From Candidatus Aenigmatarchaeota archaeon (GTDB taxonomy: Archaea > Aenigmatarchaeota > Aenigmatarchaeia > GW2011-AR5): DNA of 59,734 nt. The first letter of the stretch is position 1. The number at the start of each line of letters is the position of its first letter. A program made the position numbers and the translations under genes. The notes under the pieces were generated by a model. That model made no database searches, was not told the origin of the DNA, and was given only the letters and a program-made list of their open reading frames with translations. Below, piece after piece: positions 1 to 59,734 of this stretch. Where the stretch lies: NCBI GenBank assembly GCA_016184005.1, contig JACPDL010000005.1:1-59734 (forward strand). Reading direction: 5' to 3'.

Positions 1-30
1 AGCTAAATCGATTCATACGGATTCGTTCCT

Positions 31-75
31 GCAGGATGCACTAAACGTTCTAGCTTTGCTGGAACAGCATCCTGC
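31..75. repeat. Nested inverted repeat upstream of pheS
   Basis: Nine-bp arms GCAGGATGC and GCATCCTGC enclose a second hairpin, GTTCTAGC-TTT-GCTGGAAC (8 pairs, one of them G-T). It lies about 90 bp before pheS and at least 31 bp from the window edge. Its plan of a short stem, C-G closing pair and 3-nt loop resembles the hairpins near 29.5, 43.8 and 49.7 kb. Confidence 0.75.
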
Positions 76-105
76 ATTTTATTATTGTCTGTTAAGAATT
101 AGCAT

Positions 106-126
106 CCACCGTCTGAAGACAGGTGG
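106..126. repeat. Short hairpin with a covarying copy at 50641
   Basis: Arms CCACCGTCT and AGACAGGTGG flank a GA loop. A second copy at 50641-50661, on the other strand, differs by one G-C to A-T base-pair swap, so the stem is preserved. It sits about 40 bp before the pheS start and could be part of the 5' leader or a terminator of an upstream gene outside the window. Confidence 0.7.
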
Positions 127-164
127 AATTCGTTTTTAAAATATGAGTAAACAAGAGTGATATC

Positions 165-1418
165 ATGCAAGAATATACACTGACTGATGAAGGAAGGAAT
201 TACCTCAAGTATGGGCTGCCTGAAATGCGTTTAATTGAATTGCTTATGTCCGGGCCTGTAGATTTCACTGAAGCGAAGGAAAAGGTAGAGAACTTTTCCA
301 TAGCTCTGCAGTGGGCAAAAAAGCATGGCTGGATTAAAATAGAAAACAACAAGCTTGCACTTGTCAAAAATCCGAAAAATATACCGGAGTACGAAGCGTT
401 AAAGAAACTTGCAGGCGGGGATCATGTAGAAAACCGTTTGCTTGATGCACTGGTACAAAGAAAGCTCATAGAAAAACAGAGAGAAACGGCTGTAAAGAAA
501 GCCGAGAAACTCGCGGGCCAAGAAGTTGCGAACCTCACTGAAGATTTGATAAAAACGAAATACTGGAAACAGGTAAAACTGAAGCCTTATAATGTCGAAC
601 TCGCGGGCACTAAAATCTATCCGGGCAAAACACACTTGCTTTCTTTCTATATACAGAAGATAAGGAACATATTCTTTGATCTTGGGTTCAAGGAAGCCAG
701 GGGACCTTTGCTGGAATCAAGCTTCTGGAACTTCGACGCGCTTTATCAGCCGCAAGACCATCCTGCGCGTGAAATGGCAGATACGTTTTATATGAAAACC
801 CCGGAATCCTGCAAATTACCGGCGGAAAACGTTGTGAATGAGGTCAGAGAAGCGCATGAAAAGGGCGGTAATACGGGCTCGTCTGGCTGGGGATATAAAT
901 GGAACAGGGAAGTAGCAAAGAAAGCTGTAATGCGTACCCATGCGACAGCAGTTTCTGTTAGAGAACTAAGCAAGTTAAAACCACCCGCAAAAGTTTTCTG
1001 CATAGGCAGAGTTTTCAGGAACGAGACACTGGATTACAAGCATCTGCCCGAATTCACGCAAGTAGAAGGTATTGTTGTTGATGAGAATGTTACTTTTCGT
1101 GATTTGCTCGGGTATCTAAAGGAGTTCTATACACGCATGGGGTTCAAAAAAATAAGATTCAGGCCGGCATACTTCCCTTACACTGAAATGTCCGCAGAAC
1201 CGGAAGTGTATTTTGAAGAGAAAAAAGAGTGGATAGAACTGGGCGGATCAGGCATATTCAGGCCCGAAGTTACACAGCCTCTGGGGATAGATGTACCGGT
1301 CTTGGCGTGGGGATTAGGCCTTGAAAGAACAATCGCTTTGAAGCATGGCATAAATGACGTCAGAAATTTCTACTGTAAAAATGACCTGAAACTGCTAAGG
1401 GAAATAAACATGTGGTAA
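165..1418 (+). CDS. pheS: Phenylalanyl-tRNA synthetase alpha subunit
   Basis: Catalytic subunit of the (alpha-beta)2 enzyme that charges tRNA-Phe in the cytoplasm. The first 100 or so residues look like the winged-helix tRNA-binding extension of archaeal/eukaryotic alpha subunits. Class II motif 2 is around residues 278-300 (GRVFRNETLDYKHLPEFTQ, with the catalytic Arg), and motif 3 is GLGLERTIAL near 384. At 417 residues it is near the usual length for small archaeal forms. The start ATG follows GAGTGATATC. It overlaps the beginning of the pheT reading region closely, as expected for a two-gene operon making stoichiometric subunits. The call is firm. Confidence 0.97.
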   Translation: MQEYTLTDEGRNYLKYGLPEMRLIELLMSGPVDFTEAKEKVENFSIALQWAKKHGWIKIENNKLALVKNPKNIPEYEALKKLAGGDHVENRLLDALVQRKLIEKQRETAVKKAEKLAGQEVANLTEDLIKTKYWKQVKLKPYNVELAGTKIYPGKTHLLSFYIQKIRNIFFDLGFKEARGPLLESSFWNFDALYQPQDHPAREMADTFYMKTPESCKLPAENVVNEVREAHEKGGNTGSSGWGYKWNREVAKKAVMRTHATAVSVRELSKLKPPAKVFCIGRVFRNETLDYKHLPEFTQVEGIVVDENVTFRDLLGYLKEFYTRMGFKKIRFRPAYFPYTEMSAEPEVYFEEKKEWIELGGSGIFRPEVTQPLGIDVPVLAWGLGLERTIALKHGINDVRNFYCKNDLKLLREINMW

Positions 1419-1420
1419 TT

Positions 1421-3052
1421 ATGGCTGTAGTCGAATTTTCGCTAAAGGATCTGGATAAGCTTGCAGGAAAGAAGCTCACAAAGGAACATCTTGAAAAGAT
1501 ACCAATGATGGGCTGCCCGCTTGAGAAGTTGGAAAAGGATAAAGTACTCTATGAAGTATTTCCTAACAGGCCTGATATGCTTAGCACTGAAGGATTTACA
1601 AGAGCCGCAAGAACTTTCTTAGGATTTTCAAAAGGCTTGGTATCTTACAAGACATTACCTAGCGGCATCAGGCTTCACGTAGAGAAGTCAGTTTCTAACG
1701 TGAGGCCGCATATAGCGGCTGCTGTTGTCAGGAATGCAAGGCTGACTCACGATGTTATTGCTTCTCTAGTACAGGTCCAGGAAAAGATCCATGACACGAT
1801 GGGCAGGAAAAGGAAGAAAGTAGCCATCGGACTTCATGACTTAGACAAGGTAAAACAGCCTTTCAGGTACAAGGCTGTAATGCCTGACGAAATAAAATTC
1901 ATTCCGTTAGGCAAGAAAGAAAAGATGACGCTTGGGGAGATAGAGAAAAAACACGAGAAGGGCGGATACGTTAGCATATTGAAACACGCAAAGAGATGGC
2001 CTGTTATAGTAGACAAAAACAACGATGTCTTAAGTTTCCCTCCTGTGATAAACGGCGAACTAACGCGCGTTACTGAAAAGACGAAAAACCTGTTCATAGA
2101 TATTACGGGGTTGCATGAAGGCGCAGTCAATCATGCACTTAACATTATAGTCACTTCGCTTGCAGAAAGAGGTTTCAAGATAGAGACTGTCAGTATTAAC
2201 AAGAAAAAAACGCCTAATTTGAATCCAAGGAGAATACTAGTAAATCTGGATTACGTTAACAAGTTGCTTGATTTAGACCTTTCAAAGTCTGAGTTTACTG
2301 AAACAATAGCAAGAATGGGTTTTGGATTCGACGGAAAATATGTACTAGTCCCATGCTACAGGGCTGACATAATGCATGAAATTGATGTTGTCGAAGATGT
2401 GGCTATAGGTCATGGTTATGAGAAATTTGAACCGCGCGTGCCAAAAGTCCCTACTATAGCACAACGCTACGACATGGAAGAATTCTCTGAATTCGCCAGC
2501 AATCTGATGAAAGGCATGGGATTCCAAGAAGCTGTTTCCATGATTCTTACAAACGAAATTGATGAATTCGAAAAGATGCTGATAAAGAAAGAGGACGCCT
2601 GCGAGACGCTAAATCCTGTTTCCGTGGAATGCACGATATGCAGGAAAAACCTGCTGCCATCATTAATGGATGTACTGGCGCAGAATCTTCACAGGGAATA
2701 TCCGCAGAAAATATTTGAAATAGGCTATACTGTCGTGCCTGATAAAGAATCAGAAACGGGCTCCATGGACATGCTGAAGCTGGCCGCAGTAATATCAAAT
2801 TCCAGGGTAAGTTATGAGGATATCTCTTCAGTCCTTGACGCTTTGCTTAATCAACTCGGCCTGTCCTATAAATTTAATCCGTTAAAGCACCCAAGCTTTA
2901 TAGAAGGCCGCGCTGCGGAAATTAAAATAGGGGATGAACAGTTTGGCACTATAGGCGAAATACATCCACAGGTCCTCAACAACTGGAAACTTGAGAAGCC
3001 TGTAGTTGCATTTGAGCTGGATCTGCAAAAAGTATTCTATTTGAAAAAGTGA
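1421..3052 (+). CDS. pheT: Phenylalanyl-tRNA synthetase beta subunit
   Basis: Structural and editing subunit of PheRS; it binds tRNA-Phe and hydrolyses mischarged Tyr-tRNA. At 543 residues it has the archaeal/eukaryotic length rather than the ~800 of bacterial forms. B1-like N-terminal, B3/B4 (editing) and B5 regions precede a catalytic-like C-terminal domain with IGEIHPQVLNNW near the end, the family's typical C-terminal signature. I chose the ATG at 1421, two bases after the pheS stop, over the in-frame GTG at 1412, because MAVVEFSLKDL matches the usual N-terminus. It is followed by a 166-bp convergent gap before the MinD gene. Confidence 0.96.
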   Translation: MAVVEFSLKDLDKLAGKKLTKEHLEKIPMMGCPLEKLEKDKVLYEVFPNRPDMLSTEGFTRAARTFLGFSKGLVSYKTLPSGIRLHVEKSVSNVRPHIAAAVVRNARLTHDVIASLVQVQEKIHDTMGRKRKKVAIGLHDLDKVKQPFRYKAVMPDEIKFIPLGKKEKMTLGEIEKKHEKGGYVSILKHAKRWPVIVDKNNDVLSFPPVINGELTRVTEKTKNLFIDITGLHEGAVNHALNIIVTSLAERGFKIETVSINKKKTPNLNPRRILVNLDYVNKLLDLDLSKSEFTETIARMGFGFDGKYVLVPCYRADIMHEIDVVEDVAIGHGYEKFEPRVPKVPTIAQRYDMEEFSEFASNLMKGMGFQEAVSMILTNEIDEFEKMLIKKEDACETLNPVSVECTICRKNLLPSLMDVLAQNLHREYPQKIFEIGYTVVPDKESETGSMDMLKLAAVISNSRVSYEDISSVLDALLNQLGLSYKFNPLKHPSFIEGRAAEIKIGDEQFGTIGEIHPQVLNNWKLEKPVVAFELDLQKVFYLKK

Positions 3053-3218
3053 TGCCTCACGGGTCATTTGTCAATCTTCTGAAAGGCGTTCGTGAAAATA
3101 AAATATTTTACCCGTCATGCGTCCCTTTTCTGTGGCTTCCACTTTCTGGGTCGTATATCGCGCATTGGATCGTCTTCAAGCGGCCGCTTCTTTTTTTTCC
3201 TTGGAAATCTTTCGATAT

Positions 3219-3980
3219 TTATCGCCTGAGAAGCAAGATCCTTCTGTACCAAGGTACGGGTATTTTGTACTCATAGCCGACTAGTTGTGCTGCAATGCTT
3301 CGCATTTTGTGTGCGGCTGGTGATTTTGGAGAGTGGTTTATTACAGGCGTGCGTCTTGATAATGCCCTTTGAACGCTGATATCTTCAGGAATTGTTGCCA
3401 GTATGTCTATGTTTTCGAGCATGCTTTGGATTTCAAATTTTGTCAGTTCGTGCGGCTTGCCTGTTGCGCGGTTTACAACAGCGCCGATGATTTTTGTGCC
3501 TGTTTGCTCTGCAAGCCTTGCTGCTTTTAACGCGTCAGTAACCGATGGAAGATCAGGGTTTGTTACAATAAGAATTTCGTCGGCTGTTTCCATGGCCGTG
3601 AGTGCTTCCCTGCCTAAGCCAGCAGCCGAGTCAAGCATTATTATTTCTGCATTGCCAAGAAGATCTAAGAGCGTATTTGATAGGTCGCGTATGTCTGCGC
3701 CGCGCAGGTCACGCATAGAAAGTCCCGCGGGAATTACTTTGAGGCCAGAATCATGCTCATAGATTGCATCTTTGATGGATGCATGCCCTTTGAGAACATC
3801 ATGAAGGGTTGTTGGGTACAATGGCACTCCAAGATGTATGCCAAGGTTTGGTGTTGTGAGGTTTGTATCAACAACTATTATGTCTTTGCCGATTTCTGCG
3901 ATTGCTGTTCCGATATTGGCGACAAGCGTCGTTTTTCCTGCTCCGCCTTTACCAGAAACGCAGGCTATGATTCTTGTCAT
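3219..3980 (-). CDS. MinD/ParA-family P-loop ATPase
   Basis: Deviant Walker A ATPase of the SIMIBI class. GKGGAGKTT near residue 10 carries the signature Lys of ParA/MinD proteins, followed by the switch region VVDTNLTTPNLG and Walker B IIMLDSAAG near 115. Bacterial MinD positions division sites; archaeal homologues bind membranes or position surface machines, and their partners vary. No MinC or MinE is encoded nearby, so the cellular role is open. The basic, hydrophobic C-terminus (PWYRRILLLRR) resembles a short membrane-targeting helix. It stands alone, convergent with pheT and divergent from the homing endonuclease gene. Confidence 0.85.
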   Translation of the reverse strand: MTRIIACVSGKGGAGKTTLVANIGTAIAEIGKDIIVVDTNLTTPNLGIHLGVPLYPTTLHDVLKGHASIKDAIYEHDSGLKVIPAGLSMRDLRGADIRDLSNTLLDLLGNAEIIMLDSAAGLGREALTAMETADEILIVTNPDLPSVTDALKAARLAEQTGTKIIGAVVNRATGKPHELTKFEIQSMLENIDILATIPEDISVQRALSRRTPVINHSPKSPAAHKMRSIAAQLVGYEYKIPVPWYRRILLLRR

Positions 3981-4093
3981 ACTGTATAATTACATTTGGG
4001 AAGATTTTTAAGCTGCTTCAGAGAGTCTAAAATCCTGAATATAGATTTCAGAATGACTAAAAGTATATCAGATCCTTTGAAAAATGAAGAAAT

Positions 4094-4849
4094 ATGAGTG
4101 CTGAATTAACAGAAGATATGGCAGAGTTTATCGGTATTCTACTAGGAGATGGTGGAATAAATAAAGGATTGAAAAATGTGGTAGTCCATAATGGTACCGA
4201 AGACTATTTTTATATGAATAACTATGTCAGATTGATGATTAAGAAATTGTTTAGTTTGGATGTAAAAGTAATAGATAGAAAGAGAAGAAATGAAATTCTA
4301 ATCAGAATTTCGTCTACTAAAGTATTTGGTCTGTTAACAAAGGATTATGGCTTATGGTCGGGTCCAAAACAAAATATTGGAATACCAGAAATTATAAAAA
4401 CTGCTTCTCAGGAAAATCGTTTTGCTTTCTTAAGAGGTCTTGCGGATAGTGACTTCTCGTTTATGTTTAAAAAGGGTGGTAAATATCCTATCGTACGAGC
4501 TAATTTTAAAAGTAAGAATCTAATAATTGACCTGAAAAGTATGTTTCTAGAATTAGGCTTTACTTGTTTTATAGAAACTGATAAAGAAAGAAGTTATAAA
4601 ACACGTTCGTGGATAACTAATGTTATTACTCTAAGCGGCCAAAAGAATTTATCAAAGTGGTTTAGTTACATAGGATCTTCCAATCCAAAACACTATACTA
4701 AATTTCTTATATGGAAATTAACAGGAGAATGTCAGCCATACACAAATTTGAAGCAAAGACTAAAAGTGTTAAAAAGAGTGGGCGCGACGGGATTCGAATT
4801 CGCGAATTATGGAGATTTCCTCAATAATTTCCCGCGACCCTCAGCTTAG
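4094..4849 (+). CDS. LAGLIDADG homing endonuclease, overlaps tRNA-Arg on the other strand
   Basis: A 251-residue two-motif LAGLIDADG protein. The motifs are FIGILLGDGG near residue 13 and FLRGLADSDFS near residue 115; the acidic residues would bind metal for DNA cleavage. One polypeptide with both motifs is expected to work as a monomer. The gene is visibly more AT-rich than its neighbours, a sign of recent arrival. Its last 24 codons run antisense through the 3' half of tRNA-Arg, and the TAG stop lies in the anticodon-loop sequence. That tail (GATGFEF...) is tRNA antisense rather than conserved protein. Such genes usually sit inside introns; this one lies beside its probable target. A short in-frame reading frame just upstream ends at ATGA on this start. 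Confidence 0.85.
   Translation: MSAELTEDMAEFIGILLGDGGINKGLKNVVVHNGTEDYFYMNNYVRLMIKKLFSLDVKVIDRKRRNEILIRISSTKVFGLLTKDYGLWSGPKQNIGIPEIIKTASQENRFAFLRGLADSDFSFMFKKGGKYPIVRANFKSKNLIIDLKSMFLELGFTCFIETDKERSYKTRSWITNVITLSGQKNLSKWFSYIGSSNPKHYTKFLIWKLTGECQPYTNLKQRLKVLKRVGATGFEFANYGDFLNNFPRPSA
4799..4830 (-). other. tRNA-Arg intron 2 (32 nt, T arm, position 53/54)
   Basis: The intron folds into a hairpin with AATTAT/ATAATT and GAG/CTC stems. Flanking it is a bulge-helix-bulge: central helix CGCG/CGCG, 5' bulge GG^A and 3' bulge AA^T. Cleavage between bulge bases 2 and 3 gives exactly the ends needed to rebuild the T stem and the TTCGAAT loop. Splicing would be by the archaeal tRNA endonuclease. The outer helix is weak, so the motif is the relaxed type. 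Confidence 0.85.
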
Positions 4850-4854
4850 AAGGC

Positions 4855-4869
4855 TTACACGCCAAAGCT
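4855..4869 (-). other. tRNA-Arg intron 1 (15 nt, anticodon stem, about 29/30)
   Basis: Excision joins TCA to GC and restores the fully paired anticodon stem TCAGC/GCTGA. The boundary can shift by one base because of flanking A residues. A relaxed bulge-helix-bulge is possible: GCAT pairs with GTGT (two wobbles), the bulges are CA^A and AA^G, and a GC/GC mini-stem has loop TTTG. At 15 nt it is among the shorter archaeal introns. Confidence 0.75.
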
Positions 4870-4925
4870 TGATGCTCTATCCAAACTGAGCTACGCGCCC
4901 ACAATTTACTATTCTGCAGAAAGTG

Positions 4926-4934
4926 ATTAATATT
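4926..4934 (-). promoter_or_regulatory. Possible TATA element for tRNA-Arg
   Basis: On the minus strand an AATATTAAT-type AT-rich hexamer is centred about 30 bp before the tRNA 5' end, within a less AT-rich stretch. The placement suits an archaeal TATA box. A second candidate, TTTAAATA, lies about 35 bp further upstream. Confidence 0.35.
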
Positions 4935-5138
4935 GCAGTGCGGCTTCCAATAAGGTATTTAAATTCTTCTTCCCGAATATTTATTGAAAAATATGCAGGC
5001 AAAGCAAAATCTGTTCATATGCTTGCTTAGCCCTGCTTCTGTCACTATCAAGCGGTAAGCTGCTTGATAAATGACGACTTCTTTTCATTTCTTATGATGT
5101 CGTCACAGGAGACTGTAAAAAACGGGAGGATGAAGAAA

Positions 5139-5348
5139 ATGGTAGATGCAGATATGGGGTACCTGAACGAGGGGTTTACTCCAATAGAACCAGGAAGACT
5201 TACGTTACCTGAAGACTGTAGAGCGTATAAAATGGCTCCACAAGACGGCGACAGCAAAAAGCCATCTTTTACCGGGGCTCGTACACCCGGTCTAAGAGCC
5301 CGCACGCGAGGTACAAAAGATCCGCCAGCTTTGCCTTATCAAGTTTAG
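5139..5348 (+). CDS. Hypothetical 69-residue protein
   Basis: I do not recognise a family. The start at 5139 is preceded by GGGAGG with 9-bp spacing, which favours it over ATGs at 5064 and 5130. The product has an acidic, proline-containing N-terminal half and a basic, arginine-rich C-terminus ending in PPALPYQV; there is no membrane segment. It lies alone between tRNA-Arg and the LeuRS gene, 52 bp before leuS on the same strand. An overlapping minus-strand frame of 85 codons is also open; I prefer this strand because of the ribosome-binding site. Confidence 0.4.
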   Translation: MVDADMGYLNEGFTPIEPGRLTLPEDCRAYKMAPQDGDSKKPSFTGARTPGLRARTRGTKDPPALPYQV

Positions 5349-5400
5349 AAATTTCTTCCTTTTTTAATTCCCTTTTATTATTGTATATCTAGGTATTGGT

Positions 5401-8229
5401 ATGGACTTCAAGAAAGTGGAGAAAAAATGGCAGAAAAGGTGGGAACGTGCTAAGATATTCGAAGCCGATGTGGAAAAGAGGAAGAAATTCTTTACATCGC
5501 TTATAATACCCTACGTCAACGGCGGGCTGCATATTGGGCATACATTCACGTTTACGAGAACTGATGCGTACGCGCGGTACAAGCGTATGTGCGGCTTTAA
5601 TGTTCTTTTGGCTCAGGGCTTCCACGCAACAGGCGAGCCGATACTTGGAACTGTAGAACGCATAAGAAATAACGACAAAAGTCAGCTCGAGACTTTTCGT
5701 ATCTATGGTGCTACGAAAACAGACATAAAGAACTTCAAGGGCAAAGGCGCTGAATATGTTGCACGGTTCTGGACAAAAAAGATAATAGAGGACATGAAAA
5801 GCGTCGGTTTCTCAATCGACTGGCGCAGGGTTTTCATCACAGCAATTTATCCGACTTTCAGCAGATTCATAGAATGGCAATATAACACTCTCAGGAAAAG
5901 GGGGTTTGTCACCCAAGGCACGCATCCTGTCATTTGGTGTCCACATTGCAAATCCCCTACAGGCGACCATGACAGGCTCGAAGGTGAAGGCGAATCACCC
6001 GTAGACTATACGTTGCTAAAGTTCTCAATGGGTGATAAAATATTGCCTGCGGCTACTTTGAGGCCTGAAACTATTTACGGGGTGACAAATATCTGGGTAA
6101 ACCCGGAATCAGAATATGTTGTTGCCAAGGTTGATGGTGAGAAATGGGTCATAAGTGAATCTGCAGCACAAAAACTAGGAGACCAGTTGAAGAAAGTCGA
6201 AATAATAGAAAGAATAAAAGGTGACGAGCTGCTGGGCAAAAAAGCAAAGGACCCCTGTGGCAATAAAGATATTTCTATACTGCCTGCTAGTTTTGTTGAT
6301 ACAGGAAATACAACAGGAATAGTAATGTCTGTGCCAAGCCACGCACCATACGACTGGGTGGCACTTAAGGAGCTCATAGAAAGCGGCGAACTGGAATTCT
6401 ACGGACTGGCAAAAAACGACGTAGAACCTGTTTCTGTTGTCAAAGTCGAAGGGTTTGGTGAACACCCGGCAATAGAAGTTGTGAAGCGTCTAGGGATAAG
6501 GTCGTCGAAAGAAATTGATAAACTCGATGAAGCAACAAGCATAGTTTACAAAAAGGAATTTCACTTTGGTGTTCTAAGGGACAACTGCGGCAAATATGCG
6601 GGCTCAAAAGTAAGTGAAGCAAAGGAAAAACTATTTCTTGATTTTATAGAAGCGGGAGCGGCAGATATAATGTGGGAGACAACCGGCAAGGTTGTTTGCA
6701 GATGCACAACAAAAAACTATGTGAAAATACTGGAAAACCAGTGGTTCCTGAAATTTTCTGACGAGAGCTGGAAGAAACTTGTGAGGAAATGCCTGGAGAG
6801 AATGAGGCTCTGCCCCGAAGAAGCAAGAACTAACTTCCTTAACACAATTGACTGGTTGAAAGACAAGGCTTGCGCGCGAAAGACAGGACTCGGCACGCCG
6901 TTGCCGTGGGATAAAGAGTGGATTGTTGAGACTTTGAGTGACTCGACAATTTACATGGCCTACTACACCATAGCAAGGCTAATTAATGAAAAAAAGATAC
7001 CGGCCAAAAAACTAACCGACGGTGTCTTTGACTATATCTTCTTCGGCAAAGGTGATGTAAAAAAAGTCTCCAAGTCTGTAAAACTGAATCTAAAACTGCT
7101 TCAACAAATGAGGGACGAGTTTGTTTACTTCTACCCGATGGACATGAGAAACAGCGGGAAAGACCTTATACAAAACCATCTTACGTTCTACCTTTTCCAT
7201 CATGTCGCTGTATGGCCTGAAAACATGTGGCCAAAAGCCATTGGTGCGAACGGTTACGTGAATGTCGAAGGCGAAAAAATGAGCAAGTCAAAAGGCAACA
7301 TACAGCCTCTCAGAGACATAATAAAGCAATTTGGTGCCGACTTGGTGAGAATAAACATTGCGGCGTCTAACGAAAATATGGATGACGCCGACTGGCGCGT
7401 TGAGGGCATAAAGAGTTTTCGAAGCAGGTACGAATTCCTTGAAGACCTGATAAAGAATACAAAAAAGGCCCGTGTAAAAGAGATGCGAAACGTTGATATT
7501 TGGCTTCTTAGCAGGCTGCAGAGGATTATACAGGAATCTACAAAGAACTATGAAATGCTGAAATTCAGAACAGCCGTGGGCTTTGCACTTTTTGACTCCA
7601 CAAACTTGCTTAAATGGTACCTGAAGCGCACGGGCAATGTTAGAAATTCTAATAGGCGTGCATTGCAAACCACACTGAATGCCATCGTAAAGATGCTGAC
7701 ACCTCTGACACCACACGTCTGCGAGGAGTTCTGGCAGATGTCTGGGGGAAAAGGCTTCATATCGGTCGCGGAGTGGCCGCGGTATAACCAGAGCCTTGTA
7801 AATATAGAATCGGAAATAGCTGAAATGCTCCTGGAGAATACAATGAAGGGTGTCGAAGAGATAAAAAAGATAGCAAAGATGGGAAGGATAAACAAGATAA
7901 CTCTTTTTGTTGCTGAAGACTGGAAATTCCGCGTGTACAACAAAGTCCTGCGGAACAAGGACAAAGGAATGAACGAAATAACAAAAGAGATAATGCAAGG
8001 TGAAGCCTACGGGCAAGCAACAGTGAATTTTATCCAGAATCTTTATCAAAGGCTAAACGAACTCAAGCCAATACTTCCCAGAAACAGGCAGATGCAGATA
8101 CTGAAAGAAGCCAAGAAATTTCTTGAAGCGGAATTCAACTGTCATGTGGAAATAGTTGATTCCAACAAGACAGAAAACAAAAAAGCCAAACAGGCTGCCC
8201 CGCAGAAGCTTGGGATATTGCTTGAATGA
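5401..8229 (+). CDS. leuS: Leucyl-tRNA synthetase, archaeal type
   Basis: Charges tRNA-Leu in the cytoplasm. At 942 residues it has the archaeal/eukaryotic domain order, with the CP1 editing domain inserted after the first zinc-binding region. Signatures are HIGH at about residues 44-47, WCPHCKSPTGDHD (zinc ligands) near 180, and KMSKS near 626 (EKMSKSKGN). The C-terminal region after about 790 is lysine-rich, as in archaeal LeuRS. The start ATG follows a T-rich leader with no clear ribosome-binding site. It converges with a small coiled protein gene, with 2 bp between the stops. Confidence 0.96.
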   Translation: MDFKKVEKKWQKRWERAKIFEADVEKRKKFFTSLIIPYVNGGLHIGHTFTFTRTDAYARYKRMCGFNVLLAQGFHATGEPILGTVERIRNNDKSQLETFRIYGATKTDIKNFKGKGAEYVARFWTKKIIEDMKSVGFSIDWRRVFITAIYPTFSRFIEWQYNTLRKRGFVTQGTHPVIWCPHCKSPTGDHDRLEGEGESPVDYTLLKFSMGDKILPAATLRPETIYGVTNIWVNPESEYVVAKVDGEKWVISESAAQKLGDQLKKVEIIERIKGDELLGKKAKDPCGNKDISILPASFVDTGNTTGIVMSVPSHAPYDWVALKELIESGELEFYGLAKNDVEPVSVVKVEGFGEHPAIEVVKRLGIRSSKEIDKLDEATSIVYKKEFHFGVLRDNCGKYAGSKVSEAKEKLFLDFIEAGAADIMWETTGKVVCRCTTKNYVKILENQWFLKFSDESWKKLVRKCLERMRLCPEEARTNFLNTIDWLKDKACARKTGLGTPLPWDKEWIVETLSDSTIYMAYYTIARLINEKKIPAKKLTDGVFDYIFFGKGDVKKVSKSVKLNLKLLQQMRDEFVYFYPMDMRNSGKDLIQNHLTFYLFHHVAVWPENMWPKAIGANGYVNVEGEKMSKSKGNIQPLRDIIKQFGADLVRINIAASNENMDDADWRVEGIKSFRSRYEFLEDLIKNTKKARVKEMRNVDIWLLSRLQRIIQESTKNYEMLKFRTAVGFALFDSTNLLKWYLKRTGNVRNSNRRALQTTLNAIVKMLTPLTPHVCEEFWQMSGGKGFISVAEWPRYNQSLVNIESEIAEMLLENTMKGVEEIKKIAKMGRINKITLFVAEDWKFRVYNKVLRNKDKGMNEITKEIMQGEAYGQATVNFIQNLYQRLNELKPILPRNRQMQILKEAKKFLEAEFNCHVEIVDSNKTENKKAKQAAPQKLGILLE

Positions 8230-8231
8230 AA

Positions 8232-8519
8232 TTAGAATCTCTCAAGGCTTTCGATGAGCTCTTTCTTGTCTTCGCATTTCTTCTTTAGTCTTTCAGTCAT
8301 GGAATCGAAGATTCCCGTTACATCGTCAAGTCTTTTCTGCAAGATCAGATTCTGCTTGTATAGTTCCAGTATTGCAGACCAGAGCTGGGCTACCTTGACT
8401 TCATCAGAATTCTTGTAAGACCCGCGATATTTAGCTACGCGCCTGATTATTGCATTAAGTTTCTCTTCGTCCTCAGGGGACAAATATTGTTTCCAGTCCT
8501 TTGTTGATTTAAACAGCAT
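8232..8519 (-). CDS. Hypothetical coiled-coil protein, 95 residues
   Basis: No family recognised. The sequence is strongly helical and charged, with heptad-like leucines from about residue 45 onward (LWSAILELYKQNLILQKRL), so a coiled coil or helical bundle is likely. There is no signal or membrane segment, and no cysteine pair. It is transcribed toward leuS and has its own AT-rich upstream region. It could be a small adaptor or nucleoid protein, but nothing in the sequence decides this. Confidence 0.6.
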   Translation of the reverse strand: MLFKSTKDWKQYLSPEDEEKLNAIIRRVAKYRGSYKNSDEVKVAQLWSAILELYKQNLILQKRLDDVTGIFDSMTERLKKKCEDKKELIESLERF

Positions 8520-8662
8520 ATGGTTACCTTCAATTTTCTATCAATATCGTCATTGTCTTTAAAAGCGTTTGCCGGGAAAAAAGTAGTAAATCGTTTGTAA
8601 TTGTCCCATACTGCCAAGAAAAGCGATTTAAGGGCTTTTGTTCAAGCTATTGAAGTGATTCC

Positions 8663-9331
8663 ATGCAAAAAGGCGATTTCGTAAGGATAGATTACGTTGC
8701 AAAATTGGAAAACGGTGAGATGTTTGATCTTACTGATGAGCAACTTGCAAGAAAGGAAAACATATACAACCCCAAGGTTACATATAAGCCAATACCTATC
8801 ATAGTCGGCGCCGGCTTCGTGATTCCAGGCCTTGACAAAGAGCTGCTGAAGATGGGTGTAGGGGAGAAAAAGACGGTAGAAATATCCCCAGAAGAAGGTT
8901 TTGGAAACAGGGATCCTAATCTTGTGAGGGTTGTGCCAAAGAAAGTTTTCAAAGACAACAGCACGGAACCCCGGCAAGGCATGATAGTCGATTTCTCCGG
9001 CATGAAAGGCAGGATACAGAGCGTTGCGTCCGGCCGGGTGCGCGTAGACTTCAACAATCCTCTTGCAGGAAAGAAACTCATCTATGAAGTTGAGGTCAAG
9101 GAAAAGGTTGACGAGCCTGAAAAGAAAATAAAGATGGTTCTTGAATTCTTTGGGATTGATAAGGCAGAAATCAGGCTTGGTGAAGATATCGAGATAGAAA
9201 CCATAAAGCTGCCTGTTGACATTAAGGAAAAAATAAGTTCTTTGATTCTGGAAAATATCAAGCTTGAAGGGAAACAGCCAGGCAAAGTAAAGTTTATTGA
9301 GACGTACGAGAAAAAAGAGTCTAAGGCATAG
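8663..9331 (+). CDS. FKBP-type peptidyl-prolyl isomerase, SlyD-like long form
   Basis: Catalyses cis-trans isomerisation of Xaa-Pro bonds and usually has chaperone activity. The N-terminal FKBP half begins MQKGDFVRIDYVAKLENGEMFD and includes VIPGLDKELLKMGVGEKK near residue 55. The insert-in-flap chaperone region follows (EEGFGNRDPNLVRVVPKKVF), then FNNPLAGKKLIYEVEV near 130. At 222 residues it matches the long archaeal FKBP26-type proteins, with a C-terminal extension of about 80 residues absent from short forms. There is no signal peptide, so it is cytoplasmic. It overlaps the convergent gene by 11 bp. Confidence 0.92.
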   Translation: MQKGDFVRIDYVAKLENGEMFDLTDEQLARKENIYNPKVTYKPIPIIVGAGFVIPGLDKELLKMGVGEKKTVEISPEEGFGNRDPNLVRVVPKKVFKDNSTEPRQGMIVDFSGMKGRIQSVASGRVRVDFNNPLAGKKLIYEVEVKEKVDEPEKKIKMVLEFFGIDKAEIRLGEDIEIETIKLPVDIKEKISSLILENIKLEGKQPGKVKFIETYEKKESKA

Positions 9332-9596
9332 TTTCTCTTACAATTGAAGCGTATCTTGTGCCAATTTCTACTGCTGAAGTGTTTGTGTGACCGTCTGTAA
9401 TATTCGCATAGAATTCTACAGGACCAAAAGGGTACCAACGAATGAATGTTCCTGCTGTTGTGCCTTGGCTGTCAATTAATTCCCATCGACTTTTTGCAGA
9501 TCCATGACCATAGCAGCCAAACATGTTATGTGTTTTGTAGACTTTCAAGCCTCTAAATGATGCTTCAACTTTTGCGCGCGATATAGGGAACAACAT
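9321..9596 (-). CDS. Hypothetical protein, 91 residues
   Basis: No family recognised. The sequence is rich in aromatic residues and glycine (WELIDSQG, IRWYPFGPVEFYANITDG), suggesting a small beta-rich fold, and it has a single cysteine in NMFGCYGHG. There is no signal or membrane segment. It lies just upstream of the FKBP stop on the opposite strand, overlapping by 11 bp. The AT-rich sequence beyond its start could hold a promoter. Confidence 0.55.
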   Translation of the reverse strand: MLFPISRAKVEASFRGLKVYKTHNMFGCYGHGSAKSRWELIDSQGTTAGTFIRWYPFGPVEFYANITDGHTNTSAVEIGTRYASIVRETMP

Positions 9597-9626
9597 TCAA
9601 TTTGTATATTTTTTGTGTTCAAAAAG

Positions 9627-9749
9627 CTACTTCTTTATGACTAACGGCTTGTGAAAATAGGTGCTTCGCTTACACCAGGGGCACAAAACAGGTATCTTGT
9701 CCTTTCTGGTTTCCCAGTCGTGATCGCACTTCGAGCATTTTAGCCTCAT
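9627..9749 (-). CDS. Small zinc-ribbon protein, 40 residues
   Basis: Two knuckles, CSKC near residue 5 and CPWC near residue 28, spaced as in a rubredoxin-like zinc ribbon, with CDHDW between. The rest is basic. Such tiny proteins in archaea may bind nucleic acid or assist transcription and translation, but no function can be named. It is below the usual length cut-off for gene calling. The four well-spaced cysteines and a clean start and stop support it. It is transcribed away from ftsZ. Confidence 0.65.
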   Translation of the reverse strand: MRLKCSKCDHDWETRKDKIPVLCPWCKRSTYFHKPLVIKK

Positions 9750-9823
9750 TTTAAGACATCCGCAGTTTCAGTACTATTACTACTCCAGTTACTACTATTA
9801 TCTAAATTTATCGGGCGAAAACA

Positions 9824-9831
9824 ATTTAAAG
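9824..9831 (+). promoter_or_regulatory. Probable TATA box of ftsZ
   Basis: TTTAAAGC, preceded by the purine-rich CGAAAACA that would serve as BRE, lies 39 bp before the ftsZ start codon. The spacing fits an archaeal promoter with a short leader. Confidence 0.45.
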
Positions 9832-9869
9832 CTTAAATATTTGCGGCGCATAATAAATCAAGTGATCAT

Positions 9870-10958
9870 ATGGGAATTCTAAGTGGCAAAGACATTGGTA
9901 CGGCTCCTATAGACGAAGAATTGAAGAAGCTTTTAGAATCAAAGAAGGCTGAAATCCGCGTCATAGGTTGCGGTGGAGCCGGAGGCAACACTATTTCTCG
10001 ATTAATGCAGGTTGGTATTGTGGGTGCTGAGACTATTGCTGTTAACACAGATGCACAGGACCTGCTTTACACAGATGCTGACGTAAAGATTCTTATTGGC
10101 AAAGAAATAACGGGCGGCCTTGGGGCAGGCGCAGACCCGCGAGTAGGAGAAGAAGCTGCAAAAGAAAGCAAAAATGATATTAAAAAAGTCCTTGAAGGCT
10201 CTGATCTGGTTTTCGTAACATGCGGTCTCGGAGGTGGAACTGGAACAGGAAGCGCACCTTCTGTGGCCGATACAGCAAAGAAGCTTGGTGCGCTGACGGT
10301 TGGTATAGTAACGCTTCCTTTCACTATGGAGGGCAGGCAAAGGATGAATAACGCTGTTGGTGGCCTCGAGAAAATGGAAAAGGTCGTTGACACACTTATA
10401 GTAATACCTAATGACAAGTTGCTGGAAATCGTTCCGGATGTATCGCTGGCAACTGCGTTCAAAGTTGCAGACGAAATACTTGTTAACGCCGTAAAAGGCG
10501 TGACAGAGCTTGTTACAAGGCCCGGCCTTGTCAATCTAGATTTTGCTGATATACGCGCTGTCATGAGCAACGGCGGTTTGGCAATGATAGGAATGGGTGA
10601 CAGCGAGAGCGAAAACCGTGCTGCTGAAGCTGTAGAACGCGCGCTGAATAACCCGTTGCTTGATGTTGACATAGACGGCGCCAAAGGTGCTCTTATCAAC
10701 GTCTCCGGTGGAGTCGATGTGACAATCCGGGAATGCCAGAAGATTGTAGAATCTGTGTCAACGCGTCTTAGCCCTGAAGCGAAAATAATCTGGGGAGCGC
10801 AAATAGTCAAGGAACTCGGCGATTCCATAAGAACGATGCTGATAGTCACCGGAGTCAACGCCCCGCGGATATATACTCCTCAGAAGGTTGCGGCAACTGT
10901 AGCAACAGGAAAAAGAAAGGAAATAGAAAAAGTATTCGGCATAGATTTCGTGGATTAA
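9870..10958 (+). CDS. ftsZ: Cell-division GTPase FtsZ
   Basis: Tubulin-like GTPase that polymerises into the division ring under the membrane. The nucleotide-binding signature GCGGAGGNTISRL is near residue 33, the tubulin signature GLGGGTGTGSAP near 121, and the T7 catalytic loop region NLDFADIRAVM near 225. The 362-residue length is typical of archaeal FtsZ1-like proteins. The N-terminal 25 residues are variable and the C-terminus ends IEKVFGIDFVD. It is followed 1 bp later by an orphan 71-residue gene and then secE, an arrangement (ftsZ-secE-nusG-rpl11) common in archaea. Confidence 0.97.
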   Translation: MGILSGKDIGTAPIDEELKKLLESKKAEIRVIGCGGAGGNTISRLMQVGIVGAETIAVNTDAQDLLYTDADVKILIGKEITGGLGAGADPRVGEEAAKESKNDIKKVLEGSDLVFVTCGLGGGTGTGSAPSVADTAKKLGALTVGIVTLPFTMEGRQRMNNAVGGLEKMEKVVDTLIVIPNDKLLEIVPDVSLATAFKVADEILVNAVKGVTELVTRPGLVNLDFADIRAVMSNGGLAMIGMGDSESENRAAEAVERALNNPLLDVDIDGAKGALINVSGGVDVTIRECQKIVESVSTRLSPEAKIIWGAQIVKELGDSIRTMLIVTGVNAPRIYTPQKVAATVATGKRKEIEKVFGIDFVD

Positions 10959-10959
10959 A

Positions 10960-11175
10960 ATGGCTGATTATAAGATAAGAAATCCAATAAAATGGTATGA
11001 CTATTTTCCGTGTGTTGGTTTTGTAGATGCAGTCTTGTTTAGAAGGCAGCAATTTGATGATTTCTTTGGGAAAGATACATATAAACCAAAGTCTGTGTGG
11101 CCGGCTGTTTTTTTGGTTTACCAGGCAGTTTCTTCACCATTAACTGTAGCTGCAATCATAGAGAAATTTTACTAG
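10960..11175 (+). CDS. Hypothetical 71-residue protein between ftsZ and secE
   Basis: No family recognised. It begins one base after the ftsZ stop (TAAAATGG), so it would be translationally coupled. The N-terminal half is polar and aromatic (IRNPIKWYDYFPCVGFVDAVLF), and residues 47-68 are moderately hydrophobic (VWPAVFLVYQAVSSPLTVAAII) and may be membrane-associated. Its place between ftsZ and secE is usually empty in archaea, so it may be a lineage-specific insertion. Confidence 0.5.
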   Translation: MADYKIRNPIKWYDYFPCVGFVDAVLFRRQQFDDFFGKDTYKPKSVWPAVFLVYQAVSSPLTVAAIIEKFY

Positions 11176-11216
11176 TTTATACCAACTTTTAAGCTTTTCT
11201 TCTAAATAAATTCTTC

Positions 11217-11393
11217 ATGATCGGGAAACTGAAGGGGTTCATTACACAGGCTAGGCGCGTGCTGCTTGTTGCCAGCAAGCCTGATAAGAGCGACTACAGG
11301 CAATCAGTAAAAATTACAGGGCTTGGCATGGCTATTATAGGTGCGCTCGGTTTCATCATATTTCTGGCTGTCCAACTTATAGGGGGACTGTGA
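11217..11393 (+). CDS. secE: Preprotein translocase subunit SecE (Sec61 gamma)
   Basis: A 58-residue single-span protein that clamps SecY in the membrane. A short amphipathic N-terminal helix (LKGFITQARRVLLVASKPDK) is followed by the polar link SDYRQSVKITGLG and one transmembrane segment of about residues 36-57 (GMAIIGALGFIIFLAVQLI). This is the standard archaeal SecE layout. The identification is strengthened by nusG starting 4 bp downstream, the conserved secE-nusG pair. It is too short for routine 60-residue cut-offs. Confidence 0.9.
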   Translation: MIGKLKGFITQARRVLLVASKPDKSDYRQSVKITGLGMAIIGALGFIIFLAVQLIGGL

Positions 11394-11397
11394 TTTT

Positions 11398-11841
11398 ATG
11401 ATCCTTACAATCAGAACAACGACAGGAAGAGAGAACGTTGTAATGGAATCTATATCTATGAGATCAAAGAAGCAGAATATACTTATAAAATCCATTTTCC
11501 ATCCTGAAGACCTGCGCGGCTACATATTCATTGAAGGCGAAGCAGAAGACATAGAAGCAAGCGTTAAAAGTGTGCCGCATGTTCGCGGGCTTATAAACAA
11601 AAATGTAGCTATGAAAGACCTGGAAAAGTTTTTGATTGCAGAGAAAAGGGAGATAAAACTGGAAGTCGGTGATGTTGTCGAAGTGACTGGAGGGCCTTTC
11701 AAAGGGGAAAAAGGAAAAATCGTCCGCGTAGACGAGGCAAAGAACGAGATAACCGTTGAGTTCCTCGAAGCGGCCATCCCGATACCGGTTACAGTGTCTG
11801 TCAATGCCGTGAGGATATACGAGAAGAAGAGGGTTGAATAA
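11398..11841 (+). CDS. spt5: Transcription elongation factor Spt5/NusG
   Basis: Binds RNA polymerase with Spt4 and increases processivity. The N-terminal NGN domain (about residues 1-85) includes LKSIFHPEDLRGYIFIEGEA and VPHVRGLI. A KOW motif follows at about 98-125 (VGDVVEVTGGPFKGEKGKIV). The 147-residue length is standard for archaeal Spt5. It lies between secE and rpl11, the conserved order, with 2 bp between its stop and the L11 start. Confidence 0.95.
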   Translation: MILTIRTTTGRENVVMESISMRSKKQNILIKSIFHPEDLRGYIFIEGEAEDIEASVKSVPHVRGLINKNVAMKDLEKFLIAEKREIKLEVGDVVEVTGGPFKGEKGKIVRVDEAKNEITVEFLEAAIPIPVTVSVNAVRIYEKKRVE

Positions 11842-11843
11842 CT

Positions 11844-12320
11844 ATGCCGAAAGAAACCGTTGACGTAATGGTTGAGGGCGGGAAAGCGACGGCTGCGCCG
11901 CCCATAGGGCCTGCTCTTTCGCCGCTAAAAGTAAATGTAGCCAAGGTAGTAGAAGACATTAACAGTAAAACAAAGGCGTTTGCGGGGATGCAGGTGCCTG
12001 TCAAGATTGTAGTTGATACTGTCACAAAAGAATTCATAATAAATGTAGGAACGCCGCCCGTTAGTTCGCTGCTTAAGAAAGAACTGAAAAAGGAGAGGCT
12101 TGCAACGGTCAATGAAGACAAGACGCGGAACATTGCAGGCGACCTGCCTTTCGATACTATTGTAAAGATTGCGCAAAGCAAGGATTCAATCGTCGGAAAT
12201 ACAGCAAAAGCCAAAGTCAAGCAGGTGCTGGGTACGTGCGTTTCATGCGGCGTGACAGTGGACGGCAAAGACCCAAAGTCGGTTATACAGGAGCTGGAAG
12301 AAGGAAAGTACGAAATTTAG
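11844..12320 (+). CDS. rpl11: Ribosomal protein L11 (uL11)
   Basis: Component of the GTPase-associated centre; it binds 23S rRNA helices 43/44 and the stalk base. The N-terminal proline-rich domain is recognisable (GGKATAAPPIGPALSPLKVN, residues 10-29) and the C-terminal rRNA-binding domain has DPKSVIQELEEGKYEI at the end. At 158 residues it has the archaeal length. It ends the secE-spt5-rpl11 unit and converges with a membrane protein gene. The L1-L10-L12 unit resumes 600 bp further on, so the usual continuous cluster is interrupted. Confidence 0.97.
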   Translation: MPKETVDVMVEGGKATAAPPIGPALSPLKVNVAKVVEDINSKTKAFAGMQVPVKIVVDTVTKEFIINVGTPPVSSLLKKELKKERLATVNEDKTRNIAGDLPFDTIVKIAQSKDSIVGNTAKAKVKQVLGTCVSCGVTVDGKDPKSVIQELEEGKYEI

Positions 12321-12327
12321 ATAAAAA

Positions 12328-12831
12328 CTATAACCCCTGTTTACCCTTTATTCTCTTCAATAGGGTTGTCCGCAATTTTTCAGCTTCTTTTGGTTCTAAC
12401 CCGGGTATTATACCTTCTGAAAATCTCAAAGCCCCGAACTTTGTAAATGCTGTACTCACGCCTGCTGTCTGTATCCATAACTCGCCCAAACCAAGAAGTC
12501 GTGCCATTATTCCCCTATTGACATCAATGTTTTGGATTCTACTATAAGGTATTGTTGCCGAATGTTTTCTAAGAACTCCCCATTTTACATTCAAAGACAT
12601 TTTAGAAAGTTCGTATGAGTAGGATTCGTACATTAGTTTACTCCATACGCCACTAACAGCTACTGCTAACAGCATTACAAAAATAGCGTATACAAAAAAT
12701 GCGCCAAGGCTTTGTGTCATAGCTAAAACTGCTATACCAATAAAACCAGCCAGAAAAATGAAGATAAAAAAGAAGGCCCAGAAATACGACCACCAGAAGA
12801 GATAGAATGACTTGGGATGAAGTTTAGACAC
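12328..12831 (-). CDS. Membrane protein with bacterial PH-like (YdbS/bPH2) domain
   Basis: 167 residues. Two transmembrane segments (about 13-35 and 42-65: FWAFFFIFIFLAGFIGIAVL and FFVYAIFVMLLAVAVSG) are followed by a soluble domain. Its signature, LMYESYSYELSKMSLNVKWGVL then ATIPYSRIQNIDVNRGIMARLLGLGELWIQTAG, is that of bPH2 proteins, in which a PH-like fold sits on the membrane. Their biochemical role is unknown. It is inserted on the opposite strand between rpl11 and rpl1, breaking the ribosomal cluster, and has a divergent promoter region with rpl1. Confidence 0.8.
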   Translation of the reverse strand: MSKLHPKSFYLFWWSYFWAFFFIFIFLAGFIGIAVLAMTQSLGAFFVYAIFVMLLAVAVSGVWSKLMYESYSYELSKMSLNVKWGVLRKHSATIPYSRIQNIDVNRGIMARLLGLGELWIQTAGVSTAFTKFGALRFSEGIIPGLEPKEAEKLRTTLLKRIKGKQGL

Positions 12832-12923
12832 TGTAATTTGTTACAAGTAAACGCTTATATCCTTTATTGAGTCTTTATACTAACCCGTATACTGCCATGC
12901 GTTCTGTGACAGGAGGGTGTTTG

Positions 12924-13529
12924 ATGAAAATTGATGATGCGTTAAAATATCTTAGAGAAAACAGCAAGCAGAGAAAGTTCGCGCAGAGCGTAGACCTTAT
13001 CATAAACCTGAAGAACATAGACCTGAAGAAACCTGAGAACAAGTTTTCAAAAGAAGTGCTGCTGCCTAACGGCCGCGGAAAGGAGATTTCTGTTGGTATT
13101 ATATCTGATAAGATCTCCGGTGCTGTAACAAAGGCTGATATAGAAACCTTTGAAAAGGACAAGAAAAAACTCAAGCAATTCACAAAACAATATGACTTTA
13201 CTATTGCAGAAGCGCCACTAATGCCGCTTGTAGGAAAAGTTCTTGGAAGGCATCTTGCACCCAGAGGCAGGATGCCTAAACTCCTGCCACCCGGAAGAAA
13301 CCCGCAAATGATGGTGGATGAACTGAAGAATTCTGTGAGAATTCGTGTCAGGGATTCGCCGACAATACAGGTGCTTGCTGGTTCTGAAGAAATGTCAGAC
13401 GTGCAATTGAAAGAAAACGTCGGCAAAATACTTGACGAAGTCAGCAAAAGCCTGCCGAAAGGCAAGAATCAAATTAAGGACATTCATATTAAGATGACTA
13501 TGGGCAAACCTGTCAAGATTGACATTTGA
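12924..13529 (+). CDS. rpl1: Ribosomal protein L1 (uL1)
   Basis: Forms the L1 stalk, binding 23S rRNA and helping E-site tRNA release; in archaea it often represses its own mRNA. I chose ATG 12924, preceded by AGGAGGGTG, giving 201 residues; an upstream in-frame start adds a non-conserved stretch. Recognisable parts are VLLPNGRGKEISVGI near residue 46 and GRHLAPRGRMPKLLPPG near 110. It overlaps the beginning of the L10 reading region slightly. The gene is followed by rpl10 and rpl12 as in most archaea. Confidence 0.96.
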   Translation: MKIDDALKYLRENSKQRKFAQSVDLIINLKNIDLKKPENKFSKEVLLPNGRGKEISVGIISDKISGAVTKADIETFEKDKKKLKQFTKQYDFTIAEAPLMPLVGKVLGRHLAPRGRMPKLLPPGRNPQMMVDELKNSVRIRVRDSPTIQVLAGSEEMSDVQLKENVGKILDEVSKSLPKGKNQIKDIHIKMTMGKPVKIDI

Positions 13530-13539
13530 GTTGATTAAG

Positions 13540-14376
13540 ATGCTGAAGATGGAGAAACCGGAAAAAGCAGAGGCGCTTGGAAGGCTAATTGAAGAATATC
13601 CAGTGATAGCCTTGCTGAGCATGCACAAGCTGCCAGGCAGGCAGTTGCAATCAATACGGGAATCGCTTCGCTCGAAAGCGATAATCAAGATGAGCAAAAA
13701 ATCCTTGCTGGAAAGGGCAATAAAAACTTCAAAGAAAAAAAACATCCAGACGCTGTTGGATTATGTTAAAGATGAGCCGGCACTATTACTTTCAAAAGAA
13801 AATCCGTTCAGGCTTTTCAGGCTAATAAAAGGCTCCAGATCCCCTGCATCTGCAAAAGCAAACGATATAGCGCCGAAGGACATAGTCGTGCAGAAAGGCG
13901 CTACAAATCTGCCACCAGGACCAGCAATATCGACGCTGCAAAAGGTAGGATTGAAAACAACAGTGCAGGCAGGAAAGATAGCAATTTCTCAAGACAAGGT
14001 GGTTGTAAAAGCCGGCGAGAAAATCGGCGAGGATGCTGTGGGTGTTCTTAGTTTACTCAAGATGGAACCGATGGAAATAGGACTCGAAGTCGTAATTGCG
14101 TGCGAGGATGGCGTATTTTACGAAAAGAACGTGCTTGACATTGATGTGGAAAAATATGTAGCAGAACTTCAGAAATGCGTTTCAGAGGGCGTGAACCTTT
14201 CTGTAAATGCAAACTACCCAACCGGCTTTACAATAGAACTTATGCTTCAAAAGGCATTTTCAGAGGCAAAATCGCTGTGCATGGATGCCGGCTTCCCGGA
14301 AGGGGAGTTCATGGGATCCGTGCTTGCAAAAGCAGCGAGAGAGGCCAAAGCCTTGGAAGGATATCTGGGAGGTTGA
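13540..14376 (+). CDS. rpl10: Ribosomal protein L10 / stalk protein P0 (uL10), short C-terminus
   Basis: Anchors L12/P1 dimers on the ribosome. The ATG at 13540 gives 278 residues; an in-frame TTG at 13519 is possible. The rRNA-binding N-terminal domain (LMSMHK-like ALLSMHKLPGRQLQSIRESLR) and the insertion domain (KGATNLPPGPAISTLQKVGLK) are clear, followed by helical spine segments that hold P1 dimers. The protein stops at LEGYLGG and lacks the charged acidic tail ending in GLGALFG-like residues that most archaeal P0 proteins share with P1. The downstream rpl12 retains that tail. Either this is a natural short form or the tail has been lost. Confidence 0.94.
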   Translation: MLKMEKPEKAEALGRLIEEYPVIALLSMHKLPGRQLQSIRESLRSKAIIKMSKKSLLERAIKTSKKKNIQTLLDYVKDEPALLLSKENPFRLFRLIKGSRSPASAKANDIAPKDIVVQKGATNLPPGPAISTLQKVGLKTTVQAGKIAISQDKVVVKAGEKIGEDAVGVLSLLKMEPMEIGLEVVIACEDGVFYEKNVLDIDVEKYVAELQKCVSEGVNLSVNANYPTGFTIELMLQKAFSEAKSLCMDAGFPEGEFMGSVLAKAAREAKALEGYLGG

Positions 14377-14380
14377 ATGA

Positions 14381-14689
14381 ATGAACTACGTGTACGCTTC
14401 CCTATTGCTCCATTCCGCAGGAAAGCCTATAACAGAAGACGGCATTAAGAAGGTTGTTGCAGCTGCCGGTGAAAACCCGGACGAAGCCAAGGTCAAGACA
14501 TTGGTTGCAGCACTCGAAGGCATTGACATAAAAAGCGCCATCGAGAAAGCGGCAATGCCTGTTGCTGTTGCAGCGCCTGCTGCTGCTTCAAGTGGTGAGG
14601 CACAACCGAAGAAAGAGGAGCAATCGGAAGAAGAGATGGAAAAGAAGGCCGAGACTGCAGCCGAAGGCTTGGCAGCTCTGTTTGGTTAG
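14381..14689 (+). CDS. rpl12: Ribosomal stalk protein P1 (archaeal L12)
   Basis: Acidic stalk protein that recruits translation GTPases. 102 residues: an N-terminal dimerisation helix bundle ([21 protein letters not shown]), an alanine-rich hinge around 62-75, an acidic stretch ([13 protein letters not shown]) and the conserved C-terminal tip GLAALFG that contacts elongation factors. The start lies 4 bp after the rpl10 stop, with GGAGGTTGAATG upstream as ribosome-binding site. A T-run follows the stop. Confidence 0.96.
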
Positions 14690-14691
14690 AG

Positions 14692-14706
14692 ATTTTTTAT
14701 TTTTTA
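14692..14706 (+). terminator. T-rich terminator after rpl12
   Basis: Two T-runs of six and seven residues (GATTTTTTA and TTTTTTAACC) directly follow the rpl12 stop. Archaeal RNA polymerase terminates at such oligo-T stretches without a hairpin. Confidence 0.6.
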
Positions 14707-14857
14707 ACCTGTTTTCCTAATTAGTATTAGGTTTACTTATGTTGGCATACAAACAACCTATGAGACATGTCTGGCCTGTTCCTTGCTTTTGTCCGCTGGC
14801 TGAAAAATCATTTATTATTCAGTCCACAGCTTATACAAATAGAACAGTGATGATAAA

Positions 14858-17539
14858 ATGACACCCAAAGAGCAGCTGAAGGCCAAGTTCTCACAGGACT
14901 ATGAGAAATATTATCTAGTTAATTTATTCAAAGAGCACGGATTCCAGAGAAAAACGTGCAAAAAATGCGGAAACAATTTCTGGACACTTCAAGAAAGGGA
15001 TTTCTGTCCAAATCCGCCTTGCGAATCCTATGGTTTTATCGGAAAGAGAATGACAAAAAAGAGATCATACATCCAAACCTGGAAAGATATGGAAAAGTTT
15101 TTTGTTGAAAACGGCCACGCCTCAGTGCCTTCATATCCTGTAGTCTGCAGATGGTTCCCGGGACTTTATTTCACTATAGCCAGTATTATTGCTTTCCAGA
15201 GAAGCGCCGGCGGGAAGACTGTTTTCGAGATGCCGGCTAACCCGCTGGTAATACCGCAGCAATGCCTGAGATTCAATGACATACCAAATGTCGGGGTCAC
15301 GGGCAGGCATTTGACTAATTTTGTTATGATCGGCCAGCACTCGATTTACAACGGAAACAGCGGTTACTGGAAAGACAGGTGCATTGAACTGGATTTCAGG
15401 CTGTTAACGGAAACTTTCGGCATAAAGCCGGAAGAGATAAACTTTGTTGAAGACGTGTGGCTGGGACCCAACGCTTTCGGCTATTCGTTGGAATATTATG
15501 TGCGGGGATTGGAACTCGGGAATGCTGTTTTCACAGAGTTTGTTGGAACGCCGGAAAACTACAGGCAGATGGATCACAAGGTCATCGATATGGGAGCCGG
15601 CCTTGAAAGGTTTGCTTGGATTTCCCAAGGAACACCAACGTGTTATGACGCTGTATTCGGCAGGACAATGAAACGCCTGAAAAAACTAGTTGACTACGAC
15701 AATAAACTGTTCGGCAAATATGCAAAACTGGCTGGAAATCTTAACCTTGATGAAGTTTCTGACATAAAAGCTGCCAAACAAAGAGTTGCACAAAAACTTG
15801 GAATGGATGCTGAAGAATTGATAAGGCTTACGCGGCCGATTGAAGCTGTTTACGCTATAGCGGACCACAGCAAAACGCTGCTCTATGCCATTACAGACGG
15901 CGGGCTTCCGAGCAATGTAGGAGGCGGCTACAACCTGAGAGTAGTTTTGCGCAGGGCACTTGGATTCATAGAAGAATTCGGGCTTGATATTGATTTGCTT
16001 GATATCTGCAGGCTGCATGCAAAAGAGCTGAAGGGCTTTAATCCACGATTCGCTAAAGCACTACCAGAGTTAGAAGCGATATTGAATATAGAGAAAGAAC
16101 GGTTCAAAGAAACAAAGAGTAGAAGTAAAAAACTTGTTGAAAATTTTCTTAAAAAAGGAAAAATTGACGCTGAGAATTTAATAATGCTATACGAGTCACA
16201 TGGTGTAACGCCAGAAGTTGTGGAAGAGAATGCCAGAGAACAAAACATTCCAATACAGTTGCCTCCAGATTTCTACTCGCTCATTTCTGACAAGCATATG
16301 TCTGAAAAAACTGATGAAAAAAACATAATTGATGTTGAAGGCCTGCCGCCTACTAAACTTCTTTTCTATCAGGACAGGCTCATGAAGGAATTTTCTGCAA
16401 AAGTGTTGAAAATAATAGATAACAGATATGTTGTGCTCGATCAAACATGCTTCTTCGGCAAAACTGGCGGGCAGGATTGCGACACCGGCCTGTTAAATAA
16501 TTCCAGGGTTTACAGCGTCGAAAAGGTTTCCGGCGTGATTGTACATTTTGTTGAACAACCGGATTTTTCAGAAGGCGACACGGTTCGAGGGCAGATTGAT
16601 TGGAAAAGACGGGAACAAATAATGCATCATCACAGCGCAGTCCACGTAGTGAATGGCGCTTCAAGAAAAGTTCTTGGCAATCATATCTGGCAAGCAGGAG
16701 CCAGTAAAACAGTAGAAAAGGCAACATTAGATATAACACATTATAAATCACTTACCAGCGAAGAGATAGAAAAGATAGAAAAACTCGCAAATAAAATCGT
16801 GAGAAAACATTTGCATGTAGAAAAGCAGACAATTGAAAGGATAAAGGCAGAAGAAATGTACGGCATGACAATATATCAGGGCGGCGCCATACCGGAGAAG
16901 CAGCTTCGCATAGTCAAGATAAAAGATTTTGACGTTGAAGCTTGCGGCGGCACCCACGTTGACAACACGGAAGAAATCGGAAAGATAATTATAGTTTCAG
17001 CAGAGCGCATACAGGATGGCGTGTCAAGAATAACTCTCGTTTCCGGCAACGCCGCGCAAAAATATCTCAACGAAAAAAGAAGGATTGTGAAACAAATAGA
17101 AAATATATTGGGCGTGGGCAAAGAAGGGATTTTAAATGAAGCTTACAGTTTATTCAATCAATGGAAGGACATGAAGAAAAAAACTGAAAAGCTGTCTGAA
17201 AATAAAGCCGGAAGGATAATTTCCGAGATGGAGAAAAGATTTGTTAAAAATGTTCTGGTAGAAAAGCTTGAGAATTTTGACATGAATTCGCTTAGAAATG
17301 TTTCAAGGATTTTGTCAAATGAAAACAGAACAATTTTACTTTTCGGCGTTGCGGACAAAATATACGTTTTTGGTTCGGCTGGAAAACAGACAAAAATAAA
17401 CATAGGGCAGCTTGTTTCGAGGGCTTGCAACGAGCTTGGAGGCAAAGGCGGAGGATCTGAAAACCTTGCTCAGGGAATAGGCCACGAGAATAGCAGGTTG
17501 GATGCTGTTATAGAAAAATTAAGGGAGGAACTGTCATGA
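14858..17539 (+). CDS. alaS: Alanyl-tRNA synthetase, archaeal type
   Basis: Charges tRNA-Ala and edits Ser/Gly mischarging. 893 residues in the archaeal arrangement. An N-terminal extension carries a Cys knuckle (CKKCGNNFW near 29) before the class II catalytic core; VIDMGAGLERFAW near 246 is motif 3-like. The editing domain has HHHSAVHVVNG near 590 and CGGTHVDNTEEIG near 695, supplying the zinc ligands. The C-terminal dimerisation domain ends in a glycine-rich segment (GGKGGGSENLAQG). It overlaps the next small gene by 4 bp (ATGA). Confidence 0.97.
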   Translation: MTPKEQLKAKFSQDYEKYYLVNLFKEHGFQRKTCKKCGNNFWTLQERDFCPNPPCESYGFIGKRMTKKRSYIQTWKDMEKFFVENGHASVPSYPVVCRWFPGLYFTIASIIAFQRSAGGKTVFEMPANPLVIPQQCLRFNDIPNVGVTGRHLTNFVMIGQHSIYNGNSGYWKDRCIELDFRLLTETFGIKPEEINFVEDVWLGPNAFGYSLEYYVRGLELGNAVFTEFVGTPENYRQMDHKVIDMGAGLERFAWISQGTPTCYDAVFGRTMKRLKKLVDYDNKLFGKYAKLAGNLNLDEVSDIKAAKQRVAQKLGMDAEELIRLTRPIEAVYAIADHSKTLLYAITDGGLPSNVGGGYNLRVVLRRALGFIEEFGLDIDLLDICRLHAKELKGFNPRFAKALPELEAILNIEKERFKETKSRSKKLVENFLKKGKIDAENLIMLYESHGVTPEVVEENAREQNIPIQLPPDFYSLISDKHMSEKTDEKNIIDVEGLPPTKLLFYQDRLMKEFSAKVLKIIDNRYVVLDQTCFFGKTGGQDCDTGLLNNSRVYSVEKVSGVIVHFVEQPDFSEGDTVRGQIDWKRREQIMHHHSAVHVVNGASRKVLGNHIWQAGASKTVEKATLDITHYKSLTSEEIEKIEKLANKIVRKHLHVEKQTIERIKAEEMYGMTIYQGGAIPEKQLRIVKIKDFDVEACGGTHVDNTEEIGKIIIVSAERIQDGVSRITLVSGNAAQKYLNEKRRIVKQIENILGVGKEGILNEAYSLFNQWKDMKKKTEKLSENKAGRIISEMEKRFVKNVLVEKLENFDMNSLRNVSRILSNENRTILLFGVADKIYVFGSAGKQTKINIGQLVSRACNELGGKGGGSENLAQGIGHENSRLDAVIEKLREELS

Positions 17540-17763
17540 AACGGAAGGCTCCTTTTGGCATTTTCATTAGAGAAAATGAAGAAAACGAAGTTTCTGGCCA
17601 CAGGGCCAGAATAAAAAATAAAAGAGGCGGGAGACTTTCAGACAGGCAGATACTCAAAGAATTGAGCAGGGTTCTTGGGGTAAGCGAGAGCGATTTGCCA
17701 AAAACCCTTGAGCGTTTCAAGAAAGATGTAGATGAAATGGTTAAAGGGACCGGAGATGAATAG
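17536..17763 (+). CDS. Hypothetical basic protein after alaS, 75 residues
   Basis: No family recognised. Residues 1-38 are very basic (RARIKNKRGGRLSDRQ) and residues 38-75 predict two helices (ILKELSRVLGVSESDLPKTLERFKKDVDEMV), reminiscent of a small nucleic-acid-binding protein. The ATGA overlap with alaS indicates translational coupling. Its last bases overlap the convergent gene that ends at 17741. Confidence 0.6.
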   Translation: MKRKAPFGIFIRENEENEVSGHRARIKNKRGGRLSDRQILKELSRVLGVSESDLPKTLERFKKDVDEMVKGTGDE

Positions 17764-18055
17764 CTGGTTCTATGACATTTCTGTATGTTTGTTCTGATAC
17801 GCCCAGTCCAGTGAAATAGTCGTGTGCTTCATCTCTGGAAGAAAAATGTGCTGGTCCTGAAGCACTTCCGCGTTCGCCAAACAACCCATAACTCACTTCT
17901 GCCATGCCGACAAGTTTTCCGTCTTTTATATGGACAAAGACTTCTCTTCTTCTAAATAAGCCTCCTCTTTTCATTCCGACAAGACGGTACTCAGGGTCTG
18001 TTTTTAACAAATGCCCGATTGGATGCGCCATAGAGTGAGGTATGTTAATGTACAT
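17741..18055 (-). CDS. Hypothetical protein, 104 residues
   Basis: No family recognised. Beta-strand-rich N-terminal half with a basic patch (GMKRGGLFRRREVFVHIKDGKLVGMAEVSYG) followed by a helical C-terminus. There are no cysteines, signal or membrane segments. It overlaps the previous gene's stop by 23 bp in convergent orientation and lies 25 bp downstream of the next minus-strand gene, so it may be the last cistron of the tRNA-Gln/Nudix unit. Confidence 0.55.
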   Translation of the reverse strand: MYINIPHSMAHPIGHLLKTDPEYRLVGMKRGGLFRRREVFVHIKDGKLVGMAEVSYGLFGERGSASGPAHFSSRDEAHDYFTGLGVSEQTYRNVIEPAIHLRSL

Positions 18056-18080
18056 AGATAAATGAAAACAAGGAACCTTT

Positions 18081-18545
18081 TTAAACCGCTAAGTCGGGCT
18101 GGTTTTGGAAATTGATAAATGTGCATTCAACTGGCGTGACCATCAGCGACTTGCACAGCGCGTCAACAATATTTTCCTGAGTGGTGTTTTTCACTTCCAC
18201 GGCCCCGTTGAGATTACTGATTGCTGCAAAATTCTCTGTGCTTTGCACTCTGACCACTATGAGCTGGGTTTCACCGTTAGTAGTTGCCATTGTTGACGGC
18301 AGATCATTAATGTACTGCGGCGCAGAATCCGTGTAATAGAATTTCAAGAACGTATACCCTTTTTGTACGTAAACAGATTCTGTGTACGAGTCTACTTCTC
18401 CATCAACAACGACTGACTCCAAAGGCTTGAATTCCTGCTGCGTAACGGATCCTGTTATGCCTGTTACAATGAAAGCTATGGAAGAAAATGCGAATGTAAG
18501 GATTATTGCAAGCACCATCAGTCGCTTTTTTGTCGTGCGGTTCAT
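18081..18545 (-). CDS. Membrane-anchored hypothetical protein, 154 residues
   Basis: An N-terminal transmembrane anchor (about residues 8-30, RLMVLAIILTFAFSSIAFIVTGI) precedes an extracytoplasmic domain of about 120 residues, rich in beta strands, with two cysteines near the C-terminus (LCKSLMVTPVECTF) that could form a disulfide. I chose ATG 18545, preceded by GAGTGAAATTC, over the upstream ATG at 18590. No family recognised. It follows the epimerase gene on the same strand after a gap of about 45 bp. Confidence 0.65.
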   Translation of the reverse strand: MNRTTKKRLMVLAIILTFAFSSIAFIVTGITGSVTQQEFKPLESVVVDGEVDSYTESVYVQKGYTFLKFYYTDSAPQYINDLPSTMATTNGETQLIVVRVQSTENFAAISNLNGAVEVKNTTQENIVDALCKSLMVTPVECTFINFQNQPDLAV

Positions 18546-18590
18546 GAATTTCACTCTTGTTGTGTGCCCCAACGTGTTAAGTTTATACAA

Positions 18591-19433
18591 TCATACTAAA
18601 TGCTGATTGGTATCTTTCAGGTATTTCTTAAGTTCATTTATTATTCCAGTTATCATCTCTTCATAAGTGTATACGGGCAATCTTAAGTCCTTTAGTTTCT
18701 TCAGGTCATCACGAAATGTTGGCGTTTTATCGTTCTTATTCACTGGGCTAACTTGGATATCAAAATTTGTTAAAATATCCTTGGCCATATCATAGCGTGT
18801 CCTGAGTTCGGGCACCGCAATCGGAATTATCTCGTTAACAATTCCTCTCTTAATTACAACTTCTATGACTTCATTTATATGTCTTAACCACGTCGGTTGA
18901 AATTTCCACGAAATATCATATGCTGCCGGATTATGTTCTGTTATGTTTCTTAATATCCTATTAAATGGTCTGTCATTCTGAGTGTTAGGACTCATACCGA
19001 CGATCAGAGAAGGTCGGAGTATCATCCATCCTGATCTGACTTTCTTTACGTAATTTTCACTTTCTGCTTTCGTTCTGCCATAAAGGCTTTGCTTGTTTGA
19101 AACTGCAAAAGATGAAATAAATATAATTTTTGAATTCACCCTGTTAGCGGCGGACACGATGTTTTCTGTCCCATGCTGATTTATTGAGACTGCTTTTTCG
19201 GGATTCTTTTCACACCAGTCACCGCTGGCATTAGCGGCGACGTGCACTATGAAATCAGGCTTATTTAGGTCTATAAACTCCTTAACCTCGCGCTTATCTG
19301 TAATATCCAGAAATTCCAGTTCAGGAAACAGCTTATTGGTGTGATAAGTGCCGATCAAATCGCACTTCTCCTTTAGGTGCGCATAGACGCTTGCTCCTAC
19401 GTAACTGCTTGCGCCTGTAATCAACACTTTCAT
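18591..19433 (-). CDS. NAD(P)-dependent sugar epimerase/reductase (RmlD-like SDR)
   Basis: Extended short-chain dehydrogenase of 280 residues. The Rossmann nucleotide-binding motif is ITGASSYVGASVY near residue 5 (GxxxxxG form), and the catalytic YGRTKAE (YxxxK) lies near residue 117. The closest functional class is dTDP-4-dehydrorhamnose reductase or a related sugar reductase, inferred from the fold and the short linker FLDITDKREVKEFI; the substrate cannot be read from sequence. It starts 1 bp after the Nudix stop, so the two are co-translated. Together with the nucleotidyltransferase and phosphomutase elsewhere in the window it may serve cell-surface glycan synthesis. Confidence 0.85.
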   Translation of the reverse strand: MKVLITGASSYVGASVYAHLKEKCDLIGTYHTNKLFPELEFLDITDKREVKEFIDLNKPDFIVHVAANASGDWCEKNPEKAVSINQHGTENIVSAANRVNSKIIFISSFAVSNKQSLYGRTKAESENYVKKVRSGWMILRPSLIVGMSPNTQNDRPFNRILRNITEHNPAAYDISWKFQPTWLRHINEVIEVVIKRGIVNEIIPIAVPELRTRYDMAKDILTNFDIQVSPVNKNDKTPTFRDDLKKLKDLRLPVYTYEEMITGIINELKKYLKDTNQHLV

Positions 19434-19434
19434 A

Positions 19435-19944
19435 TTAATTACCGGATTTAACTATAATCTCAGCCTTTTTTAAGAACATTCTATCCCGTATGACAATAAA
19501 TTTTCCATCGTATGTTTCAGGTTTCTCTTTTTCAAGCAATTTTATTGCGGATTTAATATCAACCCATTCTAATCCAAATCCATTATCTATTTCACCTTGA
19601 TCAAAATCGGGCTTTCCTTCGCTTACAACTTCGGACAAGAAACAAAAAGATGTTTGGAGAGTGTTTTCATATGTCCTGTATTCAACTATTTTTCCTATAT
19701 CAGCAATAATTTTTATTTTGCACCCCGTTTCTTCTAGAATTTCTCTAACCAGAGCTTGTTTTACAGTTTCACTTCCTTCTAAACCACCACCTGGAAGTTT
19801 GTGATAGCCGTGTTTTGACACATGAAGTAAAGCAACTTTGTTTTTGTTAAGTAAGACAGCTCTTGCAGCTGTTCTTTCTTTTAGTTTTGTCTTTTTTGCC
19901 TTGAATCCTATGTCTTCATCCTTGATTTCCGAGATTAATTTCAT
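19435..19944 (-). CDS. Nudix hydrolase directly downstream of tRNA-Gln
   Basis: 169 residues. The Nudix box GGGLEGSETVKQALVREILEETG is split by eye as GGLEGSE...REILEETG near residues 53-74 and contains all metal-binding glutamates. It hydrolyses a nucleoside-diphosphate-linked compound; the substrate is unknown. The start codon lies one nucleotide after the tRNA-Gln discriminator base, leaving no room for a ribosome-binding site. The mRNA must therefore be leaderless, made either by cleavage of a tRNA-mRNA precursor or from a promoter inside the tRNA gene. It is followed without gap by the epimerase gene. Confidence 0.85.
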   Translation of the reverse strand: MKLISEIKDEDIGFKAKKTKLKERTAARAVLLNKNKVALLHVSKHGYHKLPGGGLEGSETVKQALVREILEETGCKIKIIADIGKIVEYRTYENTLQTSFCFLSEVVSEGKPDFDQGEIDNGFGLEWVDIKSAIKLLEKEKPETYDGKFIVIRDRMFLKKAEIIVKSGN

Positions 19945-19945
19945 A

Positions 19946-20096
19946 TAGCCCCGGCAGGATTTTCGCAGGCTTTTCTTATTTAGCGAAGCCTTTGGTTTTC
20001 TTTTCCAAAGGTCTTTTCTTTTACAAAAGAAAAGCCTTTTCGAACCTGCGTCCGCTGCTCCAGAGGCAGCTATCCTTACCGCTAGACTACGGGGCT
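19946..20096 (-). tRNA. tRNA-Gln(CTG) with a 79-nt T-loop intron
   Basis: 5' exon 20039-20096 and 3' exon 19946-19959 join to a complete 72-nt tRNA. Acceptor AGCCCCG/CGGGGCT, anticodon stem GCTGC/GCAGC with loop CTCTGGA (anticodon CTG), T stem GCAGG/CCTGC, loop TTCGAAT, discriminator A. No CCA is encoded. The body resembles archaeal tRNA-Gln (AGCCCCG acceptor). The intron splits the T loop between positions 59 and 60. No second tRNA-Gln is in the window, so whether this is the only copy is unknown. Confidence 0.9.
19960..20038 (-). other. tRNA-Gln intron (79 nt, T loop, position 59/60)
   Basis: The junctions form a bulge-helix-bulge: outer helix is the T stem GCAGG/CCTGC, central helix TTCG/CGAA, 5' bulge AA^A, 3' bulge AA^T. 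Cutting between bulge bases 2 and 3 gives TTCGAA + T, a perfect T loop. Inside are two hairpins seen on the plus strand: CCTTTGG...CCAAAGG (19989-20011) and a 10-bp CTTTTCTTTT/AAAAGAAAAG stem (20013-20034). The central helix and inner stem are separated by one unpaired G. Confidence 0.85.
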
Positions 20097-20127
20097 AACT
20101 ATAGCTAAGCTTAGTTGTAAAAACTTT

Positions 20128-20134
20128 CTTAAAA
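20128..20134 (-). promoter_or_regulatory. Possible TATA element for tRNA-Gln
   Basis: TTTTAAG on the minus strand, inside TTCTTTTAAGAAAG, lies 32-38 bp before the tRNA 5' end. It is the best-placed TATA-like element for the tRNA and, if read through, for the Nudix-epimerase genes behind it. Confidence 0.4.
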
Positions 20135-20144
20135 GAATTAACTC

Positions 20145-20378
20145 TTACAAATCATCCTGCAAAAGCCTGATGCCTTTCTGCGTGATCACATAGCAGGTAG
20201 AACCTATGGGGCTTATTGATGTCAGCAGCTTTTTGTTAACAAGGTTTCTTGCCGCGCTTTCAACGGTTGACGTGCTGCCGCCGGCACTTCCATTGAGCAT
20301 CTTTACAAGCTCGGGTTTTGTAAGAAGCTGGCTGTCTGCAACTATCTTCAGGATCCTTTTTTCGAGCTGGTTCAGCAT
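20145..20378 (-). CDS. Small winged-helix DNA-binding protein, 77 residues
   Basis: Compact winged helix: helix 1 NQLEKRILKIVADS, the helix-turn-helix TKPELVKMLNGSAGGSTSTVESAARNLVNKKLL, and a wing SPIGSTCYVITQKGIRLL. Likely a transcription regulator or a nucleic-acid-binding domain protein. It begins 9 bp after the DJ-1 gene stop, so the pair form an operon read from DJ-1 to this gene, and it may regulate that unit. It ends 48 bp before the tRNA-Gln 5' end on the same strand. Confidence 0.75.
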   Translation of the reverse strand: MLNQLEKRILKIVADSQLLTKPELVKMLNGSAGGSTSTVESAARNLVNKKLLTSISPIGSTCYVITQKGIRLLQDDL

Positions 20379-20387
20379 ACTTATCGC

Positions 20388-20918
20388 CTACATTGCCATT
20401 GCCGTCAAGACCTTCTTTGCTCCGGCTTTTGTTGTCAGTATTTCTGCAAGCTTCAGTGCAAAGTCCATTGCTGTTCCCGGAGATCTTGAAGTTATTATGT
20501 TTTTGTCAACCACAACCTTTGCATCCCTTGGGCGGGGAAGATGCGATTCCATCCCGGGATAGATTGTAGCTATTTTGCCGTCAAGCGCGCCTGCCTTGGC
20601 AAGCACGGCTGGGGCGGCGCATATAGCTGCAATAATCTTATTCTTCTTGTTAAAGTCCTGAACCATTTTCAGAACAGTTGTGCTGTTGAGAAGGTTTTTG
20701 TAACCCGGTCCGCCAGGAAGTATAAGTGCGTCAAAGCTGTCAGGACTGACGTCTGTGATCTTGCTGTCTGTCATTGTCCTGACTTTATGCGCGCCTTCAA
20801 CTACTGTAGAGACCAGGCCGGAAACTGTTACGTCTACCCCTGCACGCCGCAGGACGTCGATAGTTGTGAACGCCTCGATTTCCTCGAAGCCGTCAGCAAG
20901 GATGATTAGGGCCTTCAT
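20388..20918 (-). CDS. DJ-1/PfpI family protein (glyoxalase III / amidase class)
   Basis: 176-residue flavodoxin-like protein with the family's nucleophilic elbow AAICAAPAVLAKAG near residue 102, where Cys is the reactive residue. The conserved glutamate lies in ADGFEEIEAFT near 12-18, and LPGGPGYKNLL is near 68. Family members act as deglycases or glyoxalases protecting against reactive aldehydes, or as intracellular peptidases. The exact activity is not readable. Divergent from the gene at 20984. Confidence 0.92.
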   Translation of the reverse strand: MKALIILADGFEEIEAFTTIDVLRRAGVDVTVSGLVSTVVEGAHKVRTMTDSKITDVSPDSFDALILPGGPGYKNLLNSTTVLKMVQDFNKKNKIIAAICAAPAVLAKAGALDGKIATIYPGMESHLPRPRDAKVVVDKNIITSRSPGTAMDFALKLAEILTTKAGAKKVLTAMAM

Positions 20919-20983
20919 GTTCAGCCCTTAGCCAATCCTAGAATTTAAATGTTTGTATGTAGTAGAATATAACCCGTGATAAG

Positions 20984-21409
20984 ATGCCAGCAATAGGATT
21001 CAATATAAACGCGATAGACGCCAAGGTTGATCCAACTACCGAGAGGAAGGGCAACGTTAATGTGAACTCTTCACCTAGCATAACCTCCATTGAAAAAAGG
21101 GATGTTGACTTTCCATTGGCAAAAGATGTTGTAGCTATCAATTTCAAATTCGAGACGAAATACGAGCCAAAGGTAGGATGGATAACTATGGAAGGCGAAG
21201 TACTTTACACATCTGACAACCCCAAAGAAATGATTGCAAAATGGAAGAAGGAAAAGAAGATGGAAGACGATGTTGCGATCGAGGTTCTTAACACTATTTT
21301 CAGGAGATGCCTTGCAAAGGCCATAGAGATAGCAGCTGAACTCCGCCTGCCGCCCCCTGTTTCTTTCCCGATAGTGAAGCTCAAGGATCAGGAAGAGTAT
21401 ATAGGGTAA
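20984..21409 (+). CDS. Conserved-looking hypothetical protein, 141 residues
   Basis: No family named with confidence. The fold prediction is an N-terminal beta-sheet region (VVAINFKFETKYEPKVGWITMEGEVLY, residues 47-72), an acidic linker and a long C-terminal helix (AIEVLNTIFRRCLAKAIEIAAEL). The final motif PPPVSFPIVKLK is distinctive. The general shape of strands then a long helix recalls SecB-like chaperones. That is only a fold-level guess, and secretion genes are not adjacent. Confidence 0.65.
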   Translation: MPAIGFNINAIDAKVDPTTERKGNVNVNSSPSITSIEKRDVDFPLAKDVVAINFKFETKYEPKVGWITMEGEVLYTSDNPKEMIAKWKKEKKMEDDVAIEVLNTIFRRCLAKAIEIAAELRLPPPVSFPIVKLKDQEEYIG

Positions 21410-21532
21410 GGCAATTTCCAAGCGTTTTCTTCATAACAGAATTGTTTTACAAAGATTTCCGTGCTTTCGCTAGAAACGGGCATAGATAAAAGGCCAAAAA
21501 ACCTTTTTATTCTTGGAAACTAAAGTTTGGTT

Positions 21533-21772
21533 ATGTGTTCGGAGTGCATACCAAAAGGCGTTCTGGCTTCTGTGTTTGCAGGAATATCCCTCACTCTGAT
21601 CGTGTCTGCCGCAGGATGGCAGTGGGCTAATCCGCCACTGAGCGTTGATTTGATGTCCACAGCGAAAAGCTTTCTCAAATACGCAGTGGGCTTTTTCTTT
21701 ATGGGGTTAGCAAAATGGCAGATGCATGAGGGCATGCAGGCGCATACGGCGGCCGGAAAGAAAAAGAAGTGA
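21533..21772 (+). CDS. Small membrane protein, 79 residues
   Basis: Two hydrophobic segments (residues 10-28, LASVFAGISLTLIVSAAGW, and 48-62, YAVGFFFMGLAKW) separated by a polar loop, and a basic C-terminus ending KKKK. The N-terminal pair MCSEC holds two cysteines. No function recognised. ATG 21533 is preferred over TTG 21527. The preceding sequence contains an AAAAGG/CCTTTT hairpin. Confidence 0.55.
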   Translation: MCSECIPKGVLASVFAGISLTLIVSAAGWQWANPPLSVDLMSTAKSFLKYAVGFFFMGLAKWQMHEGMQAHTAAGKKKK

Positions 21773-22085
21773 GTTTCTTTTGTTTTTTCTTCTAACTTTT
21801 CTTTCTTAGGCGGTGTTTTTGTCTTTCTGATATAATATAGGAGCCTCCTTTAACCCTCACAAACGGCGGTTGAGATGACTATATTCTGTAATACATACTT
21901 CTTATTACTTCTGTTCTGATCTCTATGTTGAAGAAATTCTTTGCTTTTCTTCTCTCACATAAGAAATATCTTCTCTGATATATAGATGTCTATATAGTTA
22001 CTGCCTACTAGCCATGATAAAACATAGTTTCCATAAACTATTTGAAATCCCGGAAATTGGTTTCATCTCTCACATAAGAAGAGAA
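21773..22085. other. 313-bp intergenic region with two dispersed-motif copies
   Basis: AT-rich, with pyrimidine-rich TTTTGTTTTTTCTTCT directly after the upstream gene (a likely terminator). It holds two copies of the motif TCTCTCACATAAGAA (21951-21965 and 22065-22080). The second copy ends 5 bp before the stop of the minus-strand HTH gene. No open reading frame of note. Confidence 0.6.
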
Positions 22086-22616
22086 CTATTCTTCCGATTC
22101 TTTTGTTTCTTCTTCCGGTAATTCTTCTTTTTGTTGTTCCTTGTCTTCAGCAGAAGGCTTTTCCTTGCGAGCCATGTCTAACATAAGAAGATCGTCAAAA
22201 TCCTTTGCAATGCGCCTTGTTTTGCGGAAAAAACTTTTCGCTGCACTCTCCGCCTTATCCAGAAGGCGATTCACGGTGTTGCTTGTAAGCATATAGCCCT
22301 TCAAAGAGCCCGTTTGCGTGGGTATTTTCACGAATTCAACAAGGCCCAGGGAGCGCCATTTTCTTATTTCTTCGTACGTCTGTGAAGTTGAAACGCTTAG
22401 TATTTGCGCCATTTGTTCTATGCTCAGGGGCACATTTTCCTTCTTGTATTTGAGCATTTCTAGCAGCAATTTTGCGTGATTGGCACGGCTTTCCTTGCGT
22501 TTCAGGCCCAATCTGCGGACCAGAACATCAGCTAGATCCTGTGCTGTGAGGTCGCTTTTGTGATCAGGCGGGCTTATGCGCTGGAAGACAATGTCACTTA
22601 GCTTCTTTTTTGGCAT
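22086..22616 (-). CDS. Helix-turn-helix protein with acidic tail, 176 residues
   Basis: A winged-helix domain spans roughly residues 60-115. The recognition region is IEQMAQILSVSTSQTYEEIRKWRSLGLVEFVKIPTQTG. The C-terminal 35 residues are acidic and low-complexity (EQQKEELPEEETKESEE). A transcription regulator is likely but its targets are unknown. It stands alone between two long intergenic regions; a dispersed motif copy lies just after the stop. Confidence 0.75.
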   Translation of the reverse strand: MPKKKLSDIVFQRISPPDHKSDLTAQDLADVLVRRLGLKRKESRANHAKLLLEMLKYKKENVPLSIEQMAQILSVSTSQTYEEIRKWRSLGLVEFVKIPTQTGSLKGYMLTSNTVNRLLDKAESAAKSFFRKTRRIAKDFDDLLMLDMARKEKPSAEDKEQQKEELPEEETKESEE

Positions 22617-23206
22617 CTAAAACACCATCATGATTTAGTTGGAGTAGCATTATCATATACCCTGTTTTGCCTGTCTTTGATGCAAAACCTTGGTCATGTA
22701 CCATCTACTTCTGTCCATGGCATTTTATAATTTTCTATACGCTAGCCATTATTACAAACAAAGGCTGGAGTAGAGACGAATTGCACTTTTCAGCTGCTGC
22801 TAACCTACGGAAACTGTCAGAATTAGATAGGAATGGAAATTAACGTTTAAGTAGCCGGTTAGAATGTAGAAACCCTCGAAGTCTGCGATGATGGTCTTGA
22901 GAGCCTTCTTTATCGCCGTTGACAAGCCTAATTGCGCCATTATCTAATGCAGCGACCCCGCTTCTCTCAATTTTCGTATTGTTTTTTCGTTGTATGCAGC
23001 CCTGATTCTTCAGGCATATTGTTTAGAAATCAGCAAAGAATACAAAATATTTTCTTATGTGAGGGATAGATGCAACTTTTTGATTGGAGAATATAGTTTC
23101 TAATAAAGATTTCTGGTACTATCTTTTAACGCTTGTTTGTTTTAACATATTGATGACAAAAAATATTTCCGAGAAAATCTTATCGCAGCTTAAACCATCA
23201 CATAAA
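22617..23206. other. 590-bp intergenic region between two regulators
   Basis: The longest gene-poor stretch in the window. It contains one motif copy (TTCTTATGTGAGGGAT, 23052-23067) and a TAACCTACGG element near 22803 that recurs inverted near 27428. No open reading frame above about 30 codons with a convincing start was seen on either strand. The middle (22880-22970) is less AT-rich and could encode a small RNA, but I see no boxes or conserved folds to name one. Confidence 0.5.
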
Positions 23207-23515
23207 TTATTTCGCGGGTTTCTTTTCCTTCGGCTTCAGCTTTGAGAATTTGCGCAGAACGGTCTCGAAATCTGTTGCAAGCTCCATGCCGTCCTGGGTA
23301 AGCCTGACGTACTTGATCCTGCCTTCTTTCTCAAATTCTACTATGCCGAGGTTGCGAAACATGTCAAGAAGTTTTACTGTGTGCGAATATGTGCAGTCTG
23401 TTTCTTTTGCGAGAACAGACACATATTTAGGCGCGTTGCCGTTTTTTACGCTAAGAAGCAGTTTCACGGGCTTTTTACGTAGAAACAGGTCTTCCAGTTC
23501 GCCTTTCAGTGTCAT
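23207..23515 (-). CDS. Winged-helix transcription regulator, 102 residues
   Basis: wHTH of the MarR/TrmB-like class. Helix LKGELEDLFLRKKPVKLLLS, recognition segment YVSVLAKETDCTYSHTVKLLDMFRNLGIVEFEKEGRIKYVRLTQDG, and a lysine-rich C-terminus. Probably dimeric and DNA-binding. It is divergent from the histone gene across 322 bp of very AT-rich DNA. Confidence 0.8.
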   Translation of the reverse strand: MTLKGELEDLFLRKKPVKLLLSVKNGNAPKYVSVLAKETDCTYSHTVKLLDMFRNLGIVEFEKEGRIKYVRLTQDGMELATDFETVLRKFSKLKPKEKKPAK

Positions 23516-23837
23516 TTTCGAAACTTCCTGCCAGATGTTACAGTTTTCACGCCGCTGTTTTGAAAAGAGATGCGCAAAATCACTAAAAGCATCTCTTTTT
23601 TATCTGCTAGTTTATGGTTTTCCCGCCTTAAATATCTTAAATATATGTAGTATAATATATTTCCTGTTTATATCGATGGAACAGATTTATCAATATGTAT
23701 ATTTAGGACTAAATTTATATATTACAACAGATTCTTTACAACATTTATTTCATTACAGATTTGTCGCAAGCTACTTCTTGCAGTATATCGATAGCGCCTT
23801 AAAGGCATTTTTGGGCAATAGATTTTAAGCTGGTCAT
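23516..23837. other. AT-rich divergent promoter region before the histone gene
   Basis: Contains runs such as TTAAATATATG, TATAATATATTT and AAATTTATATATTA, several of them suitable as TATA boxes for the regulator (minus) and the histone (plus). GCCTTAAAGGC near 23800 is a short palindrome. No convincing gene. Confidence 0.5.
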
Positions 23838-24050
23838 ATGGAAATCACACTGAAGCCCGTCAGGCGCATATTCAAGCGTGCCGGTGCGAAGCGGGTAAGC
23901 GACCGTGCCATAAAAGAGCTTGCGCAGGCATCAGAAGAGCGGGCAAAAGCCGTTCTCGTCGAAGCAAAAAGGCTCTCAGAACATGCAGGGCGCAGGACCG
24001 TGATGAAGCAGGACGTAAAGATGGCAAGGAAAACCTTGGAGAAGAAGTAA
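23838..24050 (+). CDS. Archaeal histone
   Basis: A 70-residue histone-fold protein. The three-helix pattern is clear: PVRRIFKRAGAKRVSDRAIKELAQ, then a long central helix ERAKAVLVEAKRLSEHAG and RRTVMKQDVKMARKTL, with the family's RT pair (GRRTV) in loop 2. It would dimerise and wrap chromosomal DNA. ATG 23838 follows GCTGGTCAT at a short distance. A lipoprotein-like gene converges 0 bp after its stop. Confidence 0.95.
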   Translation: MEITLKPVRRIFKRAGAKRVSDRAIKELAQASEERAKAVLVEAKRLSEHAGRRTVMKQDVKMARKTLEKK

Positions 24051-24335
24051 TTATCCTTTTTCTATAGTTGTAGAATACCATTTATCGCCATTTTTATTCA
24101 TCCTATAGATCCTGATATTGCCATTCGCGTCAAAACAAGAAAGCCAATCGTATGATGTTTGAAATATCCCGCTTTGAGATATAGAGCTACTAAAACCAGC
24201 ACTTAATGGTTTAACACAATCTTCTGGCATTTTAACTACTTTGTTATATTGCCCACCGCCAGGGTTTTCACAGGCGGTTGTTGCAAAAGCTATAAGTGTG
24301 CCCAATATAATTTTTCTAAAGTTCTTTGATTGCAT
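24051..24335 (-). CDS. Small putative lipoprotein, 94 residues
   Basis: The N-terminus is a signal peptide (KNFRKIILGTLIAFATTACENPGGG) whose ATTAC could be a lipobox-like cleavage site. The mature part has two further cysteines (MPEDCVKP and WLSCFDANG) that could pair, and an FDANGNIRIYRMNKNG repeat-like strand region. No function recognised. It is unusually AT-rich beside the histone gene and stops exactly where that gene ends. Confidence 0.55.
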   Translation of the reverse strand: MQSKNFRKIILGTLIAFATTACENPGGGQYNKVVKMPEDCVKPLSAGFSSSISQSGIFQTSYDWLSCFDANGNIRIYRMNKNGDKWYSTTIEKG

Positions 24336-24427
24336 ATAATCTGTTATTGTTAGGCAGTAATAAACAATTTAAAGTAATCGTTTCCGACTTTAAACATTTT
24401 AGCCGCGTAGTTATACGCAGTGCTTTT

Positions 24428-25378
24428 ATGGACCTGATTAAAAAAATTTCTTCCGAAACTGGGCTGAGCGAGGACGAAATACTGAACCGCATAGACGAAA
24501 AGCGAAAACAATCAGACATGATATCCGAGGAAGGGGCAGCATACCTTATTGCAAAAGAGCTTGGCATAAGCCTGCTGCGCAAACAAGAAAGGCTCAATAT
24601 AGCAAGCATAATTCCCGGTATGCAGAACGTTGACATCATCGGCAGGATGACAAGGATAGCAAAGAAGGACTTTGAAACTGAGAAAGCCAAGGGCCGTCTT
24701 GCGAACGTCTTCCTTTCAGACGAGACAGGAACTGCAAGGCTTGTTCTTTGGAACGATGAAATAGAAAAATTAGATGATTTATCAGAAGGCGATGTTGTTC
24801 ATATCAGGGGATTTGTAAAAGAAGGCCTTCTGGGCCCGGAAATCAGGATTGGACGATACGGTTCAATAGTAAAGAGCGACGAGCAGGTAACTGCAGTTAC
24901 AGCAGGCCGGCGTTATGAAAGGAGCTCTATAGCAGACCTCACTGAAGGCGACGCCAACGAAGTAAAGGCCTGCCTTGTGCATGTTTTTGAATCAAACCCG
25001 TTTTACGAAGTATGCCCCCAGTGCAACGGGAGGGTGAAGGAAGAGACAAACTACAAATGCGACGAGCATGGCAATGTCGAGCCGGCCCATGCGTTGGTTG
25101 TTTCCGGCATCATAGACGACGGGACAGAAAATATGCGCTTCGTTTCGTTTGGCGAGAATGCAGAAAAGATACTCGGGATGAAAACAGGAGAAGCGCGAAA
25201 GGCATTCATGAAAAAGATGGATAAGAAAGTTATTTTTGAAAACGTCCAGCCTGGGAGAGAATTATTGTTCGACGGTGTCGTGAGAAGGAACAAACTCTAT
25301 GACAGGCTGGAATTCATTCTGAATAACATTAAAAGCGTTGACGTGAAGAAGGAAATTGAACGTTTGCTGGTGAAATAA
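24428..25378 (+). CDS. Single-stranded DNA-binding protein RPA (OB folds plus zinc finger)
   Basis: Coats ssDNA in replication and repair. I chose ATG 24428 (MDLIKKISSETGLSEDEIL), giving 316 residues. An N-terminal helical domain is followed by an OB fold (about 60-155, VDIIGRMTRIAKKDFETE...ANVFLSDETGTARLVLWNDEIEKL). A second OB fold contains a zinc finger, CPQCNGRVKEETNYKCDEHG near 197-216. This is the archaeal RPA/COG1599 type. It lies upstream of an orphan gene and radA, a sensible recombination neighbourhood. Confidence 0.9.
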   Translation: MDLIKKISSETGLSEDEILNRIDEKRKQSDMISEEGAAYLIAKELGISLLRKQERLNIASIIPGMQNVDIIGRMTRIAKKDFETEKAKGRLANVFLSDETGTARLVLWNDEIEKLDDLSEGDVVHIRGFVKEGLLGPEIRIGRYGSIVKSDEQVTAVTAGRRYERSSIADLTEGDANEVKACLVHVFESNPFYEVCPQCNGRVKEETNYKCDEHGNVEPAHALVVSGIIDDGTENMRFVSFGENAEKILGMKTGEARKAFMKKMDKKVIFENVQPGRELLFDGVVRRNKLYDRLEFILNNIKSVDVKKEIERLLVK

Positions 25379-25732
25379 ATGGGTGAAGCAAGCACAGATA
25401 GAGCCACGGAAAATGATATTGTAAGACGGTGGTTAACAGAAATTCCGCAGGCTGGAGATTTTCAGGATGGCGCAGCGGCAGCAGGCTATGCCGCGTGCCC
25501 CACTAACAGATACTGCAGGCTGCCGCACGGCGAAGACGGCATATCAGCAAAAACGTATCCGGAACAAACAAGGACAAGCTGGAGGGACTATGTCGGTGGC
25601 CTTGATTGGACAAAATTAAGAGAGTCCATAGGAATTAGTCCAAAGGCGAAGAGAGAACAAGGATATCAAGAAAGCCGGATGGTAAGAAAAATAAAAGAAA
25701 TGCTGGGAATTTATCCAAGAAAGCCAAGATGA
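25379..25732 (+). CDS. Hypothetical protein between RPA and RadA, 117 residues
   Basis: No family recognised. It starts on the base after the RPA stop. It has two cysteines close together (AACPTNRYCRLPHG near residues 39-49), and a basic helical C-terminus ending YPRKPR. Position between an ssDNA-binding protein and the recombinase suggests a role in recombination, but this is context only. Confidence 0.6.
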   Translation: MGEASTDRATENDIVRRWLTEIPQAGDFQDGAAAAGYAACPTNRYCRLPHGEDGISAKTYPEQTRTSWRDYVGGLDWTKLRESIGISPKAKREQGYQESRMVRKIKEMLGIYPRKPR

Positions 25733-25751
25733 AATAAATCAGGTCATAACT

Positions 25752-26771
25752 ATGCCAAAAAAAGCGAAAGTGGAAAAGAAGGAAGAACTGGAAACAGCAG
25801 TTGAAGCGAAAGAAACTGAAGAAAAAGAAGAAAACGAATTCTCGATAGAAAACCTGCCCAGAATAGGCCCCAAGGGGCTGCAGAAACTGCAGGAAGCAGG
25901 CTATAATGATTTGAGGGATCTTGCCAGAATTTCGCCAAAGGAGCTTGCAGACGCCTGCGAGATAACCGAAGCGACTGCGCGGAACTACATACTCAAAGCG
26001 GGAGAGACAACAGGCATCGGAAATTTCAGGACCGCGGAAGAAGCATCCGAGAGGCAAAAATCAAAGGAAACGATAACAACAGGCAGCAAGATGCTTAATG
26101 AACTGCTTGGCGGCGGGGTGAAAACGCAGGAGATAACGGAAGCGTACGGCGCTTTTTCCTCGGGGAAATCACAGCTTGGGTTCCAGCTTGCTGTGAACGT
26201 GCAGATGCCTAAGGAGAAAGGCGGGCTGAACAGCCAGTGCGTTTTCATAGATACGGAAGGCACGTTCAGCGCTGAGAGAGTTTCGCAGCTTGCTGAAGCA
26301 CGCGGCCTGGACCCGAAGAAAGTATTAAGGAACATATTAGTGGCAAGGGCGCTTCACAGCGACCACCAGGTTATGCTCATCGATAAAGTGAGGGAGATGG
26401 TGAAGGAGAAGCAGATCAAGCTGATAATCATAGACTCTTTGACGTCGCTCTTCCGTGTTGATTTTTCAGGAAGAGGCGAGCTTGCTCCCCGCCAGCAAAA
26501 ACTCAACAAGCACATACACGAACTACAGATGCTCGCCGAGGATTACAACATAGCGGTTTACGTCACAAACCAGGTCATGGCGCGGCCTGACATGATGTTC
26601 GGCGATCCAACAACGCACGTGGGCGGCCATATTGTTGGCCACGGCACGGGCGTTCGCATGTATCTGCGAAAAAGCAAGCAGAGCATGCGCATCGCAAGAC
26701 TAATTGATTCGCCGTCTTTGCCTGAAGGCGAAGCTGTTTTCAAAGTAACTGACAAAGGCGTGACGGACTGA
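25752..26771 (+). CDS. radA: DNA repair and recombination recombinase RadA
   Basis: Forms filaments on ssDNA for homologous pairing. 339 residues. A charged N-terminal extension precedes the helix-hairpin-helix domain (PRIGPKGLQKLQEAGYNDLRDLARISPKEL, about 35-65). Walker A is GAFSSGKSQL near 133, Walker B LIIIDSLTSLF near 225. L1/L2 region and the C-terminus are complete (PSLPEGEAVFKVTDKGVTD). No intein is present. Its stop overlaps the next start (TGATG). Confidence 0.97.
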   Translation: MPKKAKVEKKEELETAVEAKETEEKEENEFSIENLPRIGPKGLQKLQEAGYNDLRDLARISPKELADACEITEATARNYILKAGETTGIGNFRTAEEASERQKSKETITTGSKMLNELLGGGVKTQEITEAYGAFSSGKSQLGFQLAVNVQMPKEKGGLNSQCVFIDTEGTFSAERVSQLAEARGLDPKKVLRNILVARALHSDHQVMLIDKVREMVKEKQIKLIIIDSLTSLFRVDFSGRGELAPRQQKLNKHIHELQMLAEDYNIAVYVTNQVMARPDMMFGDPTTHVGGHIVGHGTGVRMYLRKSKQSMRIARLIDSPSLPEGEAVFKVTDKGVTD

Positions 26772-27076
26772 TGAAATTGCGATTGACTTATTTTACAGAA
26801 CCAGTATATGACACAGAATTCTACAGAAAACATGGGACAAGAATACAGAAAAAATATCCTTCTTTAAGACTCGCAATAGAAGACATCCCGGACGGAATTA
26901 GCTTTATTCTTGAAGGCGGGTGCCGAGATGTCAGGTATGCTGCCGCAATGATCTATGATTTTTGCATGATGCCGGCTGGTATAGATGGTGATAAAGCTGC
27001 TGTTGAGTATGCGTTCAGGCGTAATGAAGCAATTCAAAGAAGTCTGCTACAAACAAGACCCACTGGGATTTGTTAA
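26771..27076 (+). CDS. Hypothetical protein coupled to radA, 101 residues
   Basis: No family recognised. The start overlaps the radA stop by one base, so it is coupled. The segment SFILEGGCRDVRYAAAMIYDFCMMPAGIDG is distinctive, with two cysteines; helices follow to the C-terminus. No signal or membrane segment. It converges with the PRC-barrel gene, overlapping by 4 bp. Confidence 0.6.
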   Translation: MKLRLTYFTEPVYDTEFYRKHGTRIQKKYPSLRLAIEDIPDGISFILEGGCRDVRYAAAMIYDFCMMPAGIDGDKAAVEYAFRRNEAIQRSLLQTRPTGIC

Positions 27077-27339
27077 ACAATTTCCTTTTCGCTGATTATC
27101 ACGAAGTCGCCTACGCTCTTCACAGACGAGAACGGCACAAGCAATCTATTGGCTTCGTCGCGCTCCAGAGTCAGATCAGAAACGTGTCTTGTGGGCTCAA
27201 CCAGAACCAAGCTAAGCAATTCTCCGGATTCAGAAATGAAATTCATGTCGCCTATGACACCAAATTTTCTTCCGGTTTCCTCAGAAACAACTACTTTTCC
27301 CATGATATCTTTCCCGCGGCTTTTCATCATCTTTTTCAC
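27073..27339 (-). CDS. PRC-barrel domain protein, 88 residues
   Basis: Small beta-barrel of the PRC family. KSRGKDIMGKVVVSEETGRKFGVIGDMNF, the opening of the domain, is followed by GELLSLVLVEPTRHV and the typical VPFSSVKSVGDFVIIS near the end. Archaeal single-domain PRC proteins are widespread (one has been linked to division), but the partner is not known here. An alternative start 12 codons downstream is possible. Confidence 0.85.
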   Translation of the reverse strand: MKKMMKSRGKDIMGKVVVSEETGRKFGVIGDMNFISESGELLSLVLVEPTRHVSDLTLERDEANRLLVPFSSVKSVGDFVIISEKEIV

Positions 27340-27464
27340 CTTTCTACATTATACGCTTCGCAGGCTTAAATAATTTGATTCTAATTGAGATTACTTCTTA
27401 TGTGAGGGATAAAACCAGGTTTCACAAACCGTAGGTTAAGGTAGGTTATTGTAACTGCTTCAAA

Positions 27465-28583
27465 TCATGCGCGGACAAGAAGCGATTTTATTTTTGGTGT
27501 TAGCGCGTAAACAAAAGTTTTCTCGCTCTGCTGGCGCTCTACGTAGCCGTCTGCAAGAAGCATTTTCAGGATATTATTAACGCTTCTAACAGCATGCTGG
27601 CGCGATTTGTATTTATCCAGGCTCAGAGAATCAGCAATCTGCCCTGGCGATAAAGAGCGCTGTGAAAGTGTCTCAACAATATCGCGCTGCATCGGCGTGA
27701 ATGTATCTAGGATTTCAAGCGAAACGCGCTCTTCTCTCTGTGGTTCAATATTTTCAATATATTCTTTTTTTATTTCTGTTTCACCTCTTAAAATTGCTTT
27801 TGTTACAAGTTCATCGCAAACCCGCAGGATTTCACGGGGAAAGCCGCCGCTTCTTGCGTGTATGAAATCCAGAAGTTCTTTGGAAAATTCATCGCCTGCA
27901 CCACCAACGTGCTTAATTCTCTTCCTTATCATTTCTTCTGTTTCTTCTTTTGTGAGGGATGCAAGGTCGATCTTTGCCACGATTCTTTTTCTGAATGTTT
28001 CCAGTTTATCCATCAGCCTGTCATCGAAAACAGGCAGGCCGGCCAGCACAAAGGAAATATTAGTTACCTGATCGCCAAGCACGCGCAGCCACTCAAGTGT
28101 CTCTACGCTTGCTTCGTGCACTTCGTCAATCATGATAACAAGATGCCTTCTTTTCAGTTTTTTGTTCAAGAAATCAGGCACCTGATAGATATTTTTAAGG
28201 CCCTGCTTGAACATGCTCATAGGCCATTTTATCTTGAATTTCTCGTTGAAAATCAGTGCAAAATCCTCTGGTTTTGAAGGCGGCTTGCCGATATAGAGGA
28301 TATCGTACGCCTTCCCAGACATCTTTTCCACCCATTTCAACAGGGTTGTTTTCCCGGATCCTGTAGGGCCCGAGACGAAGACAAACTTGTGTTTTTCGAG
28401 CAGCATAAGCAGAAGGCGGTTTATTTGTTCCTGGTAACCTACAAATAGGTAGGGGTATATGTTAAAAGTAAAGGGGTTTTCCTTCCATCTTTTTGTTTCA
28501 AACCACTTTTCAGGGCTTAATTGTTCTAATTTTTGCTGGCCTAAATGATTATTTTTATGTTCTGGCGCATCTTCGCTGTCCAT
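27465..28583 (-). CDS. AAA+ ATPase with C-terminal winged helix, ORC/TniB-like
   Basis: 372 residues. Walker A GPTGSGKTTLLKW near 72, Walker B VIMIDEVHE near 150, sensor 1 SFVLAGLP near 178, sensor 2-type arginine in GGFPREILRVCDEL near 252. A C-terminal winged helix follows (PMQRDIVETLSQRSLSPGQIADSLSLDKYKSRQHAVRSVNNIL). The arrangement resembles Cdc6/Orc and the ExeA/TniB ATPases. It is distinct from the orc1 at 44.5 kb, and sits directly downstream of a repeat-rich, iteron-like region, so it could initiate replication of an integrated element or serve as its regulator or transposition helper. Confidence 0.8.
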   Translation of the reverse strand: MDSEDAPEHKNNHLGQQKLEQLSPEKWFETKRWKENPFTFNIYPYLFVGYQEQINRLLLMLLEKHKFVFVSGPTGSGKTTLLKWVEKMSGKAYDILYIGKPPSKPEDFALIFNEKFKIKWPMSMFKQGLKNIYQVPDFLNKKLKRRHLVIMIDEVHEASVETLEWLRVLGDQVTNISFVLAGLPVFDDRLMDKLETFRKRIVAKIDLASLTKEETEEMIRKRIKHVGGAGDEFSKELLDFIHARSGGFPREILRVCDELVTKAILRGETEIKKEYIENIEPQREERVSLEILDTFTPMQRDIVETLSQRSLSPGQIADSLSLDKYKSRQHAVRSVNNILKMLLADGYVERQQSEKTFVYALTPKIKSLLVRA

Positions 28584-28713
28584 ACTTCATATAACTTCAC
28601 CAACTTTATATGTTTTGTTATCCTCAACTTCACAGGATGTTCACGGGGCTTCAGCAGAAACTGGCTTCAACTTCACGGAAATCATCAATTTTTCTTCATG
28701 AATTCACGTGAAC

Positions 28714-28751
28714 TTCATGAACTTCATGTGAATTCATATGAAGTTCGTGAA
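28714..28751. repeat. Imperfect inverted repeat TTCATGAACTTCAT / ATGAAGTTCGTGAA
   Basis: Two 14-bp arms, one mismatch, around a 10-bp centre that contains a GAATTC. It overlaps the first of the phased direct repeats. Confidence 0.8.
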
Positions 28752-28800
28752 GGTTTTGTGAAGGTTTTGTGAATACCTCGTGAAGGTCTTTGTGAAGGTA
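28747..28800 (+). repeat. Phased GTGAA direct repeats (iteron-like)
   Basis: GTGAAGGTTTT occurs at 28747 and 28758, followed by GTGAATACCTC at 28769, GTGAAGGTCTT at 28780 and GTGAAGGTA at 28792. The first four start exactly 11 bp apart and the last 12 bp further on, placing them on one face of the helix. The AAA+ gene starts 164 bp away on the minus strand. Confidence 0.8.
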
Positions 28801-28891
28801 ATTATGGCTTTTAGTGGGAATAGAACACTTGATTGTGAGTATTGCTATATTCTCTAACTAAGTTTTGTGAGGGTACGAATTTCATGTTCAC

Positions 28892-28963
28892 AGACCTTCA
28901 TGAAATCTTCATGCACCTTCACGGGATCTTCATGAAGATCCCGTGAAGTTCATATGAAGGTCT
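28892..28963. repeat. Nested palindrome with a 32-bp perfect core
   Basis: The core (28917-28948) is a perfect palindrome with arms CTTCACGGGATCTTCA and its complement, and no spacer. Outer arms AGACCTTCAT (28892-28901) and ATGAAGGTCT (28954-28963) add 10 bp. The arms contain the same TTCAC/GTGAAG words as the phased repeats. Confidence 0.85.
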
Positions 28964-29041
28964 AGTAGGTTAAAGATATGTCAGAAACTGGCTTTGGCTG
29001 GCTGCAAAAGTCTGCCGAAGCCTCACATAAGAGCTTCTTGG

Positions 29042-29058
29042 GAGAAGCGAAGCTTCTC
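29042..29058. repeat. Hairpin GAGAAGC-GAA-GCTTCTC
   Basis: Seven perfect pairs and a GAA loop, 5 bp beyond the stop of the minus-strand HTH gene. It could terminate or stabilise that transcript. The first stem of the array at 29508 has almost the same arm. Confidence 0.75.
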
Positions 29059-29063
29059 TGAGA

Positions 29064-29369
29064 TTATTCGCCCGGCTGGTTGATTAATTTGAGGATCTTG
29101 AGAATCTGCTGCACGCTACGGCCTTCTGCAAGCTTCTCAATGACGAAGGGCTTCAGCCGCACCACACGCAACATTGTTTTGCTCTCTCCTGCCAAACTGA
29201 CGTCTTCTATTAATGGTCTCAAAAGGGTATCAATATACTTAGTAACAGTATGATTGTCCATTCCTGTCTCTCTGGCAATCCTCCGAATCCACACACCATC
29301 TTGATTGGTATGCAAAAACTCTATAATTGCAGCTATTTTCTTCTCGTCAAAGCCTTTCTTTCTACCCAT
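29064..29369 (-). CDS. Winged-helix DNA-binding protein, 101 residues
   Basis: Residues 1-85 form a winged helix: GFDEKKIAAIIEFLHTNQDG, the recognition region WIRRIARETGMDNHTVTKYIDTLL, wing MLRVVRLKP, then a C-terminal helix. The reading frame stays open upstream to 29759, but the region before 29369 is the hairpin array and reads as low-quality protein. MGRKKGFDEKK is therefore the better start. It lies next to the AAA+/repeat module on the same strand as the ATPase and may be its partner regulator. Confidence 0.75.
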   Translation of the reverse strand: MGRKKGFDEKKIAAIIEFLHTNQDGVWIRRIARETGMDNHTVTKYIDTLLRPLIEDVSLAGESKTMLRVVRLKPFVIEKLAEGRSVQQILKILKLINQPGE

Positions 29370-29700
29370 ATCAAATAGATTCCCCACCTGGGAATATAAA
29401 GTTATGTGCCGCCAAAATAGCCTAGAAATGCAGAATTTTGATGTCTTTGAAGCTGCATGGCTATCTCTCACGAATCCGGCAAAGACGCCAATCTTGGCCC
29501 AATCTTGGGAGAAGCTTCGCTTCTCCGAGATCTTCAGAGAAACGAAGTTTCTCTGAGATTCCGAAATCCCTTTGGATTTCGAGAATTCCAAAAAGCTAAC
29601 GCTTTTTGAGAATAGTGCCGTATGGCTGGGTTGTGCTGCATTCATTGTGATGAGGATAATCCGCAGCCAGAAACTTAAACGTATCTGACAAAATAATTTC
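29370..29700. other. 331-bp intergenic region with hairpin array
   Basis: Contains an ATAGCC-ATGCAG / CTGCAT-GGCTAT inverted repeat (29417-29464), a direct repeat of CCAATCTTGG near 29490-29507, and the four-hairpin array at 29508-29608. Both strands lack stop codons over parts of it, which creates spurious frames. Confidence 0.65.
29508..29608. repeat. Tandem array of four hairpins, exact 27-bp period
   Basis: Units start at 29508, 29535, 29562 and 29589. Stems: GGAGAAGC/GCTTCTCC (loop TTC), CAGAGAAAC/GTTTCTCTG (loop GAA), CGAAATCC/GGATTTCG (loop CTTT), CAAAAAGC/GCTTTTTG (loop TAAC). Linkers are alike (GAGATCTT, AGATTC, AGAATTC). Each stem is perfect, but the sequences differ between units. 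Confidence 0.9.
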
Positions 29701-30234
29701 ATGCGGTGCTTTCTTGCAGTAGATCTAGATGATGTGTTAAAGGAAAAGGTCGCTGACATTCAGAAGGGCCTTGCTCATTTCGACGCAAAGTTTGTTGAAA
29801 AGGAAAACCTGCACTTCACGCTAAAGTTCCTTGGAGAAGTCAACGAAGAGGTAATTGAAGACGTTAAATCGAAGGCTCGGAAAATAGCATCTAGTTTCTC
29901 GCCATTTAGTATTGACATAAATGGCATGGGCGTGTTTCCAAATTTGAATTACATTCGTGTTGTCTGGGTAGGTGCAAAGCAGCTATACGCGCTGCAGAAA
30001 GCTGTTGATGACACGCTGGCGGATATTTTCGGCCGCGAAGAAAACATAGTTCCGCATTTGACACTAGCAAGGGTTCGTTCGTCCGGGTATAAAGATGCTC
30101 TTAGAAATTTCATAGAAGCGAACAAGGATGCAGACATAGGAACAATGACCGTAAGGGGGATAAAACTGAAGTGTTCTGTCGTGACAAAGAAAGGCCCTGT
30201 ATACGAGGATGTTGAAATTTTCAGCTTGGAGTAG
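29701..30234 (+). CDS. thpR: RNA 2',3'-cyclic phosphodiesterase ThpR (2H family)
   Basis: 2H phosphoesterase once called 2'-5' RNA ligase; opens 2',3'-cyclic phosphates and in vitro joins tRNA halves. 177 residues with the two catalytic HxT motifs, HFTLKFLGE near residue 39 and HLTLARVRS near 119. ATG 29701 has no ribosome-binding site, suggesting a leaderless message. Its activity would be relevant to tRNA splicing in an organism with several intron-containing tRNAs, though that link is inference. Confidence 0.92.
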   Translation: MRCFLAVDLDDVLKEKVADIQKGLAHFDAKFVEKENLHFTLKFLGEVNEEVIEDVKSKARKIASSFSPFSIDINGMGVFPNLNYIRVVWVGAKQLYALQKAVDDTLADIFGREENIVPHLTLARVRSSGYKDALRNFIEANKDADIGTMTVRGIKLKCSVVTKKGPVYEDVEIFSLE

Positions 30235-30241
30235 GTGTAAT

Positions 30242-30616
30242 ATGATTTCGGACAAAAAATTGATCTATATTTCTTTGATAATATCCATGGTAGGGTTTCT
30301 TTCTATGGTTGCTATAACAATGGCTATAGAACCAAGGTACGTATCTGTAAGCCAGATAACTTCAGAAATGACAGGACAGGAGATCACTACACGGGGCATA
30401 ATAGATTCTTATTTTACAAACGAAGGGAACGTATTCATAACATTAAAAAACAGGACGTCGGTCAAGGTCGTTATGTTTTCGCGTGAGGCAGGAAAGCAGC
30501 CTTGGGTTTATGATTTGCGGAAAGGGGATTCCATAGCTGTCGAGGGCAAAGTCCAGATATACAAGAATGAGCTTGAGATTGTGGCCGATAAAATAACAGC
30601 AATAAGCCTCTCTTAA
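30242..30616 (+). CDS. Membrane-anchored OB-fold protein, 124 residues
   Basis: One N-terminal transmembrane segment (about residues 7-28, LIYISLIISMVGFLSMVAITMAI) and an OB-fold domain of about 85 residues outside or beneath the membrane: ITSEMTGQEITTRGIIDSYFTNEGNVFITLKN...SVKVVMFSREAG...YDLRKGDSIAVEGKVQIYKNELEIVADKI. This is the nucleic-acid-binding OB architecture; the ligand is unknown. I chose ATG 30242, 8 bp after the thpR stop, over an upstream in-frame start. Confidence 0.75.
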   Translation: MISDKKLIYISLIISMVGFLSMVAITMAIEPRYVSVSQITSEMTGQEITTRGIIDSYFTNEGNVFITLKNRTSVKVVMFSREAGKQPWVYDLRKGDSIAVEGKVQIYKNELEIVADKITAISLS

Positions 30617-30675
30617 CTGCTTTTAAAATCTAATTAACATAATTTCCCAATAAATTATCTAAATAGGTGGCTTGG

Positions 30676-31323
30676 ATGGAGATCATTATTCTTGCAGGAG
30701 GCATGGGAAAGCGGCTCAGGCCGCTATCTGAGAACATGCCTAAATGTATGGTTCCCGTCAACGACCGGCCTCTGTTAGACTACCAGCTCGAATGGCTGGG
30801 CAAATACAAAATAAGCAGCATAGTTCTCGCATGCGGCTACAAATGGGAACACATTAAGCAGCACTACGGCGACAGGTTTGTTTATTCCGTGGAGAAAGAA
30901 CCGTTAGGAACCGCAGGCGCCGTAAAACTGGCTTTAGCGCATATAGAAGGCGATGAATATATTGTGCTCAATGCTGACGACCTTACGAATGTAAACCTGA
31001 ATGATTTGATCAGGTTTGGAAGCAATGCAACTGTTGTGGCTAATTTTCACAGCCAATTCGGCATTGTTGACATGAATGACGGGAAGATAGTGCAGTTCAG
31101 GGAAAAGCCGCTGCTGCCTTACTGGGCAAACACAGGGCTGCATCTGCTGAACAAAGGCGTAAAGATGCCGGCAAAAGGCAGCCTGGAGCAGGACGTACTT
31201 CCTATACTTGCGAAAGAAGGCAAACTGAAAGCTTACAAGCATACAGGTTTCTGGCAGACCGTGAACACGGTTAAGGAGCTGGAAGAGGTCGAGGTATTCT
31301 TCAAAAACACAAAAATGCATTAA
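30676..31323 (+). CDS. NDP-sugar nucleotidyltransferase
   Basis: Transfers a nucleotide to a sugar 1-phosphate to make an NDP-sugar. 215 residues with the family's opening IILAGGMGKRLRPL and MPKCMVPV near residue 24, and the metal-binding ADDLTNVN near 95. It lacks the C-terminal left-handed helix of large forms, so acetyltransferase activity is not expected. ATG 30676 follows AGGTGG. It faces the phosphomutase gene, which could supply its sugar 1-phosphate. Confidence 0.88.
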   Translation: MEIIILAGGMGKRLRPLSENMPKCMVPVNDRPLLDYQLEWLGKYKISSIVLACGYKWEHIKQHYGDRFVYSVEKEPLGTAGAVKLALAHIEGDEYIVLNADDLTNVNLNDLIRFGSNATVVANFHSQFGIVDMNDGKIVQFREKPLLPYWANTGLHLLNKGVKMPAKGSLEQDVLPILAKEGKLKAYKHTGFWQTVNTVKELEEVEVFFKNTKMH

Positions 31324-31333
31324 TTTTCCAATT

Positions 31334-32689
31334 TTACATTAAATAGCCGCTGTTTTTGATCTCTTCTTTAAGGATGTGAGAAAATTCTTTTTCCATGCTT
31401 CGCAATCTTTCATCGCTGTCTGCTTCCATGGTAAGCCTTATCGTCGGTCCTGTGTTGGAAGCCCTTATGAGAATCCAGCCGTAGGGAAAATCAATGCGCA
31501 CGCCATCCATTGTATTTACATTATTGTATTGCTGTGAAAGTTTGGTTTTCAAATTATCAATTACTTTGAACTTTTCAGCGTCGCCACATTCAAAATTTAT
31601 TCTTTTGAAAGGAAGCATTTTTATTTCATCTGCTATCTCTGATAATGATTTTTTAGATTCCGTTAAAGCTTGAGTTGCCAGCAAACTTATGGCTAAGGAA
31701 TCATCAAAGGGGAATATTGATGGCACAACATAGTGGCCAGTAAACTCCATTCCAAAACAAGCTTTATTCTTCCTTGCACAGTCAACAAGGTAAGGGTGAC
31801 CCACTGGAAACCGAATCAGTTTTTTACCGAGTTTTGCAGCAATTTTGTCCACAACCATTGTGCACTCAACGTTTGCAACTACCGGTCCGTTTTCTTTGTT
31901 TAACGCATAAGTTAGCAATAAGTAAGCGGTTTGTTCAGGTGTAATCTTTCGGCCTTTCTCGTCCACAAGAAGCATCCTGTCCCCGTCGCCGTCGTAGGCT
32001 ATGCCCAAATCGGCTTCTCCGGCTTTCTTCCTGAGTTCTGTAAGCTCGTCCTCCGCGGGCTCGGGGTTCCTGTTCGGGAAAGATCCGTCTAAATCACCAT
32101 AAATAACTTCCGCTTCTGCTCCGGCTTTCCTGAAAAGTTCCGGTGCAGCCAGGCTTGCCATGCCGTTGCCGCAGTCAAGAACGGCTTTTATTTTTCCCTT
32201 CAGCCGGATTTTTGAAGTGACATAGCTGATGTAATCGCTGATTATTTCCTGCGGGTTTCCTTCTGCAGCCGCCCCTTTCATATGGCTAACTTCGCCTTTG
32301 TTGAAAACATCCCTTATTTCATAATTTTCATGCTCGAGATACCCGATGCCGTTTGCATGAAAAAACTTCACGCCGTTCCATTCCTTTGGCAGGTGCGATG
32401 CGGTGATGTAAGCAAATTCCATCTTATGTTGCCATGCATGGAACATGCCGACGCCTAAAGGTAGCAGTCCAACGTCAACAACATCTTTGCCTGAAGATGT
32501 TAAACCTGCAATGAAAGCGTCCCTGAGGCTCTTGCTTGACAACCGCATATCTCTGGCGACTACAACTGTTTCGGTTTTAGTCGTCTGCCCGAAGGCGTTG
32601 CCTATGCGGCGCATTATTTCCTCGTCTAGATCCTTTCCATAAATGCCGCGTATATCATAGCTGCGGAAGATGTGTGAAATGTCTTGCAT
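31334..32689 (-). CDS. Phosphoglucomutase/phosphomannomutase
   Basis: Interconverts hexose 6- and 1-phosphates. 451 residues, four-domain alpha-D-phosphohexomutase. Catalytic serine lies in ITASHLPKEWNG near residue 96, in place of the usual TASHNP. Metal loop is DGDGDRMLLVD near 225, and the sugar-binding loop GMEFTGHY near 303. Convergent with the nucleotidyltransferase, 10 bp apart. The product may feed surface glycan or lipid-linked sugars. Confidence 0.92.
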   Translation of the reverse strand: MQDISHIFRSYDIRGIYGKDLDEEIMRRIGNAFGQTTKTETVVVARDMRLSSKSLRDAFIAGLTSSGKDVVDVGLLPLGVGMFHAWQHKMEFAYITASHLPKEWNGVKFFHANGIGYLEHENYEIRDVFNKGEVSHMKGAAAEGNPQEIISDYISYVTSKIRLKGKIKAVLDCGNGMASLAAPELFRKAGAEAEVIYGDLDGSFPNRNPEPAEDELTELRKKAGEADLGIAYDGDGDRMLLVDEKGRKITPEQTAYLLLTYALNKENGPVVANVECTMVVDKIAAKLGKKLIRFPVGHPYLVDCARKNKACFGMEFTGHYVVPSIFPFDDSLAISLLATQALTESKKSLSEIADEIKMLPFKRINFECGDAEKFKVIDNLKTKLSQQYNNVNTMDGVRIDFPYGWILIRASNTGPTIRLTMEADSDERLRSMEKEFSHILKEEIKNSGYLM

Positions 32690-32704
32690 AAAAGCACCGC
32701 TGAA

Positions 32705-32926
32705 TCAAAATAGACCGGCTATGTAACCGATTTTACAGGAAGTGAAAAAATCAGCTCCCAGAAGAAATAGAAAAAAGGCCAATACTACAGTAAACACGGC
32801 ATAAAAAATAAATTTACTTTTACCTTCTTTATTCCAAAGAAGTTTATTGATTACAACACTTATTATGACTGGTACAGCCAGCGCAAGCAAAACTGTTGGT
32901 AACAGATATGCAACACAAACTGTCAT
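32705..32926 (-). CDS. Small membrane protein, 73 residues
   Basis: Two transmembrane segments (residues 5-27 and 39-60, LPTVLLALAVPVIISVVI and FIFYAVFTVVLAFFLFLLGA) joined by a basic loop KLLWNKEGKSK, so an internal positive loop. No family recognised. It lies between the phosphomutase and leucyl aminopeptidase genes on the same strand, 13 bp after the latter. Confidence 0.6.
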   Translation of the reverse strand: MTVCVAYLLPTVLLALAVPVIISVVINKLLWNKEGKSKFIFYAVFTVVLAFFLFLLGADFFTSCKIGYIAGLF

Positions 32927-32939
32927 ACTTACACCAGTT

Positions 32940-34430
32940 CTACTTTCCGTTCTTCCAGTCCATCAGGAATTGCGTGATGAGACGGACTCCGTAGCCTGTG
33001 GCGGATTTGGGCTGGTAGTCGCGTTCTGCTGGAAGCCATGATGTGCCTGCGATGTCGATGTGGGCCCATGACGCGCTGTTTATGAATTTCTTCAGGAACG
33101 CTGCGCCCTGTATTGTTCCAGCTGACGGCGAAGGGCCTTTGTTTGTGTTGCGCACGTCGGCTGACTCGCTCTCTATTGCTTCATCGTATTCGTCCCAAAC
33201 GGGCAGCTGCCACAGCCGCTCAAAAGATTTGTTGCCCGCTGCTTTCAGTTTTTCGATCAGCGCTTCGTCGTTGCCCAGGACTGCCGCGGCTTCGTAACCC
33301 AATGCCACCACGCACGCGCCGGTGAGTGTTGCTAAATCGATAATTGCTCGCGGCTTGAATTTTTCTTCCGTGAAGCTGAGTGCGTCTGCAAGGATGAGCC
33401 TGCCTTCTGCGTCTGTGTTGATTATTTCCACGGTCTTCTTGTTGTAAGCCGTAACGATGTCTCCCGGCTTCGTTGCCGAACCGGACGGCATATTTTCAGT
33501 TGCAGGCATCACACCAACAACGTGAATTGGCAGGTTAAGCTTTGCAGCGGTTTTCAGTATGCCCAACACCGCCGCCGCGCCGCATTTGTCGCTCTTCATC
33601 TCTTCCATGTACTGCCAAGGCTTGATATCTAATCCGCCGCTGTCGAAAGTTACACCTTTGCCGACTATAGCTATGGTTTCTTTTGCGTTTGTGTTGTGCT
33701 CAAGAACGATCAGCTTTGGTTCTTCTGCACTGCCTCTGCTGACGGCAAGAATGCAGTTCATGCCCATCTTTTCTATCTCCGCTTTGCTGTAGACTTTTAT
33801 CTTGAGCTTGCATTCCTTTGCAACTCTTTCTGCTTCGTCGGCAAGCTGCGCTGGCGTCATGATGTTTGCAGGCGTGTTTGAAATGTCCCTTGCTTGATTT
33901 ACGGCGTCGGAAATTATTTGTGCTGTCTTTATGCCCCTGTTAACATCATTTATGTGCGAAGAGTCTGTGAGTAGGAATACGCCTGCAATTTCGTTTTGGT
34001 TTTCGTCCCGTTTCTTGTATTTTGAAAACCTGTAGATCCCAAGCGCAATTCCTTCGGCTGTTGCCTGCACGGCTTCCTGCGAGAACTGAATGTTGTGTAA
34101 AGTTGTTGAAAATTCCTTTATGCCGGCATTTCTTATGTTTTTTGCAGCGAAGCCTGAAACCTTTCTTAGCTTTTCGTTGTTGAGCTCGGTCTTCTTGTCC
34201 AGGCCGACGAGCATGACACGCTTTGCAGCTATCTTGCCATGGGTACTTACAATGTGGAATTCCTTGAACTTGCCAGAAAATTCCTTTGATGTAGATAGAT
34301 CCTTCAGTGCGCCGTTAAGCGCTTTGTCGACCAGTGCCGCGTCTTGCGTCAGCTCATCGCCGAAAGCGCCGACAATTAATACAGCTGTCTTGTGCTTTAG
34401 AATTGGCTCTGATGTTGCTTGCATCTTCAT
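32940..34430 (-). CDS. Leucyl aminopeptidase, M17 family
   Basis: Cytoplasmic hexameric two-zinc aminopeptidase removing N-terminal residues. 496 residues. Metal ligands lie in VGKGVTFDSGGLDIKPWQYMEEMKSDKCG near 255-285 and in NTDAEGRLILADAL near 340-353, which also holds the catalytic arginine. The N-terminal domain of about 180 residues is divergent, as usual. Start ATG 34430 is followed by a divergent AT-rich region. Confidence 0.95.
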   Translation of the reverse strand: MKMQATSEPILKHKTAVLIVGAFGDELTQDAALVDKALNGALKDLSTSKEFSGKFKEFHIVSTHGKIAAKRVMLVGLDKKTELNNEKLRKVSGFAAKNIRNAGIKEFSTTLHNIQFSQEAVQATAEGIALGIYRFSKYKKRDENQNEIAGVFLLTDSSHINDVNRGIKTAQIISDAVNQARDISNTPANIMTPAQLADEAERVAKECKLKIKVYSKAEIEKMGMNCILAVSRGSAEEPKLIVLEHNTNAKETIAIVGKGVTFDSGGLDIKPWQYMEEMKSDKCGAAAVLGILKTAAKLNLPIHVVGVMPATENMPSGSATKPGDIVTAYNKKTVEIINTDAEGRLILADALSFTEEKFKPRAIIDLATLTGACVVALGYEAAAVLGNDEALIEKLKAAGNKSFERLWQLPVWDEYDEAIESESADVRNTNKGPSPSAGTIQGAAFLKKFINSASWAHIDIAGTSWLPAERDYQPKSATGYGVRLITQFLMDWKNGK

Positions 34431-34655
34431 ATTATCACTATAATTAATTCCCGTTAATTATTTAAGCCGGGGGATACAAAACTATATATGCAATTGGCCG
34501 GAGAAACTGCACATACTGCTTCTTGGCTTACGACTATGAATTGCATGAGTGTCATTAAGTTTACATTCTATTAATCCGGGATGAATCTTTTTCTAAAAGA
34601 CGACCGTTCCTTACCATCTTAGTAATAAATTAAAAAATAAAAGGAGTGGTTATTT

Positions 34656-34796
34656 ATGCTACCGACATGCTGCGGCACTGAAATGAAAGTTAAGATCGAA
34701 ACTTCCAGGTTTTATGAAGTCGAATGCGAAAATTGCAAAGACACGGTTTACATAAAGAAGAAAGCAGACTTCAGGCCTGTGCTGCTCGATGACTAG
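34656..34796 (+). CDS. Small zinc-knuckle protein, 46 residues
   Basis: MLPTCCGTEMK and VECENCKDTVYIKKK give a Cys-Cys / CxxC zinc ribbon. ATG 34656 follows AGGAGTGG. The protein is shorter than common gene-calling limits but has a strong ribosome-binding site and the family's typical spacing, so I accept it. Its function is unknown; such proteins may bind RNA or nucleotides. Confidence 0.7.
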   Translation: MLPTCCGTEMKVKIETSRFYEVECENCKDTVYIKKKADFRPVLLDD

Positions 34797-34816
34797 AAAA
34801 AAGGAAAAAAGAATTC

Positions 34817-34939
34817 ATGGCAACAGCCAAGTATCCGGTTGACAGAGAACTAGGGTTGCGAACGCCTAAAGATACCGCTCCAAGATGTGTTCTCTATATG
34901 GAAAGACGCATGATCGTAAGCGGTTGCTTTAACAATTAA
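34817..34939 (+). CDS. Possible 40-residue peptide gene
   Basis: A 40-codon frame (MATAKYPVDRELGLRTPKD...) begins 20 bp after the zinc-knuckle stop, preceded by the purine-rich AAAAAGGAAAAAAG. No family is recognised and there are no motifs beyond two cysteines. It stops 4 bp from the end of the convergent peptidase gene. Could be a real second cistron or chance. Confidence 0.35.
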   Translation: MATAKYPVDRELGLRTPKDTAPRCVLYMERRMIVSGCFNN

Positions 34940-34943
34940 CAAC

Positions 34944-35915
34944 CTATTTTGTCAGGCATACCAGGCCTTTTTCTGTGAGAAGATAGTCGTTCTCGATCCT
35001 AATGCCCTGATTGCTGTAAATGCCCGGCTCAATGGTAAAAGTCATGCCCGGTTTCATGATGTCTGTGCTGTGTCTAGAGAGTGCGGGCTTTTCGTGGACT
35101 TCAATGCCGATTCCGTGGCCAAGGCTGTGGATAAAATATTTTTCCTCTTTTCCCAGGCGTTTTCTGACGAATATGTCCGCTTCGCTGGCCTTTGTACCTG
35201 ATTCAATTTTATCTTCTGCTTCCTCAATGATTTTTTCGAGCATTCGCTGCTTGCTGCTCCCGATGGTTCGCGTGATGTCTGAGCAGTAGCCGTTGAAACG
35301 CAAGCCGAAATCTATAACTATGGGCTCTTTCAGTTTTGCTTTTGTGGGCCTATGGTGCGGGAATCTGGAATTTTTCCCTGAAGCAACAATGGCTGGAAAG
35401 CTCGGCTCGCAGCCCTGCTTGCTCATCATGAATTCCACTATTCCTTTGAGATCTTGCTCGGTGAGTTTAGGCGATATTGTATCTTCTATTTTGGGCCACA
35501 GCCTGCTTGCTATGCTGCACGCCTGCTTGAGCTGTTTTATTTCGTAATCGGACTTGACTTCCCTGATCGATTCCAGTTTCCGTGAAATGTCAACTGGTTT
35601 TATTTTCAGCTTCTCCATGATTTCTGCGGAGATGCGGCGCTTGTTGATGCCGACCTTTTTCCCCGCAACAATTTTTGAGAAACTGCTGAAAGGCGCAGCT
35701 TCGACGTCTTTGATCCACGAAAGCCTTGCCCTTGAGCACTCCAGCTCTGATGTGAATATTTTTGGCGTGCGGAAATCATAGTAGAAAATGCCGTTTACAT
35801 CCGAGTTTGTGAAATAAAAAAAATTCGGGTCCGGTGAGGATTCGAAGTTTACTATCGCTATTGAATCCATTCCGGGCTGTTTTAGCTTCTCCAGCCTTTT
35901 CTTTAGCTCAGACAT
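34944..35915 (-). CDS. Xaa-Pro dipeptidase/aminopeptidase, M24 family
   Basis: Metallopeptidase cleaving X-Pro bonds. 323 residues with an N-terminal creatinase-like domain (about 1-115) and a pita-bread domain. Metal ligands are in DFGLRFNGYCSDITRT near 199-212, HSLGHGIGIEVHEKP near 258 and MTFTIEPGIY near 285. Shorter than bacterial PepQ but typical of archaeal forms. The stop of dnaG lies 2 bp before its start. Confidence 0.92.
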   Translation of the reverse strand: MSELKKRLEKLKQPGMDSIAIVNFESSPDPNFFYFTNSDVNGIFYYDFRTPKIFTSELECSRARLSWIKDVEAAPFSSFSKIVAGKKVGINKRRISAEIMEKLKIKPVDISRKLESIREVKSDYEIKQLKQACSIASRLWPKIEDTISPKLTEQDLKGIVEFMMSKQGCEPSFPAIVASGKNSRFPHHRPTKAKLKEPIVIDFGLRFNGYCSDITRTIGSSKQRMLEKIIEEAEDKIESGTKASEADIFVRKRLGKEEKYFIHSLGHGIGIEVHEKPALSRHSTDIMKPGMTFTIEPGIYSNQGIRIENDYLLTEKGLVCLTK

Positions 35916-35916
35916 T

Positions 35917-37068
35917 TTATTCAGCTATCACAGTCATGTTTGTCCTTACGCGCTCCTTGTAGCCGCCGGCGACCAGGAACTGTACGCCGTGCTTTGCAAG
36001 CATATCAGCTATGTCTTGGCTGATTTTGCCGTCCATGACAACGGCGAATACGGGGCTAAATTCTTCCAAAGCTTCGGGAAGGCCGCTTATCGACACTTTG
36101 CTGATTATCTGCATGTCTTTGCTGACAAGGTATGCTGCCTTCGTGCCTGTGAGTTCCTCGAGCAGCGTGTTAAGAAACGTCTTCGTTTCGCTGTCAACCG
36201 GCCTGTCTTCTTGGCGGCTTTCTCTTGCCTGCGGTTTATGGTCTTTCAGCATTTCCATGTACTGGCTTACGGGCGTGCGGTCGCGCAGTGCCTTGAATAT
36301 CTCCTTCTTTGTCAGTTCTTCGACCTCTTTGCCTTCGTCTGCCCGCGCTATGAAATCAATCTCAGCGACAGAAAGAAGTTTTTTCATGTCAAGTTCGCCG
36401 CCGCGGTCGCCGTCAAGAAAAGCTGTCACGGTCTTCTGTTTGGTCAGTGTTATAACCGCGTCTGGTATCTTGGAACCTTCTATGGCTATGCAGTTCTTTA
36501 TGCCGTTCTTGAGCAGCGTGATAACGTCTGCCCGGCCTTCAACAACGATTATTTCTTCCGATGACATGACATCGGGCCCGCAGCTCAGGCCGTGATAAGA
36601 AGATACTTCACGCGTACGCACAGCTTCCTTTATGATCTCGGCAATACGCTGCGAATCAGGAAGGTCGTTGTCCGACATGGATTTCAGAATATCCTTTGCG
36701 CGTTCAATGACAAACCTGCGCTTTTGCGAGCGCACGTCTTCAACCTTGACCACCTCTATTTCAGCGTCGCAGGGGCCAACCTTGTCTATTGTCTCAAGGG
36801 ATGCAGCAAGGAGCGATGTTTCGCTTGCATCCAGGCTTGAAGGGATAGTGATTTCTGCATAAGCCATGCCTTTGTTAGTGTCAACCATTACTTCTATCCT
36901 GCCGATTCTTCCTGTTCTCTGGAGCTCGCGCAAGTCCAATTCAGCGCCCAAAAGCCCTTCTGTCTGCCCGAATATTGCACCGATGATATCGGGTTTCTCC
37001 ACAACGCCCTTTGCCTGCATCCTGGCGTGTATTGAATATTTTGCAAAGTTTTGTGCTAATTTTGCCAT
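35917..37068 (-). CDS. dnaG: DnaG-type primase, archaeal
   Basis: Archaeal DnaG carries a TOPRIM domain and in many archaea works with the exosome or as a second primase. 383 residues. The TOPRIM signature EIIVVEGRADVITLLKNG is near 172 and DGDRGGELDMKKLL near 218. The N-terminal region is the archaeal DnaG type (IIGAIFGQTEGLLG) without a bacterial zinc-binding domain. It is co-oriented with the peptidase gene, whose start overlaps its stop region. Confidence 0.95.
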   Translation of the reverse strand: MAKLAQNFAKYSIHARMQAKGVVEKPDIIGAIFGQTEGLLGAELDLRELQRTGRIGRIEVMVDTNKGMAYAEITIPSSLDASETSLLAASLETIDKVGPCDAEIEVVKVEDVRSQKRRFVIERAKDILKSMSDNDLPDSQRIAEIIKEAVRTREVSSYHGLSCGPDVMSSEEIIVVEGRADVITLLKNGIKNCIAIEGSKIPDAVITLTKQKTVTAFLDGDRGGELDMKKLLSVAEIDFIARADEGKEVEELTKKEIFKALRDRTPVSQYMEMLKDHKPQARESRQEDRPVDSETKTFLNTLLEELTGTKAAYLVSKDMQIISKVSISGLPEALEEFSPVFAVVMDGKISQDIADMLAKHGVQFLVAGGYKERVRTNMTVIAE

Positions 37069-37270
37069 TTAATTCACCTCAATTTTACGAGGCGTAGAAA
37101 CAGGTTCATTTATCTATCTCATCTGAAAACCGGGTTGAAACGATAAACATGAATTTCCCTTGTTTTTCTTTATGATTATCTTGCCGCCGTGCAAACGTCA
37201 GCAAGTGATAGTGCCTTATTCTACGCTTCTAAGAAGATAGAACAGGAAGGCTTTTAAGGATTGCTTGCTT

Positions 37271-37723
37271 TTAAACCGCCTTTGCCTGCCTGGCTTTCTT
37301 GCTGGCTGCTTCCGCGAAATCTACCATGGCTTTATCGATGCGCTTTATTTTGTCGTCGGCAATTTTCAAGTAGCGGGGGAACAGATGCTTCAGATAGTAG
37401 TCAGTGAATGCCGAAGAGAAGAAGCCTTCGGACATTACTGAGCAAACAAATCTGGCTGTGATGTCAATTCCCAGATAATTCACGCTGTTCGTTTCACCGA
37501 GCGTATTGAATTCCACTACAAGATGCGAGGCGCGGTCTGTATTCTCGACTATCTCGAAATTAAGCGTGGTTTTCCTTTCCGGGCCGTCCGTTTCGTACTT
37601 GTTTTCCTTTTCTACTGTATTGCCAAACTGGGAAGCGGCTTCCATCAACTCAAGCGCCAGACTGTAGGGGTCCTTTGTTTCTATGATGATTCTTCTTGTG
37701 AGCAACGTTTCTTCAACCTGCAT
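37271..37723 (-). CDS. Hypothetical protein, 150 residues
   Basis: No family assigned. It is an alpha/beta protein with long strands (KTTLNFEIVENTDRASHLVVEFNTLG) and a helical C-terminus rich in Lys and Ala (AKARQAKAV). I chose ATG 37723 (MQVEETLLTRR); the longer frame upstream runs into the CBS gene in another frame and has a run of arginines unlike protein. The sequence before the start contains CTTTTTAT, a possible TATA box. Confidence 0.65.
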   Translation of the reverse strand: MQVEETLLTRRIIIETKDPYSLALELMEAASQFGNTVEKENKYETDGPERKTTLNFEIVENTDRASHLVVEFNTLGETNSVNYLGIDITARFVCSVMSEGFFSSAFTDYYLKHLFPRYLKIADDKIKRIDKAMVDFAEAASKKARQAKAV

Positions 37724-37770
37724 GATAGAAACTGGTTCCGTCAGAATAAAAAGATTTTTGCAAAGCCCGG

Positions 37771-38292
37771 TTACCTGCACTCGGAACAGAGGTAGACGCC
37801 CCCGACTTCTTCGACGTCGTCTGCGAAATTGCCGCATGTTTCACATTCCAAGAACTCGAAGTCTTCTTCCTTCATCTCGCGCTTGCCAAATTTGAGCCGT
37901 TCAAGCATTATCTCAACCAGCGCGGGCTCTATGCGCAGTATATCGTTGTTTGTTATGATGCCCGCGAGCCTGTCCATCTCGAATACAAGGAGCTTTTCTA
38001 TGCCTTTTTCAACCATGATGCGCGCCGCTTCCTCGATCGTTTTATCAGGGGATACGCGAACTATATCCGTGGTCATTATTTCGGAAACCTTTGTGCCGCG
38101 CCTGTCTGCGACGTGCTTGTACACTATGTCAGAGGTAGTTACAATGCCTTTCACATTTTTGTCGCCTGTCACGACAACAGAGCCTATCTTTTCTTCCTTC
38201 ATGATGCGGGCGGCGTTTTCTATCGATTCGTCCAGGCCAACCGTCCTGACCTCTTTTTTCATGATCTCTCCTATGCGCACGCTGAGTTTCAT
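37771..38292 (-). CDS. CBS-domain pair with C-terminal zinc ribbon
   Basis: Two CBS domains (residues about 1-125) of the kind that bind adenosyl ligands and report energy state: SVRIGEIMKKEVRTVGLDESIENAARIM, VVTGDKNVKGIVTTSDI, then TDIVRVSPDKTIEEAARIM and ITNNDILRI. A C-terminal CETCGNF...YLCSEC zinc ribbon follows near 150-173. This fusion is known in archaea, but the regulated partner is not. ATG 38292 is preferred over the in-frame GTG 3 codons upstream. Confidence 0.9.
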   Translation of the reverse strand: MKLSVRIGEIMKKEVRTVGLDESIENAARIMKEEKIGSVVVTGDKNVKGIVTTSDIVYKHVADRRGTKVSEIMTTDIVRVSPDKTIEEAARIMVEKGIEKLLVFEMDRLAGIITNNDILRIEPALVEIMLERLKFGKREMKEEDFEFLECETCGNFADDVEEVGGVYLCSECR

Positions 38293-38382
38293 AGTTAACA
38301 CTGTTTTTGTAATCTATATATAAAATCCGGCTTATGTTTATATTCCACCCAAATATTTATAAACAGGCACCAAGATGGTTCT

Positions 38383-38772
38383 ATGGTTCATAGTTACAAG
38401 AAAGGCTATTCTCGCGAGTTACAGCTTGTTCATCTGCTTTCAAGCAAGGGATACATGGTTGTGCGAACACCGAGATCTGGAAGGATAAACCTTGCTTCGC
38501 CTGACATCATAGCGCTGAAAAACGGCAGGATCACCGTCATAGAATGCAAAGCGCATGAAGAGGCATTCAAGGTGGATGGCGAGCAGCTAGATGAGCTAAA
38601 ACAATGGCAGGATGCGGGCGCCAGCGCGTACGTTGCATGGAAACTTGCCAGAAAAGACTGGATTTTCCTGCACCTTCATGACGTGGTTGGCAACAGCGGC
38701 AACATAGGGAAAAAATTTGCATTCGAGAAAGGCTTAAAGCTGGAGGATATTGATCCTGAGCGGCTGGTTTAA
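38383..38772 (+). CDS. hjc: Holliday junction resolvase Hjc
   Basis: Archaeal structure-selective nuclease that cuts four-way junctions. 129 residues of the PD-(D/E)XK fold: KGYSRELQLVHLLSSKGY, SPDIIALKNGRITVIECKAH with catalytic Asp and E-x-K, and DGEQLDELKQWQDAGA. ATG 38383 has a short AT-rich leader. It lies divergent from the CBS gene and 27 bp before HMG-CoA reductase. Confidence 0.93.
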   Translation: MVHSYKKGYSRELQLVHLLSSKGYMVVRTPRSGRINLASPDIIALKNGRITVIECKAHEEAFKVDGEQLDELKQWQDAGASAYVAWKLARKDWIFLHLHDVVGNSGNIGKKFAFEKGLKLEDIDPERLV

Positions 38773-38799
38773 ATAACTTTTTTCTGAAAAGGGTATATA

Positions 38800-40131
38800 A
38801 TGCGTTCTGACGTTTCAGGATTTTACAAGCTGCCCGTTGAAAGGCGGCTGCGAATACTCAGGGAACGGGCAGGGCTTTCGAAAAGCGACATAAAAATACT
38901 TGCACATAACAGCGCCCTGCTGCATGAAACTGCCGACATGATGATTGAGAATGTTGTCGGTACCATACAGCTGCCAATAGGCATAGCCACCCATTTCAAA
39001 ATAAACGGCGTGGACAAATTTGTACCGATGGCAATAGAGGAATCATCTGTTGTCGCGGCTGCTTCGCATGCAGCAAAACTTGCCAGGCCAGAGGGCTTCA
39101 AGGCAAGCAGCGATGAGCCGCTAATGATCGGCCAGATACAGCTGAAATCGATAAAAAATATGGAAAAAGCCAAGAAGGACATTGTAAGGCGGTTTGAGGA
39201 ACTGAAATCCATTGCAAACGGCAGAGAGTCAGTACTAGTCAAGCTGGGGGGCGGGCTAAAGGGCATCGAGTTGCGGGAGCTTGACACAGACAGGGGAAAG
39301 ATGCTGATTGTGCATCTGCTTATAGATGTGCGCGACGCGATGGGCGCTAATGCGGTGAATACTTATTGTGAGGAAATAGCACCATATCTTGAGGAACTGA
39401 CAGGCGGGAAATCCGTTCTAAAAATAATTTCCAACCTTGCTGCGAGGCGCATTGTGCGCGGGCGGGCTGTCTGGAAAAAGAATGACCTGGGCAAGGAAAC
39501 TATAGACAGGATTCTTGATGCTTATGCGTTTGCAAAAGCAGACCCTTACCGCGCGGCCACGCATAACAAAGGCATAATGAACGCTATAGATGCTGTCATG
39601 ATTGCGACATGCAACGACTGGCGCGCCGCGGAAGCCGGAGCTCATGCGTACGCCGCATTGAACGGCTACAAGCCGCTGACTGCCTACGAAAAAAACAAGA
39701 ACGGCGATCTGGCGGGAAAAATTGAACTGCCTCTTGCGGTGGGCCTTGTAGGCGGCGCAACACGGATGCATCCTGTTGCGCAGGTTGCCTTGAAAATACT
39801 TGATGTTAATTCTGCGAGAGACCTGGCGGAGGTTGTTGCGTGCGTAGGATTAGCAAACAACTTTGCCGCGCTGCGTGCAATGGTGAAAGAAGGTATTAGG
39901 CAGGGTCATATGAAGCTGCACGCCACGAATATAGCGCACATGGCCGGCGCAAAGGAAGAGGAGATAGCCCTGGTAGCGAAACGCCTTGTGGAAGAAGGAA
40001 ATATATCATACTCGCGCGCGCGACAGGCTGTAAAACAAGTAAGATATGATATCCGAAAGAAAAAGATAAAGAAACTGATAAGAAGAGTTCATGAAAAAGT
40101 GCACAAGCATCATCATACTAAAAAGAATTGA
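38800..40131 (+). CDS. mvaA: Hydroxymethylglutaryl-CoA reductase, class II
   Basis: Converts HMG-CoA to mevalonate for isoprenoid lipids. 443 residues. It follows the class II (bacterial-type) pattern: ENVVGTIQLPIGIATHF near 50, PMAIEESSVVAAASHAAK near 76, DAMGANAVNTYCE near 179, HNKGIMNAIDAVMIATCNDWRAAEAGAHAYA near 250 with the catalytic lysine, and the histidine in GHMKLHATNIA near 372. Most archaea use class I. The C-terminal tail is histidine- and lysine-rich (KVHKHHHTKKN). HMG-CoA synthase lies 1 kb downstream. Confidence 0.93.
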   Translation: MRSDVSGFYKLPVERRLRILRERAGLSKSDIKILAHNSALLHETADMMIENVVGTIQLPIGIATHFKINGVDKFVPMAIEESSVVAAASHAAKLARPEGFKASSDEPLMIGQIQLKSIKNMEKAKKDIVRRFEELKSIANGRESVLVKLGGGLKGIELRELDTDRGKMLIVHLLIDVRDAMGANAVNTYCEEIAPYLEELTGGKSVLKIISNLAARRIVRGRAVWKKNDLGKETIDRILDAYAFAKADPYRAATHNKGIMNAIDAVMIATCNDWRAAEAGAHAYAALNGYKPLTAYEKNKNGDLAGKIELPLAVGLVGGATRMHPVAQVALKILDVNSARDLAEVVACVGLANNFAALRAMVKEGIRQGHMKLHATNIAHMAGAKEEEIALVAKRLVEEGNISYSRARQAVKQVRYDIRKKKIKKLIRRVHEKVHKHHHTKKN

Positions 40132-40926
40132 TTATAGAAGAGCTTCTATCAGACCTGCGCCGGCGATCAACACTTCAGCTATTGCCAAGTAAGCAACCGC
40201 ATCAAGAAATATCTGCTTGAATTCTTTGCTGTTAATTTTCTCCTTTATTATTCCGAACGACAGTATGCCGCCCGCAAGCCCCGCGATGAAATACGCAAGT
40301 ATTTCCGGCACGCCGTGAAGCGCGATGCTGCCGAGCGCTGAGGGCAGTCCCACAAGATACGCTGCTGGAAGCGGGACGCTTGATGTTAATGAATTTACGG
40401 CTGACCCGGCGTACACTGCTATCACGGACGCGTTCCACGCCAGAATAAATATTGCCCCGGCACCCATAATCACCGAGAAAAGAAACGTAAGAACCATCAC
40501 CTGCGTGTTGTTCAGGAATATCCTGAGGAAATCTGTTTCCGGGCTGCTTGCAAGGCCCCTGAGCACGCTTGACTGCAAGGAAAACGCATCGTGGAACGGC
40601 AGGAAGATGAAAACGAAGCTTGTTGCGATCACTATGCCAAGGAAAAACGCGGTGAAGATCGAGATTATGCTTTTATGCCGCGTGAATATGTTGCCGCCGG
40701 ATTTTCTTTCCGCATAAATATCCTCCTTCGCCTCTTCCTGCTCAAAGCGCCCCTGGAAAAATGGTATAAAGAGTATCGTAATTAGTGCAATTGAAAGTAT
40801 TGATGCCTGCTGCGGGAATACCTGGACGGCGAGGAAAACTGAAACCAGCGTATAAACAAAGGACAATAAGAGGATGTGGGAGAATTTTTCTGCCTTGCGC
40901 GGGTCGAGTATAATCTCAAGGACCAT
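40132..40926 (-). CDS. SpoIIM-like integral membrane protein (DUF95)
   Basis: 264 residues with about five or six transmembrane segments, including SFVYTLVSVFLAVQVF, IISIFTAFFLGIVIATSFVFIF and VLTFLFSVIMGAGAIFIL. The conserved HGVPEILAYFIAGLAGGILSFGI is the hallmark of stage II sporulation M relatives found in many archaea. Their function outside sporulation is unknown. It converges directly on the mvaA stop. Confidence 0.85.
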   Translation of the reverse strand: MVLEIILDPRKAEKFSHILLLSFVYTLVSVFLAVQVFPQQASILSIALITILFIPFFQGRFEQEEAKEDIYAERKSGGNIFTRHKSIISIFTAFFLGIVIATSFVFIFLPFHDAFSLQSSVLRGLASSPETDFLRIFLNNTQVMVLTFLFSVIMGAGAIFILAWNASVIAVYAGSAVNSLTSSVPLPAAYLVGLPSALGSIALHGVPEILAYFIAGLAGGILSFGIIKEKINSKEFKQIFLDAVAYLAIAEVLIAGAGLIEALL

Positions 40927-41089
40927 GATAAAACAATGTTTCCCGCTTTATATAAAAAGAATCCACAATGTTAGAAGAGGGTAGAATTCTTTGTATCTGA
41001 GAATATCAGCAAATATTCTCCATATAAACAACTGTATAAGATACAAATTTGCTGAATTGATTTAAAAACTTTCCTTTAGTTTTGTTAAC

Positions 41090-42127
41090 ATGCACGTTGG
41101 AATTACAGGCTATGGTGCTTACATACCGTACTACCGGATCAAGGCTGAAGAGATAGCGCGCGTATGGGGGCAGGATGCGGACGTCATTAAGAAAAGCCTG
41201 ATGGTATTTGAAAAAAGCGTTCCTGATTCTGACGAGGACACGATAACAATAAGCGTCGAAGCTGGAAAGAACGCAATTGCGCGTGCTGGTATAGAACCGT
41301 CAAAAATTGGTGCGGTTTTTGTGGGATCAGAAAGCCACCCGTATGCTGTAAAACCTTCCGGCACGGTGGTTGCAGAAGCCTTGGGCATAACGCCGGAGGT
41401 TATGATAGCTGACCTCGAATTTGCATGCAAGGCCGGCACTGCTGCAATGCAAATTTGCGCTGCCTTGGTGAAGGCAAAAGAAATAGAATATGGCTTGGCT
41501 ATAGGCGCCGATACCTCGCAGAGCAGGCCCGGGGACGTGTTAGAGTACACCGCTTCTGCCGGAGGCGCTGGTTTTGTAATCGGCACAGATCCTTTGGCGA
41601 TAACGGAAGGCACTTATTCTTTTGCTACTGATACGCCTGATTTCTGGCGCAGGGAAGGGGAAAAATATCCGCAGCACGGCGGCAGGTTTACAGGAAAACC
41701 CGCCTATTTTCATCACATTGTCAGCGCTGCAAAAGGCCTGATGAAAAAGCTCGGCCTTGAAAAAAAGGATTTCGATCATGTTGTTTTTCATATGCCCAAC
41801 GGAAAATTCCCCCGCGAAGCATGCAGGGCTTTAGGCTTCGAAGAAAAACTGCTGCTGCCAAGTTTGGTTGTGGAGCGGATCGGGAACACATATTCAGGTT
41901 CCAGCCCCCTAGGGCTTAGTGCTGTGCTTGATATAGCAAAGCCTGGCGAGAGGATATTAATGACATCTTTCGGCTCCGGGGCGGGCGCCGATTCATTTTC
42001 ATTCCTTGTTACAGACAAGATAGAGGAGAGGCGGGACAAAGCGCTGAAAACTGCCGACTATATCAGCAGAAAAACGTACGTGGACTATGCGCTGTATGCA
42101 AAGATGCGGGGAAAGTTGGTGATGTGA
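41090..42127 (+). CDS. Hydroxymethylglutaryl-CoA synthase
   Basis: Condenses acetyl-CoA with acetoacetyl-CoA. 345 residues, the archaeal (thiolase-fold) length. The catalytic Cys is in [13 protein letters not shown] near 111, with [11 protein letters not shown] near 140 and the histidine in [18 protein letters not shown] near 234. The start is preceded by AT-rich DNA with possible TATA elements. It begins an operon with the next three genes. Confidence 0.95.
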
Positions 42128-42528
42128 TGATAATGGATGTTACGGAAGCTGGTTTGTATTGGCGTGATGTGTACCGTCGAAGGGCATTAGAAATTTTGTT
42201 TTTGCAGGAAGAAACCAGACGCAATTATCCTGACGCAGAAAACAAAATTGATTTCGGCATAACATCTCACGTCTTGGCTGTTGCCTTTTGGCCAAAATTA
42301 GAGATTCCGGACAACCAAAGAAACGCACAATACACACTAGACACGCTTGAACGGAATGGTCTGCTACAGAACGGTTCTGATCGTTATAGACTTACGAGCA
42401 GGGGACTTAGGGTTTGCCGGCGCCTTTTTGGCGAGTTTGAAACTTACGGTGATTTGCTGGAAGGCGCCAGGTGTTATTTTGATGTTCTTTGTGCCGAAAG
42501 GAAGGGTGGCGGGTGGCGGTTGCTATGA
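42127..42528 (+). CDS. Unknown winged-helix-like protein in the mevalonate operon, 133 residues
   Basis: No family assigned. The middle (LDTLERNGLLQNGSDRYRLTSRGLRVCRRLFGEF) reads as the second half of a winged helix, with a preceding helical region (RRALEILFLQEETRRNYPDAENKIDFG). It may therefore bind DNA and sense the pathway. ATG 42127 overlaps the HMG-CoA synthase stop, and its own stop overlaps the thiolase start, so it is embedded in the operon. This position is usually empty in archaeal HMGS-thiolase-DUF35 clusters. Confidence 0.65.
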   Translation: MIMDVTEAGLYWRDVYRRRALEILFLQEETRRNYPDAENKIDFGITSHVLAVAFWPKLEIPDNQRNAQYTLDTLERNGLLQNGSDRYRLTSRGLRVCRRLFGEFETYGDLLEGARCYFDVLCAERKGGGWRLL

Positions 42529-43682
42529 GAAACGTTGCTGTTGTTGGGGCTGGTATGACGAAGTTTGGCGAGATGTGGGGCCAGTCTTTGAGGGATCTTG
42601 CCTTGGAAGCGAGCCTTGCTGCGGTTAATGATGCCGCCGTACACGCACGGGATCTGGAAGCTGTCTATGTAGGTAACATGTCCGGAGGGGGCTTCGCATC
42701 GCAGGAGCATGTGGGCGCTTTGCTTGCGGATCGTTTGGGCTTGCAGGTTCCTGCAGTGAGGCTCGAGGCTGCCTGTGCTTCTGGTTCCGTCGCTTTCCGC
42801 AACGCCTATCTGGCTGTTGCTTCTGGCAGGTATGATTTGGTGCTCGTCAATGGCGTTGAGAAGATGACAGATATTAAAACGGATGAAGCGAGCAGCGTCT
42901 TGATGTCGGCGGGCGACGATGAGTGGGAATCATCAATAGGCCTGACGTTCGCGGGCCAATACGCGCTGCTGGCACGGGCGCACATGAATAAATTTGGCAC
43001 GACGCGCGAACAGCTGGCTGCGGTATCTGTGACGAATCACAAGAACGCCGTGGGCAACAAGCATGCACAATTTCCTTTTCCTGTTACGCTGGATGCTGTC
43101 ATGCGCGCGCCGCTTGTTGCTGATCCGTTAAGGCTATTAGACTGCTCGCCCATAACCGACGGTTCTGCGGCTGTTATAATCGCATCGGAAAATATAGCGA
43201 AAAGGTTTGCCTCGCCTGTATGGATACTTGCATCAGAACAGGGCGCCGACACAATTGCCCTGCACGACAGGACGTCGCTCACGGAAATGCAGTCTGCGAA
43301 GGTTGCGGGCAAGAGGGCGTTTGAAACGGCGGGGCTGGCGCAAAAAGACATTGATGTTGCGGAGCTGCATGACTGCTTTTCGATTAATGAGATCATGAAT
43401 CTGGAGGATTTGGGCTTTTGCAAGAAAGGCGAGGGCGGCGCGTTTGTAGAGCAGGGTCATGTTGGGATTGACGGCGATCTGCCTGTAAACACGGCCGGCG
43501 GATTGAAGGCAATAGGCCATCCTGTCGGAGCAACAGGCGTCAGGCAGATCACGGACATTGTCAGACAGCTGCGGGGCAAGGCAGCGAACCAGGTAAAGGG
43601 GGCAAAAACAGGGCTATCGCTCAATATCGGCGGGGCTGGCGCCACAGCCGTTGTTAATATTTTATCAAGTGAGATGGTATGA
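42525..43682 (+). CDS. Acetyl-CoA C-acetyltransferase (thiolase)
   Basis: Makes acetoacetyl-CoA for HMG-CoA synthase. 385 residues; nucleophilic Cys in EAACASGSVAF near 85, ELHDCFSINE near 283 with the catalytic His, and GHPVGATG near 330. ATG 42525 overlaps the upstream stop (ATGA). In archaea it forms a complex with HMG-CoA synthase through the DUF35 protein encoded next. The usual tight spacing to that gene is replaced here by a 198-bp hairpin array. Confidence 0.95.
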   Translation: MRNVAVVGAGMTKFGEMWGQSLRDLALEASLAAVNDAAVHARDLEAVYVGNMSGGGFASQEHVGALLADRLGLQVPAVRLEAACASGSVAFRNAYLAVASGRYDLVLVNGVEKMTDIKTDEASSVLMSAGDDEWESSIGLTFAGQYALLARAHMNKFGTTREQLAAVSVTNHKNAVGNKHAQFPFPVTLDAVMRAPLVADPLRLLDCSPITDGSAAVIIASENIAKRFASPVWILASEQGADTIALHDRTSLTEMQSAKVAGKRAFETAGLAQKDIDVAELHDCFSINEIMNLEDLGFCKKGEGGAFVEQGHVGIDGDLPVNTAGGLKAIGHPVGATGVRQITDIVRQLRGKAANQVKGAKTGLSLNIGGAGATAVVNILSSEMV

Positions 43683-43714
43683 TGTTTGTAGAGGGAAAGA
43701 GGTTAGAAGGAGAT

Positions 43715-43838
43715 CTGCAAAGAACGAAGTTCTTCTTGCAGAAACCAAAGGTTTCTGAAGACTCAGGAAAGCTCTGCTTTCCTCGAGTTGAGACCTCAGA
43801 GAACTTTCAGTTCTCTGCAGAAAACCGTAGGTTGTTCT
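43715..43838. repeat. Cluster of five hairpins between thiolase and DUF35
   Basis: Stems: CTGCAA-AGAAC/GTTCT..TTGCAG with loop GAA (43715-43741), CAGAAACC/GGTTTCTG loop AAA (43739-43757), AGGAAAGC/GCTTTCCT loop TCT extended by ACTC/GAGT (43761-43788), CAGAGAACT/AGTTCTCTG loop TTC (43797-43817), AGAAAACC/GGTTgTTCT loop GTA (43819-43838). It occupies most of the 198-bp gap between two operon partners. Confidence 0.9.
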
Positions 43839-43880
43839 CCTCTGTGAACATACTTTCAGCGGAGCAGGAGTAACATCTAT

Positions 43881-44255
43881 ATGGTATCCAAACACTGGCG
43901 GCTTCATAAACAAAAGTACGTGCTTGCAGGCAGTAAGTGTAGGGGTTGCGGGACGCTCTTTTTTCCGGCCAGGCAGTATTGTGCTGGTTGTGAGGGCACC
44001 AACGTCGAGGATTATGGGTTTTCCGGGCACGGTGTAATAGAAACTTACACTACAATACATATTGCGCCTGCTGGTTTCAACGCACCCTACGTTGTGGCAA
44101 TTATTAGGCTGAACGAGGGCGTTTCAATTGTTTCTCAAATAGTCGCACAGGGGGACAAGGCCGAAATAGGCAAAAATGTCAAGGCTGTCTTTAGAAAGAT
44201 ATCGGACGACAGATCAGATGTGATAAAATACGGGTTTAAGTTCGAGGTTGTTTAG
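43881..44255 (+). CDS. DUF35 OB-fold acyl-CoA-binding protein with zinc ribbon
   Basis: Scaffold in the archaeal thiolase/HMG-CoA synthase complex. 124 residues: the N-terminal rubredoxin-like zinc ribbon CRGCGTLFFPARQYCAGCEG near 22-41 and an OB fold (VIETYTTIHIAPAGFNAPYVVAIIRLNEGVSIVSQI). It lies after the thiolase and is the last gene of the operon; GGAGCAGGAG precedes the start. The origin region follows. Confidence 0.93.
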   Translation: MVSKHWRLHKQKYVLAGSKCRGCGTLFFPARQYCAGCEGTNVEDYGFSGHGVIETYTTIHIAPAGFNAPYVVAIIRLNEGVSIVSQIVAQGDKAEIGKNVKAVFRKISDDRSDVIKYGFKFEVV

Positions 44256-44395
44256 TTTTGTAGTATATTTATGAAAATGTTCATGAAAGCAATTAAAATA
44301 TACGACAGACACGGCTGTTTCCTATGGAAATTAATTGCATACGCGAAAAATTAACATTAATTATAACAGTGTTAACAACAACAAACACCCCATAG

Positions 44396-44420
44396 TTCCA
44401 AAGGAAATATAGGGGTGTTT
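44396..44420 (+). promoter_or_regulatory. ORB-like site 2
   Basis: TTCCAAAGGAAATATAGGGG followed by TGTTT, matching the archaeal ORB plan of an inverted TTCCA/TGGAA core followed by an A/G-rich G-string. ACACCCC just upstream (44386-44392) pairs with GGGGTGT, giving a larger inverted repeat. Confidence 0.7.
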
Positions 44421-44477
44421 TGGTTTTTAAGAAGTATATTTGTAGAAACCTACTTTTCCGATAGAGATATGTTTATA

Positions 44478-44500
44478 TTCTACTGGAAACAAAGGTAGTT
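44478..44500 (+). promoter_or_regulatory. ORB-like site 3
   Basis: TTCTACTGGAAACAAAGG then TAGTT. Closest of the three to the published ORB consensus core TGGAAACAAAGG. It lies 22 bp before the orc1 start codon, so Orc1 binding could also autoregulate the gene. Confidence 0.7.
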
Positions 44501-44521
44501 TACTTCTAGGGTGTGTGGTGG

Positions 44522-45763
44522 ATGAGTAAGTTGCTTAATCGTGTTGTTGCTCCGGAAAATATTTTTGCAGGCTATATAGAAAAGGAATCGGTGTTCAAAG
44601 ACAAGCGCGTATTAACGGCGGCTTTCATACCAGAAAAGATCCCACACAGAGAAAACGAGATAAAACAGCTCACAAACATCCTTGCGCCTGTTCTAAAAGG
44701 CTACACGACAAATAACGCCTTCATTTACGGCACAGTAGGAACCGGTAAAACAATATGCTGCAGATATGTGCTTTCGCAGCTCGAGGAAGCAGCGATAGCG
44801 CAGTCGAAGGCCGTTAAGGCACTATACCTGAACTGCAAGATGAAACGGGTTGCAGACACAGAATACAGGCTTGTGGCGCAGCTGCTTAAAGGTCTTGGTG
44901 TAAGCGTGCCCGATACAGGGCTGCCAACAGACGTGCTTTATCACAAACTCTTTGAAAAAATAGACGAGAAACGGCAGCACATCATAATCGCACTGGACGA
45001 AATAGATTCGCTGGTCAGAAAAACAGGAGACGGGTTCCTTTACAGCCTTACACGCATGAACAGCGAACTGAAGAACGCAAGCATAACCACCATTGGCATA
45101 ACAAACGACGTCTTGTTCTTGGAAGGGCTTGATGTCCGCGTCAGGTCTTCTTTGAGCGAAGAGGAGCTCGTGTTCAAGCCGTACGACGCCGTACAGCTGC
45201 AGGACGTACTACAGGAAAGAGTCTTCGAGGGCTTCCGCGAAGACGTGGTTGGTCCAGAAGTCGTAAGCCTCTGCGCAGCCATAGCGGCCCAGGAACACGG
45301 CGACGCAAGAAGAGCACTGGATCTTCTAAGAATAGCAGGAGAAACAGCCGAAAGAAACAACGACAACAAAGTAACCGACTTCCATGTAAATGAGGCGCAG
45401 GACAAAATTGATGTAGAAAGAACCGTCGAGGTTATAAAAGGCCAGCCAAAACAGTCGCAGGCCGTTCTAATAACAATAATAAAACTCATAGAAGCGCAGA
45501 AAAAACAAGGCAGGTGGAGCGACAAAAGACTGCTCACAGGCAGCGTATACGAGTCTTACAGGGAGACGTGCGGGAGAAACAACTTAAAACCGCTCACACA
45601 AAGAAGGGTCGGCGACCTGATCAGCGAACTTGACATGCTGGGCATCATTTCTACCAGGGTCATCTCAAAAGGCAGATATGGAAGAACACGGGAAATATCG
45701 CTCGCGCTTAACGAAACGATAGCCCACAAAGCCGAGAGAACACTGGCAGATAAGTTCTATTAG
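44522..45763 (+). CDS. Orc1/Cdc6 replication initiator
   Basis: Binds ORB sites and loads MCM at the origin. 413 residues. AAA+ core: Walker A GTVGTGKTICC near 70, Walker B IIALDEIDSLV near 157, sensor 1 TIGITNDV near 185, and sensor 2 GDARRALDLL near 260. A winged helix follows (VYESYRETCGRNNLKPLTQRRVGDLISELDMLGIISTRV, about 340-380), which contacts DNA. I chose ATG 44522 over GTG 44513. The origin-like sites upstream support the assignment. Confidence 0.96.
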   Translation: MSKLLNRVVAPENIFAGYIEKESVFKDKRVLTAAFIPEKIPHRENEIKQLTNILAPVLKGYTTNNAFIYGTVGTGKTICCRYVLSQLEEAAIAQSKAVKALYLNCKMKRVADTEYRLVAQLLKGLGVSVPDTGLPTDVLYHKLFEKIDEKRQHIIIALDEIDSLVRKTGDGFLYSLTRMNSELKNASITTIGITNDVLFLEGLDVRVRSSLSEEELVFKPYDAVQLQDVLQERVFEGFREDVVGPEVVSLCAAIAAQEHGDARRALDLLRIAGETAERNNDNKVTDFHVNEAQDKIDVERTVEVIKGQPKQSQAVLITIIKLIEAQKKQGRWSDKRLLTGSVYESYRETCGRNNLKPLTQRRVGDLISELDMLGIISTRVISKGRYGRTREISLALNETIAHKAERTLADKFY

Positions 45764-45775
45764 GCTCGTGATCAC

Positions 45776-46870
45776 ATGGAAGATATTGTAACAAGGCTTT
45801 TCAAAAAAGGCAAGCTCGTTACTCCCGAAGCCCTTGACTACATAAACTCCAAGAAACTGGAAGAGGTGCTTCTTAGCGAGATTACGGAAACAATAATAAC
45901 AAAGGTGGCAATAGAAAAAGCATCAGACATACGGATACTGAAAAACATTACAAGCAAGAAAAAGGAACTCACGGCAGAGGACTTCACAAACTTCTACAAC
46001 ATCAAACTAGAAAAGATAAGAGAAATAATTTTACAGCGCACACAAAAAAACTTTGTATCGGTCAACAAGCTTGACACAACAAGGCAAGAAGTTTATGTGG
46101 TGGGTATTGTCAAGGACATTAAGAACAGGGAAAAAACAATAGTGGAATTAGAAGATGTTACAGGCACAGTACAGGTCATACTAGAAAAAACAGCCGAGAT
46201 CGAACTTGACGATGTAATCGCAGTAAAAGCAGTTAGCGGCGGGAAAGTGCTTTTTGGCCAACAGGTTATTTACCCTGAAATGCCTCTCAGGAAACCCAGC
46301 ACAGGCCGCGGCAAGGCATGCTTCATATCAGACCTGCATTTGAATGAAACCCCGCCCTCGGCGTTCGAAAAACTGTTGCAGTGGCTCGAGACGCAGCCAA
46401 TAGACGCAATTTTTGTTGCGGGTGATATCGGCGAAAAAGAAAAATTTGAAGACATGATATCGCAATATTGCGTTGAAAAGACAGTATTTGTAATTCCAGG
46501 AGAGCTGGACAAGGAAGAAGAATACCCCCAGACGCCCCTGGAATTTACAAAACGCAACATCATATCATTAAGCAACCCCGCAATGGTAGAATTTGGCGGC
46601 ATAAATATCCTTATTATCCACAACATGGACATGCAGATGCTGAAAAAAAGGTACCTCGGCGAATCAAAACAAATAATGCACAGCGATCATCTTGTTCTGG
46701 ATATAGTGCCTGACATTGTTCACTTCGGCCACAGCCATGAACCGCAGGTAACCAACTACAAATCAGTAACCATGGTGAATTCCGGCTCCCTGCTCGGGAA
46801 ATTTGCCCCGGTCATTATTGACCTTGCTACACGGGAAGCTTTTCAGGACACGTCATGGGACAAGAGTTAG
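45776..46870 (+). CDS. DNA polymerase D small subunit (DP1)
   Basis: Subunit of the archaeal replicative polymerase PolD; carries the 3'-5' exonuclease-type calcineurin-like phosphoesterase. 364 residues, shorter than euryarchaeal DP1 (often over 600). An OB domain (about residues 95-160) precedes the phosphoesterase: ISDLHLNE near 184, AGDIGEKEKFEDMI near 218, HNMDMQML near 283 and HFGHSHEPQ near 316. The large subunit is not in the window. It follows orc1 by 12 bp. Confidence 0.9.
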   Translation: MEDIVTRLFKKGKLVTPEALDYINSKKLEEVLLSEITETIITKVAIEKASDIRILKNITSKKKELTAEDFTNFYNIKLEKIREIILQRTQKNFVSVNKLDTTRQEVYVVGIVKDIKNREKTIVELEDVTGTVQVILEKTAEIELDDVIAVKAVSGGKVLFGQQVIYPEMPLRKPSTGRGKACFISDLHLNETPPSAFEKLLQWLETQPIDAIFVAGDIGEKEKFEDMISQYCVEKTVFVIPGELDKEEEYPQTPLEFTKRNIISLSNPAMVEFGGINILIIHNMDMQMLKKRYLGESKQIMHSDHLVLDIVPDIVHFGHSHEPQVTNYKSVTMVNSGSLLGKFAPVIIDLATREAFQDTSWDKS

Positions 46871-46954
46871 AAAAAACGATTATTGCTAACCGAAATCTAA
46901 TACATGTTTGTTTTGTTAGCTATAAAACCGTTCCAAACACAGAGATTCCAGTGA

Positions 46955-49630
46955 TTGCAAATGCGCATGCAAATTATCGACGTCGACTATATTTTCAACG
47001 GGTCAAAACCCGTCATAAGAATTTTTGGCAAAACCGAAAACGGCAATTCTGTTTGCGTCATGTATGACAAATTTCTCCCCTATTTTTACGCGAAAATAGA
47101 CACGACAGAAAAATTGAAGAAATTGCAAGACATAAAAGAGATAAAATCCGCCGACCAAACAGAGATGTTCACGCCGCTTGGATACACGACGCAACCAATG
47201 GAACTGGTAAAGATAACGGTTCTTAACCCGCAAGACGTCCCGAAAATAAGAGAGCTAATTGAGCAGGAAGGCATGGAAACTTTCGAGTCTGATATAATGT
47301 TCAAGTACAGGTTCATGGTTGACCACAAACTAAAAGGAACGCAATGGATAGACGTCAATGCAACAAGGTCGCTAGCAACGACTGTAAAGATCCCGGGATA
47401 CTACGCCAACTCACTTGAACCGGTTGAAAAAATAGAAAACGCCAGCCTAAAGACGATGGCCGTGGACATCGAGTGCCTCCTAACGGACAGCACAAAACCT
47501 ATGGATTCGAAGCGCGACCCCATAATCATGATAGCAATGGCGTTCGAGCCGGAATTCAAAGGCAAAAAAACACTGGTGCTGACGGCAAAGCCTACAAAGG
47601 AAGCAGACACGTTTGGGTTCCAGGACGAAAAGGAAATGCTTTCAGAATTCTTGAAAATTATCGATGAATACGACCCTGATATTCTGACAGGCTACAATAT
47701 CAACGGCTTCGACATGCCGTACATGTTTGACAGACTAAAGAAATTTAACCTTCCCAGCACGTTCGGCAGGTGCAAAGACAAAGGAGCGTATACAAGATCT
47801 GTCGGGATGCAAGAAAGCAAAGAAACGTCTGTCCCCGGCAGGATTGTGGCGGATTCTTACCAAATAATCAAGCGCGACCCCTGGGTAAAATTCCACAGGT
47901 ACAACCTGAACACAATAGCACAGAAGCTTCTTCAAGAACAAAAACACGACGTCTCTTTCAAGGAAATGTTTGGATTGTGGAACGGGGGCAGGGACGACCT
48001 CAAAAGATTCATTGAATACGCAAGAAAAGACGCCGAGCTCGCGCTCAGACTTCTTACTGAAAAAGGGCTTCTGGACAAATTCTTCGAGCTTTCCAAGATT
48101 TCAGGACTCCTGGTGCAAGACTGCCTGGGTGGACAGGCGCCGCGCGTTGAGATGATGCTGTTACATGAATTCAAAACAAAAGGTTTTGTAATGCCATCAA
48201 AACCTTCTAAAGCAGAGATGATAAAAAGATCGAAAGAACGAGAGAAAAAAGAACTAAAGGGCGCCACAGTTCTAGAACCTTACAAAGGCCTGCACGCAGA
48301 CGGGTGTGTTCTTGTTTTGGACTTCAAGTCGCTTTATCCAAGCATCATGCGAACATACAACATATCGCCAGACACATTACTAAAAACAGAGCAAAAACTG
48401 GAGCATACCGAATCCCCAACCGGCACGAAATTTGTCGTGCCAGCAGTGCGTGAAGGCATACTCCCGCATCTTCTGCGCAGGCTGCTTGATGCCCGCGCAA
48501 ACGCGAGAAAAGAGATGAAATCTTCCCAGGGTGAAACCAGGCGCATACTCAATGCAAAGCAACTTGCAATCAAAGACCTGTCAAACAGCGTGTACGGCTA
48601 TACAGGCTACATAAGAGCCAGGCTTTACATGATCGATGTTGCAAATTCGATAACGGCATACGGAAGAGAAAACCTCGTCAAGACAAAAGGACTTATCGAG
48701 GACAGCACCAAGTTCAAGATAATTTATGCAGACACGGACTCGGCATTCATAAAAACGGATTTTACAAATCTTGAAGAAGCAAAAGAAGCCGGAGAAGCCA
48801 TAGGAAGCTTTGTTACAAAAAACCTCCCCGGGGATTTAGAATTGCAATTTGAAAAGGTTTACAAGAGTTTCCTAATTCTCTCAAAGAAGCGCTACGCCGG
48901 ATGGTGTTTTGTTCAGGAAAACGGCGAATGGAAGGACATAATAGAAATGAAAGGGATAGAAACGGTCCGCAGAGACTGGTGCACACTTGTTTCAGAGTCT
49001 ATGGAAGGCATTTTGAAAACAATCCTTAAAGAAGGCGACGTCCACAAGGCAATAGCCTCTATCAAAGATATTGCAGAAAAAATAAAAACAGGCTCAGTGC
49101 CGCTGGAAAAACTGACGATTGTAAAAGGAATCACGAAAAGCCCCGAAAATTATGAAGGCATGCTGCCACATATAGAGCTTGCAAAAAAACTCAAGCTCAG
49201 AAACCCGCATGAACCGCCAAAAATAGGAGACAGGCTTGGATTTGTTATAATAAAAGGAAACCAGCTGCTTTCAAAACGCGCAGAAGACCCAGATTATGTA
49301 ATCGCCAACAAGCTTCAGATAGACTCTGATTACTACATACAAAGCCAGCTCTTCCCGCCGCTCGAGAGGATATTTTCTTCAATTGGTATCGAGAAAAGCG
49401 AGATATTTGGCGGCGGCAGGCAAATAACTCTCGGAGAAATCATGAAAGGATTTGTGAAAAAACACACAATTGTGGAGCCGGACAGCGGGATAGAAGGCTG
49501 GGAAAATTTTGTATGTAAAAAATGCAACAAATCTCACCGGAGAATCCCGCTTCAAGGAATATGTGATTGTGGCGGCGAGATACTCATGAGCTATCACGGT
49601 TCTGCCAGCGACAAGGTTTTGCTGAAATGA
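46955..49630 (+). CDS. polB: Family B DNA polymerase
   Basis: 891 residues. An N-terminal domain, then the 3'-5' exonuclease (MAVDIECLL near 168, GYNINGFDMPYMFDRL near 246, YARKDAELAL near 352) and the polymerase motifs DFKSLYPSIMRTYNISPDT near 452, KDLSNSVYGYTGY near 543 and YADTDSAFIKTD near 592. A C-terminal CKKCNKS...ICDCGG zinc site (about 856-876) is present. No intein interrupts the motifs. The start is ambiguous among three in-frame ATGs at 46955, 46961 and 46967. Confidence 0.96.
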   Translation: MQMRMQIIDVDYIFNGSKPVIRIFGKTENGNSVCVMYDKFLPYFYAKIDTTEKLKKLQDIKEIKSADQTEMFTPLGYTTQPMELVKITVLNPQDVPKIRELIEQEGMETFESDIMFKYRFMVDHKLKGTQWIDVNATRSLATTVKIPGYYANSLEPVEKIENASLKTMAVDIECLLTDSTKPMDSKRDPIIMIAMAFEPEFKGKKTLVLTAKPTKEADTFGFQDEKEMLSEFLKIIDEYDPDILTGYNINGFDMPYMFDRLKKFNLPSTFGRCKDKGAYTRSVGMQESKETSVPGRIVADSYQIIKRDPWVKFHRYNLNTIAQKLLQEQKHDVSFKEMFGLWNGGRDDLKRFIEYARKDAELALRLLTEKGLLDKFFELSKISGLLVQDCLGGQAPRVEMMLLHEFKTKGFVMPSKPSKAEMIKRSKEREKKELKGATVLEPYKGLHADGCVLVLDFKSLYPSIMRTYNISPDTLLKTEQKLEHTESPTGTKFVVPAVREGILPHLLRRLLDARANARKEMKSSQGETRRILNAKQLAIKDLSNSVYGYTGYIRARLYMIDVANSITAYGRENLVKTKGLIEDSTKFKIIYADTDSAFIKTDFTNLEEAKEAGEAIGSFVTKNLPGDLELQFEKVYKSFLILSKKRYAGWCFVQENGEWKDIIEMKGIETVRRDWCTLVSESMEGILKTILKEGDVHKAIASIKDIAEKIKTGSVPLEKLTIVKGITKSPENYEGMLPHIELAKKLKLRNPHEPPKIGDRLGFVIIKGNQLLSKRAEDPDYVIANKLQIDSDYYIQSQLFPPLERIFSSIGIEKSEIFGGGRQITLGEIMKGFVKKHTIVEPDSGIEGWENFVCKKCNKSHRRIPLQGICDCGGEILMSYHGSASDKVLLK

Positions 49631-49645
49631 TACGCTCTTAATACC

Positions 49646-49838
49646 CCCACGACCAAAGTCGTGGGTTTCTTGAGCATGTCATCCAGAAAGCATTGAGTTT
49701 CATCTGCTGCCTAATCCTGAATCAAGCAAAGCTTGATTTGGATTCATTAGAAAATCTATGAGATTTTCTATGCACCAAAATAGCTTTGCTGTTTCGAGTG
49801 TCTCAACCTTTGCAGAAAAGGCAGCATTTTTCAATGCT
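49646..49838. repeat. Hairpin cluster downstream of polB
   Basis: CCCACGAC/GTCGTGGG, loop CAAA (49646-49665), followed by TTTC and likely a polB terminator; AATCAAGC/GCTTGATT, loop AAA, with outer AATCC/GGATT (49713-49744); AGAAAATCT-type arms TAGAAAATCT/AGATTTTCTA, loop ATG (49748-49770); AAAATAGC/GCTGTTTC, loop TTT, imperfect (49778-49795); AGCATT/AATGCT (49823-49838). Confidence 0.85.
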
Positions 49839-49880
49839 TCCTCGGATAAATATATATAGTTCTCAAGTGAAGAATAAATT

Positions 49881-50087
49881 ATGTCAAACAGACACATCAA
49901 GATAATAAACGGCAGAAGATATTACTACGAGTCTATCAGAAGAGGCAAGAAAGTTACCAGCAAATATTTAGGCCCCGTTGACGAAAGAAAAAGAAAGCCA
50001 AGAAAAGTGAATATTCAGCAAACCGAGGAAACAAAACAAGAGAGCCAGCCAGAGCAGCCACAAGAAGAGCAGGAGTACATCGGATAA
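49881..50087 (+). CDS. Small basic protein with acidic tail, 68 residues
   Basis: Residues 1-32 are basic and aromatic (HIKIINGRRYYYESIRRGKKVTSKYLGPV), a pattern also seen at the N-terminus of archaeal nucleic-acid-related proteins; the remainder is acidic and glutamine-rich. No family named. It lies between the polB hairpin cluster and a convergent small gene. Confidence 0.55.
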   Translation: MSNRHIKIINGRRYYYESIRRGKKVTSKYLGPVDERKRKPRKVNIQQTEETKQESQPEQPQEEQEYIG

Positions 50088-50110
50088 ACTTTTCTTTTAT
50101 TCAAATGTAA

Positions 50111-50305
50111 TTACCAAGATTTCATTGGTGGATCATATTCGTATTCATTCTCGCCACAACCGCACCGAGTCTTCATGACAAATCCTTCTTCAACAAGTTC
50201 TTTCAAGATTTTCTTTGCCGTCTCTAAATCCTTATCTTGAATTTTCAAGTCGTTTACAATGTTACTGAAATGAATGTCCCATTTATTTTCAAGATAAGAT
50301 TTCAT
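50111..50305 (-). CDS. Small helical protein with Cys motif, 64 residues
   Basis: Helix-rich (LENKWDIHFSNIVNDLKIQDKDLETAKKILKELVEEGFVM) with a terminal RCGCGENEYEYDPP. It resembles a minimal helix-turn-helix with a short Cys patch. The start ATG follows AAAGGTGAG on the minus strand. Function unknown. It lies 23 bp from the previous gene's stop in convergent orientation. Confidence 0.6.
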   Translation of the reverse strand: MKSYLENKWDIHFSNIVNDLKIQDKDLETAKKILKELVEEGFVMKTRCGCGENEYEYDPPMKSW

Positions 50306-50389
50306 CTCACCTTTGCTTACGATAAAACCACCTACTAGAAAATTACAATAATTATGAAATAAAATTAAAAATAAAAAAAGTTTTGAAAT

Positions 50390-50566
50390 TCAGATATCTC
50401 TTCCTTTTATCGTTGATCTCCTGTTAGCTTTGGCTCTTTCTGCTGCGCGATCAACAAGCTTCACAACTTCTTTGCTTAATGCTTCGGCAGCATCTCCGCC
50501 AAGGTTCATTTTCTTTTTCTTAGCGTATTCACGAACCTTACTTTTTACAACCAACATTTCTGCCAT
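50390..50566 (-). CDS. Histone-fold-like protein, 58 residues
   Basis: MAEMLVVKSKVREYAKKKK then GDAAEALSKEVVKLVDRAAERAKANRRSTIKGRDI resemble archaeal histone-fold proteins of the DUF1931/HMf-like group: a basic N-terminal helix, long central helix, and the final RRSTIKGRD strand-turn. I chose ATG 50566 because GGAGGT lies 7 bp upstream of it. It would bind DNA as a dimer. The hairpin-rich region lies upstream of this gene. Confidence 0.75.
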   Translation of the reverse strand: MAEMLVVKSKVREYAKKKKMNLGGDAAEALSKEVVKLVDRAAERAKANRRSTIKGRDI

Positions 50567-50629
50567 TTTTATACCTCCCATAAAAGATTTGACCAGAACC
50601 TTTTAAAACTACATCGCATCGTTCTTGAT

Positions 50630-50681
50630 ACCTTAACATACCACCTATCTTCAGATGGTGGTATTATGTGGCATGTTAGGT
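50630..50681. repeat. Nested hairpin, covarying partner of 106-126
   Basis: Outer arms ACCTtAACAT (50630-50639) and ATGTTAGGT (50673-50681) enclose the inner hairpin ACCACC...GGTGGT with ATCT/AGAT and a TC loop (50640-50662). Confidence 0.8.
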
Positions 50682-50731
50682 GTAAAAAACACTGCTGTAC
50701 TATAATGGCATCTTTCATAAATTTCAAGATA

Positions 50732-50751
50732 CCACTGCATTCCTGCAGTGG
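50732..50751. repeat. Hairpin CCACTGCA-TTCC-TGCAGTGG
   Basis: Eight perfect pairs and a TTCC loop, in the same 360-bp region. Confidence 0.8.
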
Positions 50752-50761
50752 CTTTTCACAT

Positions 50762-50785
50762 AACCCACAACTTAAGTTGTGGGTT
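50762..50785. repeat. 24-bp perfect palindrome
   Basis: Arms AACCCACAACTT and its reverse complement. The stem CCCACAAC/GTTGTGGG plus following TTTGTTGA resembles the hairpin at 49646-49665 and its downstream flank, with paired changes. Confidence 0.85.
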
Positions 50786-50803
50786 TGTTGAACGATGTGA
50801 TCC

Positions 50804-50914
50804 CAACATTGTTTATGTAGTACAAAGTGAAATTCCTGATTTCACTTTGTACAAGGAAGAACGGAGTTCTTCCTTGTATCTACCGACTAAAGCCGGTAGT
50901 TTTAAACAATGTTG
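50804..50914. repeat. Three hairpins inside a 12-bp outer stem (four-way junction)
   Basis: Outer arms CAACATTGTTTA (50804-50815) and TAAACAATGTTG (50903-50914). Inside: a 14-bp stem GTACAAAGTGAAAT/ATTTCACTTTGTAC (50820-50852), a 12-bp stem ACAAGGAAGAAC/GTTCTTCCTTGT with loop GGA (50851-50877), and CTACCG/CGGTAG (50880-50899). The first two share two bases. Confidence 0.9.
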
Positions 50915-50926
50915 AGGATAAGAAAA

Positions 50927-52120
50927 TCAAAAACCGGCATAAAACAGGATAGTGGGCAAAATAAGGACGCCCATCATCGCTCCACGCTTGATATTGGCAA
51001 GATTGACAAAAACGCCGAAAGCGGCAGTTGTAGCAAGCAGCAGAACACCAAAGAAACCGGTAAACGCAAGCGTCAAAAAAACGATGAAACATATTATTGC
51101 AGCACTACATTTTGAATAATTTATCTTTTCCAGCAGGGCGAGACATTTTTTGGCTACCAGTAAGGTCAATACAACAGACAAACCTGTACAAAGAACCGAA
51201 ACGGCCGCAATAAACAAAACCTCATTGAAACCTATAGTAAAAAGCTGGTCTACAACAACAGCAGCACCGCTCCTGGGTCTGCCGATAAGCCATAAGCTTA
51301 GTATAGACAGAAAAATATTTGCAACGGATATAGCCCCAATCGCAACCAAGAAAGACTTCTCGTTCTTGTCCCTGCTCATTACTGCGGCAATCTGGCTTGA
51401 ACCCACGCCAGGGAGGAAGCCGGCCAACACACCCCCCAAAGAGCCCTTCAAAACAGAACCGCTGAGGGTTTTTTGCGAAACGTATATTTCCTTTTTCGAC
51501 TGTTTTGGTATTGAAGATTTTTTACTTATTTGCAAAACTAATGTACTGATCCCGAAAAAACCTGAAAGTATTGGAAAAAGAAGCAGTATGTTGTCCATGG
51601 GCAAATTAAGACTGGCGAGCCCGACAGCGCCGGAAAAAAGAAACACAAAAACAGCCAAGGCCTTTTTCTTCAAAGTATTTTCCGTCATGACAATTATCAA
51701 AGAAACCCCCATCAAAAGGAAATGTATAAACGGCCTTATCAACCCGTACAGAGGCGGAACAGAAAGAAACAAGGCGGGCATCAGGATTACAGTGAAAACA
51801 CCGGCCCCGAGAGCCCCTATCACAGAAAGTTTTACGGCGTCATATCCGTGGCCGCTCAGCAGCATTTTGTGGCCGGGCAAAACAGACATTTCGTTTCCTG
51901 GTTCCGGAGCACCAAGCAATATGGACGGCACGAAAGACATTATTGCGTTCGACACGCTCATAGACACGACAAAAGCAAGCAGAGGCAGTAAAGGGATGCC
52001 AAGAAAACCCATGAAAGGTACCAGGAGAACAATCATATTCGGATGTATGCCCGGCAAAATCCCGAAAACAGTACCTGCGCAAAAACCCAAGAAAAGAAAA
52101 AGAAGTATTTCCACCAGCAT
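50927..52120 (-). CDS. TctA-like membrane transporter (DUF112)
   Basis: 397 residues with about ten to twelve transmembrane segments. The N-terminal LGFCAGTVFGILPGIHPNMIVLLVPFMGF and the internal LKGSLGGVLAGFLPGVGSSQIAAVMSR are the paired signatures of TctA/DUF112 proteins, which move tricarboxylates in tripartite systems in bacteria. No TctB or TctC is encoded nearby, so the substrate and partners are unknown. Divergent from the NAC gene. Confidence 0.88.
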   Translation of the reverse strand: MLVEILLFLFLGFCAGTVFGILPGIHPNMIVLLVPFMGFLGIPLLPLLAFVVSMSVSNAIMSFVPSILLGAPEPGNEMSVLPGHKMLLSGHGYDAVKLSVIGALGAGVFTVILMPALFLSVPPLYGLIRPFIHFLLMGVSLIIVMTENTLKKKALAVFVFLFSGAVGLASLNLPMDNILLLFPILSGFFGISTLVLQISKKSSIPKQSKKEIYVSQKTLSGSVLKGSLGGVLAGFLPGVGSSQIAAVMSRDKNEKSFLVAIGAISVANIFLSILSLWLIGRPRSGAAVVVDQLFTIGFNEVLFIAAVSVLCTGLSVVLTLLVAKKCLALLEKINYSKCSAAIICFIVFLTLAFTGFFGVLLLATTAAFGVFVNLANIKRGAMMGVLILPTILFYAGF

Positions 52121-52180
52121 AATTTAACTGATTATTAAAAGTTATATACTGTTGAGTCCAAATATCATACAGGTGTTGAC

Positions 52181-52513
52181 ATGTTCGGCAACGATCCCAA
52201 AAAAATCCAGCAGATGATGAAAAAGCTCAATCTTAATGTCAGGCAAATAGAAGCCGACACAGTAATTATCAAAGCTAAAGACAAAGAAATAATCATAAAC
52301 AAACCTGAGATCATGATAGCCGACATGATGGGCAAGGAAGTGTATCAAATAACAGGCGAAGTCTACGAAAAAACACCCGTGGACGAAAGCGACATTTCGC
52401 TTGTTATGGAAAAAACAGGGAAAGACAGAAACACGGTTGTGAGGAAACTTGAAGAACTCGACAACGACCTTGCGAAAACGATAAGGGAATTGAAGCAAAA
52501 TGAAGAAAAATGA
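52181..52513 (+). CDS. nac: Nascent polypeptide-associated complex protein (aNAC)
   Basis: Ribosome-associated chaperone. 110 residues: the N-terminal NPKKIQQMMKKLNLNVRQIEADTVIIKAKDKEIIINKPEIMIADMMGKEVYQITGEV is the NAC beta-barrel, and a C-terminal UBA-like helix segment follows (VDESDISLVMEKTGKDRNTVVRKLEELDNDLAKTIREL). Standard archaeal NAC. It overlaps the next gene's start. Confidence 0.95.
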   Translation: MFGNDPKKIQQMMKKLNLNVRQIEADTVIIKAKDKEIIINKPEIMIADMMGKEVYQITGEVYEKTPVDESDISLVMEKTGKDRNTVVRKLEELDNDLAKTIRELKQNEEK

Positions 52514-52733
52514 AAACAAGTCCAGATTTCATACACTGCTACCTTTCAGCTTGCTTCTTGTAGGAATTGTAATGTTAGTTGAAGCAAGCGCAGTCCTTCT
52601 TATTTTACAGCAACTTTCACCCTTCCTTACACAAGATTCAGCAACGCTGGCATGGGGCTACACAATATTGAAACTTCTCGCTGCCATAATTGTAACTGTT
52701 TCCAGCGCCGCTATTTTTCTGAAGCACCGCTGA
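52500..52733 (+). CDS. Small membrane protein, 77 residues
   Basis: Two transmembrane segments (LLPFSLLLVGIVMLVEASAVLLIL and LAWGYTILKLLAAIIVTVSSAAIFL). It starts 14 bp before the NAC stop and its end overlaps the secD end by 23 bp in convergent orientation. No family recognised. Confidence 0.5.
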   Translation: MKKNENKSRFHTLLPFSLLLVGIVMLVEASAVLLILQQLSPFLTQDSATLAWGYTILKLLAAIIVTVSSAAIFLKHR

Positions 52734-54345
52734 CCAGCCGCTCGGCAATAACGCCAAACGCCGGCCGCGTTACCAAGACTCCTACAAGAGTTCCTATTAT
52801 CGTTGTGAGCGCAAACCCCGTAAGGAAACCGAAACCAGAAAACAGCAGTGGCAGCATGGCCGCAATTATTGTCCCGGCCGCGCCGAAAACCACAAAGAAC
52901 GCTTTCTTGAGCCTTTCTGAAAGAGTCATTTCCCTCACTTCTTTTCTCAAAACATTATCGATTATCACTATCTGGTCATTGATCCCCAGACCAATGGCAG
53001 CAATTAAACCCCCTATTGCAGGCAGATCTATAGTCGAGCCCAATCTAGCCGAAATTCCGACTATGATGAGAATCTCACTCAAAGACACGAGCATCATAGG
53101 CAGGACGATCTTTGGTTTCCTGTATCTAGCAAAAACTATCAGAAGCACGCCACCTATTGCAACAAATCCGGCAAGAACGGCGTTCTGCAAAAAATCTGCC
53201 CCGAGAGTAGGCGACACGCTGCTGAATTGAACAGTTTCTATTTTTGTGGGCAACGCGCCTGACCGCAGGATTGACTGCAGCTTTGATTTTTCAGCTATCG
53301 CTTCACTGAGACTTGGCGCGCCGCCGCTTATTGAAGGGTTTGTAACAGGAACGTCTTTGAAATTTGCAGCCACGTTCAAAGAATCGATGAAATTGTCGTC
53401 AAGATAGAAATATATCCTGGACTCTAAATACCGCTCGCCTGTACCGGGATCTATGTGCGTTTTCATGTTTTTCGCAACCCAGAAGAACCTGTTCGCAGCT
53501 TCGTTTGTTATCTGAACTTGGAAAAACCATTTGTAAAAATTGCCGACATTTTCCACCCCCGACCGTTGAGGGTCAAAAAACACTATTTTCACGTCGTTGC
53601 CTGTAAAAACCGTGGCAGTAAGGTTTATAGTGTCTGAACTTACGCTTTCCAGAGAAAACTGTATACCATCTAACTCAAACGTTTTGTCAACTTTTTTCCC
53701 GTCGACAACAAGAGAATCAGCACCGGCCTTTAATGAGTATTTTTTGCCAAGCTCGAGCTGACCTTCTGAAAAGTGCAAAATCAGCGGCATTTTTGCTTCA
53801 AATTTCCCCTCGCTTTCTATAAGGTTCCTTAGTTCTGCCTCATCCCCGCCAGCAATACTTATTTCGACAAAACCCGCACCCTGGTAATAAACAGGCCTGA
53901 AAACAGTTTCCCGGAGGCCATAGATGTTTATCCGGGTCTGAAGGGTTGATATGATTTGCTGTATAGTATCCGAATCTGATTCCTCCGGTTTCACGGTAGC
54001 TGTTATGCCGCCCTTCAAATCCAGGCCGAATTTGACATTTGATGCAGGAGGCCTCTCCACTATTATGCCTAATGTGCCGTTAGCCCGTACAAATTTAGTT
54101 CCTTTGTTTGTTTCAAACTTCACCCGGTCAAAAAAAGCTCCCTGAAAGTCTTCAGGCACCGCGTCCTTGTCGTTTATCTTAAGAATTATCTCCCCCTTCA
54201 CTATCTTATCGACTGCTGGTGAGAAGTCCTGGACAGAAGCGACAACTACGCCCCTTGGGCTCAGGTTGGGTGAGATGAATATTACCGACAGCGCAACAAA
54301 AACCAACCACACTATTACTCTTTTATTTTTCAATATGCGTTTCAT
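52711..54345 (-). CDS. secD: Protein-export membrane protein SecD
   Basis: Works with SecF to complete protein translocation. 544 residues: an N-terminal transmembrane segment (RVIVWLVFVALSVIFISP), a large extracytoplasmic P1 region (about 30-330) and five C-terminal transmembrane segments including LPAIGGLIAAIGLGINDQIVIIDNVLR, the D4-type motif. ATG 54345 overlaps the secF stop by 4 bp (ATGA), and the gene order is secF-secD. Confidence 0.95.
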   Translation of the reverse strand: MKRILKNKRVIVWLVFVALSVIFISPNLSPRGVVVASVQDFSPAVDKIVKGEIILKINDKDAVPEDFQGAFFDRVKFETNKGTKFVRANGTLGIIVERPPASNVKFGLDLKGGITATVKPEESDSDTIQQIISTLQTRINIYGLRETVFRPVYYQGAGFVEISIAGGDEAELRNLIESEGKFEAKMPLILHFSEGQLELGKKYSLKAGADSLVVDGKKVDKTFELDGIQFSLESVSSDTINLTATVFTGNDVKIVFFDPQRSGVENVGNFYKWFFQVQITNEAANRFFWVAKNMKTHIDPGTGERYLESRIYFYLDDNFIDSLNVAANFKDVPVTNPSISGGAPSLSEAIAEKSKLQSILRSGALPTKIETVQFSSVSPTLGADFLQNAVLAGFVAIGGVLLIVFARYRKPKIVLPMMLVSLSEILIIVGISARLGSTIDLPAIGGLIAAIGLGINDQIVIIDNVLRKEVREMTLSERLKKAFFVVFGAAGTIIAAMLPLLFSGFGFLTGFALTTIIGTLVGVLVTRPAFGVIAERLVSGASEK

Positions 54346-55178
54346 TTTCTTTCCGTCCAAAGTTTTAGAAAACCTGCATTTGTAAACCATGTAGCCGGCA
54401 TGTCAACCACAAGGCCTATGATCAGGACACTAGCTATTTCTTGCAGCACAATAGAACCGGAAAAGAAGTAAAGAGCCAGAAGGGCGGCAATTGCAGTAAA
54501 CGTAAGCGTAAGGCCGGTTTTTACGGCTCTTTTTATGCCTTCAATGCTGTTCTTCTGCCTGTCACCTTTCACCAGTTCTGTAGTGAGAAGTATATCAGTG
54601 TCCACCGAATAGCCTATGATTGCAAGAATGGCACCAAGAACAGGCAAAGAAAACTTAATTCCGATAACGTTGATTAGCGCTAATGTAATCATGATATCTG
54701 TAACAGCAGCCAGGATAACTGCGGCAGACGGCACGAAAGAGCGGAAAAGCAAAAACACGACAATTGACATGAGGATAAAAGCCATGATAATGGCTATTTG
54801 GGCCTGCTGGAAGAAGATTTCGGCAACCGTTGGCCCTACAAATTTAATACTAGGTTCGCCGTCAAAAACAGCCAGGCTTCTCAAATTGTCCAGCACTTCG
54901 GTTTCGTTTTTGTCGGGCTGCATTTCTATCGTGAGTGTTTTTTGTGTGCCGGAGCTCAGCCTCACGCTGGCGTAAGGAATAGCCGACCTAATTGTATTCA
55001 GATCGGCCTCTTTGACAGGCACCGTTATGATTTTGCCGCCGGCAAGCTCAACGCCGCGCTCAACAAAATAGCCAGTGGAGAAATAATTGTGCGCAAGAAT
55101 TCCGACAGCTATGATAAGGAAAGCTATCGGCAGCCACATGAGAAATTTCAAATATTTTTCATAAATTTGCCATACCAT
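54342..55178 (-). CDS. secF: Protein-export membrane protein SecF
   Basis: 278 residues, six transmembrane segments. The signature VLGAILAIIGYSVDTDILLTTEL near 195 corresponds to the conserved D-x-x motif of SecF. An N-terminal span (LMWLPIAFLIIAVGILAHNYF) is followed by the extracytoplasmic domain. ATG 55178 is preferred over an in-frame TTG two codons upstream. Confidence 0.95.
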   Translation of the reverse strand: MVWQIYEKYLKFLMWLPIAFLIIAVGILAHNYFSTGYFVERGVELAGGKIITVPVKEADLNTIRSAIPYASVRLSSGTQKTLTIEMQPDKNETEVLDNLRSLAVFDGEPSIKFVGPTVAEIFFQQAQIAIIMAFILMSIVVFLLFRSFVPSAAVILAAVTDIMITLALINVIGIKFSLPVLGAILAIIGYSVDTDILLTTELVKGDRQKNSIEGIKRAVKTGLTLTFTAIAALLALYFFSGSIVLQEIASVLIIGLVVDMPATWFTNAGFLKLWTERK

Positions 55179-55233
55179 AAACAACCTTTATAACTTTCCC
55201 GTTTATCTTTAAAAACACAAAACGTGGTGAAAA

Positions 55234-56331
55234 ATGTACGACGTGATAATTGTTGGCGGAGGCGTAGGCGGACTCTTCCTTGCAAGCAAACTTGAAGGAC
55301 TGGATGTTCTTGTCCTGGAGAGAAACAGGAAAATCACACTCCGCGATTCAGGAATCGTTTCGAACCAGTTTAAACAAATTTTCAAAACAGAAAGCATCAT
55401 CAAAGACAAGATAACTGACATGGAACTCCTTTCTAAAAGCCAGTCGATAAACATACACACCAGAAAACCGTTTGCATACATCCTGAAAAGAGAAGAATTT
55501 ACAGGTCATTTGAGGGAATTAGCCTCGAAAAAAGCCGCAACATCTTACGAAGCGGTTACGGGCATCAGCCATACAGGCAACGGCGTAATAGTCAAGACAA
55601 ATTCCGGGGAGTACAGATGTAAGATTATTGTAGGTTCTGACGGATATAATTCCATAGCACGGCAGAGCGCCAAAATAGCAGCGCCAAAATTCGCTATGGG
55701 CATCATGGCTATAACTAACAGCAACACGGGAAATAACATAAAAGTTTTCTTCAATAAGCATTATTCTCCAGATTTCTTCTCGTGGATAATACCCCAAAAC
55801 AAAGAATACGGGATTATATCAGGTACAAGACCAAAAGAATATTTAGACTTCTTCAAGAAAAAAGAAAACCTGGGAAACGGGAAACTGTATTCGTATCCGA
55901 TTCCAGTCGGCTTCACAAAATCTTTTCACGACAACACGATATTGATCGGCGACTCATGCGGTCAAGTCAAGCCGCTGACAGGCGGCGGGATAATGTTTTC
56001 ATTGAGGGCGGCACAGCATGCAAGCAGAACAATCACAGAAGCATTTGAAAAGAACCGGTTTGACACAGCCGTGCTTAAAAAATACCAAATAGCCTGGAAA
56101 AAAGACTTTGCGTTTGAGATAAGGAAGCAACTCGTATTCAGGAATTTATACCGCTGGTTTTCGAATGCACAAATAGACTCAATGTTCAAGGACTTCAAAA
56201 ACGCCCTTGAAAAGCTGGATTATTTTGATTATGACAACTTCAGCACAGCTTGGATAAAGATGCCTAAGATACAACTTCTAAAAACAGCCATATCGCAATC
56301 AAAAACTTTGCTGCATCCAAAAATTACCTGA
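55234..56331 (+). CDS. Geranylgeranyl reductase family FAD-dependent oxidoreductase
   Basis: Saturates the isoprenoid chains of archaeal lipids or related compounds. 365 residues. FAD motif VIIVGGGVGGLFLASKL near residue 5, VGSDGYNSIARQSA near 130, and GDSCGQVKPLTGGGIMFSL near 242 characteristic of the family. It would act on membrane lipid precursors in agreement with the mevalonate genes in the window. Overlaps the next gene's end by 8 bp. Confidence 0.9.
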   Translation: MYDVIIVGGGVGGLFLASKLEGLDVLVLERNRKITLRDSGIVSNQFKQIFKTESIIKDKITDMELLSKSQSINIHTRKPFAYILKREEFTGHLRELASKKAATSYEAVTGISHTGNGVIVKTNSGEYRCKIIVGSDGYNSIARQSAKIAAPKFAMGIMAITNSNTGNNIKVFFNKHYSPDFFSWIIPQNKEYGIISGTRPKEYLDFFKKKENLGNGKLYSYPIPVGFTKSFHDNTILIGDSCGQVKPLTGGGIMFSLRAAQHASRTITEAFEKNRFDTAVLKKYQIAWKKDFAFEIRKQLVFRNLYRWFSNAQIDSMFKDFKNALEKLDYFDYDNFSTAWIKMPKIQLLKTAISQSKTLLHPKIT

Positions 56332-57292
56332 ATACATGTTTCAGGTCAAATTTCCTGCCGAGATAAATGAAAGACATCAAACCAAGAAACGCCACATACC
56401 ATATTGACAGGAACCTCGCAAGCAAAAGACCTGAAACTGCAATAGGCCCGCTAACTCCTCGTAAACCCAGAATAAAGAGCAAGGAAACTTCCATAGAGCC
56501 TATTCCTCCCGGAAGGAAGCTTATTATACCAACAAGCGTTGCCAATGCTATAAACCCTGCAAAGAGTAATGGATGGAAAGTAATCCCAACAGATTTGAAA
56601 GCAGAATAAAAGACAAAACCATCCAAAAGCCAAGCAACGAGAGTCAGGATAAAAGAAGCAAGTATCTTCCGAGTTCCTATTTTTTGTTTATAGAAAGTAT
56701 CTAAGAAATTTTCATTAATTCTGTTTACGAAAGGGAATTTTCTGAAAAAATGTAGAGTTTTAACAGCAAGTTCTTTAGTTCTGAGCACCAAAACTAAAAA
56801 GAACACTAAAAACAAAAACACGCCAAAACTTAAGACACTTAAAAAGAAAAAACTTCCTGAAATACTCAGAAACTGCAGGGCTGAGAATGCAAATACAAGT
56901 AAAACAACAATGTCTAGTATCCTTTCCCAAATGATAGATCTAAGACTTTCGGATACATTTTTTCCTGTTTTCAATTTGAGCAAGATAGCCTTTGCTGGTT
57001 CAGCAACTTTGCCGGGAGAAAAATTGCTTACAGTAACGCCCAGAAGCTGCACAGGTACGACATCGGTAAACTTTGAACCAGGCAATAAAACCTTCCATTT
57101 AGCACATCGTACCAAGATAGCAGCATTTGATAGAACAAACGCAGCAAAGATCATACTTGTGTCGCCAGTTTTAATGACAGAAACAAGCTTTACAGGATCA
57201 GCAATATACACGATGGCAATTAGTATGATAACGCTCAAAGCGCATAAAAAAACCTTTAGCATATTTTTAAACATGAAATAAATCATATTCAA
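56324..57292 (-). CDS. Flippase-like membrane protein (UPF0104/AglD C-terminal type)
   Basis: 322 residues with about seven or eight transmembrane segments. The signatures AVSIVRCAKWKVLLPG-like ILVRCAKWKVLLPG near 59, NFSPGKVAEPAKAILL near 90 and FLPGGIGSMEVSLLFI near 255 are those of the UPF0104 family, which includes lysylphosphatidylglycerol synthase membrane domains and AglD-like proteins. Its neighbourhood with the oligosaccharyltransferase suggests a role in lipid-linked sugar handling. This is context, not proof. Confidence 0.8.
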   Translation of the reverse strand: MNMIYFMFKNMLKVFLCALSVIILIAIVYIADPVKLVSVIKTGDTSMIFAAFVLSNAAILVRCAKWKVLLPGSKFTDVVPVQLLGVTVSNFSPGKVAEPAKAILLKLKTGKNVSESLRSIIWERILDIVVLLVFAFSALQFLSISGSFFFLSVLSFGVFLFLVFFLVLVLRTKELAVKTLHFFRKFPFVNRINENFLDTFYKQKIGTRKILASFILTLVAWLLDGFVFYSAFKSVGITFHPLLFAGFIALATLVGIISFLPGGIGSMEVSLLFILGLRGVSGPIAVSGLLLARFLSIWYVAFLGLMSFIYLGRKFDLKHVFR

Positions 57293-57366
57293 GCCTTTAA
57301 AAGTTTTGAAGCAGGCAAACTGTCCATTTTTATTCTTTTAGACTAAAGCAACTAAAGGCAGTTCAA

Positions 57367-58530
57367 ATGAGAATAAACGCAATTAAAAACTATTGGCCCG
57401 TAATAGCAATATTTTTGATTATCCTGCTGGGTGTATCCGTCAGGGTTATGGACTACAAATGGCCCTATCTCAGAAACATAGACTCCTACAACTTTTACAG
57501 CGAAATGGAGAATATCGTTCAGAACAACGGGAAACTCTCGACAACGGACGAGCTAAAGCTGGCGCCGTACGGCTCTGGCAGAGGCGGGAACATCTTTGTA
57601 TACCTGGGATCTTATTCTTACATGTTTTTCAGAATTTTTGCACCTACAGTCCAGCTCTGGCAATTTTTGATATGGTTTCCGGCTGTTTTAGCTTCGTTGA
57701 TGGCCATACCGATGTATTTTATAGGAAAAATACTTTACGACAGGAAAGCCGGAGTGCTTGCGGCCTTCTTCATCATTTTTGATATACCGGTTATTACAAG
57801 AACCCTGGGAGGAGACCCTGATAACGACGCAATAGTACTTTTAATGCCCCTGATTTTGCTTACGGCATTTTTGATCACCTACAAGCATATACAATCGCAT
57901 GGTTTCAACAAGAAAGCCGGCATTTACTCGGCAATTACTGGAACATTTTTTGCCGCCTGGATATTCAGCTGGGGCGGCTTCTGGTACATGGCGTGGCTGA
58001 TGGTCGGCTTTATTGCTCTAGTTACAATAACAAAACTGATTTCTTACAGGAATGTCAAAAAAACTTTCCATGAAATGAGAAAATACTTCATAAGCTTATT
58101 AGTAATTTTTTCCGTTGCGTTCCTCATAGTCATGCCGCAGTTTGGCCCGGTAATAATATCAGCCACCATAACAGGACCATTTCAATTCGGCGACATCAAA
58201 GCCGAGACCGGCGAGTTCCCGAACGTTTATGTGTCTGTTGCAGAGCTGCAGGCACCATCAGGTCCGCAAGAAATTATACAGAGAACAGGACCGTCATTCT
58301 TTGTCATGATACTGTCCCTCGGGTATTTGTTCTATTCTTTTGCAAAAAAAAGGCACCATTCGGATACAATAATTCTTCTTGCAATATGGTTCGTGGGACC
58401 ATTTATAGCAACGATCGTTGCAGTAAGATTTTCCATACTGTTTTCGGCACCTATAGCCGTAGGATCTGCAATTTTGTTTTCAAAAATAACGCGCCTGATA
58501 ACGGGCGAAGATGCAAAATTCGAGGATTGA
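57367..58530 (+). CDS. STT3/AglB oligosaccharyltransferase, membrane part only
   Basis: N-glycosylation catalytic subunit. 387 residues with about 11 or 12 transmembrane segments. First acidic motif NIDSYNF near 37, second GGDPDNDAIVLL near 150 and the SVSE-type loop VYVSVAELQAP near 290, all needed for catalysis. The arginine VAVRFSILFSAP near 357 is the usual RY/RF site. The protein stops after the last of these spans without the soluble WWDYG domain, which appears as a separate gene at 59179. The unit is interrupted by a methyltransferase gene. Confidence 0.88.
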   Translation: MRINAIKNYWPVIAIFLIILLGVSVRVMDYKWPYLRNIDSYNFYSEMENIVQNNGKLSTTDELKLAPYGSGRGGNIFVYLGSYSYMFFRIFAPTVQLWQFLIWFPAVLASLMAIPMYFIGKILYDRKAGVLAAFFIIFDIPVITRTLGGDPDNDAIVLLMPLILLTAFLITYKHIQSHGFNKKAGIYSAITGTFFAAWIFSWGGFWYMAWLMVGFIALVTITKLISYRNVKKTFHEMRKYFISLLVIFSVAFLIVMPQFGPVIISATITGPFQFGDIKAETGEFPNVYVSVAELQAPSGPQEIIQRTGPSFFVMILSLGYLFYSFAKKRHHSDTIILLAIWFVGPFIATIVAVRFSILFSAPIAVGSAILFSKITRLITGEDAKFED

Positions 58531-58534
58531 TTTT

Positions 58535-59173
58535 ATGATAAAAAGACTCCGATATTCCGAAAAACAAGCAAAAAAATGGTACGATAAAGTATATCTTCAC
58601 GGAGGCTACAAATCGGCCGATCCCAGATATGACGACAAAATGCTAGATCAACTTGGGGTACCTACAGACATGAACTTGAATCTCCTAGATATAGCTTGCG
58701 GAAACGGGTTCCTTCTTCATGCAGCAGAAAAGAGAACCAGAACGTTTGGGATGGATATAAGTGAAAACGCAGTAAAAAATGCAAAATTAAGGGCGAAAAG
58801 AACCCTATTTTCTTGCGGATCTGCAGAAAAACTGCCGTTTCCTGACAAATTTTTTGATTTTGTTACGTGCTTGGGCAGCATGGAGCATTTCATTAACGTA
58901 GATACGGCTTTAACGGAAATAAAACGCGTCCTGGTTGACGGTGGCAAAGCCAACCTCCACGTGCCGAATTCGCTTTACCTTGTTCATAAGCTTCTCAGGG
59001 TTGATACACAAGGACAGCCCAACGAAAGACTTGCAACAGAAGCAGAATGGAGAGAAATAATAGAAAAGCATTTGACTATTGAAAAAGTCCACAAATACAA
59101 TACCCGGCCGTATCTTGCCTGGATACCAAAGAAATACTGCTGTCATTTCACATTCATTTGCAGGAAGGAGTAA
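58535..59173 (+). CDS. SAM-dependent methyltransferase, class I
   Basis: 212 residues. SAM motif I LLDIACGNGFLLHA near 51, motif II GMDISENAVKNA near 73, post-I CGSAEKLPFPDKFFDFVTCLGSMEH near 91. UbiE/Methyltransf_11 type; substrate unknown. ATG 58535 lies 4 bp after the STT3-N stop and GAGG precedes it. Its place between the two halves of the oligosaccharyltransferase is unusual; methylated glycans are known on archaeal surfaces, so a glycan-methylating role is plausible. Confidence 0.88.
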   Translation: MIKRLRYSEKQAKKWYDKVYLHGGYKSADPRYDDKMLDQLGVPTDMNLNLLDIACGNGFLLHAAEKRTRTFGMDISENAVKNAKLRAKRTLFSCGSAEKLPFPDKFFDFVTCLGSMEHFINVDTALTEIKRVLVDGGKANLHVPNSLYLVHKLLRVDTQGQPNERLATEAEWREIIEKHLTIEKVHKYNTRPYLAWIPKKYCCHFTFICRKE

Positions 59174-59178
59174 TTAAC

Positions 59179-59734
59179 ATGAAAGTTGAAAAAAGAAAAA
59201 TAGCCCTTGTTGTTTTTCTAGCAGTCATAATTGTATATTCAAATGCACTTTACTATAGACCGGCATCTGATATTGCAAAATATTCTGGCACAGTATTGAC
59301 AGATAATTGGTGGACAGCACTTAACTGGATAAGGAACAATACAGCCGAATGCTCTGTGGTGGCAACATATTGGGACCCTGGACATTTCATAACAGGAATT
59401 GCAAAAAGATCGGTGGTGTTTGACGGCGCCACACAGGGTGCAACCATAACTATCGAGGCTGACGGCAAGAATATGACCAGATCAAGAATCCAGGACATAG
59501 CCACGACGCTTTTTACAGACAACGAGACGCAGGCAGTTGAACTGCTAAAGGCTTATCGCAAGCCCAACTGCAACGAATTTTATTACATTGCCTCCTCAGA
59601 CCTGCTAGGCAAAAGCCAGTGGTGGACATATTTCGCTACATGGGATCCTGCGGGCGGCAAGGATTGCCCATTCATAAGCTCTGACAAAGGCTACTGCTAT
59701 GTATATTCAACGCTAAGCCTGTCTAGAGCAACAC
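59179..59734 (+). CDS. STT3/AglB C-terminal half as a separate gene (partial, window edge)
   Basis: Runs off the window at codon 185. One N-terminal transmembrane segment (KIALVVFLAVIIVYSNALYY) matches the position of the last STT3 span. The soluble part has NWWTALNWIRNNT, then ATYWDPGHFITGIAKRSVVFDGAT, where YWDPG stands at the place of the catalytic WWDYG motif. It is preceded by AGGAAGGAG. With the upstream membrane gene it would restore a complete enzyme. Confidence 0.85.
   Translation, partial: MKVEKRKIALVVFLAVIIVYSNALYYRPASDIAKYSGTVLTDNWWTALNWIRNNTAECSVVATYWDPGHFITGIAKRSVVFDGATQGATITIEADGKNMTRSRIQDIATTLFTDNETQAVELLKAYRKPNCNEFYYIASSDLLGKSQWWTYFATWDPAGGKDCPFISSDKGYCYVYSTLSLSRAT

Follow-up and report, generated by a model that had tools for sequence, protein, structure and literature searches.

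In the tRNA punctuation of mitochondria, messenger RNAs are released by RNase P and RNase Z, and according to passages of the same source RNase Z cuts behind the discriminator base, so that the trailer carries a 5'-phosphate (PMC9181182). In archaea, the 5' end of the 5S rRNA of Haloferax is described, in a portion of PMC7714728, as another product of tRNase Z, and an excerpt of PMC4247193 gives a share of about 14% for leaderless mRNAs in Thermococcus kodakarensis. Dicistronic transcripts joining a tRNA to an mRNA occur in plants, where the cases of PMC8166872 concern mRNA mobility. A literature search over open-licence full texts returned no archaeal report of gene starts abutting a tRNA.

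The present analysis deals with such a junction in the window, i.e., the whole stretch of 59,734 nucleotides that was analysed, in which a Nudix hydrolase gene begins immediately behind a tRNA-Gln(CUG) gene. Rather than a single oddity, this junction represents a recurrent and spacing-constrained arrangement within one archaeal order, for which the release of the message by RNase Z is the most likely reading.

The tRNA-Gln(CUG)/Nudix junction

The features of the locus, all located on the minus strand, are the following:

20145-20378, minus strand: gene for a 77-aa winged-helix-like protein, preceding the tRNA (Pfam Penicillinase_R just under the cut-off)
20127-20134, minus strand: TATA-like box TTTTAAGA, at -38 to -31 relative to the first nt of the tRNA (a near, not exact, match to YTTAWA)
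20096-19946, minus strand: whole tRNA-Gln(CUG) gene, 79-nt T-loop intron included
20039-20096, minus strand: exon 1 of the tRNA, corresponding to tRNA nt 1-59 (ARAGORN after removal of the intron; RNA fold)
19960-20038, minus strand: T-loop intron of 79 nt, separating tRNA positions 59 and 60 (RNA fold; splicing restores the T-loop TTCGAAT)
19946-19959, minus strand: exon 2 of the tRNA, the last base being discriminator A19946, with no CCA encoded (sequence; ARAGORN)
19945-19946, minus strand: putative RNase Z cut, A19946/T19945, which would leave 5'-U-AUG (from the cutting of tRNase Z behind the discriminator)
19435-19944, minus strand: gene for a Nudix hydrolase of 169 aa, whose ATG comes 1 nt after the tRNA (ORF; Pfam NUDIX; conserved start codon)
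18591-19433, minus strand: RmlD/NAD-dependent epimerase-type gene, starting 1 nt behind the Nudix stop

Read on the minus strand, the junction runs ...GCCGGGGCT-A(19946)-T(19945)-ATG(19944-19942)-AAA, with the single T19945 standing between the discriminator of the tRNA and the Nudix start codon. The initial annotation had placed the junction at 19942-19946, exactly where the strand has it. The intron lies within the T-loop and not between the tRNA and the gene. Once the intron is removed, ARAGORN recognizes a tRNA-Gln(ctg) in which the acceptor, D, anticodon and T arms are all complete. Because of the intron, the gene was missed both by ARAGORN in its default mode, which reported zero tRNAs in the window, and by Rfam at the gathering threshold. 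Folding of the unspliced strand gives the acceptor stem, the anticodon stem and the T-stem, together with an intron junction of the bulge-helix-bulge type (z = -4.4) made of a 3-nt bulge AAA, a 4-bp helix UUCG/CGAA, a 3-nt bulge AAU and one extra unpaired G. A 4-bp helix bordered by two 3-nt bulges, at the limits between exon and intron, characterizes the archaeal tRNA introns, and the extra G, opposite the 5' bulge, makes the present motif a relaxed form; the exact cut sites were placed according to this motif. In the genome of the window, most tRNA hits exceed 100 nt and reach up to 197 nt. Elsewhere in the window (4779-4900, minus strand), a gene resembling tRNA-Arg(UCU), interrupted by one intron or more, is followed by a T-run; the ARAGORN call of a second tRNA-Gln(UUG) at this place was rejected, since the anticodon arm read by eye without its intron(s) displays TCT.

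The epimerase-type gene presumably shares the Nudix transcript. It is, however, missing from the corresponding locus of the congener G001, where a gene for a 154-aa protein comes directly after Nudix with no epimerase between them, and it is not conserved with Nudix. The "Nudix-epimerase unit" of the initial annotation thus reduces to Nudix, the only one of the two genes conserved behind the tRNA. On the upstream side, relatives of the 77-aa winged-helix-like gene also precede tRNA-Gln in G004, G014 and G018.

Recurrence, spacing and gene content behind the tRNAs

By chance, about 5% of tRNAs should be followed by an ATG at any of three spacings (3/64, an estimate), and, as judged from the genomes compared, the case for more than chance lies in the recurrence among relatives and not in the single case of the window. 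Nudix orthologues (E<=1e-30) are present in 6 of the 31 genomes of the window's order (Aenigmatarchaeota), all six belonging to the window's family, and in five of them, namely G000 (the window's genome), G004, G014, G017 and G018, the Nudix ATG lies 1-3 nt behind tRNA-Gln(CUG). The sixth genome, G001, shares both the tRNA and its intron, which are followed by the T-ATG of an S51-peptidase-like gene and then by Nudix, the start of which is overlapped by the end of the S51-like gene; the latter resembles the S51 peptidases of G008 and G009. The introns of tRNA-Gln(CUG) vary between genomes while the junction stays unchanged: G004, G014, G017 and G018 have no T-loop intron, yet the spacing is kept. 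Among the relatives, intron sites of this tRNA were encountered in the T-loop, the D-arm and the anticodon loop (L164, L163, L135, L121, L199, L201). In G011, Nudix is missing and a different gene begins 15 nt behind the tRNA, with GGAGG ahead of it. In the orthologue of G004 (L006, G004:C2:386755-387247), the reading frame is broken within an A-rich stretch by a frameshift, due to either decay or an assembly error.

A survey performed without selection on spacing covered 114 RF00005 hits in G000, G004, G005, G007, G009 and G014, partial model hits and weak hits being excluded; a start codon of any kind was accepted in the search provided that it was the first to open 60 aa, and the distance was taken to the nearest ATG-ORF downstream with a length of 80 aa or more. 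The gap between the tRNA and this ORF measured 2-4 nt in seven cases, 5-28 nt in one case (23 nt) and 29-150 nt in 39 cases. The pair of the window is not among the seven because the T-loop intron hides its tRNA from the RF00005 model. A nearly empty zone from 5 to 28 nt is what should be expected if a gene either uses the transcript of the tRNA or needs room for a promoter of its own.

At the level of the phylum (156 genomes), the pattern made of a T-arm, 1-3 nt and an ATG occurs in 75 genomes and the control pattern with 8-10 nt in 68, so that the phylum as a whole is not strongly enriched for the short spacing. Bare counts of the pattern were discarded as evidence, only 9 of 31 sites having an ORF of at least 60 aa, and the ATGs found 1-3 nt behind tRNAs outside the order are mostly due to chance. 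In the 31 genomes of the order, 54 ATGs occur at 1-3 nt versus 17 at 8-10 nt, with 38 versus 6 in the window's family and 16 versus 11 in the rest of the order. An ORF of at least 80 aa opens at 32 of the 54 short-gap sites, all of which were read, versus 3 of 16 control sites (Fisher p 0.009; 16 of the 17 controls were read, G023:C5 being omitted as too near the contig start), the control spacing having been picked after the empty zone was already seen in the 114-tRNA survey and the 32 ORFs counting for less than 32 independent events because some are mutual orthologues. With 32 such ORFs in 54 ATG sites, an arrangement that the initial annotation regarded as unusual for archaea is common in this order, and the strict register of 1-3 nt is chiefly a trait of the window's family. 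Spacings of leader length also occur, since an ORF of 100 aa or more begins at 6 of 30 control sites, with the order contributing hardly any.

Altogether, the collection of short-gap genes with 80 aa or more comprises 70 distinct members, of which 60 belong to the window's phylum and 10 to a second DPANN phylum, represented by 119 genomes grouped around a Woesearchaeota record. Of the 60 proteins that were scanned among these 70, 48 contain a Pfam domain that passes the curated cut-off, which indicates that the short-gap ORFs are real genes. The domains comprise Nudix (several kinds), peptidase S51, AMMECR1, MsrA, TatD, HD/YfbR-like, FKBP and others, as well as tRNA intron endonuclease (3), Trm56 (2), TtuA, TruD, class I (R) tRNA synthetase and archaeal Nop5/56. 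Other kinds of Nudix stand 2-3 nt behind various tRNAs (L313, L316, L318, L319, L322, L202, G004:C2:412572), and Nudix looks over-represented in the slot, an impression not weighed against its genome-wide frequency. Genes for the tRNA splicing endonuclease EndA lie 1-2 nt behind a tRNA in different families (L165:916-1503, L352:210-722, L346:56-730), the tRNA being tRNA-Phe in two of them; a feedback loop involving EndA was considered and dropped, as two of the three cases follow a tRNA-Phe called without intron. Similarly, Trm56 (tRNA C56 methylase) is found directly behind tRNA-Gln(UUG) in four families (L200, L203, L395, L392). As a general partner of tRNA-Gln, it was rejected, a tRNA standing directly upstream in only 4 of 24 Trm56 loci (start obtained for 23, G006 excepted).

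Such close neighborhoods could result from pure compaction, in genomes of about 0.9 Mb where genes are packed against tRNAs, the transcript staying uncut or being variously cut and the exact spacing having no role. The second DPANN phylum speaks in this sense: the 1-3 nt spacing is not preferred there (70 ATGs versus 106 at 8-10 nt), ORFs of at least 80 aa open at 10 of 30 short-gap and 11 of 31 control sites, and close packing alone may explain much of what is seen. This phylum was therefore set aside as a supporting case, its tRNAs and genes being close without any sharp register. The distances between tRNA-Gln(UUG) and Trm56, 2 nt in G009 and G021 but 10 nt in G028 and 12 nt in G022, point in the same direction, in that the register is not strict and short processed leaders also seem to be tolerated. 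Compaction fits poorly, however, with the almost empty 5-28 nt zone of the survey and with the excess of 54 over 17 in the order, and in an uncut transcript, as read from the sequence, the ATG would abut a stable acceptor stem with no Shine-Dalgarno motif in reach. It is accordingly held to be rather unlikely as the whole explanation.

The 3' end of the tRNA might also act as a landing site for acquired genes, the spacing then reflecting a mechanism of insertion and not the processing of RNA. The slot behind tRNA-Gln(CUG) indeed harbors different genes, since the place of the window's Nudix is taken by S51 peptidases in G008 and G009, MsrA in G016, another Nudix in G020 and an Hjc-type gene in G088. 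The S51-like gene of G001 (L002, on G001:C20) is flanked on both sides by TATATGAAA, a configuration that would suit its gain or loss through recombination of these repeats, and the Nudix protein of the window resembles clostridial and Patescibacteria proteins. Reading of the window junction, however, revealed neither a duplicated tRNA 3' fragment nor an integrase, and conserved housekeeping genes (EndA, Trm56, AMMECR1, Nop5) share the slot, which leaves integration a slender chance.

Promoters, start codon and the role of RNase Z

Upstream of 107 tRNAs from six genomes, exact YTTAWA boxes cluster at -38 to -30, and the box TTTTAAGA is the likely promoter of a joint tRNA-Nudix transcript. A TATA-like box at -45 to -19 of the ATG precedes one of the 70 short-gap genes versus 22 of 39 genes located at least 29 nt behind a tRNA, a scarcity that is partly built in because the region upstream of a short-gap gene consists of the tRNA body and offers a promoter nowhere to be. 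T-runs follow 0 of 8 short-gap tRNAs versus 27 of 106 others, a sample too small to weigh. Among 52 ORFs of the window, 17 have a Shine-Dalgarno-like motif, 21 a TATA-like box at -40 to -19 and 24 neither of them; their starts are uncurated and these counts were kept out of the argument.

The AT-rich intron of the window could hold a weak promoter, CTAAATAA, situated about 38 nt before the Nudix ATG and the only competing promoter candidate in the window; Nudix would then be transcribed from inside the intron and the proximity of the tRNA would be irrelevant. Initiation from CTAAATAA would nevertheless land inside the acceptor stem and not at the ATG, the spacing is preserved in the four relatives devoid of the T-loop intron, where a promoter would have no space, and a properly placed box occurs in one of the 70 short-gap genes, so that this origin of the message seems improbable, a shade more so than integration.

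The Nudix domain is recognized by PF00293 with 56.8 bits against a cut-off of 21.1 (3.1e-15), and its relatives include a 91%-identical protein from the Aenigmatarchaeota MAG RIFCSPHIGHO2_01_FULL_AR5_44_11 and another from the archaeon GW2011_AR5. In the 25 homologues that align from residue 1, which include clostridial, Patescibacteria and other archaeal genes, the codon of residue 1 is ATG in 21, TTG in 2, GTG in 1 and ATA in 1, and ARAGORN in its intron-free mode located a tRNA within 300 nt upstream in none of the 25. A start codon conserved in homologues without an upstream tRNA implies that the N-terminus of Nudix is real and that the link to the tRNA is a trait of the window's lineage. 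A mis-assigned start, the true one lying downstream or else upstream within the tRNA, is scarcely credible, since a 219-aa open frame does extend upstream through part of the tRNA and the intron but the ATG is the earliest ATG/GTG/TTG in this frame, and the start codon present at the aligned residue in 24 of 25 homologues speaks against the downstream start for which the initial annotation had allowed.

The best explanation, to which a probability of about 0.7 is given, is that the tRNA and the mRNA would be carried by one transcript from which cleavage by RNase Z yields a leaderless mRNA. Transcription would start at the promoter of tRNA-Gln and run through the tRNA into the Nudix gene, the splicing endonuclease would remove the 79-nt T-loop intron, and a cut by RNase Z behind the discriminator would both finish the 3' end of the tRNA and create the 5' end of a Nudix mRNA (U-AUG...) translated from its very end. 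Since the trailer keeps the 5'-phosphate, the product would be 5'-P-U-AUG. Owing to the location of the intron in the T-loop, splicing may or may not need to precede RNase Z; the bulge-helix-bulge keeps the T-stem paired, which makes either order of splicing and 3' cutting possible. A homologue of RNase Z (TIGR02651 model) occurs in 27 of the 31 genomes of the order, including the window's genome, where the gene (G000:C4:411319-412218) scores 301.4 bits, above the cut-off. The tRNA, the start codon, the recurrent 1-3 nt register and the absence of promoter-like boxes in front of the ATGs concerned are directly observed in the genomes. The reading by RNase Z and a leaderless message, already advanced in the initial annotation, fits this anatomy, with a correct start, no promoter-like box, an RNase Z gene and a recurrent spacing; co-transcription, the RNase Z cut and leaderless translation, and with them the coupling of tRNA maturation to Nudix expression, are what we infer from it.

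A broader proposal, which we regard as evenly balanced, is that in this order RNase Z would serve as a general former of 5' ends for a class of genes, the tRNA genes acting as promoter carriers and processing signals and selection holding the ATG 1-3 nt behind the tRNA for the sake of a translatable leaderless mRNA. If so, the genes for tRNA maturation that occupy the slot (EndA, Trm56, TtuA, tRNA synthetase) could be tied to the output of tRNA. In practice, an ATG 1-3 nt behind a tRNA offers a simple and testable genomic signature, and reminds annotators that start codons so close to a tRNA may be genuine.

Comparison with described systems

The plant dicistronic transcripts resemble the proposed one by the presence of a tRNA and an mRNA on a single RNA, and differ from it by their concern with the mobility of mRNA. 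To our knowledge, no 1-3 nt register is known for them. With the archaeal leaderless mRNAs, the predicted Nudix message would share an AUG located at or a few nt from the 5' end; theirs, however, arises from the initiation of transcription, whereas here it would be made by processing and bear a 5'-monophosphate. The arrangement, if confirmed, would provide a natural system for studying how 5'-monophosphate leaderless mRNAs get translated. The 5S rRNA of Haloferax offers a parallel by the same family of enzymes, the cut at the 3' end of a tRNA being the 5' end of the next RNA; in the present case it is an mRNA that follows the tRNA, and the cut would make it leaderless.

With respect to the mitochondrial tRNA punctuation, the present pairs differ by their occurrence in a cellular archaeal genome, as single tRNA-gene pairs served by the tRNA's own promoter, and by a cleavage that is predicted. 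A genome-wide polycistron punctuated by tRNAs was not recognized, short-gap genes of at least 80 aa following 7 of the 114 surveyed tRNAs and the genes at 29 nt or more often having a TATA-like box of their own (22/39). Because a minority of tRNAs is used and the cleavage is putative, the arrangement is not a full member of this class. It nevertheless shares with it the 3' end of a tRNA that directly abuts the start of an ORF, at 1 nt in the window and at 1-3 nt where it recurs, and an RNase Z cut which, by analogy, would make the 5' end of a leaderless mRNA. Should this reading hold, cellular archaea would make some of their mRNAs in a mitochondria-like manner, and the processing of tRNAs would directly set the supply of particular proteins.

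Follow-up and report, generated by a model that had tools for sequence, protein, structure and literature searches.

The DNA analysed here (the window, 59,734 nucleotides) is a single contig within a 919-kb archaeal genome. An array of short repeated words lies between the gene of a small helix-turn-helix protein (HTH102) and the start of an AAA+ ATPase gene, with a PRC-barrel gene beyond the ATPase (Table 1), and the gene order HTH102-array-ATPase-PRC-barrel is common among relatives. Specifically, in a set of 32 loci, which counts one genome twice (L011 and L040), HTH102 precedes the array and ATPase in 24, sharing their gene's strand, and the PRC-barrel gene follows the ATPase, again on its strand, in 28. 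The HTH gene that the initial annotation had marked at 29064 is genuine, but its start is most plausibly 29372, giving 102 aa, as homologues align over this stretch; the protein shows a weak match to an IS21-transposase-type HTH (E 0.0014 for the long frame and 0.00086 for the 102-aa form). Genes for RPA, RadA, Hjc, Orc1, a PolD-small-subunit-like protein and PolB are found within 22 kb, together with metabolic neighbours. The array thus sits in a core region of replication and repair genes and not in an element. Between the HTH gene and a LigT gene, 29508–29608 contains a series of short hairpins, perfect or nearly so, with stems of 8–10 bp and loops of 2–4 bases. In addition, the word CTCACATAAG or its complement has five copies in the window (21954, 22069, 23054, 27397 and 29022), one of which lies 3' of the ATPase; TTATGTGAG is likewise recurrent after the ATPase in several relatives.

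Table 1. Positions in the window of the array, its parts, the adjoining genes and the orc1 region
Feature	Positions	Strand	Remarks
PRC-barrel protein, 88 aa	27073..27339	-	downstream of ATPase
AAA+ ATPase (AAA_22), 372 aa	27465..28583	-	single copy, core gene
C-terminal winged helix of ATPase, ~residues 290-361	27501..27716	-	predicted from alignment A1, model and structural matches
Whole array	28586..28958	.	31 TTCAY/RTGAA half-sites, 15 exact TTCAC/GTGAA
ATPase-proximal arm	28586..28796	.	holds the reported 11-bp run and the promoter
TATA-like box of ATPase, CATATAA	28606..28612	-	presumed, by eye from the sequence
Near-palindrome, 36/40 bases	28698..28737	.	centred on TTCACGTGAA
Reported run	28747..28796	+	GTGAA starts 28747, 28758, 28769, 28780, 28792
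Inter-arm spacer, ~85 bp	28797..28880	.	two CTCACA-type words
Distal arm	28881..28958	.	
Perfect 32-bp palindrome, 32/32	28917..28948	.	
Small HTH protein HTH102, 102 aa	29064..29372	-	far side of array from ATPase
ORB-like origin signals	44319..44420	+	TTCCTATGGAA, TTCCAAAGGAA then AGGGGTG; upstream of orc1
orc1/cdc6	44513..45763	+	TIGR02928, 405 bits

The initial annotation had described four GTGAA words at 11-bp steps with a fifth 12 bp on, flanked by a near-palindrome and a palindrome, and we found all of these words and both flanking elements where it had placed them. The run is genuine, but it is only the part of the array that was seen, the whole consisting of two arms around a spacer. 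The CATATAA word, which we take to be a TATA-like box, is located about 25 bases 5' of the ATPase ATG and has half-sites on either side. The two CTCACA-type words of the spacer are conserved in family loci (alignment A3, 10 loci). In dinucleotide shuffles of the whole window, a GTGAA run at 11-bp steps of even three words appeared in 0 of 200, and the densest 400 bp holds 15 TTCAC/GTGAA words, as compared with a maximum of 8 in 200 such shuffles. Consistently, all 13 matches of the triple pattern TTCAYN{4,6}TTCAYN{4,6}TTCAY in the 919-kb genome fall at 28698–28958, with none outside the array. No comparable cluster was found within 200 kb around the array (G050, G004, G014 and G005), and Rfam gave no structured-RNA match in 27000–30600.

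Next, the conservation of the ATPase and of the array was compared across genomes. The ATPase is 97% identical to its homologue in a Candidatus Aenigmatarchaeota bin, the closest relative with a name, and was found in 52 of 59 relatives, including 25/25 of those at least 90% complete, in 111 of 156 genomes of the phylum and in 22 of the 236 other archaeal genomes searched. All of the first 30 loci carry 9–35 TTCAC/GTGAA words in at most 700 bp upstream of the ATPase, while the shuffle means for these regions are 1.1–3.4 and the largest single shuffle is 9; the ATPase gene itself holds 0–11 words in roughly 1 kb, and 0–5 were counted downstream of it. Homologous loci without repeats, which according to the initial annotation would refute its reading, were looked for in 105 upstream regions of the phylum, three of which were too short for testing; seven ATPase genomes were left out of this set (five partial genes and two genes at a contig start). 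The repeats are present in most, 92 of 102 regions lying above all 100 shuffles for TTCAC/GTGAA words, and no excess was seen in the other ten (G037, G049, G051, G074, G114, G126, G127, G137, G143 and G144). Similarly, at least three triple-pattern matches occur in 74 of the 111 genomes with the ATPase, as against 2 of the 45 without it (Fisher 7e-14, relatedness ignored), and the latter two are incomplete assemblies; a reversed control pattern gave a mean of 0.27 per genome among ATPase genomes. Outside the phylum, for which 20 upstream regions were fetched from the 22 ATPase genomes, 10/14 regions from closer relatives and 0/6 from distant ones lie above the shuffles. Arrays are present without an adjoining HTH102 (L035–L039 among others), accompany the ATPase even where orc1 sits on another contig, and in one genome with two ATPase copies (G108) an own array is located beside each. 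On these comparisons, the array's constant partner is the ATPase, since arrays follow it through all three situations.

Several relatives show variations in and around the array. One genome (G007) has a second array near G007:C1 9207–9420, a small secondary phased cluster about 1–2 kb from the ATPase. Three genomes of one genus (G037, G049 and G077) contain small extra phased clusters, in which 200 bp hold 3–6 exact words; these lie about 1 kb beyond the ATPase and about 4 kb beyond orc1. The most expanded array (L229, genome G151) has 48 exact words within 1000 bp in a regular alternating order. At L235 (G167) and L036 (G052), half-sites appear to extend into the first part of the LigT gene next door, so that two constraints would act on one stretch of DNA. 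Outside the phylum, an ATPase homologue at G376:C26:7105-8175 contains one in-frame TAA. Additionally, a different recurring word, TTCAC(C/A)TATAGTTCAC, is scattered over the contigs of several relatives, e.g. in seven places in G005, as is a second scattered word type, TTCACGAACGTTTCAC; both are possibly sites of another regulator.

The arrangement of the words was described by pair distances collected from 29 loci. For TTCAC pairs on one strand the distances peak at 11, 22, 31–33, 41–43 and 52 bp, for TTCAC..GTGAA pairs at 5, 15, 25–26, 35 and 46, and for GTGAA..TTCAC pairs at 6, 17, 28 and 38–39. The best period of same-strand TTCAY pairs is 10.45 bp (R 0.71) for distances under 60 bp; for 60–120 bp it is 10.55 bp (R 0.59), and the phasing fades past 180 bp. 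With one genome per family (22 families), the same-strand period is 10.4 bp with R 0.69, as compared with a maximum R of 0.175 over 500 random placements, and the two opposite-strand classes give R 0.57 and 0.70 in the same register. The arrangement of the array differs greatly among families, while the words are retained. Judged from these spacings, it is the helical face that is conserved and not the exact sequence, because the phasing holds across families though the arrangement differs; the retention of words without their arrangement would imply selection, not mere descent. The phylum-wide conservation and the phasing together back the initial reading of iteron-like sites on one face tied to the adjacent Orc/TniB-like ATPase.

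In alignment A1, 28 homologues have Walker A/B motifs in common, together with a nearly invariant stretch in the winged helix. No other nearly invariant part of the protein is as long, and the C-terminal winged helix includes YKSRQHAVRSVNNILKRL, which is highly conserved. Among the curated profiles of NCBIfam, TIGR03015 (ExeA) comes closest, with E 4.8e-26, well below the cut-off; the ATPase locus is not among the nine matches of TIGR02928 at E<=0.1 in its own genome, and a PDB sequence search with the ATPase alignment gave generic P-loop matches only. The AlphaFold model (three sequences) is of moderate quality, with pLDDT 66, pTM 0.44 and unreliable domain packing. In Foldseek its first match is A. 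pernix ORC2 (E 6.5e-9), with a TM-score of 0.26 that is low because the domain packing of the model is uncertain. Specifically, VIA-align matches the modelled C-terminal domain to ArsR-type winged helices (Z 12.5), unlike a ribbon-helix-helix, and to 4rs8, the centromere-binding protein of pNOB8 (Z 10.7, rmsd 2.6 over 71 residues), the ATPase domain to MuB and TnsC (Z ~11), and the whole chain to Cdc6 1fnn (Z 12.0, rmsd 8.0). The model thus suggests an initiator/MuB-like AAA+ protein with a DNA-reading tail, a fold being no proof of function.

The relation of the array to orc1/cdc6 bears on the origin that the initial annotation had proposed. In its own genome the array is located 16 kb from orc1/cdc6, and TIGR02928 exceeds its cut-off only at 44591–45703. 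Of 30 genomes, 20 carry the mini-ORB core within the 500 bases preceding orc1 (36 matches, against 0.3 in shuffles), as compared with 2/102 array regions. The array is therefore, as far as such signals tell, not the ordinary Orc1/ORB origin, though it might be a second or accessory one. Of 42 same-contig pairs of ATPase and orc1, 40 lie within 60 kb (median 15.5 kb), while the two distant pairs are 293 and 378 kb apart; the array is on the orc1-facing side in 35 pairs, and in 41 the transcription of orc1 is directed away from the ATPase. Among the 156 genomes, with canonical orc1 counted at E<=1e-80 and two weaker paralogue-like matches omitted (G082 and G088), 96 have both genes, 15 only the ATPase, 14 only orc1 and 31 neither. 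The joint occurrence has p 3e-11, which overstates the number of events, the genomes being related and often incomplete. Families f26 and f27 have neither the ATPase nor a strong canonical Orc1 match.

Based on these data, we tentatively favour a reading in which the array is a binding scaffold for the ATPase winged helix that carries the promoter of the ATPase gene and serves as an origin-proximal centromere-like site. The sites, their phasing, their conservation, the linkage to the ATPase and the proximity to the origin were all computed here; ATPase binding, filament formation, autoregulation and partition are what we infer from them. Each TTCAC-type half-site would be read by the C-terminal winged helix of the ATPase, a role we assign because the ATPase is the array's constant partner. 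Half-sites in either orientation, about 10.5 bp apart or offset from this register by fixed amounts, would bring many subunits onto one face of the DNA, where they may link up as a filament or a wrapped complex whose ATP-controlled assembly the AAA+ domains would provide. Since the promoter lies inside the array, occupancy of the array would also regulate the ATPase gene. The complex would most likely be a partition or anchoring site near the Orc1 origin, normally not at it, with the PRC-barrel protein as a candidate partner. A centromere-like role is preferred because there is one array per chromosome, in proximity to the origin, resembling the split iteron centromeres and the pNOB8 AspA site. 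ParB_N is absent from the own genome and was detected in 10/156 genomes, and ParA-type (AAA_31) matches below 1e-30 occur in 7/156, the best match in the own genome being 1.7e-14. By this profile count, the partition role appears vacant in most genomes, and ParABS offers no counterpart here. Some observations run against the centromere-like reading, namely the ten upstream regions without word excess and the two ATPase genes far from orc1.

The comparison with known systems shows both likenesses and differences. The type II ParR/parC and type III TubR/tubC centromeres of plasmids, as outlined in PMC5016525, comprise iterons upstream of the operon of their binder, about one helical turn apart and in some plasmids split into arms around a spacer, and the ParR/TubR-type binder also represses (PMC5016525). 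The present array shares this trait of the ParMRC/TubZRC type, i.e. upstream iterons on one helical face in arms around a spacer, with the ATPase as the putative binder. It differs in being chromosomal and phylum-wide with half-sites in both orientations, and its candidate binder, an AAA+ ATPase whose model shows a winged helix, would be neither a ribbon-helix-helix protein nor TubR. In the AspA-ParBA system of the archaeal plasmid pNOB8, AspA is described as a winged-helix binder with its site upstream of its own gene, spreading over >200 bp as a helix (PMC5120986), and the modelled C-terminal domain of the ATPase resembles its entry 4rs8. For AspA there is a single 23-bp palindrome, and ParB and ParA are separate proteins, whereas here there are many phased half-sites and the ATPase is on the same chain as the predicted winged helix. 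For SegAB of Sulfolobales, likewise on an archaeal chromosome, sites are reported to precede the segregation genes (PMC12284271), and upstream chromosomal sites beside genes are thus shared. However, SegB is a ribbon-helix-helix protein with a TCTAGA-based palindrome at some 40–50 chromosome-wide sites in the same account (PMC12284271), as compared with one dense array of TTCAC/GTGAA words here. With Orc1/Cdc6-ORB the locus has in common an AAA+ protein with a C-terminal winged helix and sites beside the gene, but the ATPase falls outside the Orc1 family by TIGR02928, the array lacks mini-ORB, and the true Orc1 with its ORBs is 16 kb off. Unlike ExeA and the MuB/TniB/TnsC-type AAA+ proteins, to which the profile and the modelled ATPase-domain fold point, the ATPase is a core chromosomal gene, and no transposase or secretion genes were seen among the neighbouring genes examined.

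Other explanations were weighed against the centromere-like reading. The first takes the ATPase as a second initiator or initiation regulator acting with Orc1, and the array as a further origin, accessory or second, or as a site that titrates the initiator. We judge this unlikely as it stands, yet initiation control comes close behind the centromere-like role, because the ATPase and Orc1 are present or absent jointly. The co-occurrence fits an initiation role at least as well, although it may reflect few events, the genomes being related. The initiator-like fold indicated by the ORC2 match, the iteron-like order of the sites and a family (f11) with the ATPase and orc1 merely 0.3–1.9 kb apart point the same way, whereas the array usually lies 5–58 kb from orc1, the mini-ORB signals are at orc1 and not at the array, and the spacer, by eye, is not notably AT-rich. 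GC skew was too weak to locate any origin in G050 and in most of the computed G004 samples.

In a somewhat less probable explanation, the array would serve the ATPase gene only as an autoregulatory operator, one that is strong and cooperative. The array could fit such an operator too, with a TATA-like box inside it and one array per genome at the ATPase promoter, and genus g26 has further small intergenic clusters elsewhere, as in a small regulon. The archaeal Orc1-2 is a precedent, described in PMC9738581 as a non-initiator AAA+/winged-helix regulator bound to its own promoter. However, about 30 half-sites over about 370 bp, and more in some relatives, phased over >100 bp, are far beyond an ordinary operator, and in some relatives the sites appear to extend into the neighbouring LigT coding region. 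The strong operator suggested by the initial annotation is thus likely correct in part, since the promoter is inside the array, but the length, the reach into coding sequence and the phasing suggest more.

IS21/Mu-type systems pair an IS21-transposase-type HTH protein with an AAA+ ATPase. The weak HTH match of HTH102 and its same-strand position beside the array in most loci raise the possibility that HTH102 binds the array and recruits the ATPase as a ParA- or MuB-like partner; HTH102 could be a candidate binder in those genomes that have it, but we consider the exchange of binder improbable, as arrays persist where no HTH102 is next door. The iteron origin of an integrated element proposed by the initial annotation, for which the directly repeated sites at helical spacing are an expected trait, is not supported, as judged by the presence of the ATPase in every relative at least 90% complete, by the replication and metabolic neighbours, and by a virus-contig scan with the ATPase that gave just four weak, partial P-loop matches. 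In PHROGs and PADLOC, likewise, the only matches were to P-loop, transposition or HTH proteins, and these were weak or partial.

Returning to the centromere-like reading, we consider it possible, with somewhat less confidence than in that reading as a whole, that the locus represents a new kind of chromosomal partition, in which a one-protein motor-plus-adaptor (AAA+ and winged helix) acts on a single, origin-proximal phased centromere array, the PRC-barrel partner perhaps linking it to division. Such a partition system might, with similar reserve, be kept across most of the Aenigmatarchaeota examined and some other archaeal lineages. Should the ATPase not only bind DNA but also move it, an adaptor and a motor that are separate in known partition systems would be united in one protein. 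Chromosome segregation or initiation control in these tiny, mostly uncultured archaea is apparently undescribed in the literature searched: among titles and abstract openings on this clade and DPANN, with subscription journals thinly covered, we found no origin or partition array of Aenigmatarchaeota. With the single conserved phased array and its cognate ATPase, in-vitro tests have a defined stretch of DNA and a defined protein to work on, and in metagenome bins the array can mark the region of the origin. The families without both the ATPase and canonical Orc1 (f26 and f27) offer a natural comparison; in f26, weaker Orc1-like matches (E ~1e-81) were observed in two genomes.

Follow-up and report, generated by a model that had tools for sequence, protein, structure and literature searches.

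End hairpins, a target on the left flank and the absence of target duplication form the signature of IS200/IS605-type single-strand transposition. This signature has been summarised for the archaeal PATEs (PMC3119063), and the PATEs and SMRs of Haloquadratum include 52-bp terminal-only forms that may still move (PMC3119063). Here we describe a dispersed family of hairpin elements with precise ends, an asymmetric target and no target duplication, whose copies were recently gained or lost, nest within one another and also occur in frame in genes. A four-hairpin array (Table 1) is one copy of this dispersed, recently mobile, transposase-free element. We consider it likely that the array is a non-autonomous mobile DNA element made mostly of hairpins, which most likely moves as single-stranded DNA and would be recognised in trans mainly by its shape.

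The window, the whole stretch of 59,734 nucleotides that was analysed, is contig 1 of the host's 919-kb draft genome (G000, five contigs). Aenigmatarchaeota are DPANN archaea, and the closest named relative of the host is Candidatus Aenigmatarchaeota archaeon RIFCSPHIGHO2_01_FULL_AR5_44_11 (G001), with a 97% identical radA protein. Aligned DNA of the two genomes, both metagenome-assembled drafts, is about 94% identical. The indel comparison covered roughly 643 kb of the relative; the array's orthologous locus there is L089. The hairpin survey covered all G000 contigs, and G000 gene calls are mechanical except those backed by Pfam or alignment.

Table 1. Positions of the array, its parts and related features (window coordinates unless a contig is named).
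Feature	Position	Strand	Remarks
Whole mobile element	29503..29612	-	Ends common to 32 copies; boundaries from empty sites in the relative
hp1, right-end hairpin	29508..29526		GGAGAAGC/GCTTCTCC, 8 bp, loop TTC (relative: GAA)
hp2, inner hairpin	29534..29556		10 bp, loop GAA
hp3, inner hairpin	29562..29581		CGAAATCC/GGATTTCG, 8 bp, loop CTTT
hp4, left-end hairpin	29589..29608		CAAAAAGC/GCTTTTTG, 8 bp, loop TAAC
Inner two-hairpin unit, 55 nt	29531..29585		Missing from orthologous locus L089 of the relative
Left-flank target of the array copy	29613..29617	-	CACTA; consensus CWAWA
Lone right-end-type hairpin of the array's family	29036..29065		At stop codon of HTH gene; relative has it too; perfect-hairpin scan gives 29042-29058
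Second hairpin array, like architecture, different stems	43734..43817		Covariance model 65 bits; perfect-hairpin scan gives 43739-43817
Third double hairpin, like architecture	49744..49800		Covariance model 38 bits; perfect-hairpin scan gives 49720-49770
Further hairpin cluster	50732..50878		Perfect-hairpin scan
AAA ATPase gene	27465-28583		AAA_22, weak ORC-like
IS copies at contig ends	Window 1-140; starts of G000 contigs C1, C3, C5, C2; ends of C3, C4

The element spans 110 nt, corresponding to a 108-nt form with two additional loop bases. It reads TTCTC...CCAAGA on the minus strand, with its left end at 29612 and its right end at 29503. The first-pass annotation had reported four perfect-stem hairpins, and we recovered all four. 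Shuffled windows never held a cluster of more than two hairpins, so random controls do not reproduce the array, and the array folds strongly on both strands (z of -5.5 and -5.9 against dinucleotide shuffles). The exact 27-bp period claimed for it fits the stem starts only when hp2 is taken to begin at 29535. It does not fit the centre spacings, which are 28, 26.5 and 27, as would be expected with one unit of 26-nt spacing nested within another. The stems are also less unrelated than had been stated: hp1 resembles hp2 and the lone copy near the HTH gene (family D3), and stems recur across the genome. Because they are perfect and drawn from a genome-wide vocabulary, the decay of one ancestral repeat does not explain them. 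We agree with the first-pass view that ordinary tandem repeats and CRISPR can both be set aside: Tandem Repeats Finder reports nothing at 29508-29608, there are no identical repeats with unrelated spacers, and the stems come from a reused vocabulary.

Hairpins are in excess throughout the host genome. With stems of at least 9 bp, 201 perfect hairpins were found against about 10 in Markov controls; with stems of at least 7 bp, the figures are 672 and about 200. They form 106 clusters of two or more, whose centre spacing peaks sharply at 26 nt. Their arms belong to a limited, reused vocabulary (GAGAAGC 41 times, AAAAAGC 32, AGAAAGC 19, GAAATCC 17 and many rarer), in which 5' arms are purine-rich and end in C. 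Both genomes are drafts, which would be the opening for chance clustering or an assembly artefact, but given this excess, the same architecture in other genera and the coherent ends and targets we regard such an origin as negligible.

The basic unit is 54 nt long and consists of two bulged hairpins about 26 nt apart, with variable stems. A one-base bulge lies on the 5' side of the left hairpin and on the 3' side of the right one, and the unit is therefore dyad-symmetric. Larger copies measure 108 nt, with a second hairpin pair nested inside the first. Across an alignment of 31 distinct ungapped 55-nt units, standard pairs make up 94.9% of pair cells and each of the 22 pair positions varies in both partners, in line with the first-pass view of a conserved shape with variable stems. 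The inner 8-bp stems were picked as perfect, and the only independent evidence of pairing is that of the outer 3-bp stems, which were not picked; these pair and covary, five of the six pairs in about 77-90% of units and the sixth in 61%. No GTAG or CGTC tag occurs in the alignment. A covariance model of the unit gave 240 matches in G000, counting both strands, which score alike under the model.

Some of these properties could also suggest a conserved structured RNA or a regulatory hairpin array (a terminator, riboswitch-like element or processing signal) selected locally for the fold of its transcript. Both strands fold strongly, and relatively few arrays fall in divergent intergenic gaps (7/73 against 129/473, p=0.0007), so that many lie 3' of genes. 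However, mirror symmetry by itself makes the strands score alike, and avoidance of promoters is expected from purifying selection on insertions. Moreover, copies lie inside coding regions too, they are gained or lost between 94%-identical genomes, and the array matches no known RNA family, the one Rfam match in the window being a tRNA elsewhere. We therefore judge an RNA function very unlikely as the explanation. Comparing G-U with A-C mismatches is useless for detecting RNA selection, since every G-T appears as an A-C when the opposite strand is read. The tRNA itself (4779-4900, minus strand, 122 nt) was missed by ARAGORN and probably contains an intron; an ORF overlapping it on the plus strand (4094-4849) resembles, by its sequence, a putative homing endonuclease gene.

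Comparison with the relative points to recent mobility. Of the 112 clean indels that span 20 nt or more in a single gap, 68 contain perfect hairpins and may be gains or losses, and the commonest sizes are 54 nt (12 times) and 108 nt (6 times). Empty sites consist of the joined flanks with no target duplication: where G000 reads cataa[108 nt]ttgag, for instance, the relative reads cataattgag. The element has palindromes near both ends and is too short for a transposase gene. At L089 the relative carries only the outer pair, hp1 and hp4, without the inner 55 nt. Near 104590 on contig C4 of G000, a third pair of exactly 54 nt lies between the inner hairpins and is absent from the relative. The array is a nest of two-hairpin units, and this explains both its period of about 27 and its shared linkers. 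The period therefore calls for no selection or writing confined to the array. As for the broader proposal of selection on shape or a mechanism that writes palindromes, copying gains some support from the inverted loops described below, but the array itself belongs, as a single copy, to a dispersed mobile element.

Other hairpin families are present in these genomes. At 49640-50930 of the window, and at many loci of G000 and G001, we observed further double-hairpin families of 102-119 nt with TAAA/TTTA loops, stems CTGCTGTC, CCACCGAC and CCCACGAC, and TT^AT targets; units of the 54-nt type are inserted in their loops or linkers. A frequent pyrimidine-rich hairpin, CCTTTTCTTT...AAAGAAAAGG, adjoins arrays (G000 contig C4 at 209989 and 359806, contig C5 at 66559, and others) and is possibly another repeat family.

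The ends and target were defined from 32 distinct copies with TTCTC...CCAAGA ends, the largest family. On the left flank, C stands at -5 in 24/32, A or T at -4 in 31/32, A at -3 in 27/32 and A at -1 in 24/32 (binomial p about 1e-10 each for C at -5 and A at -3). The right flank is weak, with T at +1 alone standing out (22/32). The resulting consensus, CWAWA to the left of TTCTC, is thus confined to one side, and wherever the empty site is readable the flank pre-exists the insertion.

Most copies are intergenic, and several are read in the same frame within protein genes. Two proteins of the relative have inserts that G000 lacks: in an MFS transporter (MFS_1, E 1e-73), GRSEASPRSQKAALFE separates the two halves of the protein, and in a DNA alkylation repair enzyme (DNA_alkylation) the insert has 36 residues. 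Conversely, G000 has a 36-residue insert in a PKD-domain protein that the relative lacks, 18 additional residues in a membrane ORF, and an insert in the N-terminal linker of an FtsY-like GTPase (SRP54/FtsY), with a related insert nearby in the relative. The MFS transporter, the DNA alkylation repair enzyme and the FtsY-like GTPase are predicted to contain the element peptide GRSEASPRSSEK. The inserts are 18 or 36 residues long and built of 27-nt halves. Selection for reading frame is nevertheless unlikely to be the source of the 27-nt unit: intergenic insertions also measure 54 or 108 nt, and the length is therefore a property of the element.

The covariance model matched 32 of 59 related genomes, with copy numbers from zero to at least about 97 per genome. 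Even sister species differ strongly in copy number, one genus containing species with 1 and with 34-39. GW2011_AR5 has 36 matches, and the geometry recurs in a second genus (G004), where some of the stems differ. Phylum-wide, 22 of the 115 genomes sampled had matches, mostly in the same order. A few Pacearchaeota genomes gave weaker matches, which may be independent of the Aenigmatarchaeota element.

We searched for an enzyme that could mobilise the element. One version of the preferred reading is that resident IS200/IS605 Y1 transposases move the elements, which would then be strict terminal-only PATEs. Y1_Tnp (PF01797) is present in the host genome and the relative; the missing duplication, end hairpins and left-flank target all fit, and Haloquadratum PATEs shrink to a similarly terminal-only 52 bp while perhaps still moving (PMC3119063). 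However, Y1_Tnp was not detected in six element-rich drafts (G004, G005, G010, G015, G026 and G030, with 59-97 element matches each among those listed), and across 59 genomes its presence was not significantly associated with that of elements (p=0.19). We therefore rejected Y1 transposase as an obligatory resident enzyme; the Y1-less, element-rich genomes weaken the Y1 model rather than dispose of it, because the drafts are incomplete. The relative's one clear IS copy and the multicopy IS at contig borders, few copies in all, have end hairpins with other stems (CCACCG...). Taken together, this version strikes us as possible but somewhat doubtful. The contigs end in IS200/IS605-type copies with CACCGTCTGAAGACAGGTGG / CACCGTATAAATACGGTGG hairpins and a Y1_Tnp fragment, and the assembly breaks there because these IS are multicopy.

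Other candidates were set aside. The host genome has no RVT_1, so a reverse transcriptase was rejected, and the neighbouring HTH gene was rejected as a linked mobiliser since 40 of 59 relatives have conserved it, element-free genomes included. No autonomous copy with TTCTC...CCAAGA ends was found; the sole long left-end/right-end pair is the window locus itself, flanking the ordinary HTH gene. Orientation along the contigs gave no pattern of lagging-strand bias, and for the sequences tried neither plasmids nor viral contigs yielded a copy. Between the AAA ATPase gene and the HTH gene, dense degenerate repeats of the TTCATGAA / GTGAAGGT type (28580-28970) are conserved in L089; they could be a replication origin or a cluster of binding sites.

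These searches (RVT_1, Y1_Tnp, an autonomous copy) yielded no mobiliser, as would be expected if no enzyme were involved and the elements were selfish repeats that repair copies, multiplying through recombination, replication slippage and template switching alone. Flipped loops and perfect arms do suggest template switching at hairpins. The fixed 54/108 size, the fixed ends and the asymmetric target, however, are hard to obtain without a cut guided by sequence or structure, and we think an enzyme-free spread unlikely.

Under the preferred reading of a mobile element moved in trans, a left-end and a right-end hairpin make up the 54-nt element, and a second two-hairpin unit nested between them gives the 108-110-nt form. 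Movement would most likely be as single-stranded DNA. A trans-acting enzyme may be guided to the hairpins more by their folded, bulged shape than by their sequence, cut at the foot of the left hairpin and insert the element on the 3' side of a short A/T-rich target (CWAWA in the array's family), which would not be duplicated. Stem sequence would then be almost free to drift. Matched arms could be maintained in two ways: only well-folded copies would move again, and template switching within a hairpin may copy one arm from the other, sometimes inverting the loop.

Orthologous hairpins offer a view of this upkeep. Two array hairpins clearly combine an unchanged stem with a reverse-complemented loop (TTC against GAA); the loop of hp1 is also inverted relative to L089, where one stem base differs too. 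Hairpins probably flip in place, because an inversion is more probable than three substitutions at once. Template switching within the hairpin would both flip loops and copy arm onto arm. Single-sided stem changes also occur between orthologous hairpins, and arm correction on site is therefore incomplete. A stronger proposal, improbable in our estimation, is that transposition depends on shape only, with an enzyme other than the known Y1 transposases acting on a pair of 8-bp bulged hairpins about 26 nt apart, almost whatever the stem, and with stems renewed from arm to arm.

A DPANN lineage thus carries a very active, minimal, hairpin-only mobile DNA. Its elements are the source of most clean small indels between two close species and have added 18- or 36-residue peptides to apparently working proteins. 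With its fixed geometry and variable stems, the element lends itself naturally to testing whether the shape of the DNA, as opposed to its sequence, can govern transposition, and how perfect palindromes stay perfect. It is also a warning against taking hairpins in these genomes straight away for terminators or RNA genes.

Small palindromic mobile DNA is already known, and a partial literature search returned no description of this element; the minimal, hairpin-only, stem-variable, nested archaeal form with in-frame copies appears undescribed. Like PATEs and SMRs, the element is archaeal, is too short for a transposase, has palindromes near its ends, does not duplicate its target and nests in palindromes of other elements (PMC3119063). 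Unlike PATEs, it has end hairpins that differ from those of the IS copies seen, stems that vary freely around a fixed 54/108-nt geometry, and in-frame gene insertions. With the REP/BIME/REPIN sequences mobilised with RAYT it shares paired inverted hairpins, compensatory changes, intragenic copies and clusters (PMC3116915, PMC3733652), but it differs in lacking a GTAG/CGTC tag and in its diverse stems, fixed pair spacing of about 26 nt and archaeal host. The Rickettsia palindromic elements (RPE) likewise place palindromic DNA in frame in unrelated protein genes as a recurring peptide, a likeness drawn from published descriptions (PMC10969869, PMC3733652). RPEs are about 150 bp, whereas the inserts here are 18 or 36 residues of 27-nt halves in a mostly intergenic family. 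For the double-hairpin elements of mitochondrial DNA, we know of no fixed target motif or nesting rule. Those of Allomyces, and the repetitive hairpin elements of sponges, are also two-hairpin mobile units and likewise lack flanking duplication (PMC2800124, citing Paquin et al. 2000). They reside in organelle genomes, whereas the element described here is carried on an archaeal chromosome.

Follow-up and report, generated by a model that had tools for sequence, protein, structure and literature searches.

Organization of the locus

The window, by which we mean the whole 59,734-bp stretch of DNA analysed here, is one entire contig (C1) of genome G000, a 919-kb assembly in five contigs that is 94% complete. 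The contig ends in three closely packed genes: STT3N, encoding the transmembrane half of STT3/AglB; a methyltransferase gene; and STT3C, which opens with the last transmembrane helix and runs on into the outer catalytic domain. Spacers of 4 nt (STT3N to methyltransferase) and 5 nt (methyltransferase to STT3C) separate them, and the STT3N stop lies exactly 648 bp from the STT3C start. The open reading frame coordinates, this distance and the motif positions of the initial annotation all proved correct on re-reading.

STT3N (57367..58530, + strand; 387 aa) carries TM1 to TM12 and matches PF02516 (E=6e-23) across profile positions 24-373 of 405, exceeding the curated cut-off; against A. fulgidus AglB (3waj) it scores E=1e-10. 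The EL1 acidic motif N-I-D39-S-Y (57475..57489, +) marks the region of the first catalytic aspartate, and its D is present in every complete alignment row, from split and fused relatives alike. The EL2 acidic motif GGDPDND (residues 148-154; 57808..57828, +), kept in split relatives, aligns with the D/DNE region of AglB and STT3A. SVAEL in EL5 (residues 290-294; 58234..58248, +) is the equivalent of TIXE/SVSE and reads S-[VI]-x-E in all split rows. Between TM11 and TM12, Arg354 of 'AVRF' (58426..58428, +) is an R in all alignment rows and aligns with the NRF arginine of A. fulgidus AglB. The membrane part had been described as ending after an SVSE-type loop and a last arginine, and SVAE (290-293) and R354 are indeed found there; the C terminus is a cytosolic tail, KITRLITGEDAKFED. 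A hydropathy scan alone leaves some N-half helices unseparated, and AlphaFold2 predictions from three-row alignments gave a pLDDT of 38 for STT3N and 44 for the STT3C of a congener. Membership in the archaeosortase-associated STT3 family (TIGR04154) was considered and rejected: STT3N (E=6e-25, 87.8 bits) and STT3C (23.3 bits) both fall far under the curated cut-off of 450 bits.

STT3C (59179..59734, +) encodes TM13 followed by the first part of the outer catalytic domain. Its 185 aa are cut short by the contig end; the full-length protein of the congener has 306 aa (L034/L036). A probable Shine-Dalgarno stretch, read by eye around GGAAGGAG, lies ahead of its start (59161..59173, +). The TM13 and YWDPG region aligns to human STT3A/STT3B (phmmer E=4.5e-5), and STT3C of the window is also matched by the C-half family profile, bearing out the earlier assignment of the last transmembrane helix and a WWDYG-type domain to a separate gene. 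YWDPG (59368..59382, +), the equivalent of WWDYG in the sequon Ser/Thr pocket, is embedded in ATYWDPGH throughout the order's split proteins. Relative to the canonical motif, the WD and the G are kept, and are invariant across 21 split C halves, while the first W is replaced by Y and the Y by P. This spelling is clade-wide, and fused relatives with YWDPG or WWDPG exist (for example L060 and L065). From sequence alignment alone, the invariant D141 and K145 (SSDLLGK/SSDLIGK) are candidates for the DK/MI motif.

The extreme end of another contig of this genome, C5, encodes a 97-aa STT3C tail with 88.5% DNA identity to the congener (L120 11832-12125, - strand). Because the missing part of STT3C sits at the C5 end, the C1/C5 contig break probably falls within the STT3C gene. 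The C5 tail also has an altered C terminus, and its downstream genes are unlike those of the congener; it may stem from a recent rearrangement or be another, incomplete copy of the gene.

The gene between the halves encodes a class I SAM methyltransferase of 212 aa (58535..59173, +), for which an alternative start at 58511 would give 220 aa. It matches Methyltransf_11 (PF08241; E=2e-21) with 76.6 bits against a cut-off of 21.2. A search for a more specific methyltransferase family returned only many generic SAM methyltransferase models, far under their cut-offs.

Upstream of STT3N and divergent from it lies a flippase-like LPG_synthase_TM protein (56324..57286, -; PF03706 E=3e-38, TIGR00374 E=1e-31), with a 43% identical homolog in the same place in the sister genus (G004). 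The adjacent geranylgeranyl-reductase-family enzyme (55234..56331, +; TIGR02032 E=3e-40, slightly under cut-off) has a 50% identical syntenic homolog in G004; saturation of the lipid carrier or of a membrane lipid is a possible role. The gene order geranylgeranyl-reductase family, flippase-like protein, STT3N, STT3C, GT1 and Wzx-type flippase is common to the sister genus (G004). SecD- and SecF-like genes, recognised by eye at positions 52711-55178 of the window, adjoin the glycosylation genes, and their synteny extends to the sister genus.

Assembly, selection and copy number

The same arrangement is present in a second assembly. The closest named relative is the congener, a Candidatus Aenigmatarchaeota MAG (genome G001), whose contig JAGVVX010000021.1 (L034) is 95.7% identical to the window over 3,341 bp and continues without a gap through all three genes; the contig ends of the two differ. 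Between window and congener, omega (Nei-Gojobori) is 0.085 for STT3N, 0.035 for the methyltransferase and 0.118 for STT3C; purifying selection acts on all three. In the window genome PF02516 matched no second gene, at E up to 10. Near-complete relatives hold one N half and one C half each, and nearly all genomes with one half possess the other.

Single-chain STT3-like proteins of about 450 aa, seen in four other genomes (G015, G010, G006 and G013), were considered as enzymes that might cover for the split one and rejected, none being present in the window genome at the threshold used. In those genomes, paired STT3-like membrane proteins of about 440-490 aa are encoded at L175 660-2000 (-) and 2036-3397 (+) in G015, and on C37 of G010, C61 of G006 and C57 of G013. 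They carry 'AQFLEGHW' or 'SDWQWGHW' at the WWDYG position and are possibly a separate mini GT-C family.

Distribution of the split

In 27 genomes of the window's order (families f1-f6), the N and C halves are two open reading frames on one contig. Judged by plausible starts, the C half begins between -14 and +103 nt from the N stop; two larger apparent overlaps (L053, L058) reflect a start codon picked too far upstream. The 648-nt insert occurs only in the two genomes of genus g1, and in the remaining split genomes of the order the halves abut. Across 59 genomes, the window's included, N-half matches in the order are short open reading frames, as against 600-850 aa in other families. One member of the order, G030, encodes a fused protein of 816 aa. 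When 122 genomes of the class were searched with the C-half profile, split-length frames appeared throughout the order, family f9 and most of f11, whereas almost every other family showed long single frames; a phylum-level search added no further class. The initial annotation had proposed looking for the same split in relatives, and it is there: the split is old and widespread, family- and order-wide, and extends well beyond the window.

Broken genes of another kind were also seen. STT3N lies in two overlapping frames in L047 (G018) and L059 (G020), probably through sequencing frameshifts. In L139 (G060, family f15), STT3 is broken in its membrane part (277 + 384 aa), away from the TM12-TM13 loop; this break is probably a frameshift and was left out of the split count.

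Family f11 contains both linked and unlinked halves. In G125, G126 and G150 (genus g29), the gene order is GTPase, STT3N, STT3C. In their sisters G042, G048 and G151, STT3C comes immediately after the GTPase gene, with STT3N elsewhere. The STT3C of a fourth sister, G152, is placed at a contig edge that cuts off the GTPase side, again with STT3N elsewhere. STT3N adjoins nucleotide-sugar genes, named by eye, in G048 and G151, and in G151 both halves lie well inside contigs of 38 and 67 kb. These four genomes retain both halves though they are unlinked.

Further incomplete copies of STT3N's TM12 end, near the main gene or apart from it, were also observed in G151 (L164, on C22, near 60953-61144 and 62541-62663) and in G152 (C24:139-285 and C81:25525-25599), together with a partial STT3C copy in G152 (C13:8260-8538). 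They look like duplication remnants from relocation.

Cut site and evolutionary history

AglB has a topology of 13 helices (PMC8342417). STT3N ends with the arginine after TM11 and a hydrophobic TM12, and STT3C opens with a lysine-rich stretch followed by TM13. Because both tails at the junction are positively charged, the cut is placed in the cytosolic TM12-TM13 loop, and it is always in this loop. Many split C halves contain an extra two-helix hairpin before TM13 (L038, L041, L045, L054). The fused G030 protein (L060) has such a hairpin between TM12 and TM13, as is found at the STT3C start in split f3 relatives.

A maximum-likelihood tree built from 47 proteins, either concatenated or fused, requires at least four changes between split and fused forms, all forced by well-supported branches. 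G030 is nested among the split proteins (p-AU 0.045 for its exclusion), and this position, together with the retained hairpin, indicates a likely re-fusion. Family f9 groups with the fused families, and forcing it into the main split clade is rejected (p-AU 0.014). Since f9 thus falls outside that clade, the gene was likely split at this loop on two or more occasions, a reading to be taken with caution in view of the long f9 branch. For G035 (f11), the comparison of re-fusion with separate splits in its sisters gives p-AU 0.48.

The methyltransferase between the halves

The methyltransferase (METHYLTRANSFERASE) lies between the halves in genus g1 only; in the sister genus (G004) the N and C halves are 10 nt apart. 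Its sole close homolog (53% identical) is also in G004, in a cluster with an epimerase, a GT2 and a GT1, beside a second epimerase. In the orthologous G001 cluster (71, 51, 58 and 64% identity), the GT1 and second epimerase genes overlap by 9 nt, without a methyltransferase. The congener's GT1 cluster has weak paralogs only (31%) in the window genome, and the comparison of the glycosyltransferase clusters is one of G001 with G004 only. The homolog in the G004 cluster and its absence from the G001 cluster mean that the methyltransferase gene has moved between glycan gene sets, in one direction or the other.

The initial annotation had given weight to the methyltransferase between the halves. 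This emphasis finds no support: the split is far older, and the halves of nearly all relatives abut with nothing between them. The methyltransferase is a genus-level insertion, a late passenger separate from the split; an enzyme that was in two parts beforehand loses nothing by an insertion at its cytosolic junction. Judging by the gene neighbourhood, the enzyme probably tailors the glycan.

Discussion

Taken together, the genes very probably encode a genuine two-polypeptide oligosaccharyltransferase. All split proteins keep both acidic motifs, the SVAE-type EL5, the arginine, the WD-x-G and the conserved tail, and we infer from these sequences that the chains assemble and are catalytically active. 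The two-gene STT3/AglB that the initial annotation had read from a single contig now stands on a second assembly, 27 genomes of the order, purifying selection and the unlinked halves of four genomes.

We propose that an ancestral AglB/STT3 gene was severed at the cytosolic TM12-TM13 loop. The metal-binding acidic residues, the site for the lipid-linked glycan and the EL5 loop would all belong to the N chain (TM1-12). The C chain would enter the membrane through TM13, used as a signal anchor of N-in/C-out orientation, and would display the outer domain, which bears the YWDPG sequon pocket. The chains would then meet in the membrane, TM13 packing on TM1-12, and so restore the usual active site between the two domains, with co-translation from abutting genes normally supplying equal amounts of the two. 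In genus g1, the methyltransferase gene would have been inserted into the operon at this harmless cytosolic junction, and its product, like AglP in Haloferax, most likely adds a methyl group to one of the sugars of the lipid-linked glycan without being part of the transferase.

Several other explanations were weighed against this two-chain enzyme. The arrangement could be an assembly chimera or a local rearrangement of an intact stt3, and STT3C does lie at a contig end, the weakest zone of assemblies. The congener, however, has the same three genes between different contig ends and with no gap, and the two-ORF split recurs in the 27 order genomes, in f9 and in most of f11; these observations exclude the assembly error that the initial annotation had named as a possible undoing, and the chance of a chimera is vanishingly small. 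Nor do the genes resemble a decaying pair beside a complete stt3 that does the work. No such gene was found among the PF02516 matches of the window genome, where even E up to 10 yields a single match, and in near-complete relatives one N and one C half are all there is; the omega values of both halves are low (0.085 and 0.118) and the motifs are kept over deep divergence. A missed copy is formally possible in a genome that is 94% complete, yet decay is highly improbable. About as improbable is the production of one chain from two open reading frames by programmed frameshifting, stop read-through or protein trans-splicing. It is true that the frames abut or overlap by a few bases in many relatives, but in the window they are separated by a methyltransferase gene of 212 codons that has a start and a stop of its own. 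The halves of four f11 genomes are on different contigs, deep inside both in G151, and because they are unlinked, read-through and frameshifting are excluded as a general route to one chain. No intein-like sequence or extension was seen by eye at either junction.

The same separability, with halves unlinked in four genomes, might suggest that they have parted functionally, the N half serving as a stand-alone GT-C transferase and the C half as a sequon-binding or adhesive surface protein. The motifs kept in both halves make sense only together, the likely re-fusion in G030 implies that the products still act as one unit, and nearly every genome with one half has the other; a parting of functions is very unlikely. 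The methyltransferase might instead work together with the split enzyme or regulate it, with its insertion as the functional point of the arrangement. The tight operon with its 4- and 5-nt spacers, the strong purifying selection on the methyltransferase and an insertion on the cytosolic side of the junction all speak for this. Against it, the gene occurs there in one genus only (two genomes), some 25 relatives have nothing between the halves, and the sole close homolog sits in a glycosyltransferase cluster; we regard a partnership as unlikely. It is quite improbable, too, that the sequon-reading C chain, being made separately and in some genomes encoded at a separate place, is set or exchanged independently of the glycan-binding chain and that the g1 methyltransferase, as a co-translated cytosolic protein at the TM12/TM13 junction, couples glycan methylation to transfer. 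Regulation via an exposed catalytic interface, as the initial annotation had envisaged, is speculation.

A lineage-wide two-chain oligosaccharyltransferase offers a natural cut site in the TM12-TM13 loop and a ready system in which communication between the membrane and outer domains could be studied by mixing halves, titrating one against the other or crosslinking the interface. It also tells annotators why an STT3 gene that looks 'truncated' in one of these genomes is not to be labelled as a fragment. The lineage is, besides, a clear example of how a polytopic membrane enzyme was split and, in one case, likely joined again.

Comparison with known systems

The archaeal oligosaccharyltransferase is stated to be single-subunit (PMC8342417). 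We found no report of a split STT3/AglB in the open-access literature. To our knowledge, all archaea examined to date have AglB/STT3 as one polypeptide. The enzyme described here is a known one, AglB; the surprising part is its ancient, repeatedly evolved two-chain form.

A. fulgidus AglB (PDB 3waj, 5gmy and 7e9s) contains the same elements in the same order: the STT3 membrane domain as judged by sequence, two acidic motifs, the EL5 SVAE, the TM11-TM12 arginine and the WWDYG-type outer domain. AglB is one chain, whereas here two genes encode TM1-12 and TM13 with the outer domain, and the motif is YWDPG. The closest relatives of both halves are the fused AglB proteins of other Aenigmatarchaeota families (for example L068, L070 and L072), which share the same (Y/W)WDPG type but, unlike the split halves, are single open reading frames of about 600-850 aa. 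The eukaryotic oligosaccharyltransferase, with STT3 and accessory subunits, is likewise a multi-protein enzyme; its STT3 is unbroken, whereas here the catalytic subunit itself is divided. AglP is the N-glycan methyltransferase of Haloferax volcanii. It serves as an analogy only for the g1 methyltransferase, being SAM-dependent and within an N-glycosylation gene set, and is likened to it by role. The split genes of Nanoarchaeum equitans, also of the DPANN, likewise encode one enzyme in two genes in an archaeon with a reduced genome. Unlike these, the split STT3/AglB is a polytopic membrane enzyme whose division, at a cytosolic loop, is order-wide, with repeated fission and likely re-fusion.
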